NCBI GenBank assembly: GCA_016290325.1
Contig: JAEETL010000009.1
Coordinates: forward strand, 1 to 64,000
Origin: Muribaculaceae bacterium
GTDB lineage: Bacteria; Bacteroidota; Bacteroidia; Bacteroidales; Muribaculaceae
DNA: 64,000 nucleotides
Direction of reading: 5' to 3'
A program made the translations under genes and the position numbers. How positions within the stretch are numbered: the stretch's first letter is position 1; the number at the start of each line of letters is the position of its first letter. Below, in pieces: positions 1-64,000 of this stretch. The notes beneath the pieces are model-generated. The model had not been told where the DNA came from. It searched no databases and saw only the letters and a program-made list of their open reading frames with translations.

Positions 1-2
1 GC

Positions 3-446
3 GCCGGGAAGCGGGAGAAGAGCGGAGCCGTCTTCGACAAACTCTTTGTCGCCTTCTGGTGGGGCAGTTACATGATGTTCTCGCCCCGACACCCGCATCC
101 CTGGACGGACACCTTCGACCTCGATTATTCCTATTACGCACCGACTCCAAACAGCAACTCGGGCGTGCTCTCGGTCACCTGGAACCGCATCAACAGCGGC
201 AAGACCTGTTCGCTGCGCATCAACAATGCCGCCTACGGCCAGGGCGTTGAGCGCGACACCTTCTATCCCGTCGACCAGAAGAAGAAATACACCTTCTCCT
301 TCCTTGCCGACAAGATTCCCAACGTCCGCTCCGTCTTCCACATCGATGGCAAACGCTACCTCTGCGAGAAACTGACCGCCACCTTCACCGAAGATGGCAT
401 GTCCCACCTCCTAAAAGGCCAGTTCTACAAAATCACAAGCAATTAA
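3..446 (+). CDS. Unrecognised protein, 5'-truncated by window edge
   Basis: The reading frame is open from the first bases of the window (starting A-G-K-R-E-K) to a TAA at 444-446, about 147 residues, so the gene starts outside the window. The internal Met codons near 72 are not the start. The visible part is rich in aromatic and basic residues (FWWGSYMMF, then a YYAPTP segment) and ends LLKGQFYKITSN. It shows no signal peptide or catalytic motif I can name. A good intrinsic terminator follows 32 bases after the stop. It lies inside the putative element with the integrase, so it may be an element cargo or structural gene; no function is assigned. Confidence 0.65.
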   Translation, partial: AGKREKSGAVFDKLFVAFWWGSYMMFSPRHPHPWTDTFDLDYSYYAPTPNSNSGVLSVTWNRINSGKTCSLRINNAAYGQGVERDTFYPVDQKKKYTFSFLADKIPNVRSVFHIDGKRYLCEKLTATFTEDGMSHLLKGQFYKITSN

Positions 447-477
447 GGCATTCATTTTTAAGCTGTTATTCATTCTT

Positions 478-511
478 TCTCCCCAAAGCGAAAGCCGAGG
501 GGAGATTTTTT
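478..511 (+). terminator. Intrinsic terminator after the truncated CDS
   Basis: A TCTCCCC (478-484) / GGGGAGA (499-505) stem closes a 14-base loop and is followed by TTTTTT. It sits 32 bases after the stop of the rightward CDS and is correctly oriented for it. Confidence 0.8.
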
Positions 512-560
512 GTCTCATCTCGTAATTTGTTTCACGGATTGTTTCACTAAGCGTTCCACT

Positions 561-736
561 ACCAGCACCAATGGCGGCACCTATAGGAGCATCGATGGCG
601 GCACCGATGCAGGAACCGATGGCGGCACCGCCCGAGGAACCAATGCAGGCACCACAAAAGGCATCGTAAAAGGCACCACCCAAGGCATCACAAAAGAAAC
701 CGCCAATGGCATCACAACTGACACCATTGGCGGTTC
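561..736. repeat. Degenerate 12-bp tandem repeat
   Basis: About fourteen imperfect 12-base units fill the gap between the truncated CDS terminator and the integrase stop, for example GGCGGCACCGAT, GCAGGAACCGAT, AAAGGCATCACA. The period is a multiple of three. Both strands therefore stay open through the tract and give four-residue periodic glycine (xxGT on the plus strand, GAAI-type on the minus strand). Neither strand offers an ATG start, so I annotate a repeat, not a gene. Together with the terminator it accounts for the 447-757 gap. Confidence 0.75.
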
Positions 737-757
737 CAAGAAAGTATACTTTTGAGG

Positions 758-1996
758 TTATCTCTTGCCGTAGATAACCCAATCTAGAACCTTGCGGTTC
801 GCCACGTCAACTTTGCGCTGATCAAACTCAATGTAGATATCGGTCACAGTGTTACTACTATGTCCCAACGCTTGGGCGATAGTCTCTTTGGGGATATCAA
901 GGCTGGCAGCTATTGTTGCCCATGTGTGACGTGCCCAGTATGTTGAAATCTTCGGGAAGAGTGGCTGATGAACTTTCTTGCCTCCACGTCCCACGCGCTT
1001 CACGGGGCCAATCTTCTTTAGCGAGTTGTTCATCCTATGAGTGTAGTTGCGGTGATCTTCATAACGATCGAGGATATTTAGCAACCAATCCTTGCCGCGA
1101 TAGCGATTGATGATTTCAAGTGCCTCAGGCTCAACCTTAACGGAGTACAAGCGCCCCGTTTTGGCACGATAATAGTTGACACGGCCATCCTCAATCTCTT
1201 TGAGCCTACACAAATCCACGATGTTGATACCCAGTAGCATGAATATCAAGATGAACATGTCTCTGTATTGCTCAGCATATTCTTCAGTAGGGAAGTTCAT
1301 CAAGGTACGCAGCTCATCCACCTTCAAGTTTCGCTTGGGCGTAGCCACTGGACGAATCTTGAATCGGCGAAAAGGGTAAAACGTGGTAACACCATCATCT
1401 ATCGCTTCATTGAAGACGGAACGGACGTTACGAAGATGAATATTTCGGGAGTTCTTTGACTTCGCTGTCTTTGCCATGAAGTTATCGAAGTCTGTGAGCC
1501 ACTCCTTTGTGATGTCCTCAAAACGGAGTCGATTCAAACGCTGCTCACCGATAAAGTCTCTCATGCGCCTATACGTGCACATGTAAAGCCCACGGGTACT
1601 AGGTTTCTTACTTTCAGCAAAAGCAAGGAAACGGGTTATGAACAAGTCTCTACTCTGCTTTCTCTGCTCCTTCTTCTCAACCTTGTCCGGATTGAGCCTT
1701 CGCTCAATTTCGTCCCTTATTTCATTAGCAGTCATTCCCTGCACACGCCCGTCCTCAGTGAGGAACAGGATTATGCGGTTGACATGATGCTGAACCCTTG
1801 AAATATAGAGATTCAGCCTCTGCTCATCTGGATGGTTGATAACTCGCGAATGATCAGCATCCCACTGTTCGGGGAGCAGTTTCGCATCAAGAGATACATA
1901 CGATCTAGTATTGCAGTTGGTAATTACAACTTTCAATACCGAGGAAGAACCTGGCTTTGTTCTTCGCGTGTCGAGAAAAAATTTTGTCGTTGCCAT
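758..1996 (-). CDS. Tyrosine recombinase / phage-type integrase
   Basis: A 412-residue site-specific recombinase of the Bacteroidetes type: an N-terminal arm-binding region, a SAM-like core-binding domain (about residues 110-210) and a C-terminal catalytic domain. The C-terminal motifs are AKTGR (the beta-hairpin Lys), YWARHTWAT (conserved Arg box II), LGHSS and the nucleophile Tyr in DIYIEFD. Two positions differ from the textbook set. The first catalytic Arg of the usual GLR motif reads GIN, and the His of HxxR is Tyr. I recall the same GIN...DL pattern in a widespread Bacteroidetes integrase family, so this may be a family trait and not a defect. It presumably excises or integrates the element abutting tRNA-Gly. 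The ATG at 1996 is the first in frame. Confidence 0.9.
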   Translation of the reverse strand: MATTKFFLDTRRTKPGSSSVLKVVITNCNTRSYVSLDAKLLPEQWDADHSRVINHPDEQRLNLYISRVQHHVNRIILFLTEDGRVQGMTANEIRDEIERRLNPDKVEKKEQRKQSRDLFITRFLAFAESKKPSTRGLYMCTYRRMRDFIGEQRLNRLRFEDITKEWLTDFDNFMAKTAKSKNSRNIHLRNVRSVFNEAIDDGVTTFYPFRRFKIRPVATPKRNLKVDELRTLMNFPTEEYAEQYRDMFILIFMLLGINIVDLCRLKEIEDGRVNYYRAKTGRLYSVKVEPEALEIINRYRGKDWLLNILDRYEDHRNYTHRMNNSLKKIGPVKRVGRGGKKVHQPLFPKISTYWARHTWATIAASLDIPKETIAQALGHSSNTVTDIYIEFDQRKVDVANRKVLDWVIYGKR

Positions 1997-2052
1997 AATA
2001 AAAACTGGCGGCTACTCTCTCCACATCCATCTGTCCGTTTCATCTTGCCTGG

Positions 2053-2084
2053 ATCTGTGTACGTACACAGGTATGTACACAGAT
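2053..2084. promoter_or_regulatory. Palindromic repeat cluster upstream of the integrase
   Basis: A perfect 16-bp palindrome CTGTGTACGTACACAG (2055-2070) is followed by a third half-site TGTACACAG (2074-2082). As a result ATCTGTGTAC (2053-2062) and GTACACAGAT (2075-2084) form a second perfect inverted repeat. It lies 57-88 bases before the integrase ATG. It could be an operator for a dimeric regulator or an arm-type recombinase site; the sequence does not say which. Confidence 0.5.
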
Positions 2085-2159
2085 TTTTAACAGCAAATCA
2101 AGATTTTTGACGATTTTTGTGCAAATTTTGCCTTTTTTTTTATGGCATTTGCCTTGAAA

Positions 2160-2216
2160 ATAGGGCTGAAAATCTAAAGATTTATGCAATTAACCTCTTG
2201 ATTTTCAGCTCCCTAT
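2160..2216 (-). terminator. Hairpin downstream of tRNA-Gly
   Basis: ATAGGGCTGAAAATC (2160-2174) and GATTTTCAGCTCCCTAT (2200-2216) are complementary apart from a two-base bulge. Read on the minus strand, the stem comes just after the tRNA-Gly 3' end and is followed by TTTC, so it looks like the tRNA's terminator. If the att core lies in the tRNA, this hairpin belongs to the element and replaces the native terminator. Confidence 0.5.
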
Positions 2217-2223
2217 GCTTTCG

Positions 2224-2296
2224 AGCGGTAGACGGGACTCGAACCCGCGGCCCTCAGCTTGGGAAGCTGATGCTCTACCAACTGAGCTACTACCGC
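2224..2296 (-). tRNA. tRNA-Gly (anticodon CCC)
   Basis: On the minus strand the sequence folds as a complete cloverleaf: acceptor GCGGTAG/CTACCGC, D stem GCTC/GAGC, anticodon stem TCAGC/GCTGA with loop TTCCCAA (anticodon CCC, reading GGG), and T arm GCGGG-TTCGAGT-CCCGT. The discriminator is U, as usual for tRNA-Gly, and no CCA is encoded. It lies 51 bases downstream of a leftward lipoprotein gene. Its 3' end faces the integrase and is the likely attachment site of the element. Confidence 0.95.
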
Positions 2297-2347
2297 ATCG
2301 TTGTGTTATGTCGTGACGCCGGGTGGCGGCTGCAAAAGCTCTCGTTT

Positions 2348-2677
2348 TTACGAGATGGTGCCATTGATGACCTCGGTGACGCTGTCGCCGTCAGCGGTCT
2401 CATAGTAACGCACCGTGAGGGTGTCATTGATTGACCATGCTGCTCTGTGCTCACTGTCAAGGTCAGGATAGTTGAACTCGATCGTGTCGTCACCCACCTT
2501 GAGGTAAACGCTGTTCATGGCACCGTCAATGGCCACACCAGTCACCTCTTGCAAGGTGTCGGTGGGTTGCTCGATTTCGGCCGGTTCCAGTTGCTCGTTT
2601 TCGCTAGTCTGGTTCTCCCTGACACATGCTGTCAAAGAAATAACGAGCAGTCCTGCTGCAAATACTAATTTTTTCAT
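2348..2677 (-). CDS. Small predicted lipoprotein
   Basis: A 109-residue protein. The first residues MKKLVFAAGLLVISLTAC form a lipoprotein signal with the lipobox Cys at residue 18, predicting anchoring in the cell envelope. The mature part starts with a Glu/Thr-rich linker (QTSENEQLEPAE), then a compact domain with DGAMNSVYLKVGDDTIEF and DTLTVRYYET strands, probably a small beta fold. I chose the ATG at 2677 because it begins the signal peptide and lies 26 bases from a strong promoter; longer in-frame extensions cross that promoter. Similar short 'YLKVGDDTIEFNYPD' proteins occur in gut Bacteroidales, from memory; function unknown. Confidence 0.8.
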   Translation of the reverse strand: MKKLVFAAGLLVISLTACVRENQTSENEQLEPAEIEQPTDTLQEVTGVAIDGAMNSVYLKVGDDTIEFNYPDLDSEHRAAWSINDTLTVRYYETADGDSVTEVINGTIS

Positions 2678-2703
2678 AGCGCTTGAAGTCTGTTTTACGG
2701 CAG

Positions 2704-2734
2704 CAAAATTAATGTTTTTTATTAATCCTGCAAA
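2704..2734 (-). promoter_or_regulatory. Promoter of the small lipoprotein gene
   Basis: The minus strand shows TTTG (2734-2731), a 19-base spacer and TAATTTTG (2711-2704), a full match to the Bacteroidetes primary-sigma consensus TTTG-N19..21-TAnnTTTG. Confidence 0.75.
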
Positions 2735-2813
2735 ATAATCAGCTTTTTTTTGATAGAGCAAGCCGCGCCTTAAGCTAAGGAGCGGCCTGTGATGAGAAAC
2801 GGTGGTATCTTGT

Positions 2814-3377
2814 TTAGAATTTATAGTTGTCGTTATCGAGACCGTCCATCTCCTCAAAATCAGAAATCTCGTCCTCGTCATATTCCTCGTCGCCATAGAA
2901 CTCGCTCTTGTCGATGGCCTCGATGTTGCTGGCATCGGGGATCTTAGGAATAGTGATGAACTCGCTAATGTCCACGTTCTCGGCGGGCGGGTTGCCTATC
3001 TTACTCTCGCACAGGGGGTCATGGATAGTTTTGCCGGGAATGACCTCTTTGAGCTTGACCTTAAAGAAGCGCTCGGTCATGTAGTCAAAGACGAACTTCA
3101 TGCGCTGGCCTTCCTCGTCGAGCAACTCGTCGAGCTGTGTGTCGTCCATAATCCAGATGTCCTCGTCGGTGTCTGATCCCATATCCATGCAAGTGACCTC
3201 TTTTTCCTTGTTCCACTCGTCGTCACAGATGTAGAATGAATCCATCTGCTCCTTGCTGTATCCTGCCGAGTCGAGAATGACGTTGCGCAAGTCCATAAAG
3301 GTGGCAGTGGAGTCGATAGAGATTTGTAGCTTGAAGTTATCGACCTCGTCTGAGATGATGACAAATTTATAAATCAT
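2814..3377 (-). CDS. Plasmid pRiA4b ORF-3-like protein
   Basis: A 187-residue soluble acidic protein with the pattern of the pRiA4b ORF-3 family. It has an N-terminal ubiquitin-like half (MIYKFVIISDEVDNFKLQISID, then TATFMDLRNVILDSAGY), the SFYICDDEW motif, and the central EGQRMKFVFDYMTERFFKVKL stretch. The last 60 residues are very rich in Asp/Glu and look disordered. No enzymatic motif is visible and the biochemical role of the family is not established. It has no operon partner closer than 130 bases. Start at the first ATG. Confidence 0.8.
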   Translation of the reverse strand: MIYKFVIISDEVDNFKLQISIDSTATFMDLRNVILDSAGYSKEQMDSFYICDDEWNKEKEVTCMDMGSDTDEDIWIMDDTQLDELLDEEGQRMKFVFDYMTERFFKVKLKEVIPGKTIHDPLCESKIGNPPAENVDISEFITIPKIPDASNIEAIDKSEFYGDEEYDEDEISDFEEMDGLDNDNYKF

Positions 3378-3549
3378 ATTGTAATAAGGTTAATCGGTTT
3401 GATGTTGCGAAATTACTAATACATTTTTATCAAACAAGTATTTTTGCGCTTTTTTTTGGTTTATGGGGCAAAAATCGTGCTATCAAGCACTATTGGCTTG
3501 CGCTTTTCAGCGTATCAACGCTTTATAAGCATGGTTTCTCGGGGGTACC

Positions 3550-4143
3550 TTATAAGATGCTGGTGCCGTCGATGGCAGCGAATTGGTCACGCAGGGCGGG
3601 GACTTTATCGGCATCGGCTTCGATGGTCATCGAGCACACGTTGTCAAAGGCCTGTTCAACAACCTTCAAGTCGTTTTTTTTCACAATCTTCATCACGTCG
3701 TTCATGCTCAGGTAGGGGAACGTGAACGACAGTCGTGCCTGCTCGTGGCACTCCAGGATTTCGCCCGCCTCGATGGCGAGTCTGGCCGCTTCACGATAGG
3801 CGACGATGAGTCCCGATGTGCCCAGCTTGATTCCGCCAAAGTAGCGGATGACCACGATGACGATATTGGTCAGCTCAAAAGAATTGATTTGCCCCAAGAT
3901 GGGCTTGCCCGCCGTTCCGCTGGGCTCACCGTTATCGCTGCTTAGATACTCGTTGCGTTCTGTCCCTATCATGTAGGCCCAGCAGCAGTGGCGCGCGTCA
4001 TGGTACTCGTTGGCGTAGCGCTTGATGACCGCGCGAGCCTCCTCGGCGCTCGACACGGGTTCGGCAAACGCTAAGAAACGGCTCATCTTCTCGCGGTAAA
4101 TACCCAGCGAGACGCCTTTCACGGTTTTGAAAAAGTCACTCAT
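3550..4143 (-). CDS. YigZ/IMPACT family protein
   Basis: A 197-residue protein of the UPF0029/IMPACT family. The N-terminal domain contains SRFLAFAEPVSSAEEA, HDARHCCWAYMIG, SSDNGEPSGTAGKPI and VVIRYFGGIKLGTSGL, the family's signature blocks. A C-terminal ferredoxin-like DUF1949 domain follows (about residues 125-197). Members are thought to bind RNA or ribosomes and, in eukaryotes, to modulate Gcn2; the bacterial role is unsettled. The ATG at 4143 was preferred over upstream extension because it starts the conserved SDFFKTVKG segment and follows a good promoter by 17 bases. Confidence 0.9.
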   Translation of the reverse strand: MSDFFKTVKGVSLGIYREKMSRFLAFAEPVSSAEEARAVIKRYANEYHDARHCCWAYMIGTERNEYLSSDNGEPSGTAGKPILGQINSFELTNIVIVVIRYFGGIKLGTSGLIVAYREAARLAIEAGEILECHEQARLSFTFPYLSMNDVMKIVKKNDLKVVEQAFDNVCSMTIEADADKVPALRDQFAAIDGTSIL

Positions 4144-4160
4144 AATTATTATATGTGTGA

Positions 4161-4191
4161 CAAAAGTAGCAATAATTTGCCACATGACAAA
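4161..4191 (-). promoter_or_regulatory. Promoter of the yigZ-like gene
   Basis: The minus strand reads TTTG (4191-4188), a 19-base spacer, TACTTTTG (4168-4161), matching TTTG-N19-TAnnTTTG. The -7 box ends 17 bases before the ATG. Confidence 0.75.
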
Positions 4192-4264
4192 GAAAGGATG
4201 GAAACTAAAGCATCCCACGCAAAGAAGCAAGGCGCTAAACATTTATTTTTTCACATGTAATTAC

Positions 4265-4350
4265 CGTGAATTATCCATTAATTATATGATCTATTCACGA
4301 CAATTCACGTGAAAAATTAATGCACGAATTAGTTCAATTAGTGTAATTCG
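4265..4350 (-). terminator. AT-rich inverted repeats after feoB
   Basis: On the minus strand downstream of feoB, CGAATTA (4350-4344) pairs with TAATTCG (4331-4325), then a T-rich stretch (ATTAATTTTTC) follows, a weak terminator. Further on, CGTGAATT (4265-4272) faces two inverse copies, ATTCACG (4293-4299) and AATTCACG (4302-4309). The 230-base gap up to yigZ contains nothing else I can identify. Confidence 0.4.
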
Positions 4351-4373
4351 TAGTTTTAAAGAAGAACGCGCGA

Positions 4374-6749
4374 TTATAGCGTCGCTAGCTGGTAGAAGAT
4401 GAATGATACCAGCCAGGCTACGCCCGTGGTGTAGAATATCTCAAACACCATCCACTTGGTGCCCGCCTCACGCTTGATAGCGGCTAGCGCTGCGATACAG
4501 GGGAAGTAAAGCAGGATGAAGAGCATGAACGAGTAGGCTACCACTGGATTAAACACATGACTGCCGTCGGGTTTGGTGGCTGTCTGTAGCTTCTCCTTCA
4601 GCGGCGCGGATTCCTCGTCGGCGTCGGCCTCGCCGGTATAAAGCACGCCCATTGTCGAGACGACAATCTCCTTGGCGGCAGCACCAGTGAGCACGCTGAC
4701 GCCCATCTGCCAGTTAAAGCCTAATGGCGCAACGACAGGCTCGATGGCTTTACCCATCTGTCCCATGAACGAGTTCTCGATTTGCTCCTGAGGGGTCTGG
4801 CCCTCATGACGGGGGAAATAGCCCAATGCCCACACGATAATGGATGCCGCGAGAATGATGGTCGCCATCTTCTGCAAGTACTGCTTGCCCTTGCTCCACA
4901 TGTGGATGGTGGCATTGCGGGCCGTAGGCTTGCGGTAAGGTGGCAATTCCATCACAAATTGGGACTTGTCGTGCTTCAATAGCGTCTTACTCAAGATAAT
5001 CGCTGTGATGCCAGCCACAACGATGCCGACCAGATAGATGCTCATGAGAATGAGACCCTGATGAGCGGTGAAAAACGCTGCTACGAGGAGCAGGTAGGCC
5101 GGCAGACGTGCCGAACAAGACATGAACGGGATGGTCAGGATGGTAACTAAACGGTCGCGACGGTTCTCGAGCGTGCGTGTCGCCATGATGGCGGGCACAC
5201 CGCAGCCGAAGCCGATCAGATAGGGGATAAACGACTTGCCGTGTAGCCCCACGCGATGCATGACGCGGTCCACGATAAAAGCGGCGCGCGCCATATAACC
5301 GCTGTCCTCAAGCAGCGAGATGAAGAAGAACAGGATCAGAATTTGTGGCAGGAACACAAGTACACCGCCCACACCACCGATGATGCCGTCGACAATCAGG
5401 TCGCGCAGGATACCCTCTGGCATCGTGCTTCCGATCCATTCGCCTAGCCATCCGATGCCGTTTTCGATCCATTCCTGGGGGTAAGCTCCCAGGGTGAAGG
5501 TCGCCTCAAACATGAGCCACATCAGCACCAGCAGGATGGGCAACGCCAGCCAGCGGTTGGTCAGCAGTCGGTCGAGCGAGTAGCCCGGCTTGGTCTCGCC
5601 GGTAGCCCTGTCGGGGTTGGGCGTGAGCACCTCGGCGAGCGCTCCACGCACAAAGCCGTATTTCAAGTCCGTGATGATGCTCACGATGTCATCGTTGTAG
5701 TTGCGCTCAATCTGCTGGCGCAATGTGGCGGCTGCATCTTTCACCTCCTGGGCGTTTTCTTGACGTTCCAGCAGTTTCAACGCGTGCTGGTCATTCTCGA
5801 TAATCTTGAGCACAGTGTAACGGTCCAGGTCGGGACACATTTCACCCAGCTCTTTCAGGCCGTCCTCGATGAGAGGACCGTAGTTCACGTTGTGGTGATG
5901 GGTTTCCTGTTCGCTCTCGTCGATGGCGTCCATGGCGGCTTGCAGCACCTCGGTCACGCCGTGACCGTTGTAGGCGGTCAAGGGTACCATGCGGGCACCC
6001 AACAGCCGCTCCAGCATCTCGATATCGAGCTTGTCACCGCTTTTCTCCAGCTCATCCCACATGTTCAGGGCGATGACCATGGGAATGTTCATGTCCATCA
6101 CCTGGGTGGTGAGATAAAGGTTGCGCTCCAGGTTGCCTGCATCCACAATGTTGATGATGGCGTCAGGGTGGTGGTCACGGATGTAGGTGCGCACATACAT
6201 CTCCTCGGGGGAGTACTCGGTGAGCGAGTAAGTGCCTGGCAGGTCCACGATCTGCACACGGCGTCCTCCCACATTAAACCAGCCCTCCTTGCTGTCAACG
6301 GTCACACCTCCGTAGTTGCCCACCTTCTCCTTGGCACCAGTCACACAGTTGAACAACGAGGTCTTGCCGCAATTAGGGTTGCCCACGAGCACCACACGCA
6401 GAACGTTGTCGGCCAACGGGTCAACTCCGGCTACGGCCGTCTCAACTGTGCCGTTATAGGCATCCTCCATGTCACAGAAGGCAGCATCCTTGTCGGTGAC
6501 CTCAACTTGTGCGGCCTCGCTGTGTCTCAAGGAGATGTGCGACCCCATAATCATGTATTCGACTGGGTCTTGCAGCGGGGCATTTTTAAGGACAGTGACT
6601 TTTGCGCCACGCACGAAGCCCATTTCGAGCAAGCGCTGGCGGAAGGCTCCGTCGCCCATCACGCGCACCACTTGCACAGTCCTGCCCACCGGCTCGTTAT
6701 CCAGGAGGCGCGTGGCATTATTTTTATTTATATCTTGTTTCTTTGCCAT
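4374..6749 (-). CDS. feoB: Ferrous iron transporter, FeoA-FeoB fusion
   Basis: A 791-residue inner-membrane Fe(II) transporter. Residues about 15-85 form a FeoA-like SH3 domain (RQRLLEMGFVRGAKVTV). The G domain follows with G1 GNPNCGKT at 123-130, the switch segment GNYGGVTVD, DLPGTYSL and ALNMWDE. The rest is the polytopic permease with the two Gate motifs (GCGVPAIMATRT region and GAAAKEIVVSTMGVLY). Fusion of FeoA to the FeoB N-terminus is typical of Bacteroidetes, while enterobacteria encode FeoA separately. The length fits a fused protein. It is monocistronic, with its own promoter and a weak terminator. No clear Fur box was seen. Confidence 0.97.
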   Translation of the reverse strand: MAKKQDINKNNATRLLDNEPVGRTVQVVRVMGDGAFRQRLLEMGFVRGAKVTVLKNAPLQDPVEYMIMGSHISLRHSEAAQVEVTDKDAAFCDMEDAYNGTVETAVAGVDPLADNVLRVVLVGNPNCGKTSLFNCVTGAKEKVGNYGGVTVDSKEGWFNVGGRRVQIVDLPGTYSLTEYSPEEMYVRTYIRDHHPDAIINIVDAGNLERNLYLTTQVMDMNIPMVIALNMWDELEKSGDKLDIEMLERLLGARMVPLTAYNGHGVTEVLQAAMDAIDESEQETHHHNVNYGPLIEDGLKELGEMCPDLDRYTVLKIIENDQHALKLLERQENAQEVKDAAATLRQQIERNYNDDIVSIITDLKYGFVRGALAEVLTPNPDRATGETKPGYSLDRLLTNRWLALPILLVLMWLMFEATFTLGAYPQEWIENGIGWLGEWIGSTMPEGILRDLIVDGIIGGVGGVLVFLPQILILFFFISLLEDSGYMARAAFIVDRVMHRVGLHGKSFIPYLIGFGCGVPAIMATRTLENRRDRLVTILTIPFMSCSARLPAYLLLVAAFFTAHQGLILMSIYLVGIVVAGITAIILSKTLLKHDKSQFVMELPPYRKPTARNATIHMWSKGKQYLQKMATIILAASIIVWALGYFPRHEGQTPQEQIENSFMGQMGKAIEPVVAPLGFNWQMGVSVLTGAAAKEIVVSTMGVLYTGEADADEESAPLKEKLQTATKPDGSHVFNPVVAYSFMLFILLYFPCIAALAAIKREAGTKWMVFEIFYTTGVAWLVSFIFYQLATL

Positions 6750-6778
6750 GTTATGTGCATCTATAATATTCCAATCTG

Positions 6779-6809
6779 CAAAATTACTGTCATCAGAATA
6801 CTAATACAA
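6779..6809 (-). promoter_or_regulatory. Promoter of feoB
   Basis: The minus strand carries TTG (6809-6807), a 20-base spacer and TAATTTTG (6786-6779), 29 bases before the feoB ATG; a full -7 match and an acceptable -33. Confidence 0.7.
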
Positions 6810-7016
6810 TCCCATCTTTTAAGTGTTTTATGTCTTTTTTCTCCCCATTTTTGGGGAGATTAGAGGGTAAAACAGCGGTTTAATGTTAATGAGTGTTAAA
6901 TATTGGAATGCGATTAAACTTTTCTATCTATTGTTAGTCAATATATCGAATTCAATGAAGAATAAACGCTTCAAACGAAATAAACTGACTTTTTCTTAAT
7001 AATAAAACACTTCAAC

Positions 7017-7102
7017 CTTGTGTCAAACTGCTGACGAAGCATCACAAGACACAGAACATATAGGTCCCGATTGACAAAACGTCTCGGGACTTTTGTTTTT
7101 TT
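7017..7102 (+). ncRNA. Candidate small RNA or orphan leader with terminator
   Basis: The 365-base gap between feoB and trmN6 has no ORF of note but contains two consecutive plus-strand hairpins. The first is CTTGTG (7017-7022) / CACAAG (7043-7048). The second is a strong intrinsic terminator. Both flanking genes run leftward, so the terminator serves no visible coding gene. A short transcript starting somewhere in 6880-7010 would explain it, but I found no convincing promoter. Confidence 0.3.
7064..7102 (+). terminator. Orphan intrinsic terminator
   Basis: GTCCCGA (7064-7070) pairs with TCGGGAC (7084-7090), followed by TTTTGTTTTTTT. It is oriented rightward although no rightward gene precedes it. 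Confidence 0.8.
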
Positions 7103-7114
7103 GCGTCAATCAGG

Positions 7115-7825
7115 TCACATCTTCAGATAAAAATCTTTGGTCAAGGCGATGTAATCGCTGGTGAACTTGCCATCGTTGTGGGCGATGATCAGTATGTCTT
7201 CATGGTATGCCATGTCGCGCCGTGACAGCAGCCACAGGGCTCGTTTTGCAGCACCGCCCTCAACATGGATAACACGTGTGATTCTTCTCACCGGAAGGGA
7301 GGCAAAAGCCGCTGCCTCAATAATAATGCGCTCAGCATCTGTGGGTGAGATCAAGGCTAGGATGCCTTCATCTGTCAGCCGTTGGGCAGCCCCCTCGATG
7401 AGTTGGCAGTAGGTGAGTGATTCTGTGTGGCGCGCCATCGTGCGGGCAGCGTCGGGCGGCAAAAGGCTGTCGGTGAAGTAGGGTGGGTTAGAGACAATCA
7501 TGTCATATCTGTCATGACGTGTCATGTCATTGAAATCAGCTTCATTGGCCGTGAGCCGTTCGCTCCATGGCGAAGCGGCGAAGTTTAAAGTGGCTTCCTC
7601 TATCGCATCGTGGTCGATATCGATGGCGTCGATGAGCGCTGTGTGATTGCGCTGCGCTACCATCAAGGCTATCACGCCGCAGCCGGTACCTACATCCAGC
7701 ACGTGCCGCATGCCCTCGACAGGGCACCACGCACCTAGCAGAACACCATCGGTGCCCACTTTCATTGCCGTGCGATCATTCAAAACGGCAAATTGTTTAA
7801 ACCGGAACGTCTTTTCTCTTCCCAT
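7115..7825 (-). CDS. trmN6: tRNA1(Val) adenine-37 N6-methyltransferase
   Basis: A 236-residue class I SAM-dependent methyltransferase of the YfiC/TrmN6 type, which modifies A37 of tRNA-Val in E. coli. It has the leading FRFKQFAV and MKVGTDGVLLGAW family signature, the SAM-binding motif LDVGTGCGVIAL (about residues 40-52), an acidic turn DAIDIDHDAIEEA, and the catalytic SNPPYF motif of N6-adenine methylases. The ATG at 7825 is used; the longer frame would need TTG. A TACCTTTG box lies only 10 bases upstream (7842-7835), suggesting a very short leader. Confidence 0.9.
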   Translation of the reverse strand: MGREKTFRFKQFAVLNDRTAMKVGTDGVLLGAWCPVEGMRHVLDVGTGCGVIALMVAQRNHTALIDAIDIDHDAIEEATLNFAASPWSERLTANEADFNDMTRHDRYDMIVSNPPYFTDSLLPPDAARTMARHTESLTYCQLIEGAAQRLTDEGILALISPTDAERIIIEAAAFASLPVRRITRVIHVEGGAAKRALWLLSRRDMAYHEDILIIAHNDGKFTSDYIALTKDFYLKM

Positions 7826-8101
7826 TTCTGTCGGCAAAGGTAGCCTTTTTGTCGATACTTTTGGGGTGTTTTCATGATGTTTTTTACCACGATGGCATGG
7901 TTTTTGCTAATCACCAGTGCTCGCTATTTTGTTAAAAATGTTACATTTAGCATTTTTTCACTATCAAAAAAAGTACTGGTATCACATTACTTTATAACTT
8001 GCGGCATTTTTAAAAGATTTTTATACACTTCTTAAACTTTTCAAAAACAATTTGGTCTAAAAGACAAACGATTATTAACGAATTTTTAAACGTAATAGAT
8101 T

Positions 8102-9328
8102 ATGAAGTACCGTATTTTAACATTGTTTGGGCTGATGGCGCTGAGTGCAGCCACTCTTGTTCAAGCCCAGGACTATGATGACATTTATTACGATGCCTCA
8201 TCGTCCAAGTCAACTGCGGCTAAGACTTCAAAAGTCGCTAAGCCCTCAAAGACTGTCGCTGTTTACGGCGAAGTTCCTGAAACCTACAAGGTAGCTGCCA
8301 ACAGCAACTACCGCGTTGAGCGTGATGTTGACGAGTATAACCGTCGTGGTGTTGACTATGACTCTGATTACGAGTTGGACCTCAATGGCGATACCATCTA
8401 TGAGGATGCTTTTGCCAACACCCGCCGCATCGAGCGTTTCTATAACCCTGACATCGTGATCCTGAGCGATGACGACGATTTGGTGGAACTCTATTATGAC
8501 GAGTCACCGAGCATCAATCTCATCATCGGGTCAGATGCTTTCGCCGGCTCATACTATGGATGGAACTGGGCAAGTTCCTATTATCCCTGGTATACATGGG
8601 ATTCCTATTATCCTTGGGGATATGGCTGGTATGACCCCTGGTATCCTTTTGGTTGGTATCGTCCTATCAACTACGGCGGTTACTTCTGGGGCTGGGGACA
8701 CCATCACTGGTATTATTCTCACTGGTGGCCCGGTTTCTACGGCTGGGATAGTTGGCACTATAGGCCAAGCTATTATGCTGACTGGGGACATCGCCCGAGG
8801 CCTGAACGCCATCATGGCATTAGCGGCGGATCAAATCGCGGGCATGTTGGTCTTGCCGATAACCGTAACGGCCGTGGCCGCATCGGTGCAGCCGGTAGCA
8901 GCCGCAATAGCATCTCAGCACGAGGTGACAACTCGGGTAACCGTCCAAACCGTGTAGGCTCATCGACCTCTCGTAGCCGCGCAAGCTCTGCTATGTCTGG
9001 TAGAGGTAATATGGACAGGCGAAGCAGCGGTGGTGTAACGTCTCGCAACAGTAGTGTTTCTCGCTCTTCAAGCGTTTCTGGCGGCGTTTCACGCTCCAGT
9101 TCCAGTGGCAGCTACAGCCGCGGATCGCGTTCCAGCAGCAGCGGCAGCTACAGCAGTGGATCACGTTCCAGTGGCAGCTACAACAGCGGATCACGTTCGA
9201 GCAGTAGCGGCAGTTACAACAGCGGATCACGTTCCAGCAGCAGCGGCAGCTACAGCAGTGGCAGCAGTCACAGTTCAGGCGGTGGTAGCCACGGTGGTTC
9301 ATCAGGTGGTGGCGGACGTCGTCGCTAA
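8102..9328 (+). CDS. Secreted Tyr/Trp-rich, Ser/Gly-repeat protein
   Basis: A 408-residue exported protein of unusual composition; function unknown. A signal peptide ends at VQAQ (about residue 23). An acidic region with DYDSDYELDLNGDTIYED follows. Residues about 140-240 are extraordinarily aromatic (runs such as SYYPWYTWDSYYPWGYGW, then GHHHWYYSHWW). A Gly/Arg/Ser-rich segment comes next. From about residue 313 there is a near-perfect serine repeat of 12-residue units GSRSSSSGSYSS, ending GGGGRRR. The C-terminal half must be disordered. The aromatic block suggests surface or matrix association. It lies 71 bases upstream of a FadL-like porin gene in the same direction. No catalytic motif was seen. 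Confidence 0.8.
   Translation: MKYRILTLFGLMALSAATLVQAQDYDDIYYDASSSKSTAAKTSKVAKPSKTVAVYGEVPETYKVAANSNYRVERDVDEYNRRGVDYDSDYELDLNGDTIYEDAFANTRRIERFYNPDIVILSDDDDLVELYYDESPSINLIIGSDAFAGSYYGWNWASSYYPWYTWDSYYPWGYGWYDPWYPFGWYRPINYGGYFWGWGHHHWYYSHWWPGFYGWDSWHYRPSYYADWGHRPRPERHHGISGGSNRGHVGLADNRNGRGRIGAAGSSRNSISARGDNSGNRPNRVGSSTSRSRASSAMSGRGNMDRRSSGGVTSRNSSVSRSSSVSGGVSRSSSSGSYSRGSRSSSSGSYSSGSRSSGSYNSGSRSSSSGSYNSGSRSSSSGSYSSGSSHSSGGGSHGGSSGGGGRRR
9122..9262 (+). repeat. 36-bp coding tandem repeat (one 27-bp unit)
   Basis: Units start at 9122, 9158, 9185 and 9221, each beginning GGATC(G/A)CGTTC. The second unit lacks nine bases, giving GSRSSGSYNS instead of the 12-residue unit. In-frame length variation of this tract is likely by slippage or recombination. 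Confidence 0.8.
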
Positions 9329-9399
9329 ACCGAGCCTCATCCACACAAACACACACGTATCAATTAGTATTAGTTGAACAGAACTAAACAATAACAACT

Positions 9400-11037
9400 A
9401 TGAAGAAGAAAGTTTTTGCCCTCCTGTTGTGCGGACTTCCTCTCTTGATGAGCGCTCAGGATGCCTTTGATGTCCTCCAGATGTCGCAAACCGACCTGCG
9501 TGGTACCTCACGATTCCAGTCAATGGCTGGTGCCTTTACCGCCCTGGGTGGTGATCTGTCGACGCTCTCCCAGAACCCTGCCGGTATCGGTGTCTATCGC
9601 AACAGCGACTTGGGAATTACCTTAGGTCTTGACTTTAATAGTTCCAAGGCTGGCGTGACCACTACAAATGAGACCAAATTTAACGTCAACAATGTTGGCT
9701 ACGTTGGTGCCATTCGTCTGGACAGCGAGTCAGTTCCCAATTTGAACTTCGGGTTTACTTACAATCGCGTCAAGTCTTTTAACCGTCGTTATATGGGTGG
9801 TGTTGCTAATATTGAAACCTCGATGAGCAACTACATCGCCGAAGAATTTGTCAATAAGCTCAATTTTACCGATGCTGACCTGTATTGGACCGACAATTTC
9901 GATCCCTATTTTGACGGACGTGCGCCCTGGGCAGCTGTTACCACGTTTGACATGCCGACAAGGACCGATGGCTATGTGGGTATTATCAATGCCTTTGGCG
10001 AAAAGATGATAGGATTGTATCAGGATGGAGTGACTTCAGGCTTTGCCAATTATGAGGTGGAAGAGCGCGGCCATGCCGATGAGTACAACATCGCCTTTGG
10101 CGGCAACATCTCTAACAAACTCTATTTTGGCCTTGATTTTGGTATTCTTGACTTGGATTACAGGAGCTTCCAGTCCTATGAAGAGTCACTGACCAATCCT
10201 TATATCATGGCCGATGACAATGACCTGTTCTTGAGTGAACTTACCCACGATAACACTAAAGCCGATTGGGGATTGTACAACTACCTGCATACCGAGGGCA
10301 CCGGTGTTAACTTTAAGTTCGGTCTCATCTTTAGACCCACTCAGTCATTGCGAATTGGTGCTGCGTTCCACACGCCCACTTACTATGACATGCGAGACAC
10401 CTACTATGTGGAAGCATCTCTTAGGGGCTATCAGGATGGCAACCTGCTCTACAGTGCTGATAAAGGTAGCAACGACGGCTATGATTACTCGGGCAACTAC
10501 ACCATCAAGACGCCGTGGCGTTTCACGGGTGGCTTGGCTGGCGTGATCGGCAAGAGCGGTATTATCAGTGTGGACTACGAGTATGTGGCCAATGAAACGA
10601 TGCGCATGGGTAACGACCATGGTGACGATTATCCCGACGTGACTGACAATATGAAGGCTTATTTCAAACCCACTCACATCATCCGCTTGGGTGGCGAGTA
10701 CCGTGCCAATCCCAACTGGAGTCTGCGTGCTGGTTACAGTATCAAGACCGATCAGGTCGAGAGCGGTGTTGACAATTATGATTATAAGAGAATCGCTACC
10801 GTTGGCACCAATCCCACCTACCAGTATGACAACACGGTTCAGCACATCACCTGTGGCGTGGGTTATCACTATAAGTCATTCTATGCCGACATGGCCTATG
10901 TTCATCAGATCCGCCAGAGCGTCTATAACGCATTCGCGCCCTATGATGATGTGGATTATGACTACATACCCAACGTCAGCGCTAAAGTGAAGGACAACAA
11001 CAACCGCATCTCCCTTACTTTGGGCATGCGATTCTAG
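9400..11037 (+). CDS. OmpP1/FadL/TodX-family outer-membrane protein
   Basis: A 545-residue outer-membrane beta barrel. The signal peptide is MKKKVFALLLCGLPLLMSAQ. The early mature part contains RFQSMAGAFTALGGDLSTLSQNPAGIGVYRNSD, which corresponds to the conserved 'NPAG' N-terminal segment of FadL/TodX channels for hydrophobic substrates. Repeated aromatic amphipathic strands follow, and the protein ends with Phe (LTLGMRF), the usual barrel signal. Bacteroidetes members are often annotated as hemin receptor-like; the substrate is unknown. A strong terminator 52 bases after the stop closes the transcript. Confidence 0.85.
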   Translation: MKKKVFALLLCGLPLLMSAQDAFDVLQMSQTDLRGTSRFQSMAGAFTALGGDLSTLSQNPAGIGVYRNSDLGITLGLDFNSSKAGVTTTNETKFNVNNVGYVGAIRLDSESVPNLNFGFTYNRVKSFNRRYMGGVANIETSMSNYIAEEFVNKLNFTDADLYWTDNFDPYFDGRAPWAAVTTFDMPTRTDGYVGIINAFGEKMIGLYQDGVTSGFANYEVEERGHADEYNIAFGGNISNKLYFGLDFGILDLDYRSFQSYEESLTNPYIMADDNDLFLSELTHDNTKADWGLYNYLHTEGTGVNFKFGLIFRPTQSLRIGAAFHTPTYYDMRDTYYVEASLRGYQDGNLLYSADKGSNDGYDYSGNYTIKTPWRFTGGLAGVIGKSGIISVDYEYVANETMRMGNDHGDDYPDVTDNMKAYFKPTHIIRLGGEYRANPNWSLRAGYSIKTDQVESGVDNYDYKRIATVGTNPTYQYDNTVQHITCGVGYHYKSFYADMAYVHQIRQSVYNAFAPYDDVDYDYIPNVSAKVKDNNNRISLTLGMRF

Positions 11038-11089
11038 GAAAAACGTATCAGATACCCAGAGATTACGTTTATTAATTCATTAAAATGGT

Positions 11090-11126
11090 CTGGCAGCCTG
11101 TGAGTACACGGGCTGCCAGCTTTTTC
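11090..11126 (+). terminator. Intrinsic terminator after the FadL-like gene
   Basis: CTGGCAGCC (11090-11098) pairs perfectly with GGCTGCCAG (11111-11119), followed by CTTTTTC. Confidence 0.85.
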
Positions 11127-11152
11127 TATGTAATCTTACAAATAATTGAAAA

Positions 11153-11494
11153 CTATCTCGGGAACAATTCATCGAGCGCTGACTGGAAAGCCACCAGTTG
11201 TGCCCTGATGTCCTTGAGCTGCTCGATGGCGTCAAAACGCTTGTCCACACCATCGCGGTTGTGGCGTATCTGGGCCTGGGCGGCATCCAGCTTCAATCCT
11301 TTCTCCTTTACCAAATAATAGACCTTACTGATGATCTCGATGTCATTTGGCGTATAGTAACGGATGTTCTTCTTGTTGCGACGGGGTTTAATGATGGTAA
11401 ACTGGGTCTCCCAGTAACGGAGCGTCGATTCAGGGATTCCAAGAATCTCGGACACATCGCCAATTTTATAGAATTTTTTATCCAGATTCAGCAT
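11153..11494 (-). CDS. MerR-family transcriptional regulator
   Basis: A 113-residue DNA-binding protein. Residues 5-75 form the winged-helix MerR domain (FYKIGDVSEILGIPESTLRYWE, then RRNKKNIRYYTPNDI), and the C-terminal helix (QLKDIRAQLVAFQSALDEL) should form the dimer coiled coil. There is no C-terminal ligand domain and no metal-binding cysteine, so the effector is unknown. Similar short MerR proteins are conserved across Bacteroidetes near housekeeping genes. The ATG at 11494 starts MLNLDKKFYKIG; upstream extension would run into the promoter region shared with alaS. Confidence 0.9.
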   Translation of the reverse strand: MLNLDKKFYKIGDVSEILGIPESTLRYWETQFTIIKPRRNKKNIRYYTPNDIEIISKVYYLVKEKGLKLDAAQAQIRHNRDGVDKRFDAIEQLKDIRAQLVAFQSALDELFPR

Positions 11495-11498
11495 GGTC

Positions 11499-11529
11499 TT
11501 GCACAGATGAATAGAATTGAGTAACTTTG
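11499..11529 (+). promoter_or_regulatory. Promoter of alaS
   Basis: TTG (11499-11501), a 20-base spacer, TAACTTTG (11522-11529). It lies back to back with the MerR promoter and predicts an alaS leader of about 80 bases. Confidence 0.6.
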
Positions 11530-11548
11530 CAGGTTGATAACAACACGG

Positions 11549-11579
11549 CAAAGATAAACAAATTGTTTAGACTTTGCAA
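11549..11579 (-). promoter_or_regulatory. Promoter of the MerR gene
   Basis: The minus strand reads TTG (11579-11577), a 20-base spacer, TATCTTTG (11556-11549). Transcripts from this promoter and the alaS promoter would overlap by about 10-15 bases in opposite directions. Confidence 0.6.
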
Positions 11580-11617
11580 CAAAAATCGAACATTTATAAC
11601 AAATTAAGAATATTATT

Positions 11618-14236
11618 ATGCTTACTGCTAAAGAAATTAGGGAGACGTTCAAACGTTACTTCGAGGAGCATGGTCATCACATTGTGCCCTCGGCTCCCAT
11701 GGTCATTAAAGACGATCCAACTCTCATGTTTACTAATGCTGGTATGAACCAGTTCAAGGACATTATCCTGGGTAACAAGGAAGCCCAGTGGCGTCGTGTC
11801 GCCGATTCCCAGAAGTGCCTGCGCGTGAGCGGCAAGCACAACGACTTGGAAGAGGTGGGCCACGATACTTATCACCACACCATGTTTGAGATGCTGGGTA
11901 ACTGGTCCTTTGGTGACTATTTCAAGCACGAGGCGATTGACTGGGGTTGGGACCTTCTTGTCAATGTATTTAAGATTGACCCGAAGCTGCTATATGCCAC
12001 GGTATTTGAGGGCGATGAGAAGAATGGTCTCTCACGCGACAACGAGGCGGCTGGTTTCTGGGAGGCCCACTTGCCCAAGGACCACATCATTAACGGCAAC
12101 GCCCACGACAACTTCTGGGAGATGGGCGACACGGGTCCCTGCGGCCCTTGCAGCGAGATTCATATTGACTTGCGCAGCGAGGAGGAAAAGGCCGCCGTGC
12201 CCGGTGCTGAACTGGTCAACAAGGACAATCCCCTGGTTATCGAGATTTGGAACCTCGTGTTCATGCAGTATAACCGCAAGGCCGACGGCTCGCTCGAACC
12301 GCTACCCAACAAGGTGATTGATACAGGTATGGGCCTCGAGCGCTTGTGTATGGTGCTCCAGGGCAAGAAATCCAACTATGACACCGACGTCTTCCAGCCC
12401 CTCATCGGCAAGTTGGGTGAGATGTGCGGCAAGAAATATGGTGACAATCAGGACGTGGATATCGCCATGCGCGTCGTGGCCGACCACGTGCGCACCATTG
12501 CCTTCTCGGTGGCCGACGGACAGTTGCCCAGTAATGCCAAGGCCGGATACGTCATCCGCCGCATCCTGCGCCGTGCCGTGCGTTACGGATACACCTTCTT
12601 AGGCTTTAAGGAAGCCTTCATGTACCGCCTGATTGACACCCTCATTGAGAACATGGGTGAAGCTTATCCCGAGATCAAGGCTCAGGCCGACCTCATCAAG
12701 CATGTTACTAAGGAGGAGGAAGATGCCTTCCTGCGCACTCTGGAAACAGGTATGAAGCTCATCGAAAAGGTGATTGCTGACACCAAAGCTGCTGGAAAGA
12801 CTGTTGTCGATGGCAAGGAGGCATTCACGCTCTATGATACCTTTGGCTTCCCCTTGGACTTGACTGAACTCATCCTTCGTGAGAACGGCATGACGGTCAA
12901 TGAAGAGGAATTCAATGTCGAGATGCAGAAACAAAAACAGCGTGCCCGCAATGCTGCTGCCGTCGAGGCCACCGACTGGGTTGAACTCAAGGACGGCGTG
13001 ACCGAATTCGTGGGCTATGACCTCACCGAGTGTGACGTGAATATCCTGCGCTACCGCAAGGTGACTCAAAAGAACAAGTCGTTCTACCAGATTGTGCTTG
13101 ACCGCACACCGTTCTATGCCGAGATGGGTGGTCAGGTAGGCGATCGTGGCACGCTCACCTGTGGTGACGAGGTCATCGAGGTGACCGATACCAAGCGCGA
13201 GAACAATCTGCCGGTGCACATCACTGCCAAGTTGCCTAGTGACGTGAACGCAACAATGAAGGCTGCCATCAACCTGGAGGCTCGCCGTGCCACCGAGTGT
13301 AACCACACCGCAACCCACTTGCTCCATGCAGCCCTGCGTCAAGTGCTGGGCTCCCATGTTGAGCAAAAAGGTTCTTATGTGGATCCACACTCGCTGCGCT
13401 TTGACTTCTCCCACTTCCGTAAGGTCACTCCCGAGGAGATCCGTCAAGTGGAGCATTTGGCCAACAAGATGATACGTGATGCCATCACTCGTGAGGAGCA
13501 CCGCGAAATGCCCATCGACGAGGCACGTCAAATGGGTGCTATGGCACTCTTTGGCGAGAAATATGGCGACCATGTGCGCGTCATCAAGTATGGTGACTCT
13601 GTAGAGCTCTGTGGTGGTACCCATGTGCCCAACACGGGCAACATTGGCATGGTGCGCATCGTGAGCGAGAGTAGCATTGCTGCTGGTATCCGCCGTATTG
13701 AGGCCATCACAGGTGCTGGTGTTGAGGATATGCTTGACAATGTCCAGGACACTCTGGGCCATGTGAAGGAATTGCTCAACAATGCTCCTGATGCCATCAC
13801 AGCATTGCAGAAGTCACTGGCCGAGAATGCCGACTTGAAGAAACAGGTGGATGACTTCATGAAACAGCGCATCGCCATTCTCTCCAAGCAGCTCGAGGAT
13901 GAGGGTAAGGAAATGAATGGCATTAATGTCATCATGCTCACGGGCGAGCGTCTGCCCGACGTGGTCAAGGGTGTGGCTCTGGCTATCAAGGCCGATTGTC
14001 CCACGGCTACCGCTTTCCTGGCTGCTACCGAGCATGAAGGCAAGCCGATGCTCACCGTGATGCTGAGCGAGGACCTCGTTAAGGCTGGCAAGAACGCTGG
14101 CAACATCGTCCGCGGCGCTGCCAAGGCTATCCAGGGCGGCGGTGGCGGTCAACCTCACTTCGCTCAGGCTGGCGGACGCAATCCTCAGGGCTTGAACGAT
14201 GCTATGGTAGCCATGCGCGAGGCATTGGGTGTGTAA
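11618..14236 (+). CDS. alaS: Alanyl-tRNA synthetase
   Basis: An 872-residue class II synthetase that charges tRNA-Ala, close to the 876 residues of E. coli AlaS. The N-terminal catalytic domain shows [34 protein letters not shown] and the motif 3 region GMGLERL. The editing domain carries the zinc-site motifs [12 protein letters not shown] and [10 protein letters not shown]. The C-terminal domain ends with [13 protein letters not shown], the usual C-Ala segment. All expected blocks are present. Confidence 0.99.
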
Positions 14237-14255
14237 ACCACTCTATTTGAGAACA

Positions 14256-14293
14256 TCAACGGCTCGTCCCTTCTAGATGGGGACGGGCCGTTA
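14256..14293. terminator. Hairpin between alaS and the exchanger gene
   Basis: AACGGCTCGTCCC and GGGACGGGCCGTT form a near-perfect 13-bp stem (one G-T pair) 20 bases after the alaS stop. It is followed by A, not T, residues, so it may stabilise or partially attenuate the transcript more than terminate it. Confidence 0.45.
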
Positions 14294-14315
14294 AAAAAGA
14301 AGTAAAATTCAAGAT

Positions 14316-15290
14316 ATGGATTATCTATTGCTTGTCGTTGGGTTGGCAATGCTATTAGTGGCGGCCAATTATCTTGTGGATTCGTCGGTGGCCATCGCCC
14401 AGCGAGCCAAAATTTCTAATTTCATCATCGGTCTCACCATTGTGGGCATCGGTACCAGTGCACCTGAGTTGCTCATTTCGGTGTCATCGGCGCTGAGTAA
14501 CAGCGGTGACATCGCCATGGGTAATGTGATAGGCTCTAATATTGCCAACGTGTTACTCATCTTGGGCGCCACGGCCATCATCATGCCTTTTTCTATTGAA
14601 CGGTTACAGCGTCGGCGTGACATCCCCTTCGTTATTTTGGCGTCGGTTTTTGTCATGATCATTGCTTATGATAGCATTGTTCCGGGCATCAGTTATAATT
14701 CGTTGAATCGCTTGGATGGCATCGTGCTGCTGATCTTGTTTATCATTTACATGTGCTGGGTTATTGTTCAAAAAGGCAAGGATCCCAAACGGGCGATGGA
14801 AGAAGCCGACGAGGAGGCTACGACATCACTGGCCGGCAAGCCGTCATGGCTGTTGTGGGGCATTGCCATCGTGTCGCTGGTAGGGTTGATTTATGGTGGT
14901 AACCTGTTCCTGGAAAGCGCTAAGAATCTTGCCCGCTCATGGGGTATGAGCGAGGCGGTGATTGCCATCACTATAGTCGCTGTGGGCACTTCTTTGCCCG
15001 AGCTGGTCACCGCTATCGTTGCTGCGAGCAAGCATAACCCGCAGTTGGCATTAGGCAATGTCATCGGTAGTAATATATTCAATCTGTTAATGATTTTGGG
15101 TGTCGCATCCACTGTTAAGCCATTGCATTTTGTTGATATCAACATTTGGGACTATGTGGTCATGGTCATCTCATCCATTATGCTTTATATGGTGGTGCTC
15201 ACCTTCAAGAAGGATAAGATGGACCGTATCGAGGGCGTCATTTTCTTTGCTGCTTACGTGGGCTACATCATATACCTCTTGTTGCGCTAA
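14316..15290 (+). CDS. Calcium/sodium antiporter (YrbG-like, CaCA family)
   Basis: A 324-residue inner-membrane cation exchanger. It has about ten hydrophobic segments in two inverted halves, each with the alpha-repeat signature: GIGTSAPELLISVSSAL...NVIGSNIANVLLILG in the first and AVGTSLPELVTAIVAA...NVIGSNIFNLLMILG in the second. This duplication and the acidic GTSxPE residues are diagnostic of the Ca2+:cation antiporter superfamily. A hydrophilic loop (KGKDPKRAMEEADEE) joins the halves. The ion preference cannot be read from sequence. It lies 79 bases after alaS. Confidence 0.93.
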   Translation: MDYLLLVVGLAMLLVAANYLVDSSVAIAQRAKISNFIIGLTIVGIGTSAPELLISVSSALSNSGDIAMGNVIGSNIANVLLILGATAIIMPFSIERLQRRRDIPFVILASVFVMIIAYDSIVPGISYNSLNRLDGIVLLILFIIYMCWVIVQKGKDPKRAMEEADEEATTSLAGKPSWLLWGIAIVSLVGLIYGGNLFLESAKNLARSWGMSEAVIAITIVAVGTSLPELVTAIVAASKHNPQLALGNVIGSNIFNLLMILGVASTVKPLHFVDINIWDYVVMVISSIMLYMVVLTFKKDKMDRIEGVIFFAAYVGYIIYLLLR

Positions 15291-15360
15291 GAGACTAAAA
15301 TTGCTGCTCGCCCGTTAAACTATAGTAGAATAATCCTGTCGAACAGAAAAATCACTCGCT

Positions 15361-16635
15361 ATGAACAAGAAACAGTCGATATCATTCATTTGTTGCTGCT
15401 TGATGGCGGTAGCCGCTTTAGCTCAGCCTAGGGTGGACACACGGGATCATATTTTTAACCCAAATGTACACTCGCTCAAGGTGTGTCTGGCAAGCAATAT
15501 GTATATTCCGCCCGTATTGATGATGAATGGTGATGACCGCCTTGTCGTCAGCTTTGATTATCTTGACTATGATGTGCATTACCTGCGCTATAGTGTCACC
15601 CATTGTAATGCCGACTGGCAACCGTCACAGTTGGTCGAGAGCGAATATGTGAGCGGTTTCAATTATGCCGATATTGACGACTATGCGCCCAGCGAGGCGA
15701 CCTATGTCCATTATTATAATTACCAGTTCATGCTCCCTAATCCCGACATGGAGCTGTTAGTGAGCGGCAATTATCTGCTTACGGTATATGAGCAGGACAA
15801 TTCCGATGATATCCTGTTCCAGACCCGTTTCTCAGTTTGTGAGGGAAGGGTGGGGGTCTATCCTCAAGTCACTTCTCGTACCGATGTTGAATACAACAAC
15901 CGCTTCCAGCAAGTGTCTTTTGACGTGCGCTTTAAAGCCGGTCAAATTAAGGATCCCTACACCGAGCTCACTTGTGTTGTCACACAAAATTCGCGTGAAG
16001 ACAATGAGGTGACGGTCGTTCGCCCATTGATGGTGGGCGTTGATCATGTGACCTATGACCATAATCGTGACCTCATTTTTCCGGGAGGCAATGAGTTTCG
16101 CCGTTTTGAGACGGTGGCTGCCCATAACCTTAACATGGGTGTGAAGTCGATACGTTATTTTAATCCCATGTATCATGCAACGCTCATGATCGATGAACCG
16201 CGTTGTGAAACACAGTACCTTTACGATCAAACGCAGTTTGGACGCTTTACCATCCGTAATGCCGAGGCTTATGATGAGAATGAGCTTCAAGCCGACTACA
16301 TGATCACTCATTTCACCCTCAACACGGGTGGCAAGCTCAATGGCGGCAACGTGTGGCTCTATGGTGAGTTCCTAAAAGGCTATCCCGCTTCCCAATCGAT
16401 GATGAAATATGATGCCAGCAGCGGATGCTACACCGCTGAGCTCCTGCTCAAACAGGGTGCCTATAATTATATGTACTTGTGGGTGCCCGATGGCACATCG
16501 GCAGGGCAGACCGGCAAAATTGAGGGCGATCACTATGAAACGATCAATGAGTACCTTGTCAAGGTATTTGACCGCCCCATGGGTGAGCGTTATGACCATC
16601 TGGTAGGTTACGGTGTCGCCTACTCTGGCAAGTAA
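15361..16635 (+). CDS. DUF5103 / type IX secretion 'plug' protein
   Basis: A 424-residue exported protein with signal peptide MNKKQSISFICCCLMAVAALAQ. The first mature domain (about residues 25-150; VRSY-like LVVSFDYLDYDVHYLRYSVTHCNADW, then SGFNYADIDDYAPSEATYVHYYNYQFMLPN, quoted in parts) matches what I remember of the DUF5103 family. Family members have been described as periplasmic-side plug subunits of the SprA translocon of T9SS. The second half is a beta-rich DUF5103 C-terminal domain ending near RPMGERYDHLVGY. No other T9SS machinery gene is in the window. The T9SS assignment rests on family knowledge alone. Confidence 0.8.
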   Translation: MNKKQSISFICCCLMAVAALAQPRVDTRDHIFNPNVHSLKVCLASNMYIPPVLMMNGDDRLVVSFDYLDYDVHYLRYSVTHCNADWQPSQLVESEYVSGFNYADIDDYAPSEATYVHYYNYQFMLPNPDMELLVSGNYLLTVYEQDNSDDILFQTRFSVCEGRVGVYPQVTSRTDVEYNNRFQQVSFDVRFKAGQIKDPYTELTCVVTQNSREDNEVTVVRPLMVGVDHVTYDHNRDLIFPGGNEFRRFETVAAHNLNMGVKSIRYFNPMYHATLMIDEPRCETQYLYDQTQFGRFTIRNAEAYDENELQADYMITHFTLNTGGKLNGGNVWLYGEFLKGYPASQSMMKYDASSGCYTAELLLKQGAYNYMYLWVPDGTSAGQTGKIEGDHYETINEYLVKVFDRPMGERYDHLVGYGVAYSGK

Positions 16636-16645
16636 TCCCGCTTTT

Positions 16646-17791
16646 TTAAGACATCCGGGTCTTGTAGTCAAGGTAATCAAATTCCCTGAGTACTTCCACG
16701 CTTCCGTCAAGCCGTTTAAACAGGATGGACGGGTGCTGCACGCCGTTAAACATATTGGTCTTGACGGTGGTGTAGTGGTTCATGTCCTCAAAGGTGATGC
16801 GGTCGCCTATCTTGAGCGGTTTCTCGAAACTCCAGTCGCCCACATAGTCTCCGCTCAGGCATGAATTGCCGCCCATGCGGTAAGTGGGTTTCGACGGGTC
16901 CACCTCGTCGAGGGCTTGGGTGATTTTGGGCTTATAGGGCATCTCCAGGCAGTCGGGCATGTGGCAGGCAAACGACACATCCACAATGGCCGTGTTGATG
17001 CCGCTGTTACTTACCACATCGACCACGGTTGCCTCGAGGTCTCCAGTCTGCCAGCACCAAGCGCTACCGGGTTCAAGAATGATATCCAGGTTGGGATAGG
17101 CCCCTTGGAAGGCTCCCAGCACCTGCTCCAAATGCCTGATGTTGTAACCCTCACGGGTCATGAGGTGGCCGCCACCCATGTTGAGCCACTTGAGACGGGG
17201 CAGGTATTTTCCGAATTGCTGCTTTAACGCTAACAGCACTTTTTCCAGGTCAAAACTTGTGCTCTCGCACAGGGCGTGGAAGTGGAAGCCCTCAATCCCC
17301 TCGGGCAACTCGTCGAGGTCACTCGCCAGCACGCCAAATCGTGAGCCGGGGCAGCAGGGATTGTAGATATCAGTCTCTATGACCGAGCACATGGGGTTCA
17401 CGCGCAGGCCGCAACTCACCTGCTCACCAGGCCAGTCGGCGTTGTGGGCCTTGACCTTGTCGGCAAATCGCAGGTACTGCTCTACCGAGTTGAACGTGAT
17501 GTGAGAGCTGCCGGCAATGTAGGCGTTGATGGTATCATCGGTATAGGCGGGACAATAGGTGTGAGCACGGCATTTCAGTTCATCGTTAGCGAGCAGCATC
17601 TCGTTCACCGAGCTGGCGGTGGAGACGATGCCATAGTCCCTGAACACGTCAAATGTGCGCCACAGCGCGTTGGCCTTGAACGCCATGATGATTTCCACGC
17701 CAGTGCGCTGGGCAGCGCCAGTTATCAACTCGATGTTGCGGCGCAACTTCTCCTCATACACGATGTAATATGGTGTCTTGTAGTCGGTCAT
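16646..17791 (-). CDS. nspC: Carboxynorspermidine/carboxyspermidine decarboxylase
   Basis: A 381-residue PLP-dependent fold-III decarboxylase making (nor)spermidine in the alternative polyamine pathway that is common in gut Bacteroidetes. The PLP lysine is in MAFKANALW (Lys 39). Also visible are the ASSVNEM, GLRVNPMCS, SRFGV, HFHALCES and ILEPGSAWCWQTG blocks and the C-terminal GNSCLSGDYVGDW motif carrying the active-site Cys. It is the last gene of the leftward HsdR-N-like/pcrA/nspC operon and starts 5 bases after the pcrA stop. Its usual partner, carboxyspermidine dehydrogenase, is not in the window. Confidence 0.95.
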   Translation of the reverse strand: MTDYKTPYYIVYEEKLRRNIELITGAAQRTGVEIIMAFKANALWRTFDVFRDYGIVSTASSVNEMLLANDELKCRAHTYCPAYTDDTINAYIAGSSHITFNSVEQYLRFADKVKAHNADWPGEQVSCGLRVNPMCSVIETDIYNPCCPGSRFGVLASDLDELPEGIEGFHFHALCESTSFDLEKVLLALKQQFGKYLPRLKWLNMGGGHLMTREGYNIRHLEQVLGAFQGAYPNLDIILEPGSAWCWQTGDLEATVVDVVSNSGINTAIVDVSFACHMPDCLEMPYKPKITQALDEVDPSKPTYRMGGNSCLSGDYVGDWSFEKPLKIGDRITFEDMNHYTTVKTNMFNGVQHPSILFKRLDGSVEVLREFDYLDYKTRMS

Positions 17792-17796
17792 GATGA

Positions 17797-20172
17797 TTAC
17801 AATATTTCAAATTTAGCGAATTTCAATAGCAGTTTGCGGGTCTGCCCGTCGGCGAATGTCACATCAATCTTGGCATCGCTGCCGCTGGTGTCAATGTTTG
17901 TCACTGTACCGCGTCCAAACCTCTGATGCAGAATCTGGCTCCCCTCTTTTAACTCATCGGCAGTATGAATGGAAAAATTACCGTTGGCAGGAGCTGGTGG
18001 AGGAGTGCTGATCCTGGAAGCAGGAGGTGTTGTCCGTGATGTCCGGGTTGTCTTAATCTCATCTTGTTGACGAGTGGGCTTGTCAGGTAGGGGTGCGGTT
18101 CCAGAATAACGGGACCTTGACTCGGTGTATCGTGCAGGCCGTGACGGTGCAGGAGATGAATTGGTGCTGCCTATCATCAGATACTCGGGTGCGATGTCCC
18201 GCAAGAAGCGGCTGATGACGCAACTCTTAGTTTGCCCGTTGTGATAACGTGATGTGGCATAGGTGATTACGCAGTTTACCTCGGCGCGCGTGATGGCGAC
18301 ATATAGTAAGCGGCGTTCCTCTTCAATCTGGTACAGTGAGCCGGCACTCATGGCACTTGGGAACAGGTCTTCCTCGACGCCCACGATGATGACGTTCCTG
18401 AACTCAAGTCCCTTAGCAGCATGGACGGTCATCAAGGTCACTTTTTCCCCATCGGGGTCGTTCATGTCCTGATCGGTGAGTAGAGAGGTCTCGGCTAGGA
18501 AGTCACCGATTTGGCACCGCTCGTCACCGCCTTCCTCTTTGCCTTGCTGAAAGTCATTGACAGCGTTAATCAACTCGTCTAGGTTCTCTATGCGACTGAT
18601 GTTCTCTGGCGTGTTATCGCCCATGAGCACGCTCTTAATTTTGGTGCGCCTCACGGTTTCTTGGGCCACGTTCAATGCGTCACCACCGTTCACGTTCAGT
18701 TCAATCAGCTCCTTAATCAGGTTGGCGAAATCAGTAAGTTTTGACAAGGTGCCTCGATTGGCGTTTAGTCCGAATTGTTCAGGATTATTGATGACCTGCC
18801 ACATGCTCACACCGTTCTCGGTAGCGCAATGGGTAATCTTCCCCACGGTGGTATCACCAATCCCCCTGCTGGGGTAATTGATGACACGCCTTAACGCCTC
18901 GTCGTCATCGGGGTTGATGATGAGCCTGAAATAGCAGATGGCATCTTTTACTTCCTTGCGTTGGTAGAACGACAGTCCGCCATAGATGCGGTATGGGATT
19001 GCGCTTCGCATGTTGCCGTGTTTGTCTCGGCGCCCGCCGTTGCTCAGGGCTTCCTCCAGCAAGCGCGATTGGGCATTGGTGCGGTATAGCACGGCGTAGT
19101 CCTCATAACTGTCGCCCTGGCGGGCTTTTAACGCTGCAATCTGGTTAGCGACGACGTAGGCTTCCTCATAGTCGCTGTAGCATTGGATGACAGGAATGCG
19201 GTCGCCCACCTGATTCTTGCTGAACAAGTGTTTGGCAATCTGTCCCTTGTTTTTCTCGATGAGGCTGTTGGCGGCATCGGTGATGGTTTGGGTAGAGCGG
19301 TAGTTGCGCTCCAGCTTGAACGTTTTGATGCCAGGGTAAAACTTGTTCAACCTCAATATGTTATCAATATTGGCGCCACGGAAACTATAGATACTCTGGG
19401 CATCATCGCCTACAACACACAGGCGGTTATGCTTGCGGCTTAGCTGATGCACGATGAGATGCTGAGAGAAGTTGGTGTCCTGATACTCGTCAACAAGGAT
19501 ATAGCGGAAAAATTCCTGGTACTGCTCGAGTACATCAGGATGATCTCGCAGCATCAGGTTGGTGTTGAACAACAGGTCATCAAAGTCCATCGCCCTGGCG
19601 ATGCGGCAACGCTTCCAATAGGCCCTGTAGATGTTCACAATCTCGGGACGCATGGCATCGCGGTCGGCATCAATCAGGTTCTGGTTTCGCGCATAATCAT
19701 CGGGCGCGATTAAGGCATTTTTGGCATTGCTGATGATGGTTTGTATCAACGCGGGTTTATATACCTTATCATCCAGTCCCATGTCCTTGATGATGAGCTT
19801 GATGAGGGAGCGTGAATCGCTCTGGTCATAGATGGTGAAATCTGGCTTGAACCCAATGACTTCGGCGTTGCGGCGCAGCAGGCGAGAGAAAATGGAGTGG
19901 AACGTGCCCATCCACAGTTGGGCAGCGACATCGGGACCGGCAAGCGGCTCGATGCGTTCCCGCATCTCGCGAGCAGCCTTGTTGGTAAACGTCAGTGCCA
20001 TGATGCGCCACGGTTCATAGCCCAAATGGAGCAGGTGCACGATCTTATAGGTCAGTACACGGGTCTTGCCCGACCCTGCGCCGGCAATCACCAACTGCGG
20101 CCCGTCGCAATACTCGACTGCGGCCCGCTGTTGTTCGTTCAGTTTCTCCAGGTATTTCTCGTCGTCGTTCAT
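17797..20172 (-). CDS. pcrA: ATP-dependent DNA helicase, UvrD/PcrA type
   Basis: A 791-residue superfamily 1A helicase acting in repair and replication-fork maintenance. The helicase motifs are in order: LNEQQRAAV (Q motif), AGAGSGKT (Walker A, 30-37), FTNKAAREMRER (Ia), DEYQDTN (Walker B), GDDAQSIYSFRGA (III), LERNYRST (IV), MTVHAAKGLEF (V), LLYVAITRAE (VI). The C-terminal tail, after a Ser/Pro/Arg-rich linker, has HQRFGRGTVTNID, a Tudor-like fold typical of PcrA. ATG at 20172; upstream extension would overlap the preceding gene by about 55 bases. Confidence 0.96.
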   Translation of the reverse strand: MNDDEKYLEKLNEQQRAAVEYCDGPQLVIAGAGSGKTRVLTYKIVHLLHLGYEPWRIMALTFTNKAAREMRERIEPLAGPDVAAQLWMGTFHSIFSRLLRRNAEVIGFKPDFTIYDQSDSRSLIKLIIKDMGLDDKVYKPALIQTIISNAKNALIAPDDYARNQNLIDADRDAMRPEIVNIYRAYWKRCRIARAMDFDDLLFNTNLMLRDHPDVLEQYQEFFRYILVDEYQDTNFSQHLIVHQLSRKHNRLCVVGDDAQSIYSFRGANIDNILRLNKFYPGIKTFKLERNYRSTQTITDAANSLIEKNKGQIAKHLFSKNQVGDRIPVIQCYSDYEEAYVVANQIAALKARQGDSYEDYAVLYRTNAQSRLLEEALSNGGRRDKHGNMRSAIPYRIYGGLSFYQRKEVKDAICYFRLIINPDDDEALRRVINYPSRGIGDTTVGKITHCATENGVSMWQVINNPEQFGLNANRGTLSKLTDFANLIKELIELNVNGGDALNVAQETVRRTKIKSVLMGDNTPENISRIENLDELINAVNDFQQGKEEGGDERCQIGDFLAETSLLTDQDMNDPDGEKVTLMTVHAAKGLEFRNVIIVGVEEDLFPSAMSAGSLYQIEEERRLLYVAITRAEVNCVITYATSRYHNGQTKSCVISRFLRDIAPEYLMIGSTNSSPAPSRPARYTESRSRYSGTAPLPDKPTRQQDEIKTTRTSRTTPPASRISTPPPAPANGNFSIHTADELKEGSQILHQRFGRGTVTNIDTSGSDAKIDVTFADGQTRKLLLKFAKFEIL

Positions 20173-20182
20173 CTTGATGATT

Positions 20183-20635
20183 CTATAAATCGTTGTAGCA
20201 GGGCACCTCCTCCAGGAACTGGTAGCTGTTTTTCTCATAGTCGATGCGGCAGCAATAGTGCTCGAGACCGTTGCTCACGATCAGGTATCGGGCCTTGAGC
20301 ACCATGTTGTATCGCACGATTTGGTCAAACGTCTTTTGCGAGATGGTGATGCTCGGAGCCTTGTATTCCACGATGACCAACGGCTCTCCCATGCGGTCGG
20401 CGACCACGGTGTCGCAGCGCCGTGCGATTCCGTTCTGTGTGAGCGACACCTCATTGCCCATCAATGCAGCCGGGAACCCTTTATCGGCGATGAGCCACTC
20501 CACAAAATGCTGTCTCACCCATTCCTCGGGTGTGAGCGCGACCCAGCGGTCCCGCAACCGGTCATGGATGGTCCATGAGCCGCCCTCGGTCTTCTTTACC
20601 TTAAAGTCATATTCGGGTAAATTCAGTTCCACCAT
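20183..20635 (-). CDS. Type I restriction HsdR N-terminal-like domain protein
   Basis: A 150-residue stand-alone nuclease-like domain resembling the N-terminal part of HsdR. It contains EEWVRQHFVEWLI, RRCDTVVADRMGEPLVIVEYKAP (the D...ExK core of a PD-(D/E)xK nuclease) and FDQIVRYNMVLKARYLIVSNG. No helicase, HsdM or HsdS gene is nearby, so it is not a restriction system here. Such solo proteins are widespread in Bacteroidetes beside DNA-maintenance genes, from memory. The 10-base gap to pcrA suggests co-transcription and a DNA-repair setting. The ATG at 20635 precedes MVELNLPEYDFK. Confidence 0.85.
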   Translation of the reverse strand: MVELNLPEYDFKVKKTEGGSWTIHDRLRDRWVALTPEEWVRQHFVEWLIADKGFPAALMGNEVSLTQNGIARRCDTVVADRMGEPLVIVEYKAPSITISQKTFDQIVRYNMVLKARYLIVSNGLEHYCCRIDYEKNSYQFLEEVPCYNDL

Positions 20636-20656
20636 CGCTATCTCAAATTCTATCCA

Positions 20657-20664
20657 CAAAGATA
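20657..20664 (-). promoter_or_regulatory. -7 box of the HsdR-N/pcrA/nspC operon
   Basis: TATCTTTG on the minus strand, 21 bases before the first ATG of the operon. No good -33 TTTG at the standard distance. Confidence 0.5.
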
Positions 20665-20697
20665 CAACATTTCTCTTATTTATCCCGAGAAAAACAC

Positions 20698-20705
20698 TAC
20701 CTTTG
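20698..20705 (+). promoter_or_regulatory. -7 box of the dockerin-like secreted gene
   Basis: TACCTTTG lies 21 bases before the ATG at 20727, in the short divergent region shared with the pcrA operon. The -33 element is unclear. Confidence 0.5.
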
Positions 20706-20726
20706 CAAAAAAACATTTCAACAACA

Positions 20727-21470
20727 ATGAAAAAATCGATTATCCTAACCTTATCACTATTGTTGACCTTGACCATCAATGGCTATGCACAACAAACTGG
20801 TGACGTGAATGGCGACCATGAAATCAACATTGCCGACATCAACGCTGTCATCGACATCATCCTGGGCGGTTCTGAAGAGGGCGACTGGGTTGACTTAGGG
20901 TTGCCCAGCGGCACACTCTGGGCGACGCGCAACATCGGCGCCAGCAGCCCCGAGGAGTACGGCGACTACTTCGCTTGGGGCGAGACGGAGCCCAAGGATT
21001 CCTACGATTTGTACACTTACAAGTGGTGGGAATCTTGGACTGAATCCGGCCGCACTTACTGGGGCTACACGAAATACTGCTATGGCAGTGATGCCTACAT
21101 GGGCATAGTTGACGACAGAACCGAGTTGGACCCCGAAGACGATGCCGCCACGGTCAACTGGGGTTCGGACGCACGTATGCCGTCGTATGAGCAACTTCAG
21201 GAACTGATTAGTTCTTGCACAAGGCAATGGACTCAGAGGAATGGCGTGAATGGCAATTTGATAATCGGCCCGAACGGTAACACTATCTTCTTGCCCGCCG
21301 CGGGTGTACGTTATCTCGAAATGCTCGACCTCGCGGGTTCGAGCGGCTTGTATTGGTCGCGCACGGTCGCCGGCGCCGTTGGCGCCTACTACTTGCGAGG
21401 CTCTTCAGTGTTCACCGACGGACGTTACTACGGGTTTACCGTCCGCGCTGTGCGCGTCCCGCAGGATTAG
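20727..21470 (+). CDS. Secreted protein, N-terminal half-dockerin plus FISUMP-like domain
   Basis: A 247-residue exported protein with signal peptide MKKSIILTLSLLLTLTINGYAQ. A single dockerin-like repeat follows immediately (GDVNGDHEINIADINAVIDIIL, Ca-binding Asp/Asn pattern), about residues 25-46. The rest (WVDLGLPSGTLWATRNIGA, YFAWGETEPK, then WGSDARMPSYEQLQEL, ending VRAVRVPQD) resembles the Fibrobacter-type 'major paralogous' (FISUMP/DUF1566-like) domain seen in many Bacteroidales surface proteins. Dockerin-like modules in this window are otherwise C-terminal, so the N-terminal position is unusual. The ATG at 20727 was chosen because it opens the signal peptide right after the promoter. 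Function unknown. Confidence 0.8.
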   Translation: MKKSIILTLSLLLTLTINGYAQQTGDVNGDHEINIADINAVIDIILGGSEEGDWVDLGLPSGTLWATRNIGASSPEEYGDYFAWGETEPKDSYDLYTYKWWESWTESGRTYWGYTKYCYGSDAYMGIVDDRTELDPEDDAATVNWGSDARMPSYEQLQELISSCTRQWTQRNGVNGNLIIGPNGNTIFLPAAGVRYLEMLDLAGSSGLYWSRTVAGAVGAYYLRGSSVFTDGRYYGFTVRAVRVPQD

Positions 21471-21581
21471 CACCTTCTCCCTGGAAGAAAGTAATTCGTA
21501 TTGCGCCGCTTTCTCCTCAAGATGTCGATGGTTGCATGAGAAAATGATGTAAATTTGTGGTTAAAAAATTAAGTGATAGCT

Positions 21582-22997
21582 ATGAAACAGAAGATTTTGA
21601 TAATCGCCGCGCTGCTTGTATCGATGGTGGCTGTGGCCCAGTCATTTGATGAGTGCTTTAACGACAGCACCCTGCGCCTCGACTATGTTTTTACCGGTAA
21701 TAACCACGACCAGCAGATTTTCTTCGAGAAAGCCTGTGTCACCCCGCGTTGGGCAGGCCGTAAGGGCCGTCTTGCCGATGTCCCCCTCAAGGGCAACGGC
21801 CAGTTAACCGTTAAGGATCACGAGACGGGGCAGACGCTCTATGTCCACACATTCTCTACGCTTTTCCAAGAGTGGCAGGCTACCGAGGAGGCCACTCAGG
21901 TCAACCGCGCCTTCGAGACCAGCTATAACGTGCCGATGCCTAAGCGCTCCGTTGACATTACCGTGACTTTGACCGACTTCCACGGCAAGGTGGTCGCCTC
22001 GATGACCCATAAGGTTGATCCCACCGACATCCTCATCCGCCGCATGGGTCCCAATGGCGTGCCCTTCCATTACGTTTGGAAAGGCCAGACCGTAGAGACG
22101 CAAAATCTTGCGTCTCCCGACCAACCTGGTCAGCGCAATTACACGCCTAGCGAAGGCCCCATTGGCGGTGAGCCCGACATCACGTCCTGCATTGATTTGG
22201 CCATTGTTGCTGAGGGCTACACCCATGCTCAGATGGGCAAGTTCTATAACGACTGCCAGCGTGCCGTCGATGCCCTGTTTACCCGTGAGCCGTTCAAGTC
22301 GCTCAAGAACCGTTTCAATGTAGTTGCTGTTGCTGCCGAGTCGCTCGAAGGAGGTCCCAGCGTGCCCCACTTGGGCCGTTGGCGCAATACGGCCGTGAGC
22401 ACCAACTATGACACTTTCTACAGCGACCGTTACCTCACCACGCGTGACATCCACCACCTCTACGACGTGTTGTCGTGTGTGCCCTTTGAGCATATCATCG
22501 TGCTGGTCAATAGCGACACCTATGGCGGCGGTGGCATTTATAACCAGGTAATGGTCACTACGAGCGATCATCCCACCTTTGCCCAAGTACTTGTTCACGA
22601 GTTCGGACACTCCTATGCTGGACTGGGCGATGAGTATTTCTATGACGATGCCTACGAGTCGATGTATCCCGCCGATACCGAGCCTTGGGAGCCAAACCTG
22701 ACCACTCTTGTGGACTTCAACAGCAAGTGGGCCGATATGCTTCCCAAGGGAACCGCTATCCCCACGCCTCCCGATCCCAAGGTTCCCAATTACCGCAAGA
22801 TCGCCAACGACAAGGAGCGCCGCCTGCTCAATGCCGCCACCCAGCGTGTCGGTGTTTTTGAGGGTGGGGGGTACCAGTCCAAGGGTGTTTACCGCCCCGC
22901 CCAGGAGTGCCGCATGAAAATCAACGAAGTCGAGGATTTCTGTCCCGTCTGCTCCCGAGCCATCCAGCGCATTACCGACTTCTACACCGCCCAATAA
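21582..22997 (+). CDS. M64-family (IgA peptidase-like) metalloprotease
   Basis: A 471-residue exported zinc peptidase. Signal peptide to about VAVAQ. An N-terminal beta domain (M64 N-terminal) follows. The catalytic domain starts around DLAIVAEGYTHAQM and contains the zinc motif HEFGHSYAGLGDEY, that is HExxHxxxGxxDE. Near the C-terminus are YRPAQECRM and FCPVCSRAI, typical of the family. The family is named for a Clostridium ramosum IgA protease, but the Bacteroidales substrate is unknown. The ATG at 21582 is used over an in-frame GTG at 21573. No terminator after the stop; holA starts 70 bases on. Confidence 0.93.
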   Translation: MKQKILIIAALLVSMVAVAQSFDECFNDSTLRLDYVFTGNNHDQQIFFEKACVTPRWAGRKGRLADVPLKGNGQLTVKDHETGQTLYVHTFSTLFQEWQATEEATQVNRAFETSYNVPMPKRSVDITVTLTDFHGKVVASMTHKVDPTDILIRRMGPNGVPFHYVWKGQTVETQNLASPDQPGQRNYTPSEGPIGGEPDITSCIDLAIVAEGYTHAQMGKFYNDCQRAVDALFTREPFKSLKNRFNVVAVAAESLEGGPSVPHLGRWRNTAVSTNYDTFYSDRYLTTRDIHHLYDVLSCVPFEHIIVLVNSDTYGGGGIYNQVMVTTSDHPTFAQVLVHEFGHSYAGLGDEYFYDDAYESMYPADTEPWEPNLTTLVDFNSKWADMLPKGTAIPTPPDPKVPNYRKIANDKERRLLNAATQRVGVFEGGGYQSKGVYRPAQECRMKINEVEDFCPVCSRAIQRITDFYTAQ

Positions 22998-23036
22998 TCT
23001 GTTGGCCACAAAGTGCTGATAACAGAAATTTTATAC

Positions 23037-23044
23037 TATCTTTG
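23037..23044 (+). promoter_or_regulatory. -7 box upstream of holA
   Basis: TATCTTTG, 23 bases before the holA ATG; -33 not convincing at the usual spacing. Confidence 0.5.
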
Positions 23045-23067
23045 CGAGAGAAAACAAATAGAGGACG

Positions 23068-24114
23068 ATGGCAGTTAAACGTGAAACGGTGACTTTTACC
23101 GCCTTGAACAAGGAAATCAAGGATGGTAAGTTCAAGAATATCTATGTGTTGCAGGGCGAGGAACCTTACTATATCGACCGCCTGCAGCAGCTCATCATCG
23201 ACACGGCGTTGACCGAGGATCAGCGAGACTTTAACCTGTCGCTGTTCTATGGTAACACGGCTAACGTGCGCGAGGTCATCAGCGAGTGCTGCCAGTATCC
23301 GGCCTTCTCCCAGTATAAGGTTGTGGTAGTGCGTGAAGCCCAACTCATCCCTAAGCAACCAGGCCACAAGAATGACCTTGACCTGTTTGCATCCTATGCT
23401 GAAAAGCCTCAACCCTCAACTATCCTAGTGATTTGCTACAAGGAAACGCCATTCAAGAGCAAGCCCTTCCTTGACGCCCTCAAGGCCAACAAAAGTGGGG
23501 TGGTGTTTGAATCCAAAAAGGTGCGTGAGGGTCGCGACCTGAATGCCCTCATTGTCAACTATGCCCTGTCGCTGGACTGCAACATCGATTTCAAGGCCAC
23601 TAGCATGCTTGCCGACCATATTGGCACCGACATCGCCCGCTTGTTCAGTGAGTTGGACAAATTGGCCATGCTGGCCGATGACAAGAACATCACGCCCCAG
23701 CTCATCGAGATGAACATTGGCATCAGCAAGGACTTCAATAACTTTGAACTTGAGGATGCGTTGGCGCGCCGTGATGCAGCCAAGGCATTTCGCATTGTGG
23801 ACTACTATGAGCACAATCCCAAGAACAACCCGTTAATGATTTGCGTGGCGATGCTGTTCTCGTTCTTCTCGAGCGTGCTGCTCGCGGCCACCGCCCGCGA
23901 CAAGTCGCCTGAGGGTATCATGGAAGTCGTGGGTGCCCGCAACTCATGGCGCGTCCGTAAGTTCATCGATGCCACCCGCGTTTATAATACCCGCGCGTTG
24001 GTTAACATCATTGGCTACCTGCGCGAGTGTGATACCCGTAGCAAGGGAATCGGCTCCCGTCAAGACCAATATGCACTGCTCAAGGAACTGGTCTATAAAA
24101 TCCTTCATGCCTGA
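23068..24114 (+). CDS. holA: DNA polymerase III subunit delta
   Basis: A 348-residue clamp-loader delta subunit, which opens the beta clamp during loading. The N-terminal domain has IYVLQGEEPYYIDRLQQLI, the equivalent of the family's 'LxGxExxLI' start. Also visible are FSQYKVVVVREAQ, the middle helical region with DIARLFSELDKLAML, and the C-terminal domain with ALARRDAAKAFRIVDYY and RSKGIGSRQDQYALLKELVYKIL. Length matches E. coli HolA (343). Followed 44 bases later by ettA. Confidence 0.93.
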   Translation: MAVKRETVTFTALNKEIKDGKFKNIYVLQGEEPYYIDRLQQLIIDTALTEDQRDFNLSLFYGNTANVREVISECCQYPAFSQYKVVVVREAQLIPKQPGHKNDLDLFASYAEKPQPSTILVICYKETPFKSKPFLDALKANKSGVVFESKKVREGRDLNALIVNYALSLDCNIDFKATSMLADHIGTDIARLFSELDKLAMLADDKNITPQLIEMNIGISKDFNNFELEDALARRDAAKAFRIVDYYEHNPKNNPLMICVAMLFSFFSSVLLAATARDKSPEGIMEVVGARNSWRVRKFIDATRVYNTRALVNIIGYLRECDTRSKGIGSRQDQYALLKELVYKILHA

Positions 24115-24158
24115 TTTTCCCGGGCTTTTCATTGATTTTAACTCAAAACAACGATAAT

Positions 24159-25853
24159 ATGGCAACAGTTGACGACAAGAAAATCATTTTCTCGATGGTG
24201 GGCGTGAGCAAAACCATCCAGCAGAACCAGAAACAGATTCTCAAGAACATCTACCTCTCGTTCTACTATGGTGCGAAAATCGGCATCATCGGCTTGAACG
24301 GTGCCGGTAAATCGACCTTGATGAAAATCATCGCGGGACTGGAAACTCAGTACCAGGGCCAGGTGGTGTTCGCCCCAGGTTACACTGTGGGTTACCTGCC
24401 CCAGGACCCGCAACTCGACCCGACCAAGACGGTCAAGGAGGTGGTGCAGGAGGGAGTTCAAAACGTGGTGGATACGCTCAAGGAGTTTGAGGAAATCAAC
24501 CTCAAGTTCGGTATGCCCGAGTACTATGAGGACCCTGAGAAGATGGATAAACTGTTTGCCCGTCAAGCCGAATTGCAGGACATCATCGACGCTACCGATG
24601 CTTGGAACCTTGACAGTCGCCTGGAGCGCGCGATGGATGCGTTGCGCTGCCCTGAAGGCGACCAGTTGACCGAGCATTTGAGCGGTGGTGAGCGGCGCCG
24701 TGTGGCATTGTGCCGCCTGTTGCTGCAAAAGCCCGATGTGTTGTTGCTAGACGAGCCCACCAACCACCTCGATGCCGAGTCCATCGACTGGTTGGAGCAG
24801 CACCTGCAGCAATATGAAGGCACGGTTATCGCTGTGACCCACGACCGCTATTTCCTTGACCATGTGGCAGGTTGGATCCTTGAACTCGACCGCGGCGAGG
24901 GTATCCCCTGGAAGGGCAATTACAGCAGTTGGCTGGAACAGAAGACCATGCGCCTCGCTCAGGAGGAAAAGACCGAGAGCAAGCGCCAGAAGACCCTGCA
25001 GCGCGAGCTGGAATGGGTGCGCATGGCTCCCAAAGCCCGTCAGGCAAAGGGCAAGGCCCGCTTGAACAGCTATGATAAACTGTTGAACGAGACCGTCAAG
25101 GAAAAAGAGGAGAAACTCGAGATTTTCATCCCCAATGGTCCTCGTTTGGGCAATAAGGTCATCGAGGCTCAGCATGTGGCAAAGGCCTATGGCGACAAGC
25201 TACTGTTTGACGACTTGAACTTTATGTTACCGCCTAACGGCATCGTGGGCGTCATCGGCCCCAATGGTGCCGGTAAGACGACGCTCTTCCGCTTGATTAT
25301 GGGTCTGGAGAAACCCGATGGAGGCACGTTTGAGGTCGGTGAGACCGTCAAAGCGGTCTATGTGGACCAGCAGCACACAAGTATCGATCCCGAAAAAACC
25401 GTTTATGAAGTCATTTCGGGAGGTGTTGAACTGTTGCGCATGGGTGGACGTGACGTGAATGCCCGCGCTTACCTGTCGCGATTCAACTTCAGTGGCGTGG
25501 ATCAGCAGAAAAAGTGCGGTGTGCTCTCGGGTGGTGAACGTAACCGCCTACAACTAGCGCTGGCGCTGAAAGAGGAAGGCAACGTGCTGTTGCTCGATGA
25601 GCCCACCAACGACATCGATGTGAACACCCTGCGTGCATTGGAGGAAGGTCTTGACGATTTCGCCGGCTGTGCCGTGGTCATCAGCCACGACCGCTGGTTC
25701 CTGGATCGCATCTGTACCCACATCCTGGCCTTCGAGGGCGACAGCAACGTGTTCTTCTTTGAGGGCAGCTACAGTGAGTATGAGGAAAACAAGCTCAAGC
25801 GATTGGGCAAGGAAGAGCCCACCCGCGTGCGTTACCGCAAGTTAGATAATTAA
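24159..25853 (+). CDS. ettA: Energy-dependent translational throttle A, ABC-F
   Basis: A 564-residue cytosolic ABC-F ATPase that binds the ribosomal E site and gates early elongation. There are two tandem ABC domains without membrane segments. The first has GLNGAGKST, LSGGERRRVALCRLLL, LLLDEPTNHLD; the second GPNGAGKTT, LSGGERNRLQLALAL, LLLDEPTNDID. A charged linker with EWVRMAPKARQAKGKARL (the EttA arm and linker signature) lies between. Length and linker match EttA more than Uup or antibiotic-resistance ABC-F proteins. The ATG at 24159 gives the standard N-terminus. Confidence 0.97.
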   Translation: MATVDDKKIIFSMVGVSKTIQQNQKQILKNIYLSFYYGAKIGIIGLNGAGKSTLMKIIAGLETQYQGQVVFAPGYTVGYLPQDPQLDPTKTVKEVVQEGVQNVVDTLKEFEEINLKFGMPEYYEDPEKMDKLFARQAELQDIIDATDAWNLDSRLERAMDALRCPEGDQLTEHLSGGERRRVALCRLLLQKPDVLLLDEPTNHLDAESIDWLEQHLQQYEGTVIAVTHDRYFLDHVAGWILELDRGEGIPWKGNYSSWLEQKTMRLAQEEKTESKRQKTLQRELEWVRMAPKARQAKGKARLNSYDKLLNETVKEKEEKLEIFIPNGPRLGNKVIEAQHVAKAYGDKLLFDDLNFMLPPNGIVGVIGPNGAGKTTLFRLIMGLEKPDGGTFEVGETVKAVYVDQQHTSIDPEKTVYEVISGGVELLRMGGRDVNARAYLSRFNFSGVDQQKKCGVLSGGERNRLQLALALKEEGNVLLLDEPTNDIDVNTLRALEEGLDDFAGCAVVISHDRWFLDRICTHILAFEGDSNVFFFEGSYSEYEENKLKRLGKEEPTRVRYRKLDN

Positions 25854-25871
25854 TCTATAATGGAAATGAAT

Positions 25872-26885
25872 ATGAAAAAATTGATGTTATTAGGCTTGGT
25901 GATCATGGTTATCACCTCGTGCGGAAAAAGCCAGTGGCAACAAGGCGATGCCGTGAACAACGGTCATGACTTCTTGTGCAGTGCAGGCATCTGTGACGAC
26001 TCGCTCAACGTGGCCGATGACGTTAACTATAATGATGATGGCGCTAACTTGCCGCACCATATCCTGGACATTTCCACTTGTCAGGCAATAGGGCTTGACA
26101 AGATGATGCAAGTAGACACAGTCACCTCTATCGTGCGCGTGTGGGGTATGCGTGATTATCCTGACATGGGCATTACCCTGTTGTTGGGCCAGACGTCTTA
26201 TAGCGATATGCGCACCTGCTGGTTGGCAACCTACGGCAAGGACGGCATGCTGGATTTCATGCGACTGGGTGAGTGTGGCGGTATGAACTTGTCTTACTGG
26301 GACGACGTCGATGAGCACACCCGCAATGTGGGCGTCGACTCGATGCGCATGGTCATGCCTCAAAAGAATGATCAACCTATCCACTTGAGCCGTTGGGTTT
26401 CTTATAAAATAATGAGCAACGAGGAGGTGACCGACTCCACGCTATGGTTCATTCACCACGAGTTGCCCATCAGCATTGATCGGGAAGGCCACTTCTCGGT
26501 GGGCAAGATAGGTACTGTCTATAGCTCTGACACCACATTGCTTAACAATTACTGGCGCTGTAAGCGTCAACTTGAAGTGTTCTCTTGGACACCTATGAGC
26601 GATGGTACCTTGTATGACCGGCTAAACAAGTTCCTTGTAGATTCACGTGGCTCTATCACCGACCCAATCCAGCTGCAAGGCGATTTTTTCACGCTTGTAT
26701 CAGGGCGTTTTTATTGTGATACCGAGCGCTTCATGAAATGGTGTTGTGAACACCCCGACAGCCAGTTGACTCGGGGTTTGGTAAGTACCTTCAAGGATAT
26801 TAGCCATGAATACACCTTAAACGTATTAAAGAAGATCAAGGATCCTATTCTGTTGAAATCTTCTAGACGTTTGTTGGGTGTATAA
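25872..26885 (+). CDS. Predicted lipoprotein, function unknown
   Basis: A 337-residue protein with lipoprotein signal MKKLMLLGLVIMVITSC (lipobox Cys 17, followed by GKSQWQQ). The mature part contains DISTCQAIGLDKMMQVDTVTSIVRVWGMRDYPDMGITL and a C-terminal helical region (ERFMKWCCEHPDSQLTRGL). No domain recognised. An in-frame ATG 12 bases upstream (25860) is possible, but the shorter start gives a cleaner signal. It lies 18 bases after ettA and is probably on the same transcript. Confidence 0.75.
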   Translation: MKKLMLLGLVIMVITSCGKSQWQQGDAVNNGHDFLCSAGICDDSLNVADDVNYNDDGANLPHHILDISTCQAIGLDKMMQVDTVTSIVRVWGMRDYPDMGITLLLGQTSYSDMRTCWLATYGKDGMLDFMRLGECGGMNLSYWDDVDEHTRNVGVDSMRMVMPQKNDQPIHLSRWVSYKIMSNEEVTDSTLWFIHHELPISIDREGHFSVGKIGTVYSSDTTLLNNYWRCKRQLEVFSWTPMSDGTLYDRLNKFLVDSRGSITDPIQLQGDFFTLVSGRFYCDTERFMKWCCEHPDSQLTRGLVSTFKDISHEYTLNVLKKIKDPILLKSSRRLLGV

Positions 26886-26953
26886 TGAATAGAGTCTATT
26901 ATGGTCAAAAAGAGATTTTTATATCTTTTGAGTGTTATTCAATTATATATTCA

Positions 26954-26961
26954 TAAATTTG
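26954..26961 (+). promoter_or_regulatory. -7 box of the first C10 protease gene
   Basis: TAAATTTG, 47 bases before the ATG at 27009, with TTTG at 26927-26930 (23-base spacing, slightly long). Confidence 0.45.
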
Positions 26962-27008
26962 CAGAATCCAATTGTTTGGAAAAGTGTTCTGATTATTATT
27001 TTTATAGG

Positions 27009-29681
27009 ATGATGAATTCCTTAAAACAGATTTTATTGGCTGCTTCTGTTCTAGTGACTATGAGCATGACTGCAGCCCCATTGGATGCGCCCTCGGCCCA
27101 AGCCAAGGCGTATCAACTCCTGAACTCTCATGGTGTTGCCAAACTCAATGCCGGCAACTCAATGTTGAGACTTAGTCATGTCGAGTCGTCGGTAATTGAT
27201 TCTCGTTGCGCTGACTACTATGTGTTTAACTCTACCGACGGCAAAGCCTTTGTCATTGTTGCTGGCGATGACCGTGCTGAAGAAATCTTGGGCTATGGTG
27301 AGGGTTCTCTTGACATGACTGACCTGCCTTGCAACCTGCAATGGTGGCTTGACCAATACAAGCAACAGATAGAGTTCCTGCTTGCCAACCCGAATGAAAA
27401 AGTGGAAAAAGCATCGGCACCGCGACTTGATGGTAACGGTCAACTCGTGATAGCCCCAATGCTTACCTGCATTTGGAGTCAAAGTGAACCCTATTACAAC
27501 CAGTGCCCTATATACAAGGGTGAACGTTGTGTGACTGGATGTGTCGCTACTGCTATGGCCCAAGTTATGTATTACTGGCGTTACCCCGATCATATTAACG
27601 GCGTTCCAGGCTATTGGTGCCGTTCATTGGGCACGATGCTCTCAGGTTTGCCTGCCACAGCTTTCGACTGGGAAAATATGTTGGATTCCTATACCGGTGA
27701 ATATACTAATGCCCAAGGCGACGCTGTCGCCAAGTTGATGCGTTATTGCGGCCAATCTTGCAACATGGGTTACGGCCCTGATGGCAGCGGTGCTTATGTC
27801 CCTGACCAGTTGCGCGGTATGAAGCTATTTGGTTATAACTCTAATGCCACGATGGTTAATTGGTCGGATTATGACCTTGAGGCATGGGAAGATATGTTGC
27901 TTGGTGACTTGCAATCGGGCTACCCCGTGCTCTATTCCGGCAATGACCCCATGGCAGGAGGTCATGCCTTTGTCCTTGACGGTTATTTTGATGGAAAATA
28001 CCACATTAACTGGGGCTGGGCATCCAACGGCAATGGATACTTCGCGTTGGGCGCGTTTAACGTCAGGACTTATTCATTTAATGCCAATGTCCAGATGCTG
28101 CATCAGATCTATCCTTCACAAGAGATGATCCCTGAACCTGGAAATGATTTTGTGCAGAATGGCATCTATTATAAGTATAACGAGGATGCATCCGAGGCCA
28201 TCGTGACTTATATGGATACACGCTTCAACTCTTATGAGGGACAGGTCGTCATTCCCGCTCAGGTTACCCATCAGGGAGAGACCGTCCCTGTGACTGGTAT
28301 CGGCAAGAGTGCATTCAGGAATTGCGTTGATTTGGTGAGCGTGACCATACCAGCTAGTGTCAAGTATATTGATGATTATGCATTCAGGAATTGCATCGGG
28401 TTGGTCGAGATTGAAATTCCTGCGGGAGTTGAATCTATTGGTAATCAAGCTTTTACAAATTGCATGAGCTTGGAGCGCATATCATTCTTGGGGAATGTTG
28501 AATTTATTGGAGATGAGGCGTTTAGAGATTGCTCTGCCTTGACTAGGGTTGAGGTGCCAAGTGCTGAATCATGGCTTGGAATAGCTTTTGCCGGCCATTA
28601 CTCTAACCCCCTCAGTTATTCTCATCATCTCTATGTCAACGGTCAGGATTTGGAACATCTGGTTGTTCCTCAGTCAATTCAGGAAGTTAAACCATTTGCA
28701 TTTATCGAATGTACTGGCTTGAAGTCGGTGGTTGTAGAAGATGGCGTTACTGATATCGGCACGGCTGCGTTTTCTAATTGTACTTATATCACCTCAGTGT
28801 CATTGCCTCAAACGATGAACGCCATCGGAAAGCAGGTGTTCTTTGATTGTAGCGCTCTGACCGGTATTGACATTCCAGAGAATATCACTTCAATCGGGAA
28901 TGCCGCTTTCAGTGGCTGTACTTCTTTGGAGAGAGTGGTACTACCCTCGACAATGACAACGATTAGCGATCAAGCGTTCAGTGACTGCAAAATGTTGACT
29001 GATATGATTCTTCCGAATTCTGTCACCGAGGTGGGTAGTTCTGCCTTCTCGGGCTGCTCCTCACTGAACCATGTGACGTTGTCGTCTTCACTGGTGGCTT
29101 TGAACAGTAAAGTGTTCTCGGGCTGCTCCAAGTTGTCACATATTTCGATACCGTCATCAGTTACTCTTATTGCATCAAGTGCTTTCATGCAATGCTCCTC
29201 GTTAACAAAGGTGGTAATACCCGATGGAGTTACTATGGTTGGCGAGCGTGCGTTCGGTGTGTGCTCTAAGCTCGTCGAGGTAACGATAGGCAGCGGAGTG
29301 CAGATGGTGGACGCTAATGCTTTCTTTTTTTGTAAGGCTTTGACTTCGGTGACTTGCAAGGCCGAAAATCCGCCACTGACGCCAGGAAACGATAATACAT
29401 TCCCAAGTATTGTATATGATAATGCCATCCTGTATGTTCCAGAGGGTTGCTTACAGGCTTATAAGAACAGTGGAATTTGGCCCTGGTTCAAGCACATCGA
29501 GATTATTCCTGAGTTTATGCAGGGTGATGTGAATCATGATAAGGAAATTAACATCAGTGATGTGAGTGCGATTATTGATATCATGCTTAATACCGGAGGT
29601 GATAATTCCGGAGACGTGAATGGTGATGGCGAGGTCAACATTGCCGATATCAATGCCGTCATCGACCTCATGTTATCGTAA
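27009..29681 (+). CDS. C10 cysteine protease with BspA-type LRRs and dockerin-like tail
   Basis: An 890-residue secreted protein. Signal peptide to about TAAP, then a Spi-type propeptide (YVFNSTDGKAFVIVAGDDRAEEILGYG, quoted family region). A C10 (streptopain) catalytic domain follows with Cys 178 in TGCVATAMAQVM and His 319 in GGHAFVLDGYFDGKYHINWGW. Residues about 430-810 carry roughly a dozen LRR_5/BspA repeats (IGKSAFRNCVDLVSVTIPASV type). The last 60 residues hold two dockerin-like repeats (GDVNHDKEINISD, GDVNGDGEVNIAD). Predicted role: a surface or secreted protease with an adhesive repeat region. A longer frame from 26901 was rejected because it crosses the promoter and lacks a signal peptide. 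A paralogue follows in tandem. Confidence 0.92.
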   Translation: MMNSLKQILLAASVLVTMSMTAAPLDAPSAQAKAYQLLNSHGVAKLNAGNSMLRLSHVESSVIDSRCADYYVFNSTDGKAFVIVAGDDRAEEILGYGEGSLDMTDLPCNLQWWLDQYKQQIEFLLANPNEKVEKASAPRLDGNGQLVIAPMLTCIWSQSEPYYNQCPIYKGERCVTGCVATAMAQVMYYWRYPDHINGVPGYWCRSLGTMLSGLPATAFDWENMLDSYTGEYTNAQGDAVAKLMRYCGQSCNMGYGPDGSGAYVPDQLRGMKLFGYNSNATMVNWSDYDLEAWEDMLLGDLQSGYPVLYSGNDPMAGGHAFVLDGYFDGKYHINWGWASNGNGYFALGAFNVRTYSFNANVQMLHQIYPSQEMIPEPGNDFVQNGIYYKYNEDASEAIVTYMDTRFNSYEGQVVIPAQVTHQGETVPVTGIGKSAFRNCVDLVSVTIPASVKYIDDYAFRNCIGLVEIEIPAGVESIGNQAFTNCMSLERISFLGNVEFIGDEAFRDCSALTRVEVPSAESWLGIAFAGHYSNPLSYSHHLYVNGQDLEHLVVPQSIQEVKPFAFIECTGLKSVVVEDGVTDIGTAAFSNCTYITSVSLPQTMNAIGKQVFFDCSALTGIDIPENITSIGNAAFSGCTSLERVVLPSTMTTISDQAFSDCKMLTDMILPNSVTEVGSSAFSGCSSLNHVTLSSSLVALNSKVFSGCSKLSHISIPSSVTLIASSAFMQCSSLTKVVIPDGVTMVGERAFGVCSKLVEVTIGSGVQMVDANAFFFCKALTSVTCKAENPPLTPGNDNTFPSIVYDNAILYVPEGCLQAYKNSGIWPWFKHIEIIPEFMQGDVNHDKEINISDVSAIIDIMLNTGGDNSGDVNGDGEVNIADINAVIDLMLS

Positions 29682-29749
29682 AAAAATGTCAAGAGAATAG
29701 GCGATTTTGCTGATTTTTTTAACAAAAAGTGCAATTTCTAGTAATAGAA

Positions 29750-29781
29750 TTTGCATTTTTTGTTATTTGGGTATATATTTG
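29750..29781 (+). promoter_or_regulatory. Promoter of the second C10 protease gene
   Basis: TTTG (29750-29753), a 20-base spacer, TATATTTG (29774-29781). The predicted leader is about 145 bases long, unusually long for this window, and has no recognised riboswitch. Confidence 0.65.
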
Positions 29782-29931
29782 CGAAGTTCATTTGGATGAT
29801 GGACTCAAGAAATTAGTATGGCCTTATCATATTGCTGCCAGATGTTGGATGCACCGGGTAGCGGCCCTAGTTTTAAAAACCTCAAGCGGGAGTTGATCTC
29901 GTGAATTATTAATTATTTAAAATCTATTTGG

Positions 29932-32916
29932 ATGATGAGACATGTTACATTAAAAATCATGCTATTGGCAGCCTTTGCCCTGATGGTTAAGAGGGTAGGC
30001 GCTGCCAGTGTGGATGCCGACGCGGCACGGTCGCGGGCATCAAGTTTCCTGCAATCGCAGCGTCAGGGTCGTTTGTCTGCCCCCAATGTTGCCTTGCGGC
30101 TAGCCCATGCCGAGCCCTCGACGGTGAGCGCTGGGCAGACGGCTTACTATGTGTTTAATTCCGAGGGCGGTGATGCCTTTGTCATCGTGGCTGGCGATGA
30201 CCGAGCCGTACAGATTCTTGCCTATGGTGACGAGGCACTAGACATGGCCAATTTGCCCTCTAATCTGCAATGGTGGCTTGGCCAGTACAAGGCTCAAATC
30301 GAGTGGCTTGTCGAGCAGCCCGAAGTCGTAGCTCCTGCACCAGTTAGAGCCCGTGCCGACGATGTGGTCATTGAGCCTCTCTTAAAGACGATATGGCATC
30401 AAAGCACACCTTTTAATGACATGTGCCCAGTAATTGATGGTGAGGCATCTGCTACGGGATGTGTTGCCACGGCGATGGCTCAGGTGATGAATTACTGGAA
30501 GTATCCAGCACAGGTTCCTCCATTGCCTGGATATGTGACTGATACAGAACATTATAATGTTCCATCGTTGCCTAGTGCCGAATTGGAATGGGATTATATT
30601 TTGGATGTGTACAATCCAGGGGATTACAATGAGGAAGAAGCAGTTGCTGTGGCCACATTACTGAGGTATTGCGGCCAGGGGTGTTTCATGGACTATAGTC
30701 CTATGGGCAGTGGCGCATGGCAAGAAGATCAACTCATGGCGCTAAAGCAATTTGGTTACAACCATGAGGCCCAGTGTCTGTACCGTGATGAATGTGAAGA
30801 CGTGCAATGGCACGCGATGATCATGGAGGAGTTATCTAATGACCGTCCTGTTCTTTACACAGGAACCAGCTTTGGCGGTGCCCATGCCTTTGTCCTTGAT
30901 GGTTATAAAGACGGCAAGTACCATGTCAACTGGGGATGGGGAGGCGGAAACGGATATTTTGTCTTGGATGCCTTAGGTAGAGATGATTGGGAGTTTAATT
31001 ATTATCAAACGATGCAATATCATGTATATCCTGACCCTGAGGGTAATTCGGTACAATCTTACGACTTTGAGGTCTCGGGAATCTATTACAAGCGCAATGG
31101 AGATGCTGCCGAGGTGGTCAGGAGAGATATTATGCATAATTGCTACTCTGGTTCAATCGTCATCCCCGAGACGGTGACTCTCGATGGAGAGACCCTAGCT
31201 GTCACTTCCATCGCGCCCTATGCATTTATGGACTGTATGGAGGTGACCGATATCCTGCTTCCGCCTTCGGTTACAAATATTGGTGCCAATGCTTTTTACC
31301 GTTGCTCAGCAATGACGACAATACGCATCCAGGGCAAAAACAAGAGACTTGGCAAAGATGCATTTGCCGACTGTTATGGGCTTAGCGAGGTGTATACTGA
31401 TGATGTCGAATCATGGGCGACTATGGAGTTTGTCTCTAGATGTTCTTGTCCGTTGGTATATGGTCCCATGCTTTTTGACAAGAAGGGTAATGCGATAACC
31501 GATGTGCTCATTCCCGCCTCGGTTGATAAAGTTGGGAATTATTTGTTTACCAATTATGACTATCTTAAGAGCGTGTTAATTGAGGAGGGGGTCACTGCGA
31601 TAGGCCACGACTCTTTCTATGGATGCGATGAGATGACAAGTGTCACGTTGCCGCAATCGTTGCGATCGATAGGTGATGATGCATTTGACGGTTGTACCCA
31701 ATTGAGTGATCTCATATTGCCACCGTTTCTGGAGTCTATCGGTGTGTATGCATTCTATGCCTGTGAAAGTCTGACTCATGTTGACATTCCTGGGTCGGTG
31801 AGCGTTTTGGGTGATGTCTCATTTGGCGCTTGTACAAATTTGGCTCAGGTGACTTTAAATTCTGGCCTTACCCGTGTGGGTGAATATGCTTTCTACTATT
31901 GTCTCTCGTTGAATGATGTGATACTGCCCAGCACTGTAACCTCAATAGGCTATGCTGCTTTTGATGGGTGCTCCAATTTGTCCAATGTCACATTAAACGA
32001 CAATTTGCAAGAATTGGAGGATTTTGCCTTCAATGATTGTCCGAGCTTACAGAAAATCGTTATTCCTTCAAGTGTTACCCTCATTGGCATTGGTGCATTT
32101 ATAGGCTGTTCATCGCTTGCTACAATTGTTTTGGATGGCTGTTCATCTCATGTGGACTCAAACGCTTTCATGTCGTGTTCCCAACTGGCTCGTGTCGAGA
32201 TCAGGGATTTGCTCTCATGGTGCAATATGACCTTTGAAAATGATCAGGCCAATCCGCTATATTTTGCCCACCACCTGTTTATGAACGGTGAGGAAGTGTG
32301 CGACCTGGCTATACCCGCTGGCGTTAAACATATTAATGATTATGCGTTTATCCGTTGTGAGAGTTTGACCAGTCTCACGATGAGTAATGATGTGGAAAGC
32401 GTTGGTGAACAAGCATTTAAAGATTGCAAAAAAATGACTGTCGCAACTTTGGGTGACGGGGTGCGTACTATTGGCGAGAAAGCTTTTCATGGTTGCTCAA
32501 AATTGATGGATTTCACCTTCGGTAAGAGAATGAAAATGGCCGAGATGTATGCTTTCAGGTCCTGCAATGCGTTAGTAAAAATCACTAGTCGTGCTGTTAC
32601 ACCGCCTTATCTTAAGGGCAAGTCAATTTTCCCAGACAAGGTGTATAAAAACGCCATTGTCTATGCTCCTAGGCAGTCTCTTCGCGCTTATCGGGAGGCA
32701 CTGGTGTGGCGATACTTCGATATTGAGGGTGTGAACTTCATGCCCGAGTGGTGTGATGTGAACGGTGACGGCGAGGTCAATATCAGTGATGTTACTGCGA
32801 TTATTGACATACAACATAAAGGAGGTGTCGACATAGTGGGCGATGTGAACGGTGATGAAGAGGTTAACATTTCGGATATCAATGCCGTCATCGATTATAT
32901 AATAACAGGAGAATGA
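29932..32916 (+). CDS. C10 cysteine protease with BspA-type LRRs and dockerin-like tail (paralogue)
   Basis: A 994-residue paralogue of the preceding gene with the same order of parts. A signal peptide ends near VGAAS. The Spi-like propeptide includes YVFNSEGGDAFVIVAGDDRA. The catalytic Cys 177 is in TGCVATAMAQVMNYW and His 318 in GGAHAFVLDGYKDGKYHVNWGWG. A longer LRR_5 array follows (about residues 415-930). Two dockerin-like repeats close the protein (CDVNGDGEVNISD, GDVNGDEEVNISD). The LRR array has two 'DVESW.T..F / LLSW...F' insert segments where the repeat phase breaks. Tandem duplication followed by divergence is the simplest origin. It has its own promoter and a terminator. Confidence 0.92.
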   Translation: MMRHVTLKIMLLAAFALMVKRVGAASVDADAARSRASSFLQSQRQGRLSAPNVALRLAHAEPSTVSAGQTAYYVFNSEGGDAFVIVAGDDRAVQILAYGDEALDMANLPSNLQWWLGQYKAQIEWLVEQPEVVAPAPVRARADDVVIEPLLKTIWHQSTPFNDMCPVIDGEASATGCVATAMAQVMNYWKYPAQVPPLPGYVTDTEHYNVPSLPSAELEWDYILDVYNPGDYNEEEAVAVATLLRYCGQGCFMDYSPMGSGAWQEDQLMALKQFGYNHEAQCLYRDECEDVQWHAMIMEELSNDRPVLYTGTSFGGAHAFVLDGYKDGKYHVNWGWGGGNGYFVLDALGRDDWEFNYYQTMQYHVYPDPEGNSVQSYDFEVSGIYYKRNGDAAEVVRRDIMHNCYSGSIVIPETVTLDGETLAVTSIAPYAFMDCMEVTDILLPPSVTNIGANAFYRCSAMTTIRIQGKNKRLGKDAFADCYGLSEVYTDDVESWATMEFVSRCSCPLVYGPMLFDKKGNAITDVLIPASVDKVGNYLFTNYDYLKSVLIEEGVTAIGHDSFYGCDEMTSVTLPQSLRSIGDDAFDGCTQLSDLILPPFLESIGVYAFYACESLTHVDIPGSVSVLGDVSFGACTNLAQVTLNSGLTRVGEYAFYYCLSLNDVILPSTVTSIGYAAFDGCSNLSNVTLNDNLQELEDFAFNDCPSLQKIVIPSSVTLIGIGAFIGCSSLATIVLDGCSSHVDSNAFMSCSQLARVEIRDLLSWCNMTFENDQANPLYFAHHLFMNGEEVCDLAIPAGVKHINDYAFIRCESLTSLTMSNDVESVGEQAFKDCKKMTVATLGDGVRTIGEKAFHGCSKLMDFTFGKRMKMAEMYAFRSCNALVKITSRAVTPPYLKGKSIFPDKVYKNAIVYAPRQSLRAYREALVWRYFDIEGVNFMPEWCDVNGDGEVNISDVTAIIDIQHKGGVDIVGDVNGDEEVNISDINAVIDYIITGE

Positions 32917-32947
32917 TTTGAAAAAGATTTTTTAGAATAAATGACTT

Positions 32948-32982
32948 GAAGGGGAGTTGGTTTTGCCGGTTCCTCTTCTTTT
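32948..32982 (+). terminator. Intrinsic terminator after the second C10 gene
   Basis: GAAGGGGA (32948-32955) pairs with TCCTCTTC (32971-32978, one G-T), followed by TTTT, just before the convergent transporter gene ends. Confidence 0.65.
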
Positions 32983-32983
32983 G

Positions 32984-34645
32984 TCAGATGAGTAGCAGCA
33001 CCTGGGCAATAATCACGCGCATGAACATGCTCAAGGGGTAAACCGATGCATAAGCGACTGCGGGTCGGTCACTGCCGATGTCATCGTTGGCATAATTCAT
33101 CGCCATGGGGTTGGCCATTGCTCCACTGAGCATTCCACACGTGGCGGCATAATCGATGTGGGCCACACGCAAGGCAATGACAGCGACTAGCAAAACAGGA
33201 ATGATAGTGATCACGAAGCCTGTTCCTACCCACATTAGACCCTCTGGGCGCACCACCGTGGCAAAGAAATCGGGTCCTGATGCCAGTCCTAGACATGCGA
33301 GATATAGCGCCAGACCGATGGAACGCAGCATGAGGTTGGCACTGGTCGTGGTATAAGCGTTGACGTGGATGCGGGGACCAAAAGCACCCATGAGGATGCC
33401 CACGATGATAGGGCCACCAGCCAATCCCAGTTTCACGGGGGCTGATATACCCGGCAAGGCGATGGGGATGGAGCCCAGGATAAGTCCCAGCGTCATGCCG
33501 ATGAAGACGGTAATCAAGTTGGGCTCGTCAAGCATCTTGACGGCATTACCCACCTCTTTCTCAACATTCTTTATGGCCTCGCGATGCCCGACGACAATGA
33601 TGCGGTCGCCCAGCAGCAATCTCAGGTCGGGCGTGGCCAATAACTGCAAATCGCCGCGGTTCACACGGCTAATGTTCACGCCATAGTGACGGCGCAAGCC
33701 CAGTGAACCAAGTTTGCGGCCGTTGATTTCGGGCTTGGTCACGAGAATGGCTTGTGAGACCAGTTCGCTGTCAATGGCATTCCAATCGATGTCATCCTTA
33801 TTCCAGTCGGTGGTCTCCTGTTTACCAAAGAGTACCTCCATCGCTTCGGCGGCATCGTGGTCCTGCATAGTGACCAATAGGCGGTCATCAGGCATGAGAA
33901 TGGTGCCCGCCTCGGGAATCGTCACTTTGCCATCACGCCACAAGCGGGATATAACAAATTGCCTGGGACTGATACGTGCCAAGTCGCCCACGGTTTTGCC
34001 GATGATGCCCTCATTGCGCACACGATAGGCTGCAATGAAGGTGTGGTCGGCCTCTTCTTCACTATCCCCGATGATGTGGTCATTGGGACCCACAATCACC
34101 TTGCGGATGAGTGCCAGCGCCATAATCACTCCCACGACACCCAGCGGATAAGTCACGGCGCAACCCAGGGCTGCACCGCTTTCGGGCTGGTGCAGTTGGG
34201 CCAGTGTTTGTTGTGCAGCTGCCAGTGCTGGTGTGTTGGTTGTAGCGCCACACATGATACCCACGGCATCGCTCAGATTAATGCCTAATAACGGGAGCAA
34301 CAAGGTGAGGATAGTGCCCACAAGCACCACCGCAAGTGCCAGCATATTGAGTGTGAGGCCTGACTTGTGAAATGAGCCAAAGAAACCTGGTCCCACCTGC
34401 AAGCCTAACGCATACACGAACAGCACGAGACCGAAGTTTTGGGCATATTGCAGCATTTGAGGGTCGATAGACAAACCCAGGTAGCCAGCTAAAATGCCTA
34501 AAAAGAACACAAAAGCCACACCAAGTGATACACCTAGCACCTTAATCTTGCCCATTGCTAACCCACAGGCACACAATATGGACAAAACGACAACGGCCTG
34601 CACAGCCGAGTGGGATAGAAATATGTCACTTAACCATTGCGGCAT
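32984..34645 (-). CDS. AspT/YidE-type exchanger with two RCK_C domains
   Basis: A 553-residue inner-membrane transporter of the aspartate:alanine exchanger superfamily. Five or six hydrophobic helices at each end flank a central soluble region with two TrkA-C/RCK_C domains (RISPRQFVISRLWRDGKVTIPEAGTILMPDDRLLV and a second copy with LLGDRIIVVGH). Conserved membrane motifs include GIMCGATTNTPAL, near the end of the first half, and CGMLSGAMANPMAM, in the second. This is the YidE/YbjL pattern; the substrate is unknown. It lies 5 bases after the glycerate kinase gene, suggesting co-transcription. Confidence 0.9.
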   Translation of the reverse strand: MPQWLSDIFLSHSAVQAVVVLSILCACGLAMGKIKVLGVSLGVAFVFFLGILAGYLGLSIDPQMLQYAQNFGLVLFVYALGLQVGPGFFGSFHKSGLTLNMLALAVVLVGTILTLLLPLLGINLSDAVGIMCGATTNTPALAAAQQTLAQLHQPESGAALGCAVTYPLGVVGVIMALALIRKVIVGPNDHIIGDSEEEADHTFIAAYRVRNEGIIGKTVGDLARISPRQFVISRLWRDGKVTIPEAGTILMPDDRLLVTMQDHDAAEAMEVLFGKQETTDWNKDDIDWNAIDSELVSQAILVTKPEINGRKLGSLGLRRHYGVNISRVNRGDLQLLATPDLRLLLGDRIIVVGHREAIKNVEKEVGNAVKMLDEPNLITVFIGMTLGLILGSIPIALPGISAPVKLGLAGGPIIVGILMGAFGPRIHVNAYTTTSANLMLRSIGLALYLACLGLASGPDFFATVVRPEGLMWVGTGFVITIIPVLLVAVIALRVAHIDYAATCGMLSGAMANPMAMNYANDDIGSDRPAVAYASVYPLSMFMRVIIAQVLLLI

Positions 34646-34650
34646 GTTCT

Positions 34651-35775
34651 CTATTTTTGGGATTGTTCAAACTCTGAGACGATTTGCTGTGCGGCGATGC
34701 TCACGCGTTTTATTGTGGACGTGGAATCCATTGCTTCCTCAAGTGGAAGACCATCGCTGACGCCAACGGCGGTCAACAAACCGGCCTCCTTGGGGTCAAA
34801 GTCTTCTTCGATTGCACCGCAGATGACAGCAACGGGAATTCCAAGCTCATGGGCCATGTTGATAACACAGCCAGGACCTTTCCCCATCATTGTCTGGCGG
34901 TCCAATCGGCCTTCACCGGTGATGATCAAATCGGCGTGCATAACCGCATCGTTCATACCGTTGTGGTCAAGAACATAGGGTGCTCCCGCCAGCAGTTCGC
35001 AATCGAGAAGATGCATCATCAGCGAGGGAATGCCGCCTGCTGCGCCACATCCTGGTGTTGTCGCAATAGTTTCACCCACGATTTCGGCCACATGGCACAT
35101 TCCAAGTTCCAATTGCCTCACTTGTTCAGGATCGGCTCCCTTTTGGGGTGCGTAAACGTGTGCGGTACCACGTTCCCCGCACAAGGGGTTATCCACATCG
35201 GCCAGCAACGTGAACTTGCATGCTTTTACCTCGTGTGGAATGCCGGCGGTCTCGATATGATCGATTTCTTTGAGATTTGCCCCGCAAGGGAAAAGATGCC
35301 TTCCATTGGCATCAAAGAATTCGACTCCCAGGGCACAGAGGATACCCATAGCGGCATCACATGTAGCCGAGCCGCCCATTCCTAAGACAATATGACGGCT
35401 GCCGCGTTCCATGGCATCGCGCATCAATAAGCCTGTGCCTAGCGTGGACATGCGAAACGGATCGCGCAGTTCATTGGGAACAAGAACCAAGCCACTGGCT
35501 GCAGCCACCTCGATAACGGCTGTTCCGTCATCACCCAAGAAATAGCTGGCATTGACCGGTGGCAACGAGATGAGTGGGCCGGGTACGCTCATCGACTGCC
35601 ACTCACCCTGCATGTTTGAGGCGAGGACAGCTGTTGTGCCATCTCCACCGTCGGCAAGGGGCACACTAATAACAGAAAGCCCCTCGTAATCACTTAGGGC
35701 TTGCTGCACGGCATAGTTGAGTTGTTGGGAGGTCGCCGAGCCTTTGAACTTATCAAACGCCAGGACGATTTTCAT
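34651..35775 (-). CDS. Glycerate kinase (GlxK/GarK type)
   Basis: A 374-residue glycerate kinase family 1 enzyme, phosphorylating D-glycerate with ATP to a phosphoglycerate. Motifs seen: FDKFKGSATSQQLNYAVQQAL at the N-terminus, LADGGDGTTAVL, AAASGLVLVPNELRDP, STLGTGLLMRDAMERG, LGMGGSATCDAAMGIL and the C-terminal ITGEGRLDRQTMMGKGP. The ATG at 35775 overlaps the stop of the upstream coiled-coil lipoprotein gene (TGATG), implying translational coupling. With the downstream exchanger it could form a small carboxylate uptake and utilisation unit, which is inference. Confidence 0.95.
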   Translation of the reverse strand: MKIVLAFDKFKGSATSQQLNYAVQQALSDYEGLSVISVPLADGGDGTTAVLASNMQGEWQSMSVPGPLISLPPVNASYFLGDDGTAVIEVAAASGLVLVPNELRDPFRMSTLGTGLLMRDAMERGSRHIVLGMGGSATCDAAMGILCALGVEFFDANGRHLFPCGANLKEIDHIETAGIPHEVKACKFTLLADVDNPLCGERGTAHVYAPQKGADPEQVRQLELGMCHVAEIVGETIATTPGCGAAGGIPSLMMHLLDCELLAGAPYVLDHNGMNDAVMHADLIITGEGRLDRQTMMGKGPGCVINMAHELGIPVAVICGAIEEDFDPKEAGLLTAVGVSDGLPLEEAMDSTSTIKRVSIAAQQIVSEFEQSQK

Positions 35776-36662
35776 CAATCCACTTTCACTACCAGGAAAT
35801 TAGATTTTCCCCAGAATCTATCTGAATTCAGGATATGCAAGGTTTTGACATTACCACGATCAATGATTTCGTAAGAATCTTTGGGATGGTTGGTCATCAG
35901 TTGAACCTTATCGCTATGCAAGGGGATTTCGCTCAAAGTGCGGCGGTCGGCTTTGGTGAAATAGGACATTTCAAAATCACCTTCCAGAATTTTGGTCTTG
36001 CGCAGGAAACCTGTTTCGATGATTTTGTGTTCTTTCAGTTCCTTTTTAGAACCGATGACATAATAGCACGAGTTCAGGTTAGTAACCTCGTTGGTGAGTT
36101 TCTTAGTTTCTTGCTCGGCAGCTTCTTTTTCCTTGGTCACGTTTTTGTTGACCGTGTTAAGCGAGTCTACGCTTTGGTTCAGGTTCTTGATCTGAATGTG
36201 TGCTGCTTCCAACTGTTCGGTAAGGTTATTGATGTTGTTCTGCTGTTCCTCAAGCTGTTGCTTCATCATGGCAATTGACTTCTCCATCTTGGAGTTGTAG
36301 TTGGTGGACTGTTTGAGACGTTTCTCCAGTTCAGCCAACCGTTGTTTGTGCTTATTGATGGATTGCTGGATGAGGACAATGTCATCACGGAGCTGTTTTT
36401 TGCGGTCAGGAGTTTCTCCATTCAGGTTGTTTACCGAGATGATGTCTTCCATCTCCTTGATTTGTGTCATACCGTCAGCAATGTCACTCATGAGTTGCAT
36501 GAGGCTGTCTTTCTCAGCATTGGCGGTATTGATTGAGTCTTGCAAAACGGCATTAATAGAGTCCTGGCGCATCGCCTCGGCCTCTAGTTTGTTGCTTCGC
36601 TGGCATGCGGGCAAGACGGCAAGCCCTACCATCAACCAGACTAAATACATGATCTTTTTCAT
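35775..36662 (-). CDS. Coiled-coil lipoprotein
   Basis: A 295-residue envelope protein. A lipoprotein signal ends at LAVLPAC (lipobox Cys 20). A long Gln/Glu/Lys-rich coiled coil follows (about residues 45-200, with DSINAVLQDSINTANAEKDSLMQLM at the start). A small C-terminal globular domain contains LNSCYYVIGSKKELKEHKIIETGFLRKTKIL and HSDKVQLMTNHPKDSYEI. This arrangement recurs as an uncharacterised Bacteroidetes family, from memory. The overlapping start of the glycerate kinase gene suggests one transcript, though no functional link is obvious. Confidence 0.82.
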   Translation of the reverse strand: MKKIMYLVWLMVGLAVLPACQRSNKLEAEAMRQDSINAVLQDSINTANAEKDSLMQLMSDIADGMTQIKEMEDIISVNNLNGETPDRKKQLRDDIVLIQQSINKHKQRLAELEKRLKQSTNYNSKMEKSIAMMKQQLEEQQNNINNLTEQLEAAHIQIKNLNQSVDSLNTVNKNVTKEKEAAEQETKKLTNEVTNLNSCYYVIGSKKELKEHKIIETGFLRKTKILEGDFEMSYFTKADRRTLSEIPLHSDKVQLMTNHPKDSYEIIDRGNVKTLHILNSDRFWGKSNFLVVKVD

Positions 36663-36710
36663 ACCTATAGAATTTATGTTGTTTACTTTTTAAATGCTTA
36701 ATAATCTTTA

Positions 36711-37445
36711 TTATACTTTCGCTTTCTTCTGCTTAAATTCAGCATACTTGTCCACCTTAACCGATGTGGCGGGCGGACATCCGGCGACAACAATGACAAT
36801 TTCGCCGCGAGGAGCGGTAGCAGTGAAATAGTCGACTAGTTCGCTTAGCGTGCCGTTGTGGGTTGTGTTGTGCAACTTGCTGATTTCTCGCACGACACTG
36901 GCCTCACGGTCACCGCCAAAGACGTCAGCAAACTGCTGCAAGGTCTTTAGCAGCCTAACTGGTGACTCATAAAACACCATTGTCAAGGATTGGGTCTTCA
37001 ACTCCTCTAGTCGGCTGGCACGGCCTTTCTTTTGAGGCAGGAAACCCTCAAATATAAAGCGATCGCACGGCAGTCCGGAGTTGACCAATGCCGGCACAAA
37101 GGCAGTCGCACCCGGTAGGGTCTCAACCTCGATGCCCTGTCGGCGGCATTCCCTGGACAGCAGGAACCCCGGGTCACTGATGCCGGGAGTGCCCGCATCG
37201 CTGATGAGCGCCATGACTGCTCCGCCTTGCAATTGCTCCACCACCGCTGTCACGGCCTCGTGCTCGTTGAACTTGTGATGGCTGCGCATGGGGGTGGCAA
37301 TACCGAAGTGCTTGAGCAATACGCCACTGGTGCGAGTGTCCTCGGCAAGCACCGTATCAACACCTTTGAGCACCTCGATGGCACGGGGTGTCATATCGTC
37401 GAGGTTCCCTACAGGTGTGGGTACTATGTAAAGTTTGCCGGCCAT
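36711..37445 (-). CDS. rsmI: 16S rRNA (cytidine-1402-2'-O)-methyltransferase
   Basis: A 244-residue tetrapyrrole-methylase-fold enzyme that 2'-O-methylates C1402 in the 30S P site. The protein opens LYIVPTPVGNLDDMTPRAIEVL and includes AEDTRTSGVLLKHFGI, LISDAGTPGISDPGFLL, GATAFVPALVNSGLP, FEGFLPQKKGRASRLEEL and the VVREISKLHN block, all characteristic of RsmI. It is shorter than E. coli RsmI (286), lacking the C-terminal tail, as is common in Bacteroidetes. It follows the acidic protein gene by 12 bases. Confidence 0.97.
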   Translation of the reverse strand: MAGKLYIVPTPVGNLDDMTPRAIEVLKGVDTVLAEDTRTSGVLLKHFGIATPMRSHHKFNEHEAVTAVVEQLQGGAVMALISDAGTPGISDPGFLLSRECRRQGIEVETLPGATAFVPALVNSGLPCDRFIFEGFLPQKKGRASRLEELKTQSLTMVFYESPVRLLKTLQQFADVFGGDREASVVREISKLHNTTHNGTLSELVDYFTATAPRGEIVIVVAGCPPATSVKVDKYAEFKQKKAKV

Positions 37446-37457
37446 TTAGTGAAATTG

Positions 37458-38402
37458 TTAACCCTGGAAATGGTTACGCACGATGTTCATGAAGTCTTGA
37501 ACGACTTCGTTCTCGCGGTCCCAATTCAACTGGCTATAGAAATATAGTTCGGCATTGCCGTAACTTCTCATGATCTCGATGTGCTCGATAGCGGTGTTCA
37601 TTGCGTTGGCGCTTCCGGCAAATAATTCGCGTTGGAAACGGAAACGGTCATTGACCGAGAACGCTTTGCGGATGTCCTTAGAGAGCGTGCGTTGCAGTTT
37701 CTCATCTACGCGCAAGGGTGCTTGGGGCTCATCAACTTCGGGAAACTCGGTGGGAACGGGAGGGGTAGGCATCTCCTCCTCGGGTTCGGGAACTTCGTCA
37801 TCATCGGGCATGATAAACTCGACGGTGATGTCGGCCAGTTCGCGGTCGTCCTCTGGAAGAATTTCGGGATCGGGCTCAGGAACCGGCTCCTCATTGATTT
37901 CCTCCCTGAATGGTGGTGGAGTCACAGGAACTTCAGGAATCTCAGGAGTAGCGGGAGCGGCAGGAGGAGTTACAGGTGTTTCAGCAGCAACGGTTGGTGC
38001 GGCAGGTGGTGTGATTGTCTCATGCTTTGGCTCTTCAAAGTCAAGTGCAAACACTTCCTTAAATTCCTCACCATTGTCATGCTGCCAAGTCTCGTCAGCA
38101 TCATAGTCCTCCTCGGGAAGATGCTCAAGAGCCTCTGGTTTCTCTTCTTCCTTGGTAACCTCCTCGTCCTTGGCAACTACCTCGGTGTTTTGAATTTCTG
38201 TGGCCTCTGTCTCTTTGGCAGGTGTTTCGGCTTGTTCTGCTGTCAGCTTAACGCCGCACATCTCGGCCAATTCCCGCACCTTGCGCTGGATTTTATTAGT
38301 GATTACTTCGGGCGTGTTCTCGTCACCCAATCGGCGGGTAACAAGCATCAGGCCTTCTATCTCATATACATGAGAGAGCATTTTCTCTATTGACATGTTC
38401 AT
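37458..38402 (-). CDS. Acidic Pro/Glu-rich protein, conserved ends
   Basis: A 314-residue soluble protein with no signal peptide. The N-terminus (MSIEKMLSHVYEIEGLMLVTRRLGDENTPEVITNKI) is helical. Residues about 75-225 are a low-complexity Pro/Glu/Thr linker (APTVAAETPVTPPAAPATPEIP region). The C-terminal 85 residues are well ordered (RTLSKDIRKAFSVNDRFRFQREL, then NRDENEVV-like WDRENEVVQDFMNIV). I recognise this N- and C-terminal pairing as a conserved unnamed Bacteroidetes protein; the role is unknown. It sits upstream of rsmI and may share its transcript. Either of two Met codons (38402, 38396) could start it. Confidence 0.75.
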   Translation of the reverse strand: MNMSIEKMLSHVYEIEGLMLVTRRLGDENTPEVITNKIQRKVRELAEMCGVKLTAEQAETPAKETEATEIQNTEVVAKDEEVTKEEEKPEALEHLPEEDYDADETWQHDNGEEFKEVFALDFEEPKHETITPPAAPTVAAETPVTPPAAPATPEIPEVPVTPPPFREEINEEPVPEPDPEILPEDDRELADITVEFIMPDDDEVPEPEEEMPTPPVPTEFPEVDEPQAPLRVDEKLQRTLSKDIRKAFSVNDRFRFQRELFAGSANAMNTAIEHIEIMRSYGNAELYFYSQLNWDRENEVVQDFMNIVRNHFQG

Positions 38403-38613
38403 AATCGTTTGTTACATTGTAGCTTAGCGAACAATCGCCAAGGATTTGCTTTACATTTAACCTGCAAGTTTACGAACTTTTTTTCATTCATCAACAATTT
38501 TCCCCAAAAAAATCCAACCCTGCATTCATCGATACACGTTTTTATAAAAGCATTCCGACCTTGGAAAAAGCAAATGTAGACGTCATTTCTTAGCACTTTA
38601 GTTTGGCATAGAA
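38403..38613. other. Divergent intergenic region, no gene seen
   Basis: This is the first part of the 305-base divergent gap between the leftward acidic-protein gene and clpS. It is AT-rich with homopolymer runs and holds no convincing ORF or hairpin. A weak TAAACTTG on the minus strand (38472-38465) could be the -7 box of the leftward gene. Confidence 0.5.
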
Positions 38614-38645
38614 TTTGCTGAATTGGATAAATAAGTCTAATTTTG
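38614..38645 (+). promoter_or_regulatory. Promoter of clpS-clpA-aat
   Basis: TTTG (38614-38617), a 20-base spacer, TAATTTTG (38638-38645), 62 bases before the clpS ATG; a complete consensus match. Confidence 0.75.
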
Positions 38646-38707
38646 TAAAATGAAAATGGAGGGTAAATCTCCATTTGCCATCAATAGATATTAGATCAAA
38701 TAGGATT

Positions 38708-39034
38708 ATGCCTAACAATTCAAATAATCCCAATCAGGGTACAGGAACAGGCGCAGCGACACGTGACAAAGTTCTCATCGAGGAGCCACGGCAATACAAG
38801 GTGATCTTCCACAACGATGACTTCACGACCATGGAGTTTGTCACCGATGTGCTTCGTCGGGTATTCAACAAGCCGGCCGACGAGGCGGTGGTGCTCATGA
38901 TGAAGGTGCACCGCGAGGGCCAGGCTATCGTTGGGGTATATAGCTATGACGTGGCGATGACCAAGGCGTCACAGGCCACATCCATGGCGCGCGCCGAGGG
39001 ATTCCCGTTGCAGGTCACCTGTGAACCCGAATGA
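38708..39034 (+). CDS. clpS: ATP-dependent Clp protease adaptor ClpS
   Basis: A 108-residue adaptor that delivers proteins with destabilising N-terminal residues (Leu, Phe, Trp, Tyr) to ClpA. After a flexible Asn/Gly-rich tail (residues 1-25) comes the core: YKVIFHNDDFTTMEFV carries the N-degron-binding Asn-Asp-Asp and Met, and MMKVHREGQAIVG carries the conserved His. The first of three genes clpS-clpA-aat. The ATG at 38708 gives the expected size; an upstream in-frame Met (38675) would add 11 residues without conservation. Confidence 0.95.
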   Translation: MPNNSNNPNQGTGTGAATRDKVLIEEPRQYKVIFHNDDFTTMEFVTDVLRRVFNKPADEAVVLMMKVHREGQAIVGVYSYDVAMTKASQATSMARAEGFPLQVTCEPE

Positions 39035-39075
39035 GAGTAATCGTTTAGTATCAACACCATTATTTCTATCAATCA

Positions 39076-41307
39076 GTGGAAATCTCAACAAATCTGGAAA
39101 ATATAATGACCAGTGCCCATGTGCTGGCCTATACTTGTGGCACGAGACTTGTCACCCCCGAGCACTTGTTGCTGGTCACGCTCGAAGAGCAGCCAGTGTT
39201 ATCGGCATTGCAGGGGCTGGCTCAGTTGCCCGTCGAGGATGTGAAACAACGCCTTCGGGAGTATACCGACCGCCTGGATAAATTCTCTGATGACGAAGAT
39301 GACGCCGATATGATGGGCTCCCACCAGTATGGCGAACTCATCAAGGGTTTGGAACTGACCAGCCGGACGTCGTCAGCCAAGGTAGTGGATGTGCCTCATC
39401 TGTTGAACGTCATGATATGGCTCAACGACTCCTTTGCGGCCAATTGCCTCAATGCGCTTATCGGTGACCATAAAGGATACTTCCTGCAAGCGGTATCAAG
39501 GGCCTATGAAGATGGCAATGATTCAGATAATATTATGAAACAACCAGACGCGCCCAATGAGCAGACTCAACAACCCGCTGCAGCCAATGGCAGTTGGCGT
39601 GACTTTGTGCTCTGTATCAACGATCATTTGGCAGACCACAATCCGCTTATCGGGCGAGAGGCAGAACTTGACCGCACGATTCAGGTACTTTGCCGCAAGG
39701 ACAAAAACAATCCCTTGCACATCGGCGAGCCTGGTGTGGGCAAGACATCAATCGTCTATGGTTTAGCACAGCGCATCGAGGACGGCAATGTGCCTGAATC
39801 ATTGAGCGGTAGTCGCATCTACCAACTCGACTTGGGTTCGCTTATCGCGGGCACCCAATTTAGGGGCGATTTCGAGAAGCGCCTCAAGATGGTGATGAAG
39901 GGTATCGATGCTGAGCAAGGAGCTATCCTTTATATCGATGAAATCCATAATATCGTGGGTGCCGGACAGACAGGTGAAGGCTCGATGGACGCGAGCAACT
40001 TGTTAAAACCGTATCTCGAGGGCGGCAAGGTGCGTTTTATAGGTGCCACTACCTATGAGGAGTACAACCGTTACATTATGCGTAATAAGGGGCTGATGCG
40101 CCGTTTCCAACAGGTGGCAATTGAGGAGCCCAGCATCGAGGAGACGCTCAAGATTGTTCAGATGCTCAAGGAGGGCTATGAGACTTTCCATGGCGTGAAA
40201 TATGACGATGACGCGTTAAGGTTTGCTGTTGAGGGTAGCGCCCGCCATATTACTGACCGATACTTGCCTGATAAGGCCATCGACCTGATGGATGAGGCAG
40301 GCGCATGGGTGCAGATGAACCGCAAGGAGGGTGAGGAACGACGTGTGGATAAGGCCCTCATTGCCAATGTGCTTGCACGAGTATCTAAGGTGGAGGCCTT
40401 GACGATTGATGAGGGAGATAATGACAAGTTGGAGAGCCTGGAGCCGCGCATCCTGGACAAAATCTATGGTCAGGACCAGGCTGTGAAGCAAGTAGTTGAG
40501 GCCGTGCAGATGTCTAAAGCGGGTCTCACCGACGAGAATAAACCTCTAGCCTCGTTACTCTTTGTCGGTCCCACGGGCGTGGGAAAGACCGAAGTAGCGC
40601 GTGTGTTGGCCAAGGAGTTGGGCGTTGAACTCGTTCGCTTTGATATGAGCGAGTATGTCGAGAAGCACACCGTCGCTAAACTCATCGGCTCGCCAGCTGG
40701 ATATGTTGGCTACGATGACGGTGGCCTGCTGACCGATGCGGTGAGGAAACACCCTGATTGCGTATTATTGCTCGACGAGATTGAGAAAGCCCACGATGAC
40801 ATATTCAACTTGCTCTTGCAGGTGATGGATTATGGCACATTGAGTGACAACAAGGGCCGCAAAGCCGTCTTCCGCAATGTGGTACTGATTATGACAAGCA
40901 ATGCAGGAGCCCAGTTTGCCCATCAGGCTTCGGTAGGCTTCGCTTCGACGGTCACTGCAGGTCAGGCGATGCTCAAGCAGGTGAAAAAGACATTTAAGCC
41001 CGAATTCATTAACCGCTTGTCATCAATTGTCGTGTTCAACGACATGGACCATACCATGGCAAGGATGATTCTGGATAAGAAACTGCGGGAACTCCAGGAA
41101 ATGCTCACCAATAAGGGTGTTACTCTCAAGTTGGGCGACAAGGCACGTGAGCAGTTGCTCAGCGAGGGTTATAGTCAGGAATATGGTGCCCGTGAAATGG
41201 ACCGTGTTATTCATAACCGACTCAAGAGTAGACTGGTGCGTGAAATCCTGTTCGGGTCACTAAAACAGGGTGGCGACTATGTGATTAACGATATAGGCGA
41301 TTTGTAA
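39076..41307 (+). CDS. clpA: ATP-dependent Clp protease ATP-binding subunit ClpA
   Basis: A 743-residue double-AAA+ unfoldase (E. coli ClpA 758). The N-terminal double Clp_N domain includes HVLAYTCGTRLVTPEHLLLVTLEEQP. AAA-1 has Walker A GEPGVGKTS and ILYIDEIHN. AAA-2 has GPTGVGKTE and VLLLDEIEKAHDD. The short spacer without the long ClpB middle domain distinguishes it from ClpB. The loop SVGFAST provides a hydrophobic-Gly-hydrophobic (VGF) tripeptide where ClpP-binding IGL/IGF loops sit. Translation probably starts at GTG 39076, because this gives the usual helix before HVLAY; the next ATG would trim it. ClpP itself is not in the window. Confidence 0.95.
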   Translation: MEISTNLENIMTSAHVLAYTCGTRLVTPEHLLLVTLEEQPVLSALQGLAQLPVEDVKQRLREYTDRLDKFSDDEDDADMMGSHQYGELIKGLELTSRTSSAKVVDVPHLLNVMIWLNDSFAANCLNALIGDHKGYFLQAVSRAYEDGNDSDNIMKQPDAPNEQTQQPAAANGSWRDFVLCINDHLADHNPLIGREAELDRTIQVLCRKDKNNPLHIGEPGVGKTSIVYGLAQRIEDGNVPESLSGSRIYQLDLGSLIAGTQFRGDFEKRLKMVMKGIDAEQGAILYIDEIHNIVGAGQTGEGSMDASNLLKPYLEGGKVRFIGATTYEEYNRYIMRNKGLMRRFQQVAIEEPSIEETLKIVQMLKEGYETFHGVKYDDDALRFAVEGSARHITDRYLPDKAIDLMDEAGAWVQMNRKEGEERRVDKALIANVLARVSKVEALTIDEGDNDKLESLEPRILDKIYGQDQAVKQVVEAVQMSKAGLTDENKPLASLLFVGPTGVGKTEVARVLAKELGVELVRFDMSEYVEKHTVAKLIGSPAGYVGYDDGGLLTDAVRKHPDCVLLLDEIEKAHDDIFNLLLQVMDYGTLSDNKGRKAVFRNVVLIMTSNAGAQFAHQASVGFASTVTAGQAMLKQVKKTFKPEFINRLSSIVVFNDMDHTMARMILDKKLRELQEMLTNKGVTLKLGDKAREQLLSEGYSQEYGAREMDRVIHNRLKSRLVREILFGSLKQGGDYVINDIGDL

Positions 41308-41315
41308 TAGGTGTT

Positions 41316-42047
41316 ATGATTTTTGAGCTCAGTGACGAACTGGTATTTCCCGATCCCCGAATGGGTGAGGAAGATGGCCTGTTGGCTGTCGGTGGTGACC
41401 TGAGTGTCGACCGCCTGTTGCTGGCCTATAGCTATGGCATTTTCCCGTGGTTTTCTTTCAGAGACTGGCCATGCCCGGCGTGGTATTGCCCCCAGAAGCG
41501 CTTTGTGATATTCCCCGATGAGATTCACATCTCGCACTCAATGCACACGTTGATGAATAAGCATGAGTATCGTGTGACATTTAATCGTGACTTTGACGGC
41601 GTTATTGAAGGCTGCAGCAGCGTTGACGGCCGTTACTACGCTAACGGTGCATGGTTGGGCGAGGACATCATGAAGGCCTATCGTGAACTTAACCGTTTGG
41701 GTTATGCTACAAGCGTTGAGGTGTGGAACAAAAACAGCGAGTTGGTTGGCGGGTTGTATGGTGTAATTGTGGGCGACTGCTACATTGGTGAAAGCATGTT
41801 CTCAAGAGAGCCTAACACATCAAAACTTGCCCTCATTAATCTAGCGCAATTCATGAGCAGAATTGGTGGTAAGATGATTGATTGCCAATTAGAAACGCCT
41901 CACCTCAAGTCAATGGGTGGACGGTTCATTTCTTATACTGAATACCTTGAGATTCTCAATCCAAAAGCATTGGAAGTGTTAAACGCTCCAGCTCCCAATC
42001 CCACTGAGCAACCAGCCGAAGAAGACAATCAAGAAACCACTAGTTAA
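41316..42047 (+). CDS. aat: Leucyl/phenylalanyl-tRNA-protein transferase
   Basis: A 243-residue aminoacyl transferase that adds Leu or Phe to N-terminal Arg/Lys, creating N-degrons recognised by ClpS. Family blocks: FPDPRMGEEDGLLAVGGDLS, LLLAYSYGIFPWF, the WYCPQKR segment, ANGAWLGEDIMKAYRELNRLGYATSVE, GGLYGVIVGDCYIGESMFS and DCQLETPHLKSMGGR. It begins 8 bases after the clpA stop, so adaptor, unfoldase and degron-making enzyme form one operon. Its 3' end overlaps the convergent U32 gene by 4 bases. Confidence 0.97.
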   Translation: MIFELSDELVFPDPRMGEEDGLLAVGGDLSVDRLLLAYSYGIFPWFSFRDWPCPAWYCPQKRFVIFPDEIHISHSMHTLMNKHEYRVTFNRDFDGVIEGCSSVDGRYYANGAWLGEDIMKAYRELNRLGYATSVEVWNKNSELVGGLYGVIVGDCYIGESMFSREPNTSKLALINLAQFMSRIGGKMIDCQLETPHLKSMGGRFISYTEYLEILNPKALEVLNAPAPNPTEQPAEEDNQETTS

Positions 42048-43879
42048 GGTCTCGTGATACGCATCTCGCAGGTGCGGCAGTCACAGGTGACGCGCAGCAA
42101 GGTTGTCCCGGTCTTGAGATAGAGGTCGCGAGGCAATTTGTCAGCGTTTTTCCCCTTGAGACATGCGCCCAGTTGACGGCGGATGCAGTAACGGGTGTGC
42201 ATGAGTGGGGTAGAGGCCGTGGCGGGTGTGCCGGCTTCGAGGGCTGGCGTGATTGTTGTCACGCCGTGGTCGCGATACACCTGCTCGGCCAGATGGTTGG
42301 CGACGTTGTCGGCAACTTCTAGTGTAGTTGTCGGATAAGGGATGGTTTTGTCCTCAGACCGACGCTTGTCGATAGGACGGGTAATAGCGTGAGTGCGGTC
42401 GAGCAGGTCAATGGCCTCGCGACGTAGTCGCGCCAATAGCGATGCGGGGATAAACATGTCACCAGGCACCTGTGCCTCGCGCAACCGATAGATGGTGCCA
42501 CCTAGTTTGCCGATTTCGGCGATTTGACGTTCTACTTGAGGCTTGGCGGCAGTTTGCAAGTCACAAGGCAGCGTGTGGGTGACACGGCAACCTCGCACGT
42601 CGCTGAGTGTTAGCACCAGCATATTTCCCGCATAGCGAAGCACGGCATCCACGGCGATGGAACGTGTGGCTGACGGCTTGGCCAGAACATCGTTGAACGC
42701 CTTGTCGGCAGTGCGATACACTTGGGCTCCGCGCGGGATAGTGACGTGTTCCCGCAGCAATACAGTGCCGTTTCCCAAAGCGCGATTGACACGTGCACCC
42801 GAGAACTGACCCTGCTGGTCGGTAAAACTCAAACCGTCACCATTGACAAGGATGGCACGGGTGTCGATGGTGAGTCTGTTGCCAATGCAACGCAATGCAC
42901 GACCCAAGTATTCACCTTGTGACTTGGGGGTCTCGATGTTGGCCATAGCAGTGCCGTCGAGGGGGTGGCGACCATCGAGGAAGTATCTGGTAAATCCACG
43001 GTTGAAACTTTTTTCCAATGAGGGCTCAAAGGTCAGTTCGGTATGTCCTGAAGATGAACGGCGATAGCTGTCATGATGGCGGTCGGTGATCTTGTCGATG
43101 GCGCGGCGATAATATGCCACCACATTCTTTACATATGATGCGTCTTTTAAGCGGCCTTCGATCTTGAATGATGATACGCCCGCTGCCATCATCTGCTCCA
43201 AGCAGTCGTTTCGAGCCATATCTCGCAGTGACAGCAAGTGCTTTCCCTCGACCAGCGTGTGACCTTGTGCGTCAACGAGGTCGTAGGGCAGGCGGCACAT
43301 TTGGGCGCACTCGCCGCGGTTGGCGCTGCGGTTCTTCAGCACCTGGCTGATGGCACAGCGTCCGCTATAGCTCACGCACAATGCGCCATGCACAAAAGCC
43401 TCAAGCGGCACTGTCGTGACCTTACGGATTGCCGCAATCTCGTCTAGCGTCAATTCACGCGCCATGACGAGCTGTGAAAACCCTAAGGCTTCGAGAAAAC
43501 GGGCTTTCTCGGGCGAGCGCAGGTCGCATTGCGTGCTGGCGTGCAGGGCGATGGGCGGCAGGTCCAACCTGAGTAATCCCAAGTCCTGGACGATGAGCGC
43601 GTCCACGCCAATGCGGTAAAGGTCATGAATGAGATGTTCTACTTCAGCCAGCTCGTTGTCATAGACCAATGTGTTGACGGTGGCATAGATTTTTGCATCG
43701 AAACGGTGGGCATAGTCACAAGCGCGGCGCACGTCATCGAGGCTGTTAGTGGCGTCGGCACGTGCCCCATGATGTGAGGCACCCATATACACCGCATCGG
43801 CGCCATGGTCGACAGCGGCGATGGCGATGTCAGCGTCACGGGCGGGCGCTAGCAGTTCTATGTCAGTGATGCGGTTCAA
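42044..43879 (-). CDS. Peptidase U32 family protein (RlhA/YdcP-like)
   Basis: A 611-residue protein with the U32 signature EAFVHGALCVSYSGRCAIS and the following Cys cluster NRGECAQMCRLPY, likely an Fe-S site. It opens ELLAPARDADIAIAAVDHGADAVYMGA, a TIM-barrel start shared with RlhA and TrhP. The C-terminal 300 residues form a DUF3656-like region. E. coli RlhA hydroxylates C2501 of 23S rRNA, so an RNA-modifying role is more likely than proteolysis. Translation must start at TTG 43879, which overlaps the stop of the upstream nitrilase gene (TTGA); no ATG precedes the conserved ELLAPA. Confidence 0.92.
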   Translation of the reverse strand: MNRITDIELLAPARDADIAIAAVDHGADAVYMGASHHGARADATNSLDDVRRACDYAHRFDAKIYATVNTLVYDNELAEVEHLIHDLYRIGVDALIVQDLGLLRLDLPPIALHASTQCDLRSPEKARFLEALGFSQLVMARELTLDEIAAIRKVTTVPLEAFVHGALCVSYSGRCAISQVLKNRSANRGECAQMCRLPYDLVDAQGHTLVEGKHLLSLRDMARNDCLEQMMAAGVSSFKIEGRLKDASYVKNVVAYYRRAIDKITDRHHDSYRRSSSGHTELTFEPSLEKSFNRGFTRYFLDGRHPLDGTAMANIETPKSQGEYLGRALRCIGNRLTIDTRAILVNGDGLSFTDQQGQFSGARVNRALGNGTVLLREHVTIPRGAQVYRTADKAFNDVLAKPSATRSIAVDAVLRYAGNMLVLTLSDVRGCRVTHTLPCDLQTAAKPQVERQIAEIGKLGGTIYRLREAQVPGDMFIPASLLARLRREAIDLLDRTHAITRPIDKRRSEDKTIPYPTTTLEVADNVANHLAEQVYRDHGVTTITPALEAGTPATASTPLMHTRYCIRRQLGACLKGKNADKLPRDLYLKTGTTLLRVTCDCRTCEMRITRP

Positions 43880-44676
43880 ATATCAAGGGTAAAGCTATCG
43901 GCATCACGCCATGCCGGGAATTTCTCGCGGAACTGTGCCAACTGAGCAGGCGATAAGTCGGCGGTGATGATGGGACTTGTCATGCGTTGGGCTATGACCT
44001 TGCCCTTGAAATCGATGACCATCGACGAGCCCTCGGGGTACTCCACGCCAGCGGGATCGGTACCACAACGGTTCACGCCACACACGTAGCACTCGTTCTC
44101 GATGGCGCGTGCCGCCAGCAACGTGCGCCACACCTGCTCGCGTGACTTGGGCCAGTTGGCGATGACCACCAGCAGGTCGTAGTTATTTTTCACATTGCGG
44201 CAGAACACGGGGAAACGCAGGTCATAGCACACCACAAACTTGATGTTGAAGCCACGGAAGCGCACGATGGGTGACTTGGTCAGACCCTGGTTGAATACCT
44301 TGTCTTCCCCGCCAAAGGAGAACAGGTGGCGCTTGTCATAGTAGGTTTCATCGCCATTAGGCTCAATGAAGAAGGCGCGGTTATAGAGTTGTGCAGCCGT
44401 GTTGGCCAGAAAACTGCCGATGATGCCCACATGGAACTCGTCGGCGAGTTTGCGCAGCTTGCGCAGGGTGTCGCCACTGTTCCACTCGGCCACAGCGGCC
44501 GCTTGCTCACGGTCTCCGGTCATGAAACCCGTGGTAAACAACTCGGGCAAGATGACCAGGTCGGTGTCTTCGGCCATATTGCGCATGTTGCGCTCCAGTT
44601 GCTTGAAGTTGGCGTCGCGGTCGCCCCAGACGATGTCGTCCTCAATGAGCGTGACGCGCATGTTGCGTGATATCAT
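43876..44676 (-). CDS. Nitrilase-superfamily omega-amidase (YafV-like)
   Basis: A 266-residue carbon-nitrogen hydrolase. The catalytic triad is visible: Glu in LVILPELFTTGF, Lys in YYDKRHLFSFGGED and Cys in VVCYDLRFPVFCRN. The YDKRHLF and CYDLRFP blocks match YafV/Nit2 omega-amidases, which hydrolyse alpha-ketoglutaramate or alpha-ketosuccinamate as metabolite repair. Its stop overlaps the TTG start of the downstream U32 gene by 4 bases. The start could also be Met 6 (44661). Confidence 0.92.
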   Translation of the reverse strand: MISRNMRVTLIEDDIVWGDRDANFKQLERNMRNMAEDTDLVILPELFTTGFMTGDREQAAAVAEWNSGDTLRKLRKLADEFHVGIIGSFLANTAAQLYNRAFFIEPNGDETYYDKRHLFSFGGEDKVFNQGLTKSPIVRFRGFNIKFVVCYDLRFPVFCRNVKNNYDLLVVIANWPKSREQVWRTLLAARAIENECYVCGVNRCGTDPAGVEYPEGSSMVIDFKGKVIAQRMTSPIITADLSPAQLAQFREKFPAWRDADSFTLDI

Positions 44677-44757
44677 CTTTTTAGATAGGAGTTAAAAGAT
44701 AAAAAATATAGATGGATGAAGTAAGTAGAGACAAGGCTCCATCACTCATCTCTAATC

Positions 44758-44786
44758 ATGAAATGGCGGACTGGCCGCCATTTCAT
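44758..44786 (-). terminator. Perfect 12-bp hairpin after the acyltransferase stop
   Basis: ATGAAATGGCGG (44758-44769) is exactly complementary to CCGCCATTTCAT (44775-44786), directly abutting the acyltransferase stop codon on the minus strand. There is no real T tail, so it may terminate weakly or protect the mRNA 3' end. Confidence 0.5.
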
Positions 44787-45332
44787 TTATTCTAGTCCCG
44801 TGACGAACTTCTCAGGGTAGCGCCCGTGGAATGGTTGGAAGTATTGCTTGATGCGTAACAGGTCGGCATCGGCATCTTCACTTAGCTCAAACTCCTTATC
44901 GATGCACACCACTTTATCTTTGTAGTCAAAGTAGGCGAGGATCAGCGGTACACCGGCGTCGCGTGCCATAAAGATGGCGCCCTTGTGCCAATTTGGGTTA
45001 GGGCTGCGGGTGCCCTCGGGTGTGACGCCGATGGCGAGTTTGGGAGTGGTGTTGAACGCGTTGACGATAGATTGTGTCAAGTTGCCGTGTTGACGGCGGT
45101 TGACAGGGATGCCGCCCAGTGCTCGCAGCAGATATCCCAGCGGGAAGAAGAACCATGTGTCCTTCATCAGGAAGCCGGCCTTCATGCCCACCGAGTGGAT
45201 GCCCAGTTCACCCAGGATAAAATCCCAGTTGCTGGTGTGGGGGGCGATGACGATGATGCACTTGTCAGGCATCTTTAGGTTGACCTTAAACGTCCACCCG
45301 GCTTTCTTCAATATCCAACCAGAGAGATTCAT
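44787..45332 (-). CDS. 1-acyl-glycerol-3-phosphate acyltransferase-like (PlsC family)
   Basis: A 181-residue acyltransferase. Motif I is present as HTSNWD (the HxxxxD catalytic pair) and motif III as VTPEGTRSP. Motif II is probably GGIPVNRR. The short length and APHTSNWDFILGELGI context resemble the small bacterial PlsC-like acyltransferases found in Bacteroidetes, rather than the 240-residue canonical PlsC. A hydrophobic FFFPLGYLLRALG segment probably sits in the membrane face. Acyl donor and acceptor are unknown. Confidence 0.85.
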   Translation of the reverse strand: MNLSGWILKKAGWTFKVNLKMPDKCIIVIAPHTSNWDFILGELGIHSVGMKAGFLMKDTWFFFPLGYLLRALGGIPVNRRQHGNLTQSIVNAFNTTPKLAIGVTPEGTRSPNPNWHKGAIFMARDAGVPLILAYFDYKDKVVCIDKEFELSEDADADLLRIKQYFQPFHGRYPEKFVTGLE

Positions 45333-45350
45333 GGGGCGCCAAGTTGGTTT

Positions 45351-45683
45351 TTACTTCTTTGACGGCATGAGCTCGTTCATGCGCTTGGCGATGTTGTTCA
45401 CCTCGGCGCGGAAGTAATCGCTCAATTCCTTCTCACACTGCTTGAAGAACGCGCGGCGAGCCTTGTTGTATTCCTTGCGGTTGGCAAAGTCCTTGACTTT
45501 CTTGTCGAAACGGTTGTTCACGCGGTTCACAGCTTCCTGTTGGAGGAGGGCAGTATCGATGATGATGCTGTCCCACTGTTCCTGCTTGCCCTCACCGAAG
45601 GCTGATTCTGCAAAGATGCACTCGCCCGCGATATCGCCACAGGCATTCTGGATTGCTTTCTTAATCTGTCGTTTGCTTGCCAT
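45351..45683 (-). CDS. Small basic helical protein, unknown
   Basis: A 110-residue soluble, highly charged and predicted mostly helical protein: MASKRQIKKAIQNACGDIAGE, then VNNRFDKKVKDFANRKEYNKARRAFF, ending RMNELMPSKK. No signal peptide or motif. It lies 18 bases upstream of the acyltransferase gene on the same strand and is likely co-transcribed. I recall similar short proteins in gut Bacteroidales but no function. ATG at 45683; the longer frame would begin in the AT-rich spacer. Confidence 0.75.
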   Translation of the reverse strand: MASKRQIKKAIQNACGDIAGECIFAESAFGEGKQEQWDSIIIDTALLQQEAVNRVNNRFDKKVKDFANRKEYNKARRAFFKQCEKELSDYFRAEVNNIAKRMNELMPSKK

Positions 45684-45825
45684 AATGTTTTTAATGTAAA
45701 AAAGAATAATGTTTGTTATGATTCCGCTAAGGTACAATTTTTATCTCATCCAATCATCCTTTTTAGTGAAAAAATACCGAAAATGGGGCATTTTGACTTT
45801 TTTTCAAAAAAAACAGTTTAAAAAT

Positions 45826-45856
45826 TTTGCCAGTTCAAAAATTGGCAGTAATTTTG
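45826..45856 (+). promoter_or_regulatory. Promoter of the tRNA-Glu pair
   Basis: TTTG (45826-45829), a 19-base spacer, TAATTTTG (45849-45856), 14 bases before the mature tRNA 5' end; a complete consensus match. Confidence 0.8.
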
Positions 45857-45870
45857 CATCGCTTTTCTAC

Positions 45871-45946
45871 GGAGATATCGTCTAGTGGTCTAGGACGCCG
45901 CCCTCTCACGGCGGAAACCAGGGTTCGAGTCCCTGTTTCTCTACCA
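45871..45946 (+). tRNA. tRNA-Glu (anticodon CTC), copy 1, CCA encoded
   Basis: A cloverleaf with D arm GTC...GAC, anticodon stem CCGCC/GGCGG, loop CTCTCAC (anticodon CTC, reading GAG) and T arm CAGGG-TTCGAGT-CCCTG. The acceptor GGAGATA/TTTCTCT has a G-U at 1-72 and a U-U mismatch at 6-67. CCA is encoded at 45944-45946. Confidence 0.95.
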
Positions 45947-45948
45947 GC

Positions 45949-45978
45949 AAAGCCTTCACCCGACAGAGCGAGGGCTTT
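45949..45978 (+). terminator. Hairpin between the two tRNA-Glu genes
   Basis: AAAGCCTTC (45949-45957) pairs with GAGGGCTTT (45970-45978), with only a weak T-rich tail. It may be a processing or partial termination hairpin. Confidence 0.45.
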
Positions 45979-45988
45979 ATTTATCGAC

Positions 45989-46061
45989 GGAGATATCGTC
46001 TAGCGGTCTAGGACGCCGCCCTCTCACGGCGGAAACCAGGGTTCGAGTCCCTGTTTCTCTA
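45989..46061 (+). tRNA. tRNA-Glu (anticodon CTC), copy 2
   Basis: Identical to copy 1 except for one D-loop base (AGCGG instead of AGTGG). It shares the acceptor U-U mismatch. The genomic 3' end reads ACTA, so CCA must be added enzymatically. No separate promoter was found between the copies. Confidence 0.95.
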
Positions 46062-46070
46062 CTAAAAACA

Positions 46071-46107
46071 AAGCCTTCAGCATTCGTGCTGGAGGCTTGT
46101 TTTATTT
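46071..46107 (+). terminator. Intrinsic terminator after the tRNA-Glu pair
   Basis: AAGCCTTCAGCA (46071-46082) pairs with TGCTGGAGGCTT (46087-46098) around a TTCG tetraloop, then GTTTTATTT. Confidence 0.85.
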
Positions 46108-46124
46108 GTGGATGAAAAGGTTCC

Positions 46125-46622
46125 TTAGATTTTGTATCGTTTTTTTATTTCGTGTATGAAGTCGATGAAGTCAGCAGGACAATTGGTCTTTTGGATGATA
46201 GTACCTACTGTTGGGGCATGCATGATATAGATGTTAGTGGGTGTCTCGATGATCATGTGAAGGGTGGAGTAGGGAACATTGGACGGCGTTGTGCCATCGT
46301 CGGCGGTGCTTTCGTACTGATCATCATAGAAATGGAAGACAAACTCTTGGTCATGAATCTGTTTGTTCTTGTGATAGGCTCTTGCCGCCTTCAGGTCCAC
46401 ACCCCAAAAGAAATACCAGTTGAATACCACCAGGGCAAACAAGAGGCTGATGGCAAACAAATAGTTGTGAGCGATGAGAGAAGTCACTAACATGACCAGC
46501 AGAGCAATGTTCGAGACGATAATCGTCTTCTTAAGGTGCCACACGTTGAATAATAAAGCGCGGTTGAAGCGAATCGCCTCCTTCTCATTATATTGGCTAT
46601 GAATAGTAAATCTCGGTTCCAT
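46125..46622 (-). CDS. YcxB-like membrane protein
   Basis: A 165-residue membrane protein: a short cytosolic N-terminus (EPRFTIHSQYNEKEAIRFNRALLFNV), two adjacent transmembrane helices (about residues 33-75, TIIVSNIALLVMLVTSLIA and LFAISLLFALVVFNWYFFW), and a soluble C-terminal domain with HFYDDQYES and YSTLHMIIETPTNIYI. The two-helix plus YcxB-like C-terminal layout fits the YcxB-like family, whose function is unknown. Monocistronic as far as seen. Confidence 0.82.
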   Translation of the reverse strand: MEPRFTIHSQYNEKEAIRFNRALLFNVWHLKKTIIVSNIALLVMLVTSLIAHNYLFAISLLFALVVFNWYFFWGVDLKAARAYHKNKQIHDQEFVFHFYDDQYESTADDGTTPSNVPYSTLHMIIETPTNIYIMHAPTVGTIIQKTNCPADFIDFIHEIKKRYKI

Positions 46623-46685
46623 AATTCTCTTTTTTATTTTTCCGGATCAAAACAATGTCTTTATTGTTTACATCAGATTACATTT

Positions 46686-47879
46686 CTAGAGTTTGTTGCA
46701 AATATAGAGGCGATGTTCACCAGTGGCATTGGTAGTGCCGAAGATATAGCAGTCTCCGCCGTCCTTTAATCCCAGGCGTTGCCGCAACTGCTGGGCGGTC
46801 ATCGGGAAGTTGCGCACGGCCACGTTGGCCCTCGTGATGCCGCTGATGGCTCGTCCCAGTTCCTTTTTATTCATGGTGGTGACTGCATTGATAGCAAAGC
46901 GGCGGCCGGGGAAATCCTCAAGCTGTTCATTGGACACAAATAGGTGGCTGTCGGTCGCCAGGGCCTCGATGGGATAGCGTTTCGTTAGGAGCCCATAGCA
47001 TCCCGCCTTCATCACCGAAGCATTAGGCTCATAGAGGTAACGGGTATCGTCGCTGGTCGCGATGGCTGGAGCCATGCTGTCTTGGGAAGGCAGGTAGATG
47101 AGTGACTGATCATCGTTCACACAGTGGACTGATGGCTCTCCCTCATGAGAAACATCCATGAAAACCAGTAACTCCTTGCACTCATTACCCACACTCACGA
47201 TGTGAACCTCAGCGACACGATTGCCCAGATCGGCAACCGCCTTGTGCCAGTCGAGCATGGGCGATAGCTTGAGCAGCACACGGTCACCACACTCGAACAG
47301 GCGCGGTAGCAGTTCCAACACGTTGGGCGTGCAGTCGGTGATGGCATAGGTGCGGGCTTTGTTGTCATCGCGCCGCGCGGGATCCAGATAGAGCAGGGTG
47401 GAAGCGGGTTCAGTCTTTATGTCATCGAGAACTCGCTCGGCATCGGCATTGATAACCCTCGCGTGTGAGAGTCCCAGCAACCCGAAGTTCAGCTGTGCAG
47501 CCTCGCACAGGTGGGCTTGCCGCTCAACATAGCAAGCATGGTCAAAACACCTTGCCATGAAAGCGAAATCCACACCGAAGCCGCCAGTAAGGTCAATCAA
47601 GGTCTCTCGATAGCCTTTGGGTAGTCGCTCGACGATGCCGCATTTATATCTTGCCGTTATCTCGCTCGAGCACTGCTCCATCGACAGATGGGGCGGATAG
47701 ACGATACCGTTAATGGTTGCCCAAGAAGGCAGTTTGCGGCGCGCCGCCTGCCAGCCCTGGATTTGATCCAGTGCCCATGGCAGGTCCACATCCTTGTCAC
47801 GGCTACCCCGCAACGCCAACGCCCTCACGTCCTCTTCGCGATGGTCAAGCACAAACCGTATCGTCGCCTCGTTTCTCAT
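46686..47879 (-). CDS. THUMP-like class I SAM-dependent methyltransferase
   Basis: A 397-residue predicted methyltransferase. An N-terminal helical domain (EATIRFVLDHREEDVRALALRG) precedes a Rossmann domain with LIDLTGGFGVDFAFMAR (SAM-binding motif I), YVERQAHLCEAAQLNF (motif II acidic position) and LYLDPARRDDNKARTYA, where DPARR occupies the catalytic motif IV. The C-terminal THUMP-like region (RAISGITRANVAVRNFPMTAQQLRQRLGLKDGGDCYIF, quoted in part) is the family hallmark. The substrate is probably RNA but unproven. ATG at 47879; the 47897 alternative is TTG. It follows the TPR regulator gene by 14 bases. Confidence 0.88.
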   Translation of the reverse strand: MRNEATIRFVLDHREEDVRALALRGSRDKDVDLPWALDQIQGWQAARRKLPSWATINGIVYPPHLSMEQCSSEITARYKCGIVERLPKGYRETLIDLTGGFGVDFAFMARCFDHACYVERQAHLCEAAQLNFGLLGLSHARVINADAERVLDDIKTEPASTLLYLDPARRDDNKARTYAITDCTPNVLELLPRLFECGDRVLLKLSPMLDWHKAVADLGNRVAEVHIVSVGNECKELLVFMDVSHEGEPSVHCVNDDQSLIYLPSQDSMAPAIATSDDTRYLYEPNASVMKAGCYGLLTKRYPIEALATDSHLFVSNEQLEDFPGRRFAINAVTTMNKKELGRAISGITRANVAVRNFPMTAQQLRQRLGLKDGGDCYIFGTTNATGEHRLYICNKL

Positions 47880-47893
47880 CTCGTAAAATCCGT

Positions 47894-49609
47894 TCAATCA
47901 GTCGCTTCTGTCTTTCTTTTTAAGAAAGGCTGCAAGAACTCGTCGAGCGTATTGACATTCAGTTTGTGGGCGATTTGGATTTTCTTGTTAGAGACGGTCC
48001 TCATGTTCCTGTATCGCATGCAAATCATGATGACTGTTCTCGAGAAACCATGACACTGCAGGGCAATCAAGTTGATCTCGTCGTCGCGCAGGGTACCGCC
48101 AGCAGCCTCTTGGGCTTTAACCAACACGTTGTCATACAATTCGTTGGCCAATGATTGCAGGTTGTCCCAGTAAGATGCTCCCACCTCGTCGGGGCCGTGC
48201 ATGGTCATCAGTGAGTTGAAACGCTTGGCAAATGTCGTCTCGTTGCACTCATAGGACCATTGCAGCAATTGGTGGACGACTTGTATCTGGCTATCGACGA
48301 TGGCTTTCAGTTCCTGGGACTGGTTTTTGGTCGATTGTCTCTCGTTGAGCAAAGTTTGCATCTGGTTAAGGCTCTGCAATGATTGGTCAAGGTCAGCCTT
48401 TTGCAGTTCGTACTCAGTCTGCTGAATTTTCAGGCGGTTACGATAGCGCCACAGCAGGAAAGCTAGGGCGCCTGCCGCTAGGATTAACAATGCCAGTGCT
48501 AATAACGTCCCCTTTAGGCGTGAATTCAACAGGGCGTTTTCGAGATCAGCCTTTTGGGTATCATATTTCTTCTCCACCTCCATCAGCCGGTCGTTCATAC
48601 TGCTCATTGTTACCGAATCGGCAAGATTGTGGGTTAAGGTCAGGTAGTTGAAGGCTTCTTCCAGTTTGTGGTCGCGACGAGCCATGTCGGCCAGCAACTG
48701 GTAATGCATGATGCTATCGGCTGCGGAACTCATCGCAGGGGCTTGATTCAGGTAGTAACGGGCCGAGTCGGTTTGTCCCAGGTGCAGGAATGCCGATGCG
48801 GCGGTGTAATGGATTCTTGGGTGGATTTTTTGACTTCCACTCCAAGAGATGGCCTCAACGGCATCATCCTTAGCGCCCTGGTAATCACCGCGGGCAGCTC
48901 GGTACTCGGCGCGGGAGAAAAGATTGGCCACTACATATTGCGGCTCGATTTCCTGTTTTGCCAGGTCGATTGCAGCATTGATGTAGTTCATGGCGCTATC
49001 CTGTTTCTCCTTGTTGATGCGGTACAGGCCACCCAACTCGCTCAGGCAGATGATTTGGTGATGTTTGTCGTTGATTTGGCGGAAAAGCTCCAGCGCCTCT
49101 CGATATTTCTCGGCACCCACGGTCTTGGCGCCCACGACCTGGCTTTGGTACAGTTCGCCCATCATCATCTTGGCCATCGCGCGATTCTTCAAGTCATCGC
49201 TGGCCGCGACGTCCTCGGCTTGGCGCAGGGTGGCAATCGCTTTGTCAAGGTGTCCCAGTTGCTTGTTGACGCATCCCTGGCAGAGCAAGGCTCGGGCATA
49301 TTTCTCCTTGTCGCCGTGGGCCTGGAAGTAGCGCGCAGTTTCGTTGATGTCGCTATCGCTGCTCACGGTGACATTGCACTCAAGATTGGCTTGGGTGGTC
49401 AGCAATGCCTGATAGGCTTTGTTGTGATGATCAAAAGACGAGGTGTTGAGCATCTGGAGCATTTGCATTGCTTCCTCGCCTCGATTCTGGGCCAGTAACG
49501 AGTCCACAGCGACGAGCTGCTCGTTATCGGCAGGATGGCTGCATCCACCCATTATAATCAGTAGCACCACAGTTGCCACCATGGATATAATTTGATGTTT
49601 ATTTCTCAT
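47894..49609 (-). CDS. TPR membrane protein with C-terminal HTH-like region
   Basis: A 571-residue protein of a type frequent in Bacteroidetes. A lipoprotein-like signal (VVLLIIMGGCSHP, Cys 23) is followed by about seven tetratricopeptide repeats (residues about 30-345), a coiled coil, a transmembrane helix (LLALALLILAAGALAFLLW, about 370-390), a second coiled coil, and a cytoplasmic C-terminal region. That region contains DEINLIALQCHGFSRTVIMICMRYRN...SNKKIQIAHKLNVNTLDEF, which looks like a LuxR/HTH-type helix set. It is probably a one-component sensor linking envelope state to transcription. Target genes are unknown. The adjacent serpin is transcribed divergently from its promoter side. Confidence 0.8.
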   Translation of the reverse strand: MRNKHQIISMVATVVLLIIMGGCSHPADNEQLVAVDSLLAQNRGEEAMQMLQMLNTSSFDHHNKAYQALLTTQANLECNVTVSSDSDINETARYFQAHGDKEKYARALLCQGCVNKQLGHLDKAIATLRQAEDVAASDDLKNRAMAKMMMGELYQSQVVGAKTVGAEKYREALELFRQINDKHHQIICLSELGGLYRINKEKQDSAMNYINAAIDLAKQEIEPQYVVANLFSRAEYRAARGDYQGAKDDAVEAISWSGSQKIHPRIHYTAASAFLHLGQTDSARYYLNQAPAMSSAADSIMHYQLLADMARRDHKLEEAFNYLTLTHNLADSVTMSSMNDRLMEVEKKYDTQKADLENALLNSRLKGTLLALALLILAAGALAFLLWRYRNRLKIQQTEYELQKADLDQSLQSLNQMQTLLNERQSTKNQSQELKAIVDSQIQVVHQLLQWSYECNETTFAKRFNSLMTMHGPDEVGASYWDNLQSLANELYDNVLVKAQEAAGGTLRDDEINLIALQCHGFSRTVIMICMRYRNMRTVSNKKIQIAHKLNVNTLDEFLQPFLKRKTEATD

Positions 49610-49835
49610 CTCAGTGCGATTATAAAATTAGCGCTTTAGCGTCTTTACGTGAGGCCTTTTCTGGTTTCTCACTGCAAAAATACTTCTTTTTTTGCAGGTA
49701 ATTTGCACCCCAATTCAACAAATTACCATCAAATGACCTTTTTGTTTTGTAAACCATTGGAAATCAGTTGTAAATGTTTCTTGAAATGACCGTCGAATGC
49801 TAGCCATTTTTGCCGTTTTTTCAAATGATCGGTTA

Positions 49836-49843
49836 TAACTTTG
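49836..49843 (+). promoter_or_regulatory. -7 box of the serpin-TonB gene
   Basis: TAACTTTG, 47 bases before the ATG at 49891, with TTTG at 49809-49812 (23-base spacing). The leader contains TTTGACTGAT just before the start. Confidence 0.5.
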
Positions 49844-49890
49844 CAACCGAGAGTTAACCCGTTTTTATCAACTTGAAAAATTTGACTGAT

Positions 49891-51615
49891 ATGAAACGTT
49901 ATTGGATATTTAGCACATTGTGCATCGTGGTATTGATGACCGGCCTCCTGGCTTTTGCCAGCAATGGCAACCATTTGAATAATAGTGAGCAGAGCGAGAA
50001 ACAGGATATCGCATCTACCGAATCTCAAGTCGAGATGCCTAATGACAACCCGATGACCGCATCCCCAGTAGGGATGCTAGATAACAACAATGATTTTGCC
50101 TGTAACCTGTTCCGCACTATCAACGAGCAGAAAGGTGGAGGAAAAAGCACCATCGTGTCGCCCATCAGCGTGAGCTATGTGCTGGGCATGCTTAACGAGG
50201 GAGCCGACGGCGAGACGCGCCGGCAGATAACCGATGTACTTGGGCTAGGAGGCACGGTGCAGGAGATCAACGAATATTTCAAAAAGATGATGCATAAAGC
50301 CCAATCTGTTGACCCAAGTGTGACATTAAAAACTGCTAACAGCATCTTCGTCGTTTCGGGTAAAAGGCTCATCCCACAGTACAAAGCTGACATGCAAAAC
50401 TATTATGACGCCCAAGTTGAAGCGATTAACTTCAACTCAGGCAACATTGTAAATAAAATCAACAATTGGTGCAAGGTCCACACCGACGGCATGATACCAG
50501 AAATCCTGGAAAAGGGCGAACTCAACCCCAATCGCTTGATGTATCTGTTGAACGCCGTCTATTTCAAGGCTTCGTGGACCGATCAATTTGACCCCAGGAG
50601 CACTCGAGGCTTGGACTTTATTACGCATGACGGCAAAACCGTCAAGCGGCCGATGATGCACCGCGAAGGTATGGCCGCCTACGGCAAGAACGACTTGTGC
50701 AAAATGCTATGCCTGCCCTACGGTAACAAAGCCTACAGCATGGTTGTGTTGCTCCCCAACGAGGGCAAGACGACCGACGATATCATCTGGAATCTCTCGG
50801 CACAGAAACTGAAAGAGTGGCAGTCACAAATGAGGACTCAAGACGTCGATATCCTGATGCCTCGCTTCACTACCGAAAGCGAGACACGTCTTGAGGATAT
50901 ACTTTCGTCGATGGGCATGCAACGAGCATTCAATAATGCAGCTGAATTTCCCAATATGCTCAAGGGTTATCATGACGAATTGTATGTGTCGATGATGAAG
51001 CAGAAGGCCAAAATCGAGGTCAACGAAGAGGGAACAAAAGCCGCTGCCACAACGGTAGCTGAAATGGCAGAAATAGGAGTGGTCTTTTATAAGTACTTCT
51101 ACGCTACGCGGCCATTTGTATATTACATCGTGGAAAAAAGCACTGGCTCCATCTACTTTATGGGCACCTATTGTTTCGACGAAAATGGTGAACCGGTGAC
51201 CATAAAAGAACCACTTGAGGAGCGTGAAATAGAATTGAATAGGCCTATTGGAAATGGCGTGAAGCAAAATGACGTGAAGCGAAAAGAAAATGAAATCTTC
51301 AAGTCAGTAGAGCAGATGCCTCAATTTCCCGGTGGTGAGGCAGCTCTGATGGAATACATTGAAAGTCACATCCAGTGGCCGCCCAGGGCTGCCTGCGCCC
51401 AGGGTCGCGTCATTGTGCAATTTGTTGTTGACAAGACTGGTGAAATTGGTGAAGTGAAGGTTGTCCGCTCGGTGGACAAGGACCTAGACGAGGAGGCTGT
51501 TCGCATTGTTAAGACGCTACCCAAGTTCATTCCAGGCCGCCAAAATGGTCGGGCCGTGAGTGTATGGTACACCTTGCCCGTGACATTCAAGTTGTCGTCA
51601 GTTCGACAAAAATAA
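49891..51615 (+). CDS. Secreted serpin fused to a TonB C-terminal domain
   Basis: A 574-residue exported protein. A signal or anchor segment (RYWIFSTLCIVVLMTGLLAFA) is followed by a Glu/Asn-rich linker and a full serpin domain (about residues 70-445): STIVSPISVSYVLGMLNEGA, the KINNWCKVHTDGMIPEIL region, LNAVYFKASWTDQF, and the hinge EVNEEGTKAAATT, with small residues typical of inhibitory serpins. The reactive loop continues AEMAEIGVVFYKYF, and the domain ends RPFVYYIVEKSTGSIYFMG. Residues about 473-574 form a TonB_C domain (MPQFPGGEAALMEYIE, VIVQFVVDKTGEIGEVKVVRS, LPVTFKL). I know of no standard serpin-TonB_C protein. The tail resembles that of the next gene. ATG 49891 was preferred to TTG 49873. 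P1 cannot be fixed by eye. Confidence 0.9.
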   Translation: MKRYWIFSTLCIVVLMTGLLAFASNGNHLNNSEQSEKQDIASTESQVEMPNDNPMTASPVGMLDNNNDFACNLFRTINEQKGGGKSTIVSPISVSYVLGMLNEGADGETRRQITDVLGLGGTVQEINEYFKKMMHKAQSVDPSVTLKTANSIFVVSGKRLIPQYKADMQNYYDAQVEAINFNSGNIVNKINNWCKVHTDGMIPEILEKGELNPNRLMYLLNAVYFKASWTDQFDPRSTRGLDFITHDGKTVKRPMMHREGMAAYGKNDLCKMLCLPYGNKAYSMVVLLPNEGKTTDDIIWNLSAQKLKEWQSQMRTQDVDILMPRFTTESETRLEDILSSMGMQRAFNNAAEFPNMLKGYHDELYVSMMKQKAKIEVNEEGTKAAATTVAEMAEIGVVFYKYFYATRPFVYYIVEKSTGSIYFMGTYCFDENGEPVTIKEPLEEREIELNRPIGNGVKQNDVKRKENEIFKSVEQMPQFPGGEAALMEYIESHIQWPPRAACAQGRVIVQFVVDKTGEIGEVKVVRSVDKDLDEEAVRIVKTLPKFIPGRQNGRAVSVWYTLPVTFKLSSVRQK

Positions 51616-51629
51616 AGTGCTGTCTATCA

Positions 51630-51675
51630 ACTCCTCCCCTAAGATTGGGGAGGTGGTGCGAAGCGCCGGAGGAGT
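51630..51675 (+). repeat. REP-like cloverleaf element, copy 1
   Basis: ACTCCTCC (51630-51637) and GGAGGAGT (51668-51675) close an element containing two inner hairpins: CCTCCCC/GGGGAGG (51633-51639/51647-51653, competing with the outer stem) and GGTGC-GAA-GCGCC. A structurally related copy lies in inverse orientation 34 bases on. Confidence 0.55.
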
Positions 51676-51709
51676 ATGATTTGTCGTCGAATTATATCTT
51701 ATGGTATCA

Positions 51710-51757
51710 ACGCCCCCGCCGCTCCCGCGGCACCCCCTATTATCCAAGAGGGGGAGT
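51710..51757 (-). repeat. REP-like cloverleaf element, copy 2 (inverted)
   Basis: On the minus strand it reads ACTCCCCC...GGGGGCGT with inner hairpins CCCTC-type/GAGGGGG and CCGC-type (CCGCGGGAGCGG), matching the order of copy 1. ATTTGTCGT (51679-51687) and ACGACAAAT (51778-51786) flank it as a 9-bp inverted repeat. Confidence 0.5.
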
Positions 51758-51851
51758 CGCTAACCCTTGATTGACAAACGACAAATTCATCGAGCTCACG
51801 TAAAGCTACGGGAAAAAGGGAAAATAATTATCGTTGATGAATAAAAAGCAC

Positions 51852-51859
51852 TAAATTTG
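51852..51859 (+). promoter_or_regulatory. -7 box upstream of the Cys/His-cluster TonB gene
   Basis: TAAATTTG, 22 bases before the ATG at 51882; -33 not clear. Confidence 0.45.
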
Positions 51860-51881
51860 TATCTCAAAAAATAATGTGATG

Positions 51882-52550
51882 ATGAAACACGGTAAATATA
51901 TCTGTAACGCGCTCAAGGCAATCCGTCTTGACATCGCGCGCGCCAATGGCATCGAGTACACACCCCGCGAGTGTCACCACGAGGGTGATTGTTCAGGCAC
52001 CTGTCCCGCCTGTGAGAGTGAAATGCGCTACCTGGAGCGGGAAATCGCCCGCAAGCGTCCTCATAACAAGGCGGCCCTGATGACGGGTGTGAGCCTGGCG
52101 TTGTCTGGCCTGTCGGCTATGGCAACCAGTGCCCCGTCTAGCGAGGCCCTGATGTCCAGTTATAGCTGTCAGAGCCAAGTGTGCGACACGACACAGCGAG
52201 CGGAAATCTTCGGGGAAATCCATGAAACGATGCCCTATTTCCGTGGAGGAAACAGTGCCTTGATGAAGTACCTCAGCGATAACGTTGTCTATCCACCTGA
52301 AGCCATCAAGGACAGCATACAGGGAACGGTAATCGTGCAGTTGCTCATTGAAAGGAATGGCGAGGTCAACGAGGTGAAGGTTGTCCGTTCAGTTCATGAA
52401 TTGCTCGACAACGAAGCCGTCCGCGTCTGCAAGTCATTGCCCAAATTCTTCCCCGGTAGCCATGGTGGTCGTGCGGTTGCGATGTGGTTAACACTGCCTA
52501 TCACCTTCAAAATGGAGGACAAGAGCCAATTGGAATCAACTGAAGACTAA
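51882..52550 (+). CDS. TonB-like protein with cytosolic Cys/His cluster
   Basis: A 222-residue membrane protein. The N-terminal cytosolic part (LKAIRLDIARANGIEY) leads to ECHHEGDCSGTCPACESEMRYLE: four Cys and two His within 15 residues, a plausible zinc knuckle. A single hydrophobic segment (AALMTGVSLALSGLSAMA, about 65-83) follows. The periplasmic C-terminal domain is TonB_C (PYFRGGNSALMKYLSDNV, TVIVQLLIERNGEVNEVKVVRS, LPITFKM). Predicted to contact TonB-dependent receptors or outer-membrane partners. ATG 51882 aligns exactly with the paralogue's start; GTG and ATG codons just upstream add two Met only. Confidence 0.87.
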   Translation: MKHGKYICNALKAIRLDIARANGIEYTPRECHHEGDCSGTCPACESEMRYLEREIARKRPHNKAALMTGVSLALSGLSAMATSAPSSEALMSSYSCQSQVCDTTQRAEIFGEIHETMPYFRGGNSALMKYLSDNVVYPPEAIKDSIQGTVIVQLLIERNGEVNEVKVVRSVHELLDNEAVRVCKSLPKFFPGSHGGRAVAMWLTLPITFKMEDKSQLESTED

Positions 52551-52565
52551 CTAAAGAAAACGGCT

Positions 52566-52973
52566 ATGAAGCACGGTAAACATCTCTGCAACACGCTCAA
52601 GGCGATTCGTCTTGACATTGCGCGTGCCAACGGTATCAAATACGAGCCACGCGAGTGTCACCATGAGGGTGATTGCTCGGGTACTTGCCCGGCATGTGAG
52701 AGCGAGATGCGCTACTTGGAACGTGAAATCGCCCGACGCCGCTCAAACGGCAAGGCCGCCCTCATTGCTGGCGTTAGCCTTGGCCTGATGTGTTTTACCG
52801 CCACGTCATGCAATCAACTGAATAAAGGTGGCAATGGTGGACTCCAGGGCGAGGTCGTACTCGTGGAGGATTCATGTGCTATGGATGACTCTATTGGCGA
52901 CGAGAGGATTGAATCTGGAAGAATAGTTGATACAACAGACAGCCATTTTGATTCACGTACATCTTGCCCCTAA
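52566..52973 (+). CDS. Paralogous Cys/His-cluster membrane protein lacking TonB_C
   Basis: A 135-residue protein whose first 65 residues nearly duplicate the preceding gene (MKHGKHLCNTLKAIRLDIARANGIKY, then ECHHEGDCSGTCPACESEMRYLE). A hydrophobic segment (ALIAGVSLGLMCFTATSC) ends in a Cys that resembles a lipobox. The remaining 50 residues are acidic and unstructured (VEDSCAMDDSIGDERIE). The TonB_C domain is absent. It begins 15 bases after its paralogue's stop, so it arose by tandem duplication and then replacement or loss of the periplasmic domain. Function unknown. Confidence 0.82.
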   Translation: MKHGKHLCNTLKAIRLDIARANGIKYEPRECHHEGDCSGTCPACESEMRYLEREIARRRSNGKAALIAGVSLGLMCFTATSCNQLNKGGNGGLQGEVVLVEDSCAMDDSIGDERIESGRIVDTTDSHFDSRTSCP

Positions 52974-53005
52974 ACGTAATTTTCACTACTGATATACAAT
53001 GATTT

Positions 53006-53641
53006 ATGGATGAAGAACGGAATATGGTGCCGATTATCGGGGTGGCTCGTCATCGGCTGGCGGTGGACGGGCAGGGGGTGACCACACTGGTCGCCTTTCA
53101 CGGCTGCACGTTGCGGTGCCAATACTGCCTGAATGCCCAGTGCTTGAAGCCCGATGGTTTCTCAAGGACGGCCACTCCTGCCGAGCTGCTCGACGAGGTG
53201 ATGATTGACAACCTCTATTTCCTCGCCACGGGCGGGGGTATTACCTTCGGCGGCGGGGAACCTGCTATCCGCAGCGAGTTCATTGACGCCTTCTGCCGCA
53301 TGGCGCCGCCCGAGTGGCACTTCACCATCGAGACCGCCCTCAATGTCGAGTGTCATCACCTTGAGCGCCTGCTGCCCCACATCCATGAATACTACATCGA
53401 TATCAAGGACCTGAACCCCGACATCTACCGTCGCTACACGGGGCAGGACAACCAGCGTACGCTCGACAACCTGCAATGGCTCCTGGGCCACGACGGCATG
53501 GCCGACCGCATCGTCGTGCGCGTCCCCCACATCCCAGATTTCAACACCGACGAGGATGTGCAACGCAGCCGCCAGTACCTTGAGTCGATCGGCATCACCC
53601 GAATCGACGAATTCGCCTACCTGCGCCGTGCCGATAAATGA
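53006..53641 (+). CDS. Radical SAM protein, PflA-like
   Basis: A 211-residue radical SAM enzyme. The iron-sulfur motif is CTLRCQYC (CxxxCxxC) at about residues 34-41. GGGITFGGGEP matches the SAM-binding GGE motif, followed by ETALNVECHHLERLLPHIHEYYIDIKDLNPDIYRRYTG (read in part), the activase pattern. Short activases of this kind install a glycyl radical or act on unknown substrates. No glycyl-radical enzyme gene is next to it, so the partner is unknown. Confidence 0.88.
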   Translation: MDEERNMVPIIGVARHRLAVDGQGVTTLVAFHGCTLRCQYCLNAQCLKPDGFSRTATPAELLDEVMIDNLYFLATGGGITFGGGEPAIRSEFIDAFCRMAPPEWHFTIETALNVECHHLERLLPHIHEYYIDIKDLNPDIYRRYTGQDNQRTLDNLQWLLGHDGMADRIVVRVPHIPDFNTDEDVQRSRQYLESIGITRIDEFAYLRRADK

Positions 53642-53666
53642 CACAGCGGCATTTTTTTAAACTTTT

Positions 53667-53697
53667 TTTGTTATATCAGGTCAAAGTACTATCTTTG
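53667..53697 (+). promoter_or_regulatory. Promoter of the coiled-coil secreted protein
   Basis: TTTG (53667-53670), a 19-base spacer, TATCTTTG (53690-53697), 41 bases before the ATG; the best promoter match in the window. Confidence 0.8.
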
Positions 53698-53738
53698 CCA
53701 CATTAAAGAAGCATAGTTTAATTAAAAACACTACGATT

Positions 53739-54356
53739 ATGAAGAAATTATTGTTGATGGCAGCGTTGTTCTGCTTTGCAGCAGCACCCGCCGCAATGGC
53801 TCAGAATTATGAAACCCCTCAGCAGGTTGAACAGCAGCAGGCACAGTATGCCAAGGATGCCGAGCTAGCTAAAAAGCAGGCCGAGGCCGCCAAGAAGCAG
53901 AAAGACGCTTTCAAGGAGCAAGAGAAGAAGGCCAAGGAGGCTAAGAAGGCTGCCGAGAAGAAGGAAAAGGAAGCCAAGAAGGCCGAGAAAGAGGCTAAGA
54001 AGCAGCAAAAGCTGATCGAGAAACGCCAAAAGGCCACTGAGAAGTATAACAAGGCCCAGGATAAGCTGAAAGAGGCTGAGAAGAAGAAAGCCGAGGCTCA
54101 GGAGAAATACAGCAGCCTGCCTGAGAATCAGATGCGTGAGAAAACCAAACTCGAGGAAAAGCATGATAAGGCCGAGGCTAAGGGTCTCACCGACGAGAAG
54201 CGCATGAAACAGGATGGCGAGAAACTGAAACTCGACGAGAAGCATGCCAAGCAAAATGTGAAGGCTCAGAAGGATCTCGAGAAAGCCATCAAGAATTATG
54301 ACAAGGCTGTTCAGAACCTTGAGAAGGCTCGTAAAGAGTATCAGAAATACAATTGA
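53739..54356 (+). CDS. Secreted Lys/Glu/Ala-rich coiled-coil protein
   Basis: A 205-residue exported protein. Signal peptide MKKLLLMAALFCFAAAPAAMAQ, then an almost continuous charged coiled coil (KKQAEAAKKQKDAFKEQEKK style) to the end. There is a short break at YSSLPENQMREKTKLEEKHDKAEAKGL around residues 120-150. Composition is dominated by Lys, Glu, Ala and Gln. Probably an elongated periplasmic or outer-membrane-associated rod; no enzymatic motif. It has a strong promoter and a strong terminator, so it is a single-gene unit that is likely well expressed. Confidence 0.82.
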   Translation: MKKLLLMAALFCFAAAPAAMAQNYETPQQVEQQQAQYAKDAELAKKQAEAAKKQKDAFKEQEKKAKEAKKAAEKKEKEAKKAEKEAKKQQKLIEKRQKATEKYNKAQDKLKEAEKKKAEAQEKYSSLPENQMREKTKLEEKHDKAEAKGLTDEKRMKQDGEKLKLDEKHAKQNVKAQKDLEKAIKNYDKAVQNLEKARKEYQKYN

Positions 54357-54381
54357 TTCTCCTTCTTGACAACTTTAACAC

Positions 54382-54458
54382 GAATTTCGCTAATTGCGAT
54401 GAATGACACGAAGCATGCTTTGTGAATTTCGTTAAAATTAGCGAAATTCGCTTTTTTT
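54382..54458 (+). terminator. Terminator with competing stems
   Basis: GAATTTCGCTAATT (54382-54395) is exactly complementary to AATTAGCGAAATTC (54436-54449), followed by GCTTTTTTT. A second GAATTTCG (54424-54431) can instead pair locally with CGAAATTC (54442-54449), so two alternative stems share one 3' arm. Confidence 0.8.
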
Positions 54459-54504
54459 ATCGTGTATCATGATGGTTTAGTAGAAAAACTATTAACTATT
54501 TTAG

Positions 54505-54512
54505 TACCTTTG
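54505..54512 (+). promoter_or_regulatory. -7 box of tgt
   Basis: TACCTTTG, 26 bases before the tgt ATG; no clear -33 TTTG. Confidence 0.5.
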
Positions 54513-54538
54513 CACCGCTTTTCAAGAATGACGACTGA

Positions 54539-55669
54539 ATGGATTATCAACTCATAGCCACTCCCAGCGGCACAAATGCTCGTGCGGGGCTTATTACTAC
54601 CGACCACGGCCAGATCGAGACACCGATTTTCATGCCTGTGGGAACAGTGGGTGCCGTTAAGGCTGTCCACATGACCGAACTGCGCGAGGACATCAAGGCG
54701 CAAATCATTTTGGGCAATACCTATCACCTGTACTTGCGTCCTGGCATGGACATCATTGAACGTGCCGGTGGCCTTCACAAGTTCAACGGCTGGGACCGTC
54801 CCATCTTGACCGACAGCGGCGGTTTCCAAGTCTTTTCTCTGGCCGAGAACCGTAAGTTGACCGACGAGGGAGTGACCTTCCGCAGCCACATCGACGGCAG
54901 CAAGCACCTGTTCACACCCGAGAAGGTGGTGGACATCGAGCGCACCATCGGCAGCGACATCATGATGGCGCTAGACGAGTGCCCGCCGGGTACCAGCGAC
55001 TACAACTATGCCCGCAAGTCATTGACACTGACCCACAACTGGCTTGCCCGTGGCTGGAAACATTACAAGAACACTCAGCCGCGTTATGGCCACAGTCAGG
55101 CCTATTTCCCCATTGTGCAGGGTTGTGTGTATAAGGACCTGCGTCAGGAATCGTCCAAGTTTGTCGCCGACCTGGGGGCTGATGGTAACGCTATCGGCGG
55201 TCTTGCCGTGGGTGAGCCCACCGAGGTCATGTATGAGATGATAGAGATTGTCAATGACATCCTGCCACAGGACCGTCCCCGCTACCTGATGGGTGTGGGT
55301 ACGCCTGCCAACATCCTTGAGGCTATTGACCGTGGTGTGGACATGATGGACTGTGTGATGCCCACGCGCAACGGCCGCAACGGCATGCTGTTCACCCGCC
55401 ACGGCATCATGAACATGCGCAACAAGAAGTGGGCCGATGATTTCAGCCCCTTGCAGGAAGACGGCCCCTCAATAGTGGATCATATTTACAGCAAAGCCTA
55501 TGTGCGCCACCTGTTCATTGCCCAGGAAATCCTGGCCATGCAGATTGCCAGTATCCACAATCTGGCCTTCTACTTGTGGCTCGTGGGCGAGGCACGCAAG
55601 CACATCATCGATGGCGACTTCCCTGAATGGAAGCGCCAGATGCTCCATGATGTTCAGGTGAGGCTTTAG
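54539..55669 (+). CDS. tgt: Queuine/preQ1 tRNA-guanine transglycosylase
   Basis: A 376-residue Tgt, inserting a queuosine precursor at G34 of GUN tRNAs. The TIM-barrel motifs include ATPSGTNARAGLITTDHG, IFMPVGTVGAVK, ILGNTYHLYLRPG, LTDSGGFQVFSLAE (catalytic Asp), QGCVYKDLR, GGLAVGEP and DCVMPTRNGRNGMLFT. The usual zinc motif CxCxxC before the YSRAYLHHL-like block is absent: DGPSIVDHIYSKAYVRHL contains no Cys, though the final His of SIHNL is kept. I recall that Bacteroidetes Tgt proteins often lack these cysteines. The gene is followed 28 bases later by an LptF/G permease gene, a common pairing in this phylum. Confidence 0.96.
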   Translation: MDYQLIATPSGTNARAGLITTDHGQIETPIFMPVGTVGAVKAVHMTELREDIKAQIILGNTYHLYLRPGMDIIERAGGLHKFNGWDRPILTDSGGFQVFSLAENRKLTDEGVTFRSHIDGSKHLFTPEKVVDIERTIGSDIMMALDECPPGTSDYNYARKSLTLTHNWLARGWKHYKNTQPRYGHSQAYFPIVQGCVYKDLRQESSKFVADLGADGNAIGGLAVGEPTEVMYEMIEIVNDILPQDRPRYLMGVGTPANILEAIDRGVDMMDCVMPTRNGRNGMLFTRHGIMNMRNKKWADDFSPLQEDGPSIVDHIYSKAYVRHLFIAQEILAMQIASIHNLAFYLWLVGEARKHIIDGDFPEWKRQMLHDVQVRL

Positions 55670-55697
55670 TTAGGTTTTAGGCTTTAGGTATTTGGTG

Positions 55698-56891
55698 ATG
55701 GAAGAAGAACTCAAGAATATGGAACAGCCCGTAGAGACACAAAATGATGTGTCTCCCGCCGAGTCTGCCCAATCAGTGGATTCAGCTCCATCCACGCCCC
55801 TCAAGCGCTACCCGTGGTACTACGTCAAGCGCTTTGACCGCTACATCATCAAGCATTTCCTAGGCACATTCTTCTTCGCCATCTTGCTGTTGTTTGCCAT
55901 TGTGGTGATGTTTGACATCAACGAGAAACTTGATGCCGTGCTCACCGCGCCATGGAAGGCGACGGTCTTTCAGTACTTCATGAACTTCCTGCCGTTTGTA
56001 CTCAGCCAGTTCAGCCCGCTGTTCACGTTTATCGCGGTGATTTTCTTCACTTCCCGCTTAGCTGACCGCAGTGAGATTATCGCCATGCTCTCCAACGGCA
56101 TCAGTTTCTACCGCTTGACCGTGCCATACCTGTTCTCGGCAGCTGTTATCGCCTTGGGCAGTTATCTGCTCGCCGCCTATATCATCCCGCCAGCCAACAT
56201 CGAACGCATTGCCTACACTAACAAATGGGTGAAAAACAAGGAGGTAATTTATGGCGATAACATCCAGTTGCAGGTCAAGCCGGGCGTGATGGCTTACATG
56301 TCCCGTTATGATAACACCACCCGAAGCGGCTTCAGGTTCTCGCTCGAGGAGTTTGACGGCACGACTCTCAAGTCCAGGCTTACGGCCGAGACCATCAAGT
56401 ATGATTCCGTCGGATTGTGGACGGTGCGCCAGTACACCATCCGAAACTTTAACGGTTTGAAGGAAACTATGCGCTCGGGCGCTGTGATGGATACCTTGCT
56501 TAACATTGACCCTCGCGACTTCCTTATTTCCAAAAACGACGAGCAGACGATGACCTCACCTGAGCTTAAGGAATACATCAATAAACAGAAAGCCCGAGGT
56601 GTCGCCAACATCAAGAACTTTGAGATCGAGTATGAGCGGCGCATCGCCATGACGGCAGCCGCATTCATCCTCACCATCATTGGCCTGTCACTCTCGTCGC
56701 GCAAGGTCAGGGGTGGTATCGGTCTGAACATCGGCCTTGGACTGTTGCTCAGTTTCTCCTATATTCTGTTCATGACAGTTACCTCCACATTTGCCGTCTC
56801 GGGTTATACCAGTCCGCGCGTCGCCATGTGGATTCCAAACTTTGTTTATATCATTATCGCGGCAGTCTTGTACTATCGCGCCTCCCGTTGA
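55698..56891 (+). CDS. LptF/LptG family LPS export permease
   Basis: A 397-residue permease of the YjgP/YjgQ family, forming the membrane part of the LptB2FG LPS exporter. A hydrophilic N-terminal extension (about 40 residues, EEELKNMEQPVETQNDV) precedes FDRYIIKHFLGTFFFAILLLF. Three N-terminal TM helices, a periplasmic beta-jellyroll (NIQLQVKPGVMAYMSRYDNT region) and three C-terminal helices (MTAAAFILTIIGLSLSSRKVRGGIG) follow. LptF versus LptG cannot be told by eye. ATG 55698 chosen over upstream TTG and GTG codons. Confidence 0.92.
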   Translation: MEEELKNMEQPVETQNDVSPAESAQSVDSAPSTPLKRYPWYYVKRFDRYIIKHFLGTFFFAILLLFAIVVMFDINEKLDAVLTAPWKATVFQYFMNFLPFVLSQFSPLFTFIAVIFFTSRLADRSEIIAMLSNGISFYRLTVPYLFSAAVIALGSYLLAAYIIPPANIERIAYTNKWVKNKEVIYGDNIQLQVKPGVMAYMSRYDNTTRSGFRFSLEEFDGTTLKSRLTAETIKYDSVGLWTVRQYTIRNFNGLKETMRSGAVMDTLLNIDPRDFLISKNDEQTMTSPELKEYINKQKARGVANIKNFEIEYERRIAMTAAAFILTIIGLSLSSRKVRGGIGLNIGLGLLLSFSYILFMTVTSTFAVSGYTSPRVAMWIPNFVYIIIAAVLYYRASR

Positions 56892-56913
56892 TTTTCTTTT
56901 TTCAAGTGTTTTT

Positions 56914-56937
56914 TTGCCACACCTTTTTTTGTGGCAA
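56914..56937. terminator. Hairpin after the LptF/G gene
   Basis: TTGCCAC (56914-56920) / GTGGCAA (56931-56937) around a T-rich loop. No T tail follows, so termination is uncertain. Confidence 0.35.
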
Positions 56938-56964
56938 GAAATCTCATTGTGTTAAAATTTTGAT

Positions 56965-56972
56965 TATCTTTG
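56965..56972 (+). promoter_or_regulatory. -7 box of the T9SS-tail protein gene
   Basis: TATCTTTG, 44 bases before the ATG; upstream TTG at 56947-56949 is too close for a normal -33. Confidence 0.5.
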
Positions 56973-57016
56973 CGCAAAAATAGTTTGATTAATTCATTTT
57001 TTAACCCATTTTACTT

Positions 57017-58675
57017 ATGAAAAGAATCATTACGTTTTCAATGTTGTTAATGTTGGGTATCGGATCGATGCTGGCATGGCACACGAGTGACACCGAGGCT
57101 ACACGCCTTGACGGTGAAGGTACAAATGGACAAGTCCAGATGAAGACTATAACCACTCCCGAGGGTAAAATCATCTTGAGCTGGCTGCGTGGCGAGCGTG
57201 TTGACGGGGTGTTTGGCTATCAATTACATTTGCAGGTATTTGATGCCGATGGCAATGCCCAGTTTGGCGATGAGGGTATCATTGTGTGTGATAAACCCAC
57301 TTGGACTTACACGACTGACTACGCTCTGGCACTGGCTGCCAACGGTGACATCCTGCTTGGCTATCACGACATCCGCAACGATGTGGAGAACCAGGAGAAC
57401 AGCGAGGTGTATGTTTATCGCTACACCCAGCAGGGTGTGCCTGTTTGGGATGCTGACGGTGTACTGTTCCCCGCCGGCAGAGTACATGAAAATGCCTTGC
57501 TTGCCGAGAACATCAATCCTGTGATTTGTGTAAGTGGTGACAATGTATATGTAGCTGCTGTTCACAACGAGTATTACAACGAGAAGGCCACTGAGGACAA
57601 CTGGTCACCCTCGCCCTGGTTCCCCAACCAGGAAATGCCCGACTCGGTCTTGGTAACCGATTCCAAGTGGCTGATTATGCATGCTGATGCCAATGGCGTA
57701 CTGAATGCAGTTGACCCCCTGGCCATGTCGTCAAGAATCATGTTGATGCTCCCGGCCCCCGAGGGAAGTGTGTTTGCCATCTATGACAACGAGAATACGG
57801 GCCTTGACGCTCAGCGTCTAGACAACACGCTGACCAACGTCTGGGAGAATCCCGTTATGGTGGATGAAGGTCCCCTGGCAAGTGGCATGTATATGCCTAG
57901 CCCTCTGGTAGAACTTGATGCCGATGGTGGCGTGGTACTGTCATACCGTAAGCTGCTCAACTGGTCAGGTTATCAGGTTGTGAACTACCTCACGCCTGAT
58001 GGTGAGGTGCTTCCCGAACCCACCATTTGCAACAACACGACTGATGGCGATGCCGGTAGTGCAATTATGGCTGTTAAGGACTATCAGACTTTTGTAGCAT
58101 GGGAATACACCGATGTGGAGGGAGCAATGAACATGTATGTAAACTCGCTCGATTCCTATGGCGGTTACCTGTGGATGGATCAAGATATCTATGGCAAGAG
58201 TCTGGATCAGAACGACATGTGGGGTTTCACGCCTGTCAAGGTCATTCCTCAGAGCGACGGTTGGGTACTGCTCTATGGCAATCTGCAGAGCTGGAACGGT
58301 GCTAACTTCATGGTTGTGAAACTGGACGATATGGGCAACGTGATGTGGACCAGGCAGATCTGTGAAGATAATTTCAAGTCCAGCGGTTTTGCTGTGGCCT
58401 ACGATGAGGGTCATGCTTACATTTTCTATACCCAGGACGAGGAGTATGATGACAACTGGGAGGTGATCCCGGGCAGTGGCGGTATGTATGTGATGTGTAT
58501 CGATATTAGGGGTCAGCAGACCGCAATCAACGAGATTGATACCGCTCATGCCAACACTACCGAAATCTACACGATTGACGGAAGGCGTGTTAACAAGATG
58601 GAGAGCGGTGTCATTTACATCGTTCGCACGACCGATGATAAGGGCAATGTAACCACCACCAAGATCATGAGGTGA
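57017..58675 (+). CDS. Secreted beta-rich protein with T9SS-like C-terminal tail
   Basis: A 552-residue exported protein, function unknown. Signal peptide to about GSMLAW. The body consists of repeated beta segments (EGKIILSWLRGERVDGVFGYQLHLQVFDADGN, GDILLGYHDIRND, VYRYTQQGVPVWDADGVLF), suggesting a propeller-like or FN3-rich fold. The last 35 residues (TEIYTIDGRRVNKMESGVIYIVRTTDDKGNV, quoted in part, ending TTTKIMR) resemble the short type IX secretion sorting domain of Prevotella proteins. It may be surface-delivered through T9SS, consistent with a plug-type protein elsewhere in the window. Ends in a strong terminator. Confidence 0.78.
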   Translation: MKRIITFSMLLMLGIGSMLAWHTSDTEATRLDGEGTNGQVQMKTITTPEGKIILSWLRGERVDGVFGYQLHLQVFDADGNAQFGDEGIIVCDKPTWTYTTDYALALAANGDILLGYHDIRNDVENQENSEVYVYRYTQQGVPVWDADGVLFPAGRVHENALLAENINPVICVSGDNVYVAAVHNEYYNEKATEDNWSPSPWFPNQEMPDSVLVTDSKWLIMHADANGVLNAVDPLAMSSRIMLMLPAPEGSVFAIYDNENTGLDAQRLDNTLTNVWENPVMVDEGPLASGMYMPSPLVELDADGGVVLSYRKLLNWSGYQVVNYLTPDGEVLPEPTICNNTTDGDAGSAIMAVKDYQTFVAWEYTDVEGAMNMYVNSLDSYGGYLWMDQDIYGKSLDQNDMWGFTPVKVIPQSDGWVLLYGNLQSWNGANFMVVKLDDMGNVMWTRQICEDNFKSSGFAVAYDEGHAYIFYTQDEEYDDNWEVIPGSGGMYVMCIDIRGQQTAINEIDTAHANTTEIYTIDGRRVNKMESGVIYIVRTTDDKGNVTTTKIMR

Positions 58676-58710
58676 TAGTTTCCGTCATAACTTAGTGATG
58701 TTATGATATC

Positions 58711-58752
58711 AAGCCTTGCACATGTTTGTCGTGTGCAAGGCTTGTTCTTTTT
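58711..58752 (+). terminator. Intrinsic terminator
   Basis: AAGCCTTGCAC (58711-58721) pairs perfectly with GTGCAAGGCTT (58733-58743), then GTTCTTTTT. Confidence 0.9.
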
Positions 58753-58817
58753 ATAAGCTTAAAGACGAGTTTTTGAGAAATAATTAAGGTTTATTGTCTT
58801 ATTTTCTATATAATTCT

Positions 58818-58847
58818 TTTGGTGAAAACAAAAAATATTTACCTTTG
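58818..58847 (+). promoter_or_regulatory. Promoter of the TlpA-DUF6029-Omp28 operon
   Basis: TTTG (58818-58821), an 18-base spacer, TACCTTTG (58840-58847), 33 bases before the first ATG. Confidence 0.7.
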
Positions 58848-58880
58848 CGTCTTGAATCTAAATAATAAAATTATAAGTAT

Positions 58881-59372
58881 ATGAAAAAGTGTATTGTATC
58901 ATTCTGTGTTTGCTTAGTAGCTGCTTTTGGAGTGGCTCAGGCTCAACTTCCTGCAGTAACGCTCAAGACCATTGATGGAGCAACAGTGCAGACCGATTCG
59001 TTGAACAATGAAGGCAAGCCCTTTATCATTGACTTTTTTGCAACATGGTGCAAACCGTGCAACCGAGAGTTGTCGGCCATTGCCGAGGTCTATGACGAGT
59101 GGCAGGAAGAAACTGGAGTGAAAATCTATGCCGTGAGCATTGATCAGGCTCAGAACATTAACAAAGTTAAACCGCTGGTTGACGAGAACGAATGGGAATA
59201 TGAGGTCTTGCTTGATCCCAATAGCGACTTCCTCAAGTCTTTGGGTGGGCAAATGATCCCCTTTGTTGTGGTTGTTGATGGCAAAGGAAATGTAGTGTCG
59301 AAGCACAGTGGATATACCGATGGCGCTGAGAATGAGCTCATCGACGAAGTCCGCAATCTCCTGGCCCAATAA
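58881..59372 (+). CDS. TlpA-like secreted thioredoxin
   Basis: A 163-residue exported thiol-disulfide protein. Signal peptide to about AQAQ; then a thioredoxin fold with the active site FFATWCKPCNREL (CxxC at Cys 57 and 60) and the AVSIDQAQNINKVKPLVDENEWEYEVLLDPNSDFLKSLG region (read in part) typical of TlpA/ResA. The cis-Pro appears in QMIPFVVVVDGKG. Acts in the periplasm as a thiol reductase or oxidase. First gene of a five-gene transcription unit whose later members also carry CxxC motifs. Confidence 0.93.
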   Translation: MKKCIVSFCVCLVAAFGVAQAQLPAVTLKTIDGATVQTDSLNNEGKPFIIDFFATWCKPCNRELSAIAEVYDEWQEETGVKIYAVSIDQAQNINKVKPLVDENEWEYEVLLDPNSDFLKSLGGQMIPFVVVVDGKGNVVSKHSGYTDGAENELIDEVRNLLAQ

Positions 59373-59384
59373 GCGAGACCAGGC

Positions 59385-61037
59385 ATGAGTAGAATTAATG
59401 GTTTTTTCCTGTTGCTGATGGCGACATTGCTGCTTGCGGCATCGTCGGCACAGGCACAGGTAACCCTCAGCGGTAGCATCCAAAGCGATGTTCTCATCCC
59501 TCAGGATGATGAGAAGATTGGCACCGAGCATTATAGCGATTGGGCATTGACCAATACCTATGTTGACTTGAAACTCGGTAGCAAGTATGTGGATGCGGGA
59601 ACTCGGTTTGAGTTCCTTGAGCACCCGTTGCCTGGTTATGAGAAGGATTTTAAGGGGTGGGGATTTCCTCACTTCTATGTGAAAGGTCATGTCAAGAATG
59701 TGGAACTCACGCTGGGTGACTATTATGAGCAGTTTGGCTCGGGCTTCGTTCTCAGGACCTACGAAGAGCGCTCGTTGGGCATTGACAATGCTCTGCGCGG
59801 CGCTCGCCTCGTCTATAATCCCGTTAACGGCACGAGCATCAAGGCCCTCACGGGCAAGCAGCGTCGCTACTGGCATCATAACGATGCGCTGGTTAGTGGT
59901 GTGGATGTTGAGGTGGGCTTGGAGCAGTTCATCAAGCCGCTGGAGACCGCTGGCACCCACATCAGCATTGGCGGCTCGTGGGTCATCAAGCATGAGAATG
60001 CCGAGGATGATGACATCTTTGTCGATGCGACCCATAAGTTGAAGTTGCCCGAAAACGTGAATGCATGGGATGCCCGTTTTAATCTGAATCACAAGGGGTT
60101 TAACGTGCTTGCAGAGTATGCCCAGAAAACCCAAGACCCGTCATTTGATAATGGTTATCACTACGGACGTGGCAACGTGGCGATGCTGAGTACTTCTTAC
60201 TCTAAAAAAGGTATGAGTTTGCTCTTGCAGGCTAAGCGCAGTGAGGGAATGTCGTTCCGTAGTCGCCGCAGCATGAACGGCACGTCGAGTTTCATTAATC
60301 ACATGCCCGCGTTCACCCATGACCACACCTATGCGCTTGCCGCTACTTATCCCTATGCCACTCAACTTAATGGTGAGTGGGCCTTCCAGGCCGAGCTGGG
60401 TTATTCATTTAAGAAAAATACTGCCCTGGGTGGCAAGTATGGCACTAAGGTGAAGTTGAACGTCTCTCATGTGCGTGGCCTTGACAATGGTGATATCAAG
60501 AATCCGGTTGCCGAGGGACGTATCATAGGCAGCGATGGTTACAAGAGCGCCTTCTTTAAGATGGGTGATACCTTCTATCAGGATATCAATGTGATTGTGG
60601 ACAAGCGGTTCACACGCGATTTCTCGCTTATCTTCATGTACATGAACCAGCGTTACAACATGACCGTTGTGGAGGGACATGGAGGAATGATTAATTCTAA
60701 CATCCTTGTTGCTGATGGTAAATATAAGTTCTCGCCCAAGATGACCCTGCGTTGCGAGTTGCAGTACCAGTTCTGTGATGGCGATGAGGGCGATTGGGCT
60801 TTTGGCCTCGCTGAGCTGTCGTTTGCTCCCCACTGGATGTTCACCGTGAGCGACCAGTGGAATTGTGGCGAGACCGACCTGCATTACTATCAGGCATTAG
60901 TGACTTATAACCTTAAGGCTCATCGCTTCCAGTTGGGATATGGCCGCACCGACGACGGTTTCAACTGCTCGGGTGGTGTATGCCGTTGGGTACCTGCCAG
61001 CAAGGGCTTCACGTTCTCCTATAATTACACATTCTAA
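59385..61037 (+). CDS. DUF6029 outer-membrane beta-barrel protein
   Basis: A 550-residue exported barrel. Signal peptide to about SAQAQ; then VTLSGSIQSDVLIPQDDEKIG, YVDLKLGSKYVDAGTRFEFLEHPLPGYEKDFKGWGFPHFYVKG (in part) and GDYYEQFGSGFVLRTYEERSLGIDNALRG. I recognise this last block from the DUF6029 family of Bacteroidetes. Alternating amphipathic strands run to the C-terminal aromatic residue (FSYNYTF). It starts 12 bases after the thioredoxin gene and is followed 6 bases later by an Omp28 lipoprotein gene, so the three are co-transcribed. Role unknown. Confidence 0.87.
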   Translation: MSRINGFFLLLMATLLLAASSAQAQVTLSGSIQSDVLIPQDDEKIGTEHYSDWALTNTYVDLKLGSKYVDAGTRFEFLEHPLPGYEKDFKGWGFPHFYVKGHVKNVELTLGDYYEQFGSGFVLRTYEERSLGIDNALRGARLVYNPVNGTSIKALTGKQRRYWHHNDALVSGVDVEVGLEQFIKPLETAGTHISIGGSWVIKHENAEDDDIFVDATHKLKLPENVNAWDARFNLNHKGFNVLAEYAQKTQDPSFDNGYHYGRGNVAMLSTSYSKKGMSLLLQAKRSEGMSFRSRRSMNGTSSFINHMPAFTHDHTYALAATYPYATQLNGEWAFQAELGYSFKKNTALGGKYGTKVKLNVSHVRGLDNGDIKNPVAEGRIIGSDGYKSAFFKMGDTFYQDINVIVDKRFTRDFSLIFMYMNQRYNMTVVEGHGGMINSNILVADGKYKFSPKMTLRCELQYQFCDGDEGDWAFGLAELSFAPHWMFTVSDQWNCGETDLHYYQALVTYNLKAHRFQLGYGRTDDGFNCSGGVCRWVPASKGFTFSYNYTF

Positions 61038-61043
61038 CCCAAG

Positions 61044-61838
61044 ATGAAAAGATTTTTTTATACCATATTGACGCTTACCGCGGTGTTGATGACGTCGTGT
61101 GACGAGATGGATCCTCAGGATCGCCTCATCTATGTGGAGCCGCCTCAAGTGAGCCGTGCTGTGCTCATCGAGGACTTCACGGGGCAATACTGTGTGAACT
61201 GCCCCCGCGCGACCGAGGAAATAGAGCGCCTGGTCGAGGAGTATGGCGACACCACCGTGATCGCTGTTGCTATCCACTCGGGACCATTCAGCAAGAACCA
61301 GGGAGCCTACACGCCGTTATATACGGCTCAAGGCGATGAGTATTTTTCCCATTGGGGACTCTCGGCCCAGCCCGTGGGTCTGGTAGACCGCTTGTTCTCT
61401 TCAACGCCATTTGATTATACCGATTGGGCTGGCGCTGTAAATTATGAGTTGGAGAAGAAAGCTCCTGTTTCTATCATGGTGGAAGCCGAAATGGATGGAG
61501 GGGATAATCTCTGTCATGCCAATGTGGAGGTGATTGGCCTCGATTCAGTCCTTGTCAAGGGTAAATTGCAGGTGTGGCTTGTTGAGGATAGTATCGACAG
61601 TTTCCAGTTGATGCCCAACGGCAGCCGCGAGGAGCATTATAACCACATGCATGTCTTCCGCGCAACGCTCAACGGGGCTTGGGGCGATGACATCAGCGTG
61701 AATCACGGCCAAGTAGTGCAAAAGAGTTACACCTTGCCGATGGATGCCGCTTGGAAGCCCCAGCATTGTTCCATTGTCGCCTTTGTATATGACGAGGAAA
61801 TGGTGAAGCAGGTGGTCAAGTGTAAATTGATATACTAA
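61044..61838 (+). CDS. Omp28-family lipoprotein with CxxC
   Basis: A 264-residue protein. Lipoprotein signal MKRFFYTILTLTAVLMTSC (lipobox Cys 19). A thioredoxin-like N-terminal domain follows: RAVLIEDFTGQYCVNCPRA with CVNC at Cys 50 and 53, and VIAVAIHSGPF, typical of Omp28-related proteins. The C-terminal half is a beta domain (VLVKGKLQVWLVEDSIDSFQLMPNGS). Omp28 was first described in Porphyromonas gingivalis as an outer-membrane adhesin-like lipoprotein; the CxxC suggests a redox role. Located between a DUF6029 barrel and a dockerin protein gene. Confidence 0.9.
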   Translation: MKRFFYTILTLTAVLMTSCDEMDPQDRLIYVEPPQVSRAVLIEDFTGQYCVNCPRATEEIERLVEEYGDTTVIAVAIHSGPFSKNQGAYTPLYTAQGDEYFSHWGLSAQPVGLVDRLFSSTPFDYTDWAGAVNYELEKKAPVSIMVEAEMDGGDNLCHANVEVIGLDSVLVKGKLQVWLVEDSIDSFQLMPNGSREEHYNHMHVFRATLNGAWGDDISVNHGQVVQKSYTLPMDAAWKPQHCSIVAFVYDEEMVKQVVKCKLIY

Positions 61839-61858
61839 CAACAAATTAAAATAGATTT

Positions 61859-62545
61859 ATGAAAAAATTATTTACTTTATTGAGTGTGCTTGCATTGGCG
61901 ACGTGTTCGTTGGTGGCTCAAGACATTGACCAAAACTTTGTGTTTGTCGATGAGAATGAGGAAATTGTTGAAAATGGTGCAACTGTTGTCCGCAACTTGA
62001 TTGAGACCAATGAGGATGGCCTTGAGGTCATCTATTCTGGATTGTCGGTCGCTGACATGGGTGCTGCGCCCAATGTCTATCTCAAGATGAAATACAACAT
62101 CACGCAGATTGACAATGGTTCTTATCAGATTTGTTTCCCAATGACCTGTAACATGCAAACTACCGTTGGCATGTATGAGACGAGCCCGGGACAAGTTAAT
62201 ATGGGTTTACAGGATATCCAAAGCGAGTGGTTCCCCACAGCCGATGGCATGTGTGTAGTTACTCTGTCTATCGAGACCTTTACCAAGAGTCCCGGTTTCC
62301 CTCCGCGATATGAGCATCTGGGTTATGGTCCCTCGGTTACTTTGAAATTTGTCAAGGGTGGTGCTCCCGAACCCCTTAAGGGTGACGTGAACGGTGATGG
62401 CGAGGTCAACATCAGCGATGTGAACGCCATGATTGATTTCATCCTTTTATCATCTAATGATCCCATTGCTGACGTGAACGGTGATGGCGAGGTCAATATC
62501 AGTGATGTGAATGAGGTTATCTCAATCATCCTGAGTAGTATTTGA
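61859..62545 (+). CDS. Secreted protein with C-terminal dockerin-like repeats
   Basis: A 228-residue exported protein. Signal peptide MKKLFTLLSVLALATCSLVAQ; a beta-rich domain of about 150 residues (FVFVDENEEIVENGATVV, then SYQICFPMTCNMQTTVGMYE); then two dockerin-like repeats, GDVNGDGEVNISDVNAMIDFIL and ADVNGDGEVNISDVNEVISIIL. In each the Asp/Asn spacing matches an EF-hand-like calcium loop. It lies 20 bases after the Omp28 lipoprotein gene and 39 bases before an Omp28-like gene, so it belongs to the same operon. No cohesin is encoded in the window. Function unknown. Confidence 0.85.
   Translation: MKKLFTLLSVLALATCSLVAQDIDQNFVFVDENEEIVENGATVVRNLIETNEDGLEVIYSGLSVADMGAAPNVYLKMKYNITQIDNGSYQICFPMTCNMQTTVGMYETSPGQVNMGLQDIQSEWFPTADGMCVVTLSIETFTKSPGFPPRYEHLGYGPSVTLKFVKGGAPEPLKGDVNGDGEVNISDVNAMIDFILLSSNDPIADVNGDGEVNISDVNEVISIILSSI
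62381..62519 (+). repeat. Duplicated dockerin-like coding repeat
   Basis: Two nearly identical 45-50 bp blocks (62381-62433 and 62469-62519) both contain GACGTGAACGGTGATGGCGA, differing at a few third positions. Similar DNA blocks occur at the ends of the two C10 protease genes. Confidence 0.8.
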
Positions 62546-62584
62546 AAAACAGACAATTAACCTTATAAATAAACAATTAAACAC

Positions 62585-64000
62585 ATGAAAAAATCATTAC
62601 TTTTTTTGATGTTGGCAGCTCTGTTGCTCCCTGGAGCAATGAAGGCTCAACTGCCCGCAATGGTTGATTTGCCCGATAATCAGAGGATTATGGGCCATTT
62701 TGACACTGATGCTATTTCAACCGAGGGCATGCGTGTTTCTACTCCGTCATCCGGATTGGTCACCATGGGTGTTATTCTTGACACCGAGGAAGTCGAGATG
62801 TTCACTGGCAGTAAGATTGTCGCTTTTCGTGTAGGTCTCGCTGAGGCAGCCACCATTAGCCGAGTGTTTGTGATTCCTGTTACTCCTGGTGGCGCTTATG
62901 GCACTGTGGTACCCTGGACTTGCAATGCCAGTTCAGCCGGATGGAACACGATAGAACTCGCGACCCCTTATACAATCAATATTCAGGAAGGCGAGAAACT
63001 GCTCATTGGCTTTGACTATCAGCAAACCGAGAGTAATGCTCCGCTATCACTGGTTCAAGAGGGAGATGTCATATATGACACTTACCAGTATAAGAGAGTT
63101 GGCCGCATTCCCATGTGGGCAACCGCTGGATTATCTCCTTATGGCAACCTGTGTCTGCAGTGCATCGTTGAGAACGACAATTTCCCTGAAGTCCTAATCA
63201 GGACCAGTGACTTGGTAAGTGAGAAATATATTAAGAAGGGCAATGACCTCCCATTCTCGTTTGTGACTAAGAATAAAGGCCCCAGGCCCGTCGAAACTGG
63301 TGATGTGACATTTGACATCAAGATTGATGGCGAGACTATGCTCACGGTTACAAATCCAGAACCGCTGACAGGTGATCCAATCACCATCCAGGGAGCAATT
63401 CCCACTGATGGCTTCGAGTCGGGCGAGCATGTCATGACTGTCGTAGCAACGACTCTTGAAGGTGAGGCTATTGATTATGTGAAACCGCTGACCCACAATT
63501 TTGTTGTTTTCAATCAGATATTCCCCCGCCAGAAACACATAATTGAGCAGTTCACTTCGACCTATTGCACTTACTGTCCGCTGGGTAACTCCATGCTTAG
63601 TCTTGTCAAGGCTCAGCGTGATGACGTGATCTGGGTCGGTGTGCATGGCAACTTGGGCAGTGGCGTTGATCCTTACACCACAAACCAAGGCGACAGTATT
63701 ATGGCTTTCATGGGATCGGACAGTTATCCCTCGGCAGCCTTTGACCGTGCTCCAGGTTGGGAAGATGCTAATGTAGTCAATTCTATCGGTTACTATGAGC
63801 AATACCACCAGCAAATCGCTGATGAATTGTGTGATTTCTTTGATGCCCTCGCTGATGAGTCGCCTAATTTCATTTCGATCAAGATTGACCCCAAGGTAAA
63901 TCTTAATACCCGTGAGGCTGTTATCAAGGTATCGGGTGAAATGAGTGACGATTTTGATGCGATCTTGGGAACGGGCAACAAGCTGACGGTTTATTTAACC
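62585..64000 (+). CDS. Omp28-like secreted protein, truncated by window end
   Basis: The ATG at 62585 opens MKKSLLFLMLAALLLPGAMKAQ, a signal peptide, and the frame stays open to the window edge (472 codons seen), so the gene continues beyond. Residues about 40-200 form a beta-rich domain (MGVILDTEEVEMFTGSKIVAFRVG, in part). Around residue 318-345 an Omp28-type thioredoxin motif appears: HIIEQFTSTYCTYCPLGNSML, with CTYC at about 328-331, followed by VIWVGVHGNLG and a PSAAFDR segment in place of the thioredoxin cis-Pro region. It is thus a large protein with Omp28 in its second half. It resembles T9SS cargo, whose tail would be out of view. Confidence 0.85.
   Translation, partial: MKKSLLFLMLAALLLPGAMKAQLPAMVDLPDNQRIMGHFDTDAISTEGMRVSTPSSGLVTMGVILDTEEVEMFTGSKIVAFRVGLAEAATISRVFVIPVTPGGAYGTVVPWTCNASSAGWNTIELATPYTINIQEGEKLLIGFDYQQTESNAPLSLVQEGDVIYDTYQYKRVGRIPMWATAGLSPYGNLCLQCIVENDNFPEVLIRTSDLVSEKYIKKGNDLPFSFVTKNKGPRPVETGDVTFDIKIDGETMLTVTNPEPLTGDPITIQGAIPTDGFESGEHVMTVVATTLEGEAIDYVKPLTHNFVVFNQIFPRQKHIIEQFTSTYCTYCPLGNSMLSLVKAQRDDVIWVGVHGNLGSGVDPYTTNQGDSIMAFMGSDSYPSAAFDRAPGWEDANVVNSIGYYEQYHQQIADELCDFFDALADESPNFISIKIDPKVNLNTREAVIKVSGEMSDDFDAILGTGNKLTVYLT

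Follow-up and report, generated by a model that had tools for sequence, protein, structure and literature searches.

A serpin fused to a TonB C-terminal domain, possibly a protease trap tethered to the outer membrane from the periplasm

What would a protease inhibitor of the serpin family do with the C-terminal domain of TonB (TonB_C)? The question is raised by one gene in the window, by which we mean the whole 64,000-nucleotide stretch of DNA that was analyzed. Its features, and the gene that follows it, are listed here with the evidence for each in brackets.

49891..51615, + strand: serpin-TonB_C fusion gene, 574 aa (open frame, Pfam domains, relatives with the same arrangement)
49891..49959, + strand: N-terminal export signal, 23 aa, ending in AFA before SN, signal-peptidase-I-like (sequence and rule-based scans)
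50083..51171, + strand: serpin domain (PF00079, AlphaFold2 model, Foldseek)
51025..51054, + strand: inhibitory-type hinge EEGTKAAATT, P17-P8, residues 379-388 (sequence, alignment with relatives)
51055..51108, + strand: variable reactive-centre loop (loop alignment, P1 count, raised dN/dS, low pLDDT)
51175..51303, + strand: fast-evolving linker, largely predicted to be disordered (pLDDT, dN/dS)
51304..51600, + strand: TonB_C module with its SVEQMPQFPGG lead-in (PF03544, model, Foldseek, trees)
51876..52550, + strand: next gene, with a Cys-rich N-terminus and a TonB_C (Pfam; separate clade, AU test)

Pfam placed the serpin domain at residues 65-427 (E 9.8e-104, 347.9 bits, profile positions 2-367 of 370) and TonB_C at residues 497-568 (E 2e-17, 63.8 bits, profile positions 6-79 of 79), with the Pfam core of the latter at 51379-51594; both matches lie above the curated cut-offs. 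A TTG at 49873 is an alternative start that would add six residues. Inhibitory serpins have a hinge with glycine at P15, threonine or serine at P14, and small residues at P12-P9, and residues 381-387 of the window protein (G-T-K-A-A-A-T) agree with this consensus. If the hinge glycine is numbered P15, P1 falls on Ile395 (51073-51075). An earlier note on this DNA had described a single frame with a signal or anchor segment, a complete inhibitory-type serpin, and a TonB_C, and the open 574-aa frame and the Pfam domains confirmed that description. Its placement of the fusion in the periplasm is plausible too. The fusion is the sole serpin match in the source genome (a rumen-type Bacteroidales bacterium), which is about 92% complete and has six TonB_C matches, two of them within the window.

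AlphaFold2 modeled the whole protein from an 83-row alignment (mean pLDDT 82.3, pTM 0.68) as two folded domains with a largely disordered linker between them. The pLDDT fell below 50 in the loop (residues 386-398) and in the linker (residues 438-442 and 444-464). The serpin fold was a high-confidence domain, and the first Foldseek match was native miropin of Tannerella forsythia (PDB 5ncs; E 5.5e-37, TM by target 0.88), which is also the closest solved relative by sequence (E 1.1e-63). The solved chain of miropin (375 residues) has no TonB_C, whereas the window protein does. An excerpt of PMC4604654 suggests that miropin is surface exposed, with a fraction in the periplasm. Modeled alone, the TonB_C of the window protein reached a pLDDT of 89.4, and its best Foldseek match, the only one below 0.001, was a TonB in complex with the receptor FoxA (6i97_D, E 6.8e-04). 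The top 16 matches were all TonB-type domains, most with E above 0.001, and a profile built from 47 such TonB_C domains found TonBs among the solved structures (best E 3.1e-09).

Our search for further proteins with a serpin followed by TonB_C, which the earlier note had proposed, recovered 41 distinct ORFs with the same domain order from 101 genomes of the genus, one scan of public contigs, and stretches fetched later. So many ORFs of one order rule out an assembly join or a frameshift as the cause of the fusion. By a hand count of the listed rows, 30 of the 101 genus genomes carry it, and in a 31st (G047) the fusion gene is cut by a contig end. Among the 41, the TonB_C match of L096 is truncated, and L011, L022, L030, L032, and L100 are N-terminally incomplete. 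The public contigs with the fusion are labeled uncultured Prevotellaceae, Muribaculaceae, or Bacteroidales, several with mention of ruminant stomachs. Outside the genus, no serpin-TonB_C protein was among the best matches listed for 297 genomes of the family (a sample that includes members of the fusion's own genus), 393 of the order, and 395 of the phylum; because each search listed its best matches only, fusions with weaker or more remote matches may have gone unnoticed. Of six long serpin ORFs checked from these lists, those of G352 (520 aa), G505 (508 aa), G472 (491 aa), G879 (719 aa), and G1070 have nothing beyond the serpin, whereas in G154 the serpin is followed by a HIRAN domain instead of a TonB_C. 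This serpin-HIRAN protein (L138 1332-3362, HIRAN E 9.4e-11), from a different genus within the family, is a single 677-aa frame and an unusual serpin fusion as well. We found no description of a serpin fused to TonB_C in open-licence papers; the fusion is a new arrangement of known families.

Our tentative answer to the opening question is that the protein is an exported inhibitory serpin that its TonB_C keeps on the periplasmic face of the outer membrane, perhaps on TonB-dependent receptors. It would be a suicide protease inhibitor acting in the periplasm, offering a variable bait loop and trapping, through loop insertion, the protease that cuts it. The TonB_C, on its flexible linker, would tether the trap to the inside of the outer membrane, with the TonB boxes or plugs of TonB-dependent receptors as the most likely points of attachment. 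Proteases would then be caught where damage looms, either as they enter with nutrients or, if they are the cell's own, on their way out. We infer the trapping activity, the docking partner, and the target proteases of the fusion.

For the bait loop, we looked at the pattern of substitution in 35 aligned fused relatives, in three clades of 9, 10, and 8 rows. By pooled Nei-Gojobori counts over non-independent pairs, the serpin core (dN/dS 0.22, 0.23, and 0.25 in the three clades) and TonB_C (0.20, 0.25, and 0.15) are under similar purifying selection, and the loop beyond the hinge evolves faster (0.56, 1.14, and 0.53). The same counts gave 0.16, 0.07, and 0.45 for the hinge and 1.00, 0.54, and 0.83 for the linker. 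With the hinge glycine taken as P15, a P1 residue could be assigned in 39 of the 41 fusions: it is basic (Lys in 17, Arg in 1), hydrophobic (Ile in 4, the window protein included, Leu in 3, Phe in 1), acidic (Glu in 4, Asp in 6), or Gly, Ser, or Cys (1 each), single assignments being uncertain because insertions shift the count in some rows. In the relatives, several of the Lys P1 sites directly precede a serine. The many Lys sites, several with Ser next, hint at trypsin-like targets in these relatives. Such variation fits a bait loop that tracks changing proteases and is no proof of inhibition. An atypical hinge (GTEGTART or near) occurs in the fused serpins of L019, L020, L021, L024, L030, L096, and L100; the rows with Asp at P1 belong to this sub-lineage, which may be noninhibitory.

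As to possible targets, that the genome's own C10 proteases are something to guard against is speculation. The source genome has 25 C10 matches. The median is 24 in the 30 genomes with the fusion versus 8 in the 71 without it, figures uncorrected for shared ancestry, and 11 of those 71, including G047 with its cut gene, reach 19-28. C10-like ORFs turned up at five places in the loci, two of which are the same gene seen twice and one of which has no serpin; we claim no positional link between the fusion and C10 peptidases. Elsewhere in the window, 26901-29681 and 29932-32916 encode two C10 peptidases that combine a Spi-type (I69) inhibitor domain and BspA-type leucine-rich repeats with an end resembling a dockerin.

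Where did the TonB_C come from? The earlier note had it probably acquired by local duplication, the next gene carrying a very similar domain. The two domains of the locus are 55% identical when aligned, well below the 80% identity between the fusion's TonB_C and that of the ExbBD-linked TonB on contig C50 of the same genome; identity is 75% to the second TonB on that contig and 60% to an M56-TonB_C protein, also of this genome. In a tree of 85 TonB_C domains, a short domain that leaves many forks without resolution, the next gene's domain was placed apart from the fusion's, and a clade of both window domains was rejected (p-AU 3.6e-05). Local duplication is thus rejected. The segments KVVRS, GRAV, and LPxTFK that the note had seen in both genes are indeed common to them, but they recur across the aligned TonB_C rows. 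Of the note as a whole, the architecture stands, the periplasmic setting is plausible, and the proposed origin of TonB_C finds no support. Given the 80% identity and the separate clade of the next gene, a canonical TonB is the likely donor.

The next gene (51876-52550) and the one after it (52566-52973) are paired and have a Cys-rich N-terminus in common, CHHEGDCSGTCPACESEM; a TonB_C closes the first, and Pfam gave no match in the second. An ORF with TonB_C only lies on the same strand less than 500 bases downstream in 12 of the 41 fusion rows, many of which have little flank. Serpins stand in tandem at some fusion loci. Beside the fusion in L004, Pfam found a TonB_C, a CarboxypepD_reg-like domain, and a second TonB_C-like stretch in the ORF at 3-1277, and phmmer found similar ORFs in L015, L016, L018, L024, and L030.

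The company that TonB_C keeps gives rise to a different reading, in which it is a generic module for periplasmic retention or pairing, through peptidoglycan or self-association, with no role at receptors, so that the serpin is just retained. The domain occurs, in this genome and in relatives, on unrelated proteins: a BlaR1-type M56 peptidase, proteins with Cys-rich N-termini, and a CarboxypepD_reg protein. The M56 protein of this genome resembles the fusion in joining an unrelated domain to a C-terminal TonB_C and differs in belonging to a metallopeptidase family rather than to the serpins. Fusions without a lipid anchor would otherwise be freely soluble, which is a reason for retention. Against it, indirectly, the 80% identity to a canonical TonB together with purifying selection is what would be expected if the same partners were bound. 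We consider bare retention rather unlikely.

As to where the fusion works, we compared its N-terminus with those of unfused serpins in a rule-based scan for lipoboxes and export signals. We had 76 unfused serpins from several genera, 69 of them with a readable N-terminus, and 60 of the 69 have a lipobox. At least two acidic residues at +2 to +6 are present in 46 of these 60, a pattern resembling the surface-export signal described in an excerpt of PMC5080379. The fusions divide into a main group of 38 and a second group of 3. Within the large clade to which the main group belongs, 25 of 32 unfused serpins have a lipobox, all 25 with the acidic pattern. None of the 33 readable N-termini of main-group fusions has one, and the scan found no lipobox cysteine in the window protein. 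The lipoprotein serpins of the same and related genera are relatives of the fusion in the serpin tree but mostly carry a lipobox and have no TonB_C. From this contrast, we predict that the fused serpins face the periplasm and many unfused ones face outward, with few evolutionary events behind the difference.

The second-group fusions have a lipobox (3 of 3) without the acidic pair (0 of 3). Nine of the 69 unfused serpins lack a lipobox, and eight of the nine fall within or next to the main group (L012, among the eight, is truncated at the end of its contig). Being nonlipidated without any TonB_C, the nine count against a need for the domain. The simple idea that TonB_C replaces the lipid anchor was therefore borne out only in part: the second group keeps its lipobox in all three members, and eight unfused serpins near the main group do without one.

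The N-termini also bear on whether the protein could be a membrane-anchored, TonB-like transducer with a serpin in place of the spacer. Uncharged stretches of 19-21 residues begin part of the rows, and 6 of the 33 main-group N-termini have no clear cleavage site, so that some members may be membrane anchored; in the window protein, too, the N-terminus may be an uncleaved anchor instead of a cleaved signal. However, an AxA-like site closes the hydrophobic stretch in the other 27 by a loose rule and a hand count. The canonical TonB start seen in the genome's two TonBs is absent from the fusion, and those TonBs are adjoined by ExbB and ExbD on contig C50, where ExbB, two ExbD, and two ordinary TonB genes stand in a row (L102 8412-13082). 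In the C50 TonB, an N-terminal segment of its own and a long, acidic linker stand where the fusion has its serpin and shorter linker; since the fusion lacks the canonical N-terminal segment and the long linker, we do not expect it to be driven by the ExbBD motor. To judge by its sequence, the fusion is not an energy-transducing TonB, and a transducer role is improbable.

The conformational change of serpins is large. The protein might be a protease sensor, in which cleavage and that change alter the engagement of TonB_C and so report an attack or release a receptor, and the sensor-like M56-TonB_C protein in the same genome speaks for this. A largely disordered linker would nevertheless transmit little, and no signaling partner stands out among the neighbors, which were scanned for serpin and TonB_C only. 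We regard a sensor as quite improbable and return to the docked trap.

Did the fusion arise once? The second-group serpins (from genomes G006, G062, and G083; Pfam was run on one) are 34-35% identical to the window protein. The serpin tree places them among unfused sisters, and the TonB_C tree groups their TonB_C with TonB-type domains of their own lineage. A single origin of all fusions was rejected with both the TonB_C tree (p-AU 0.004) and the serpin tree, a "quick" tree (p-AU 2.8e-05), and the main group by itself was not rejected as one clade (AU 0.715 and 0.251, respectively), tests that are weakened because the groups were defined once the trees had already been inspected. The serpin-TonB_C fusion therefore appears to have arisen at least twice. 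In the second group, the serpins at L099 3971-5695 (fused) and L145 1257-2588 (unfused) are 87% identical and their N-termini nearly the same, while L099 and L098 group together by TonB_C. Such a pattern would be explained by an exchange of modules between paralogues or by additional gains. That the fusion is neutral and its TonB_C functionless, as the unfused serpins inside the main group and the truncated L096 match might suggest, is very improbable in view of the TonB_C dN/dS of 0.15-0.25 in three clades and the repeated origin.

A bolder idea, which we hold to be doubtful, is that TonB_C is a repeatedly evolved address label that turns surface inhibitors into periplasmic guards of receptors at the import gate, a TonB_C of the cell's own lineage being fused each time. 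For prokaryotic serpins, an excerpt of PMC8233489 reports no systematic trend between phylogenetic placement and cell location and function. Here, a predicted change of location can be traced inside one genus, and the accompanying fusion has more than one origin. If docking holds, the TonB domain would serve for targeting and not for energy transduction, and the place where the serpin acts would become directly testable.
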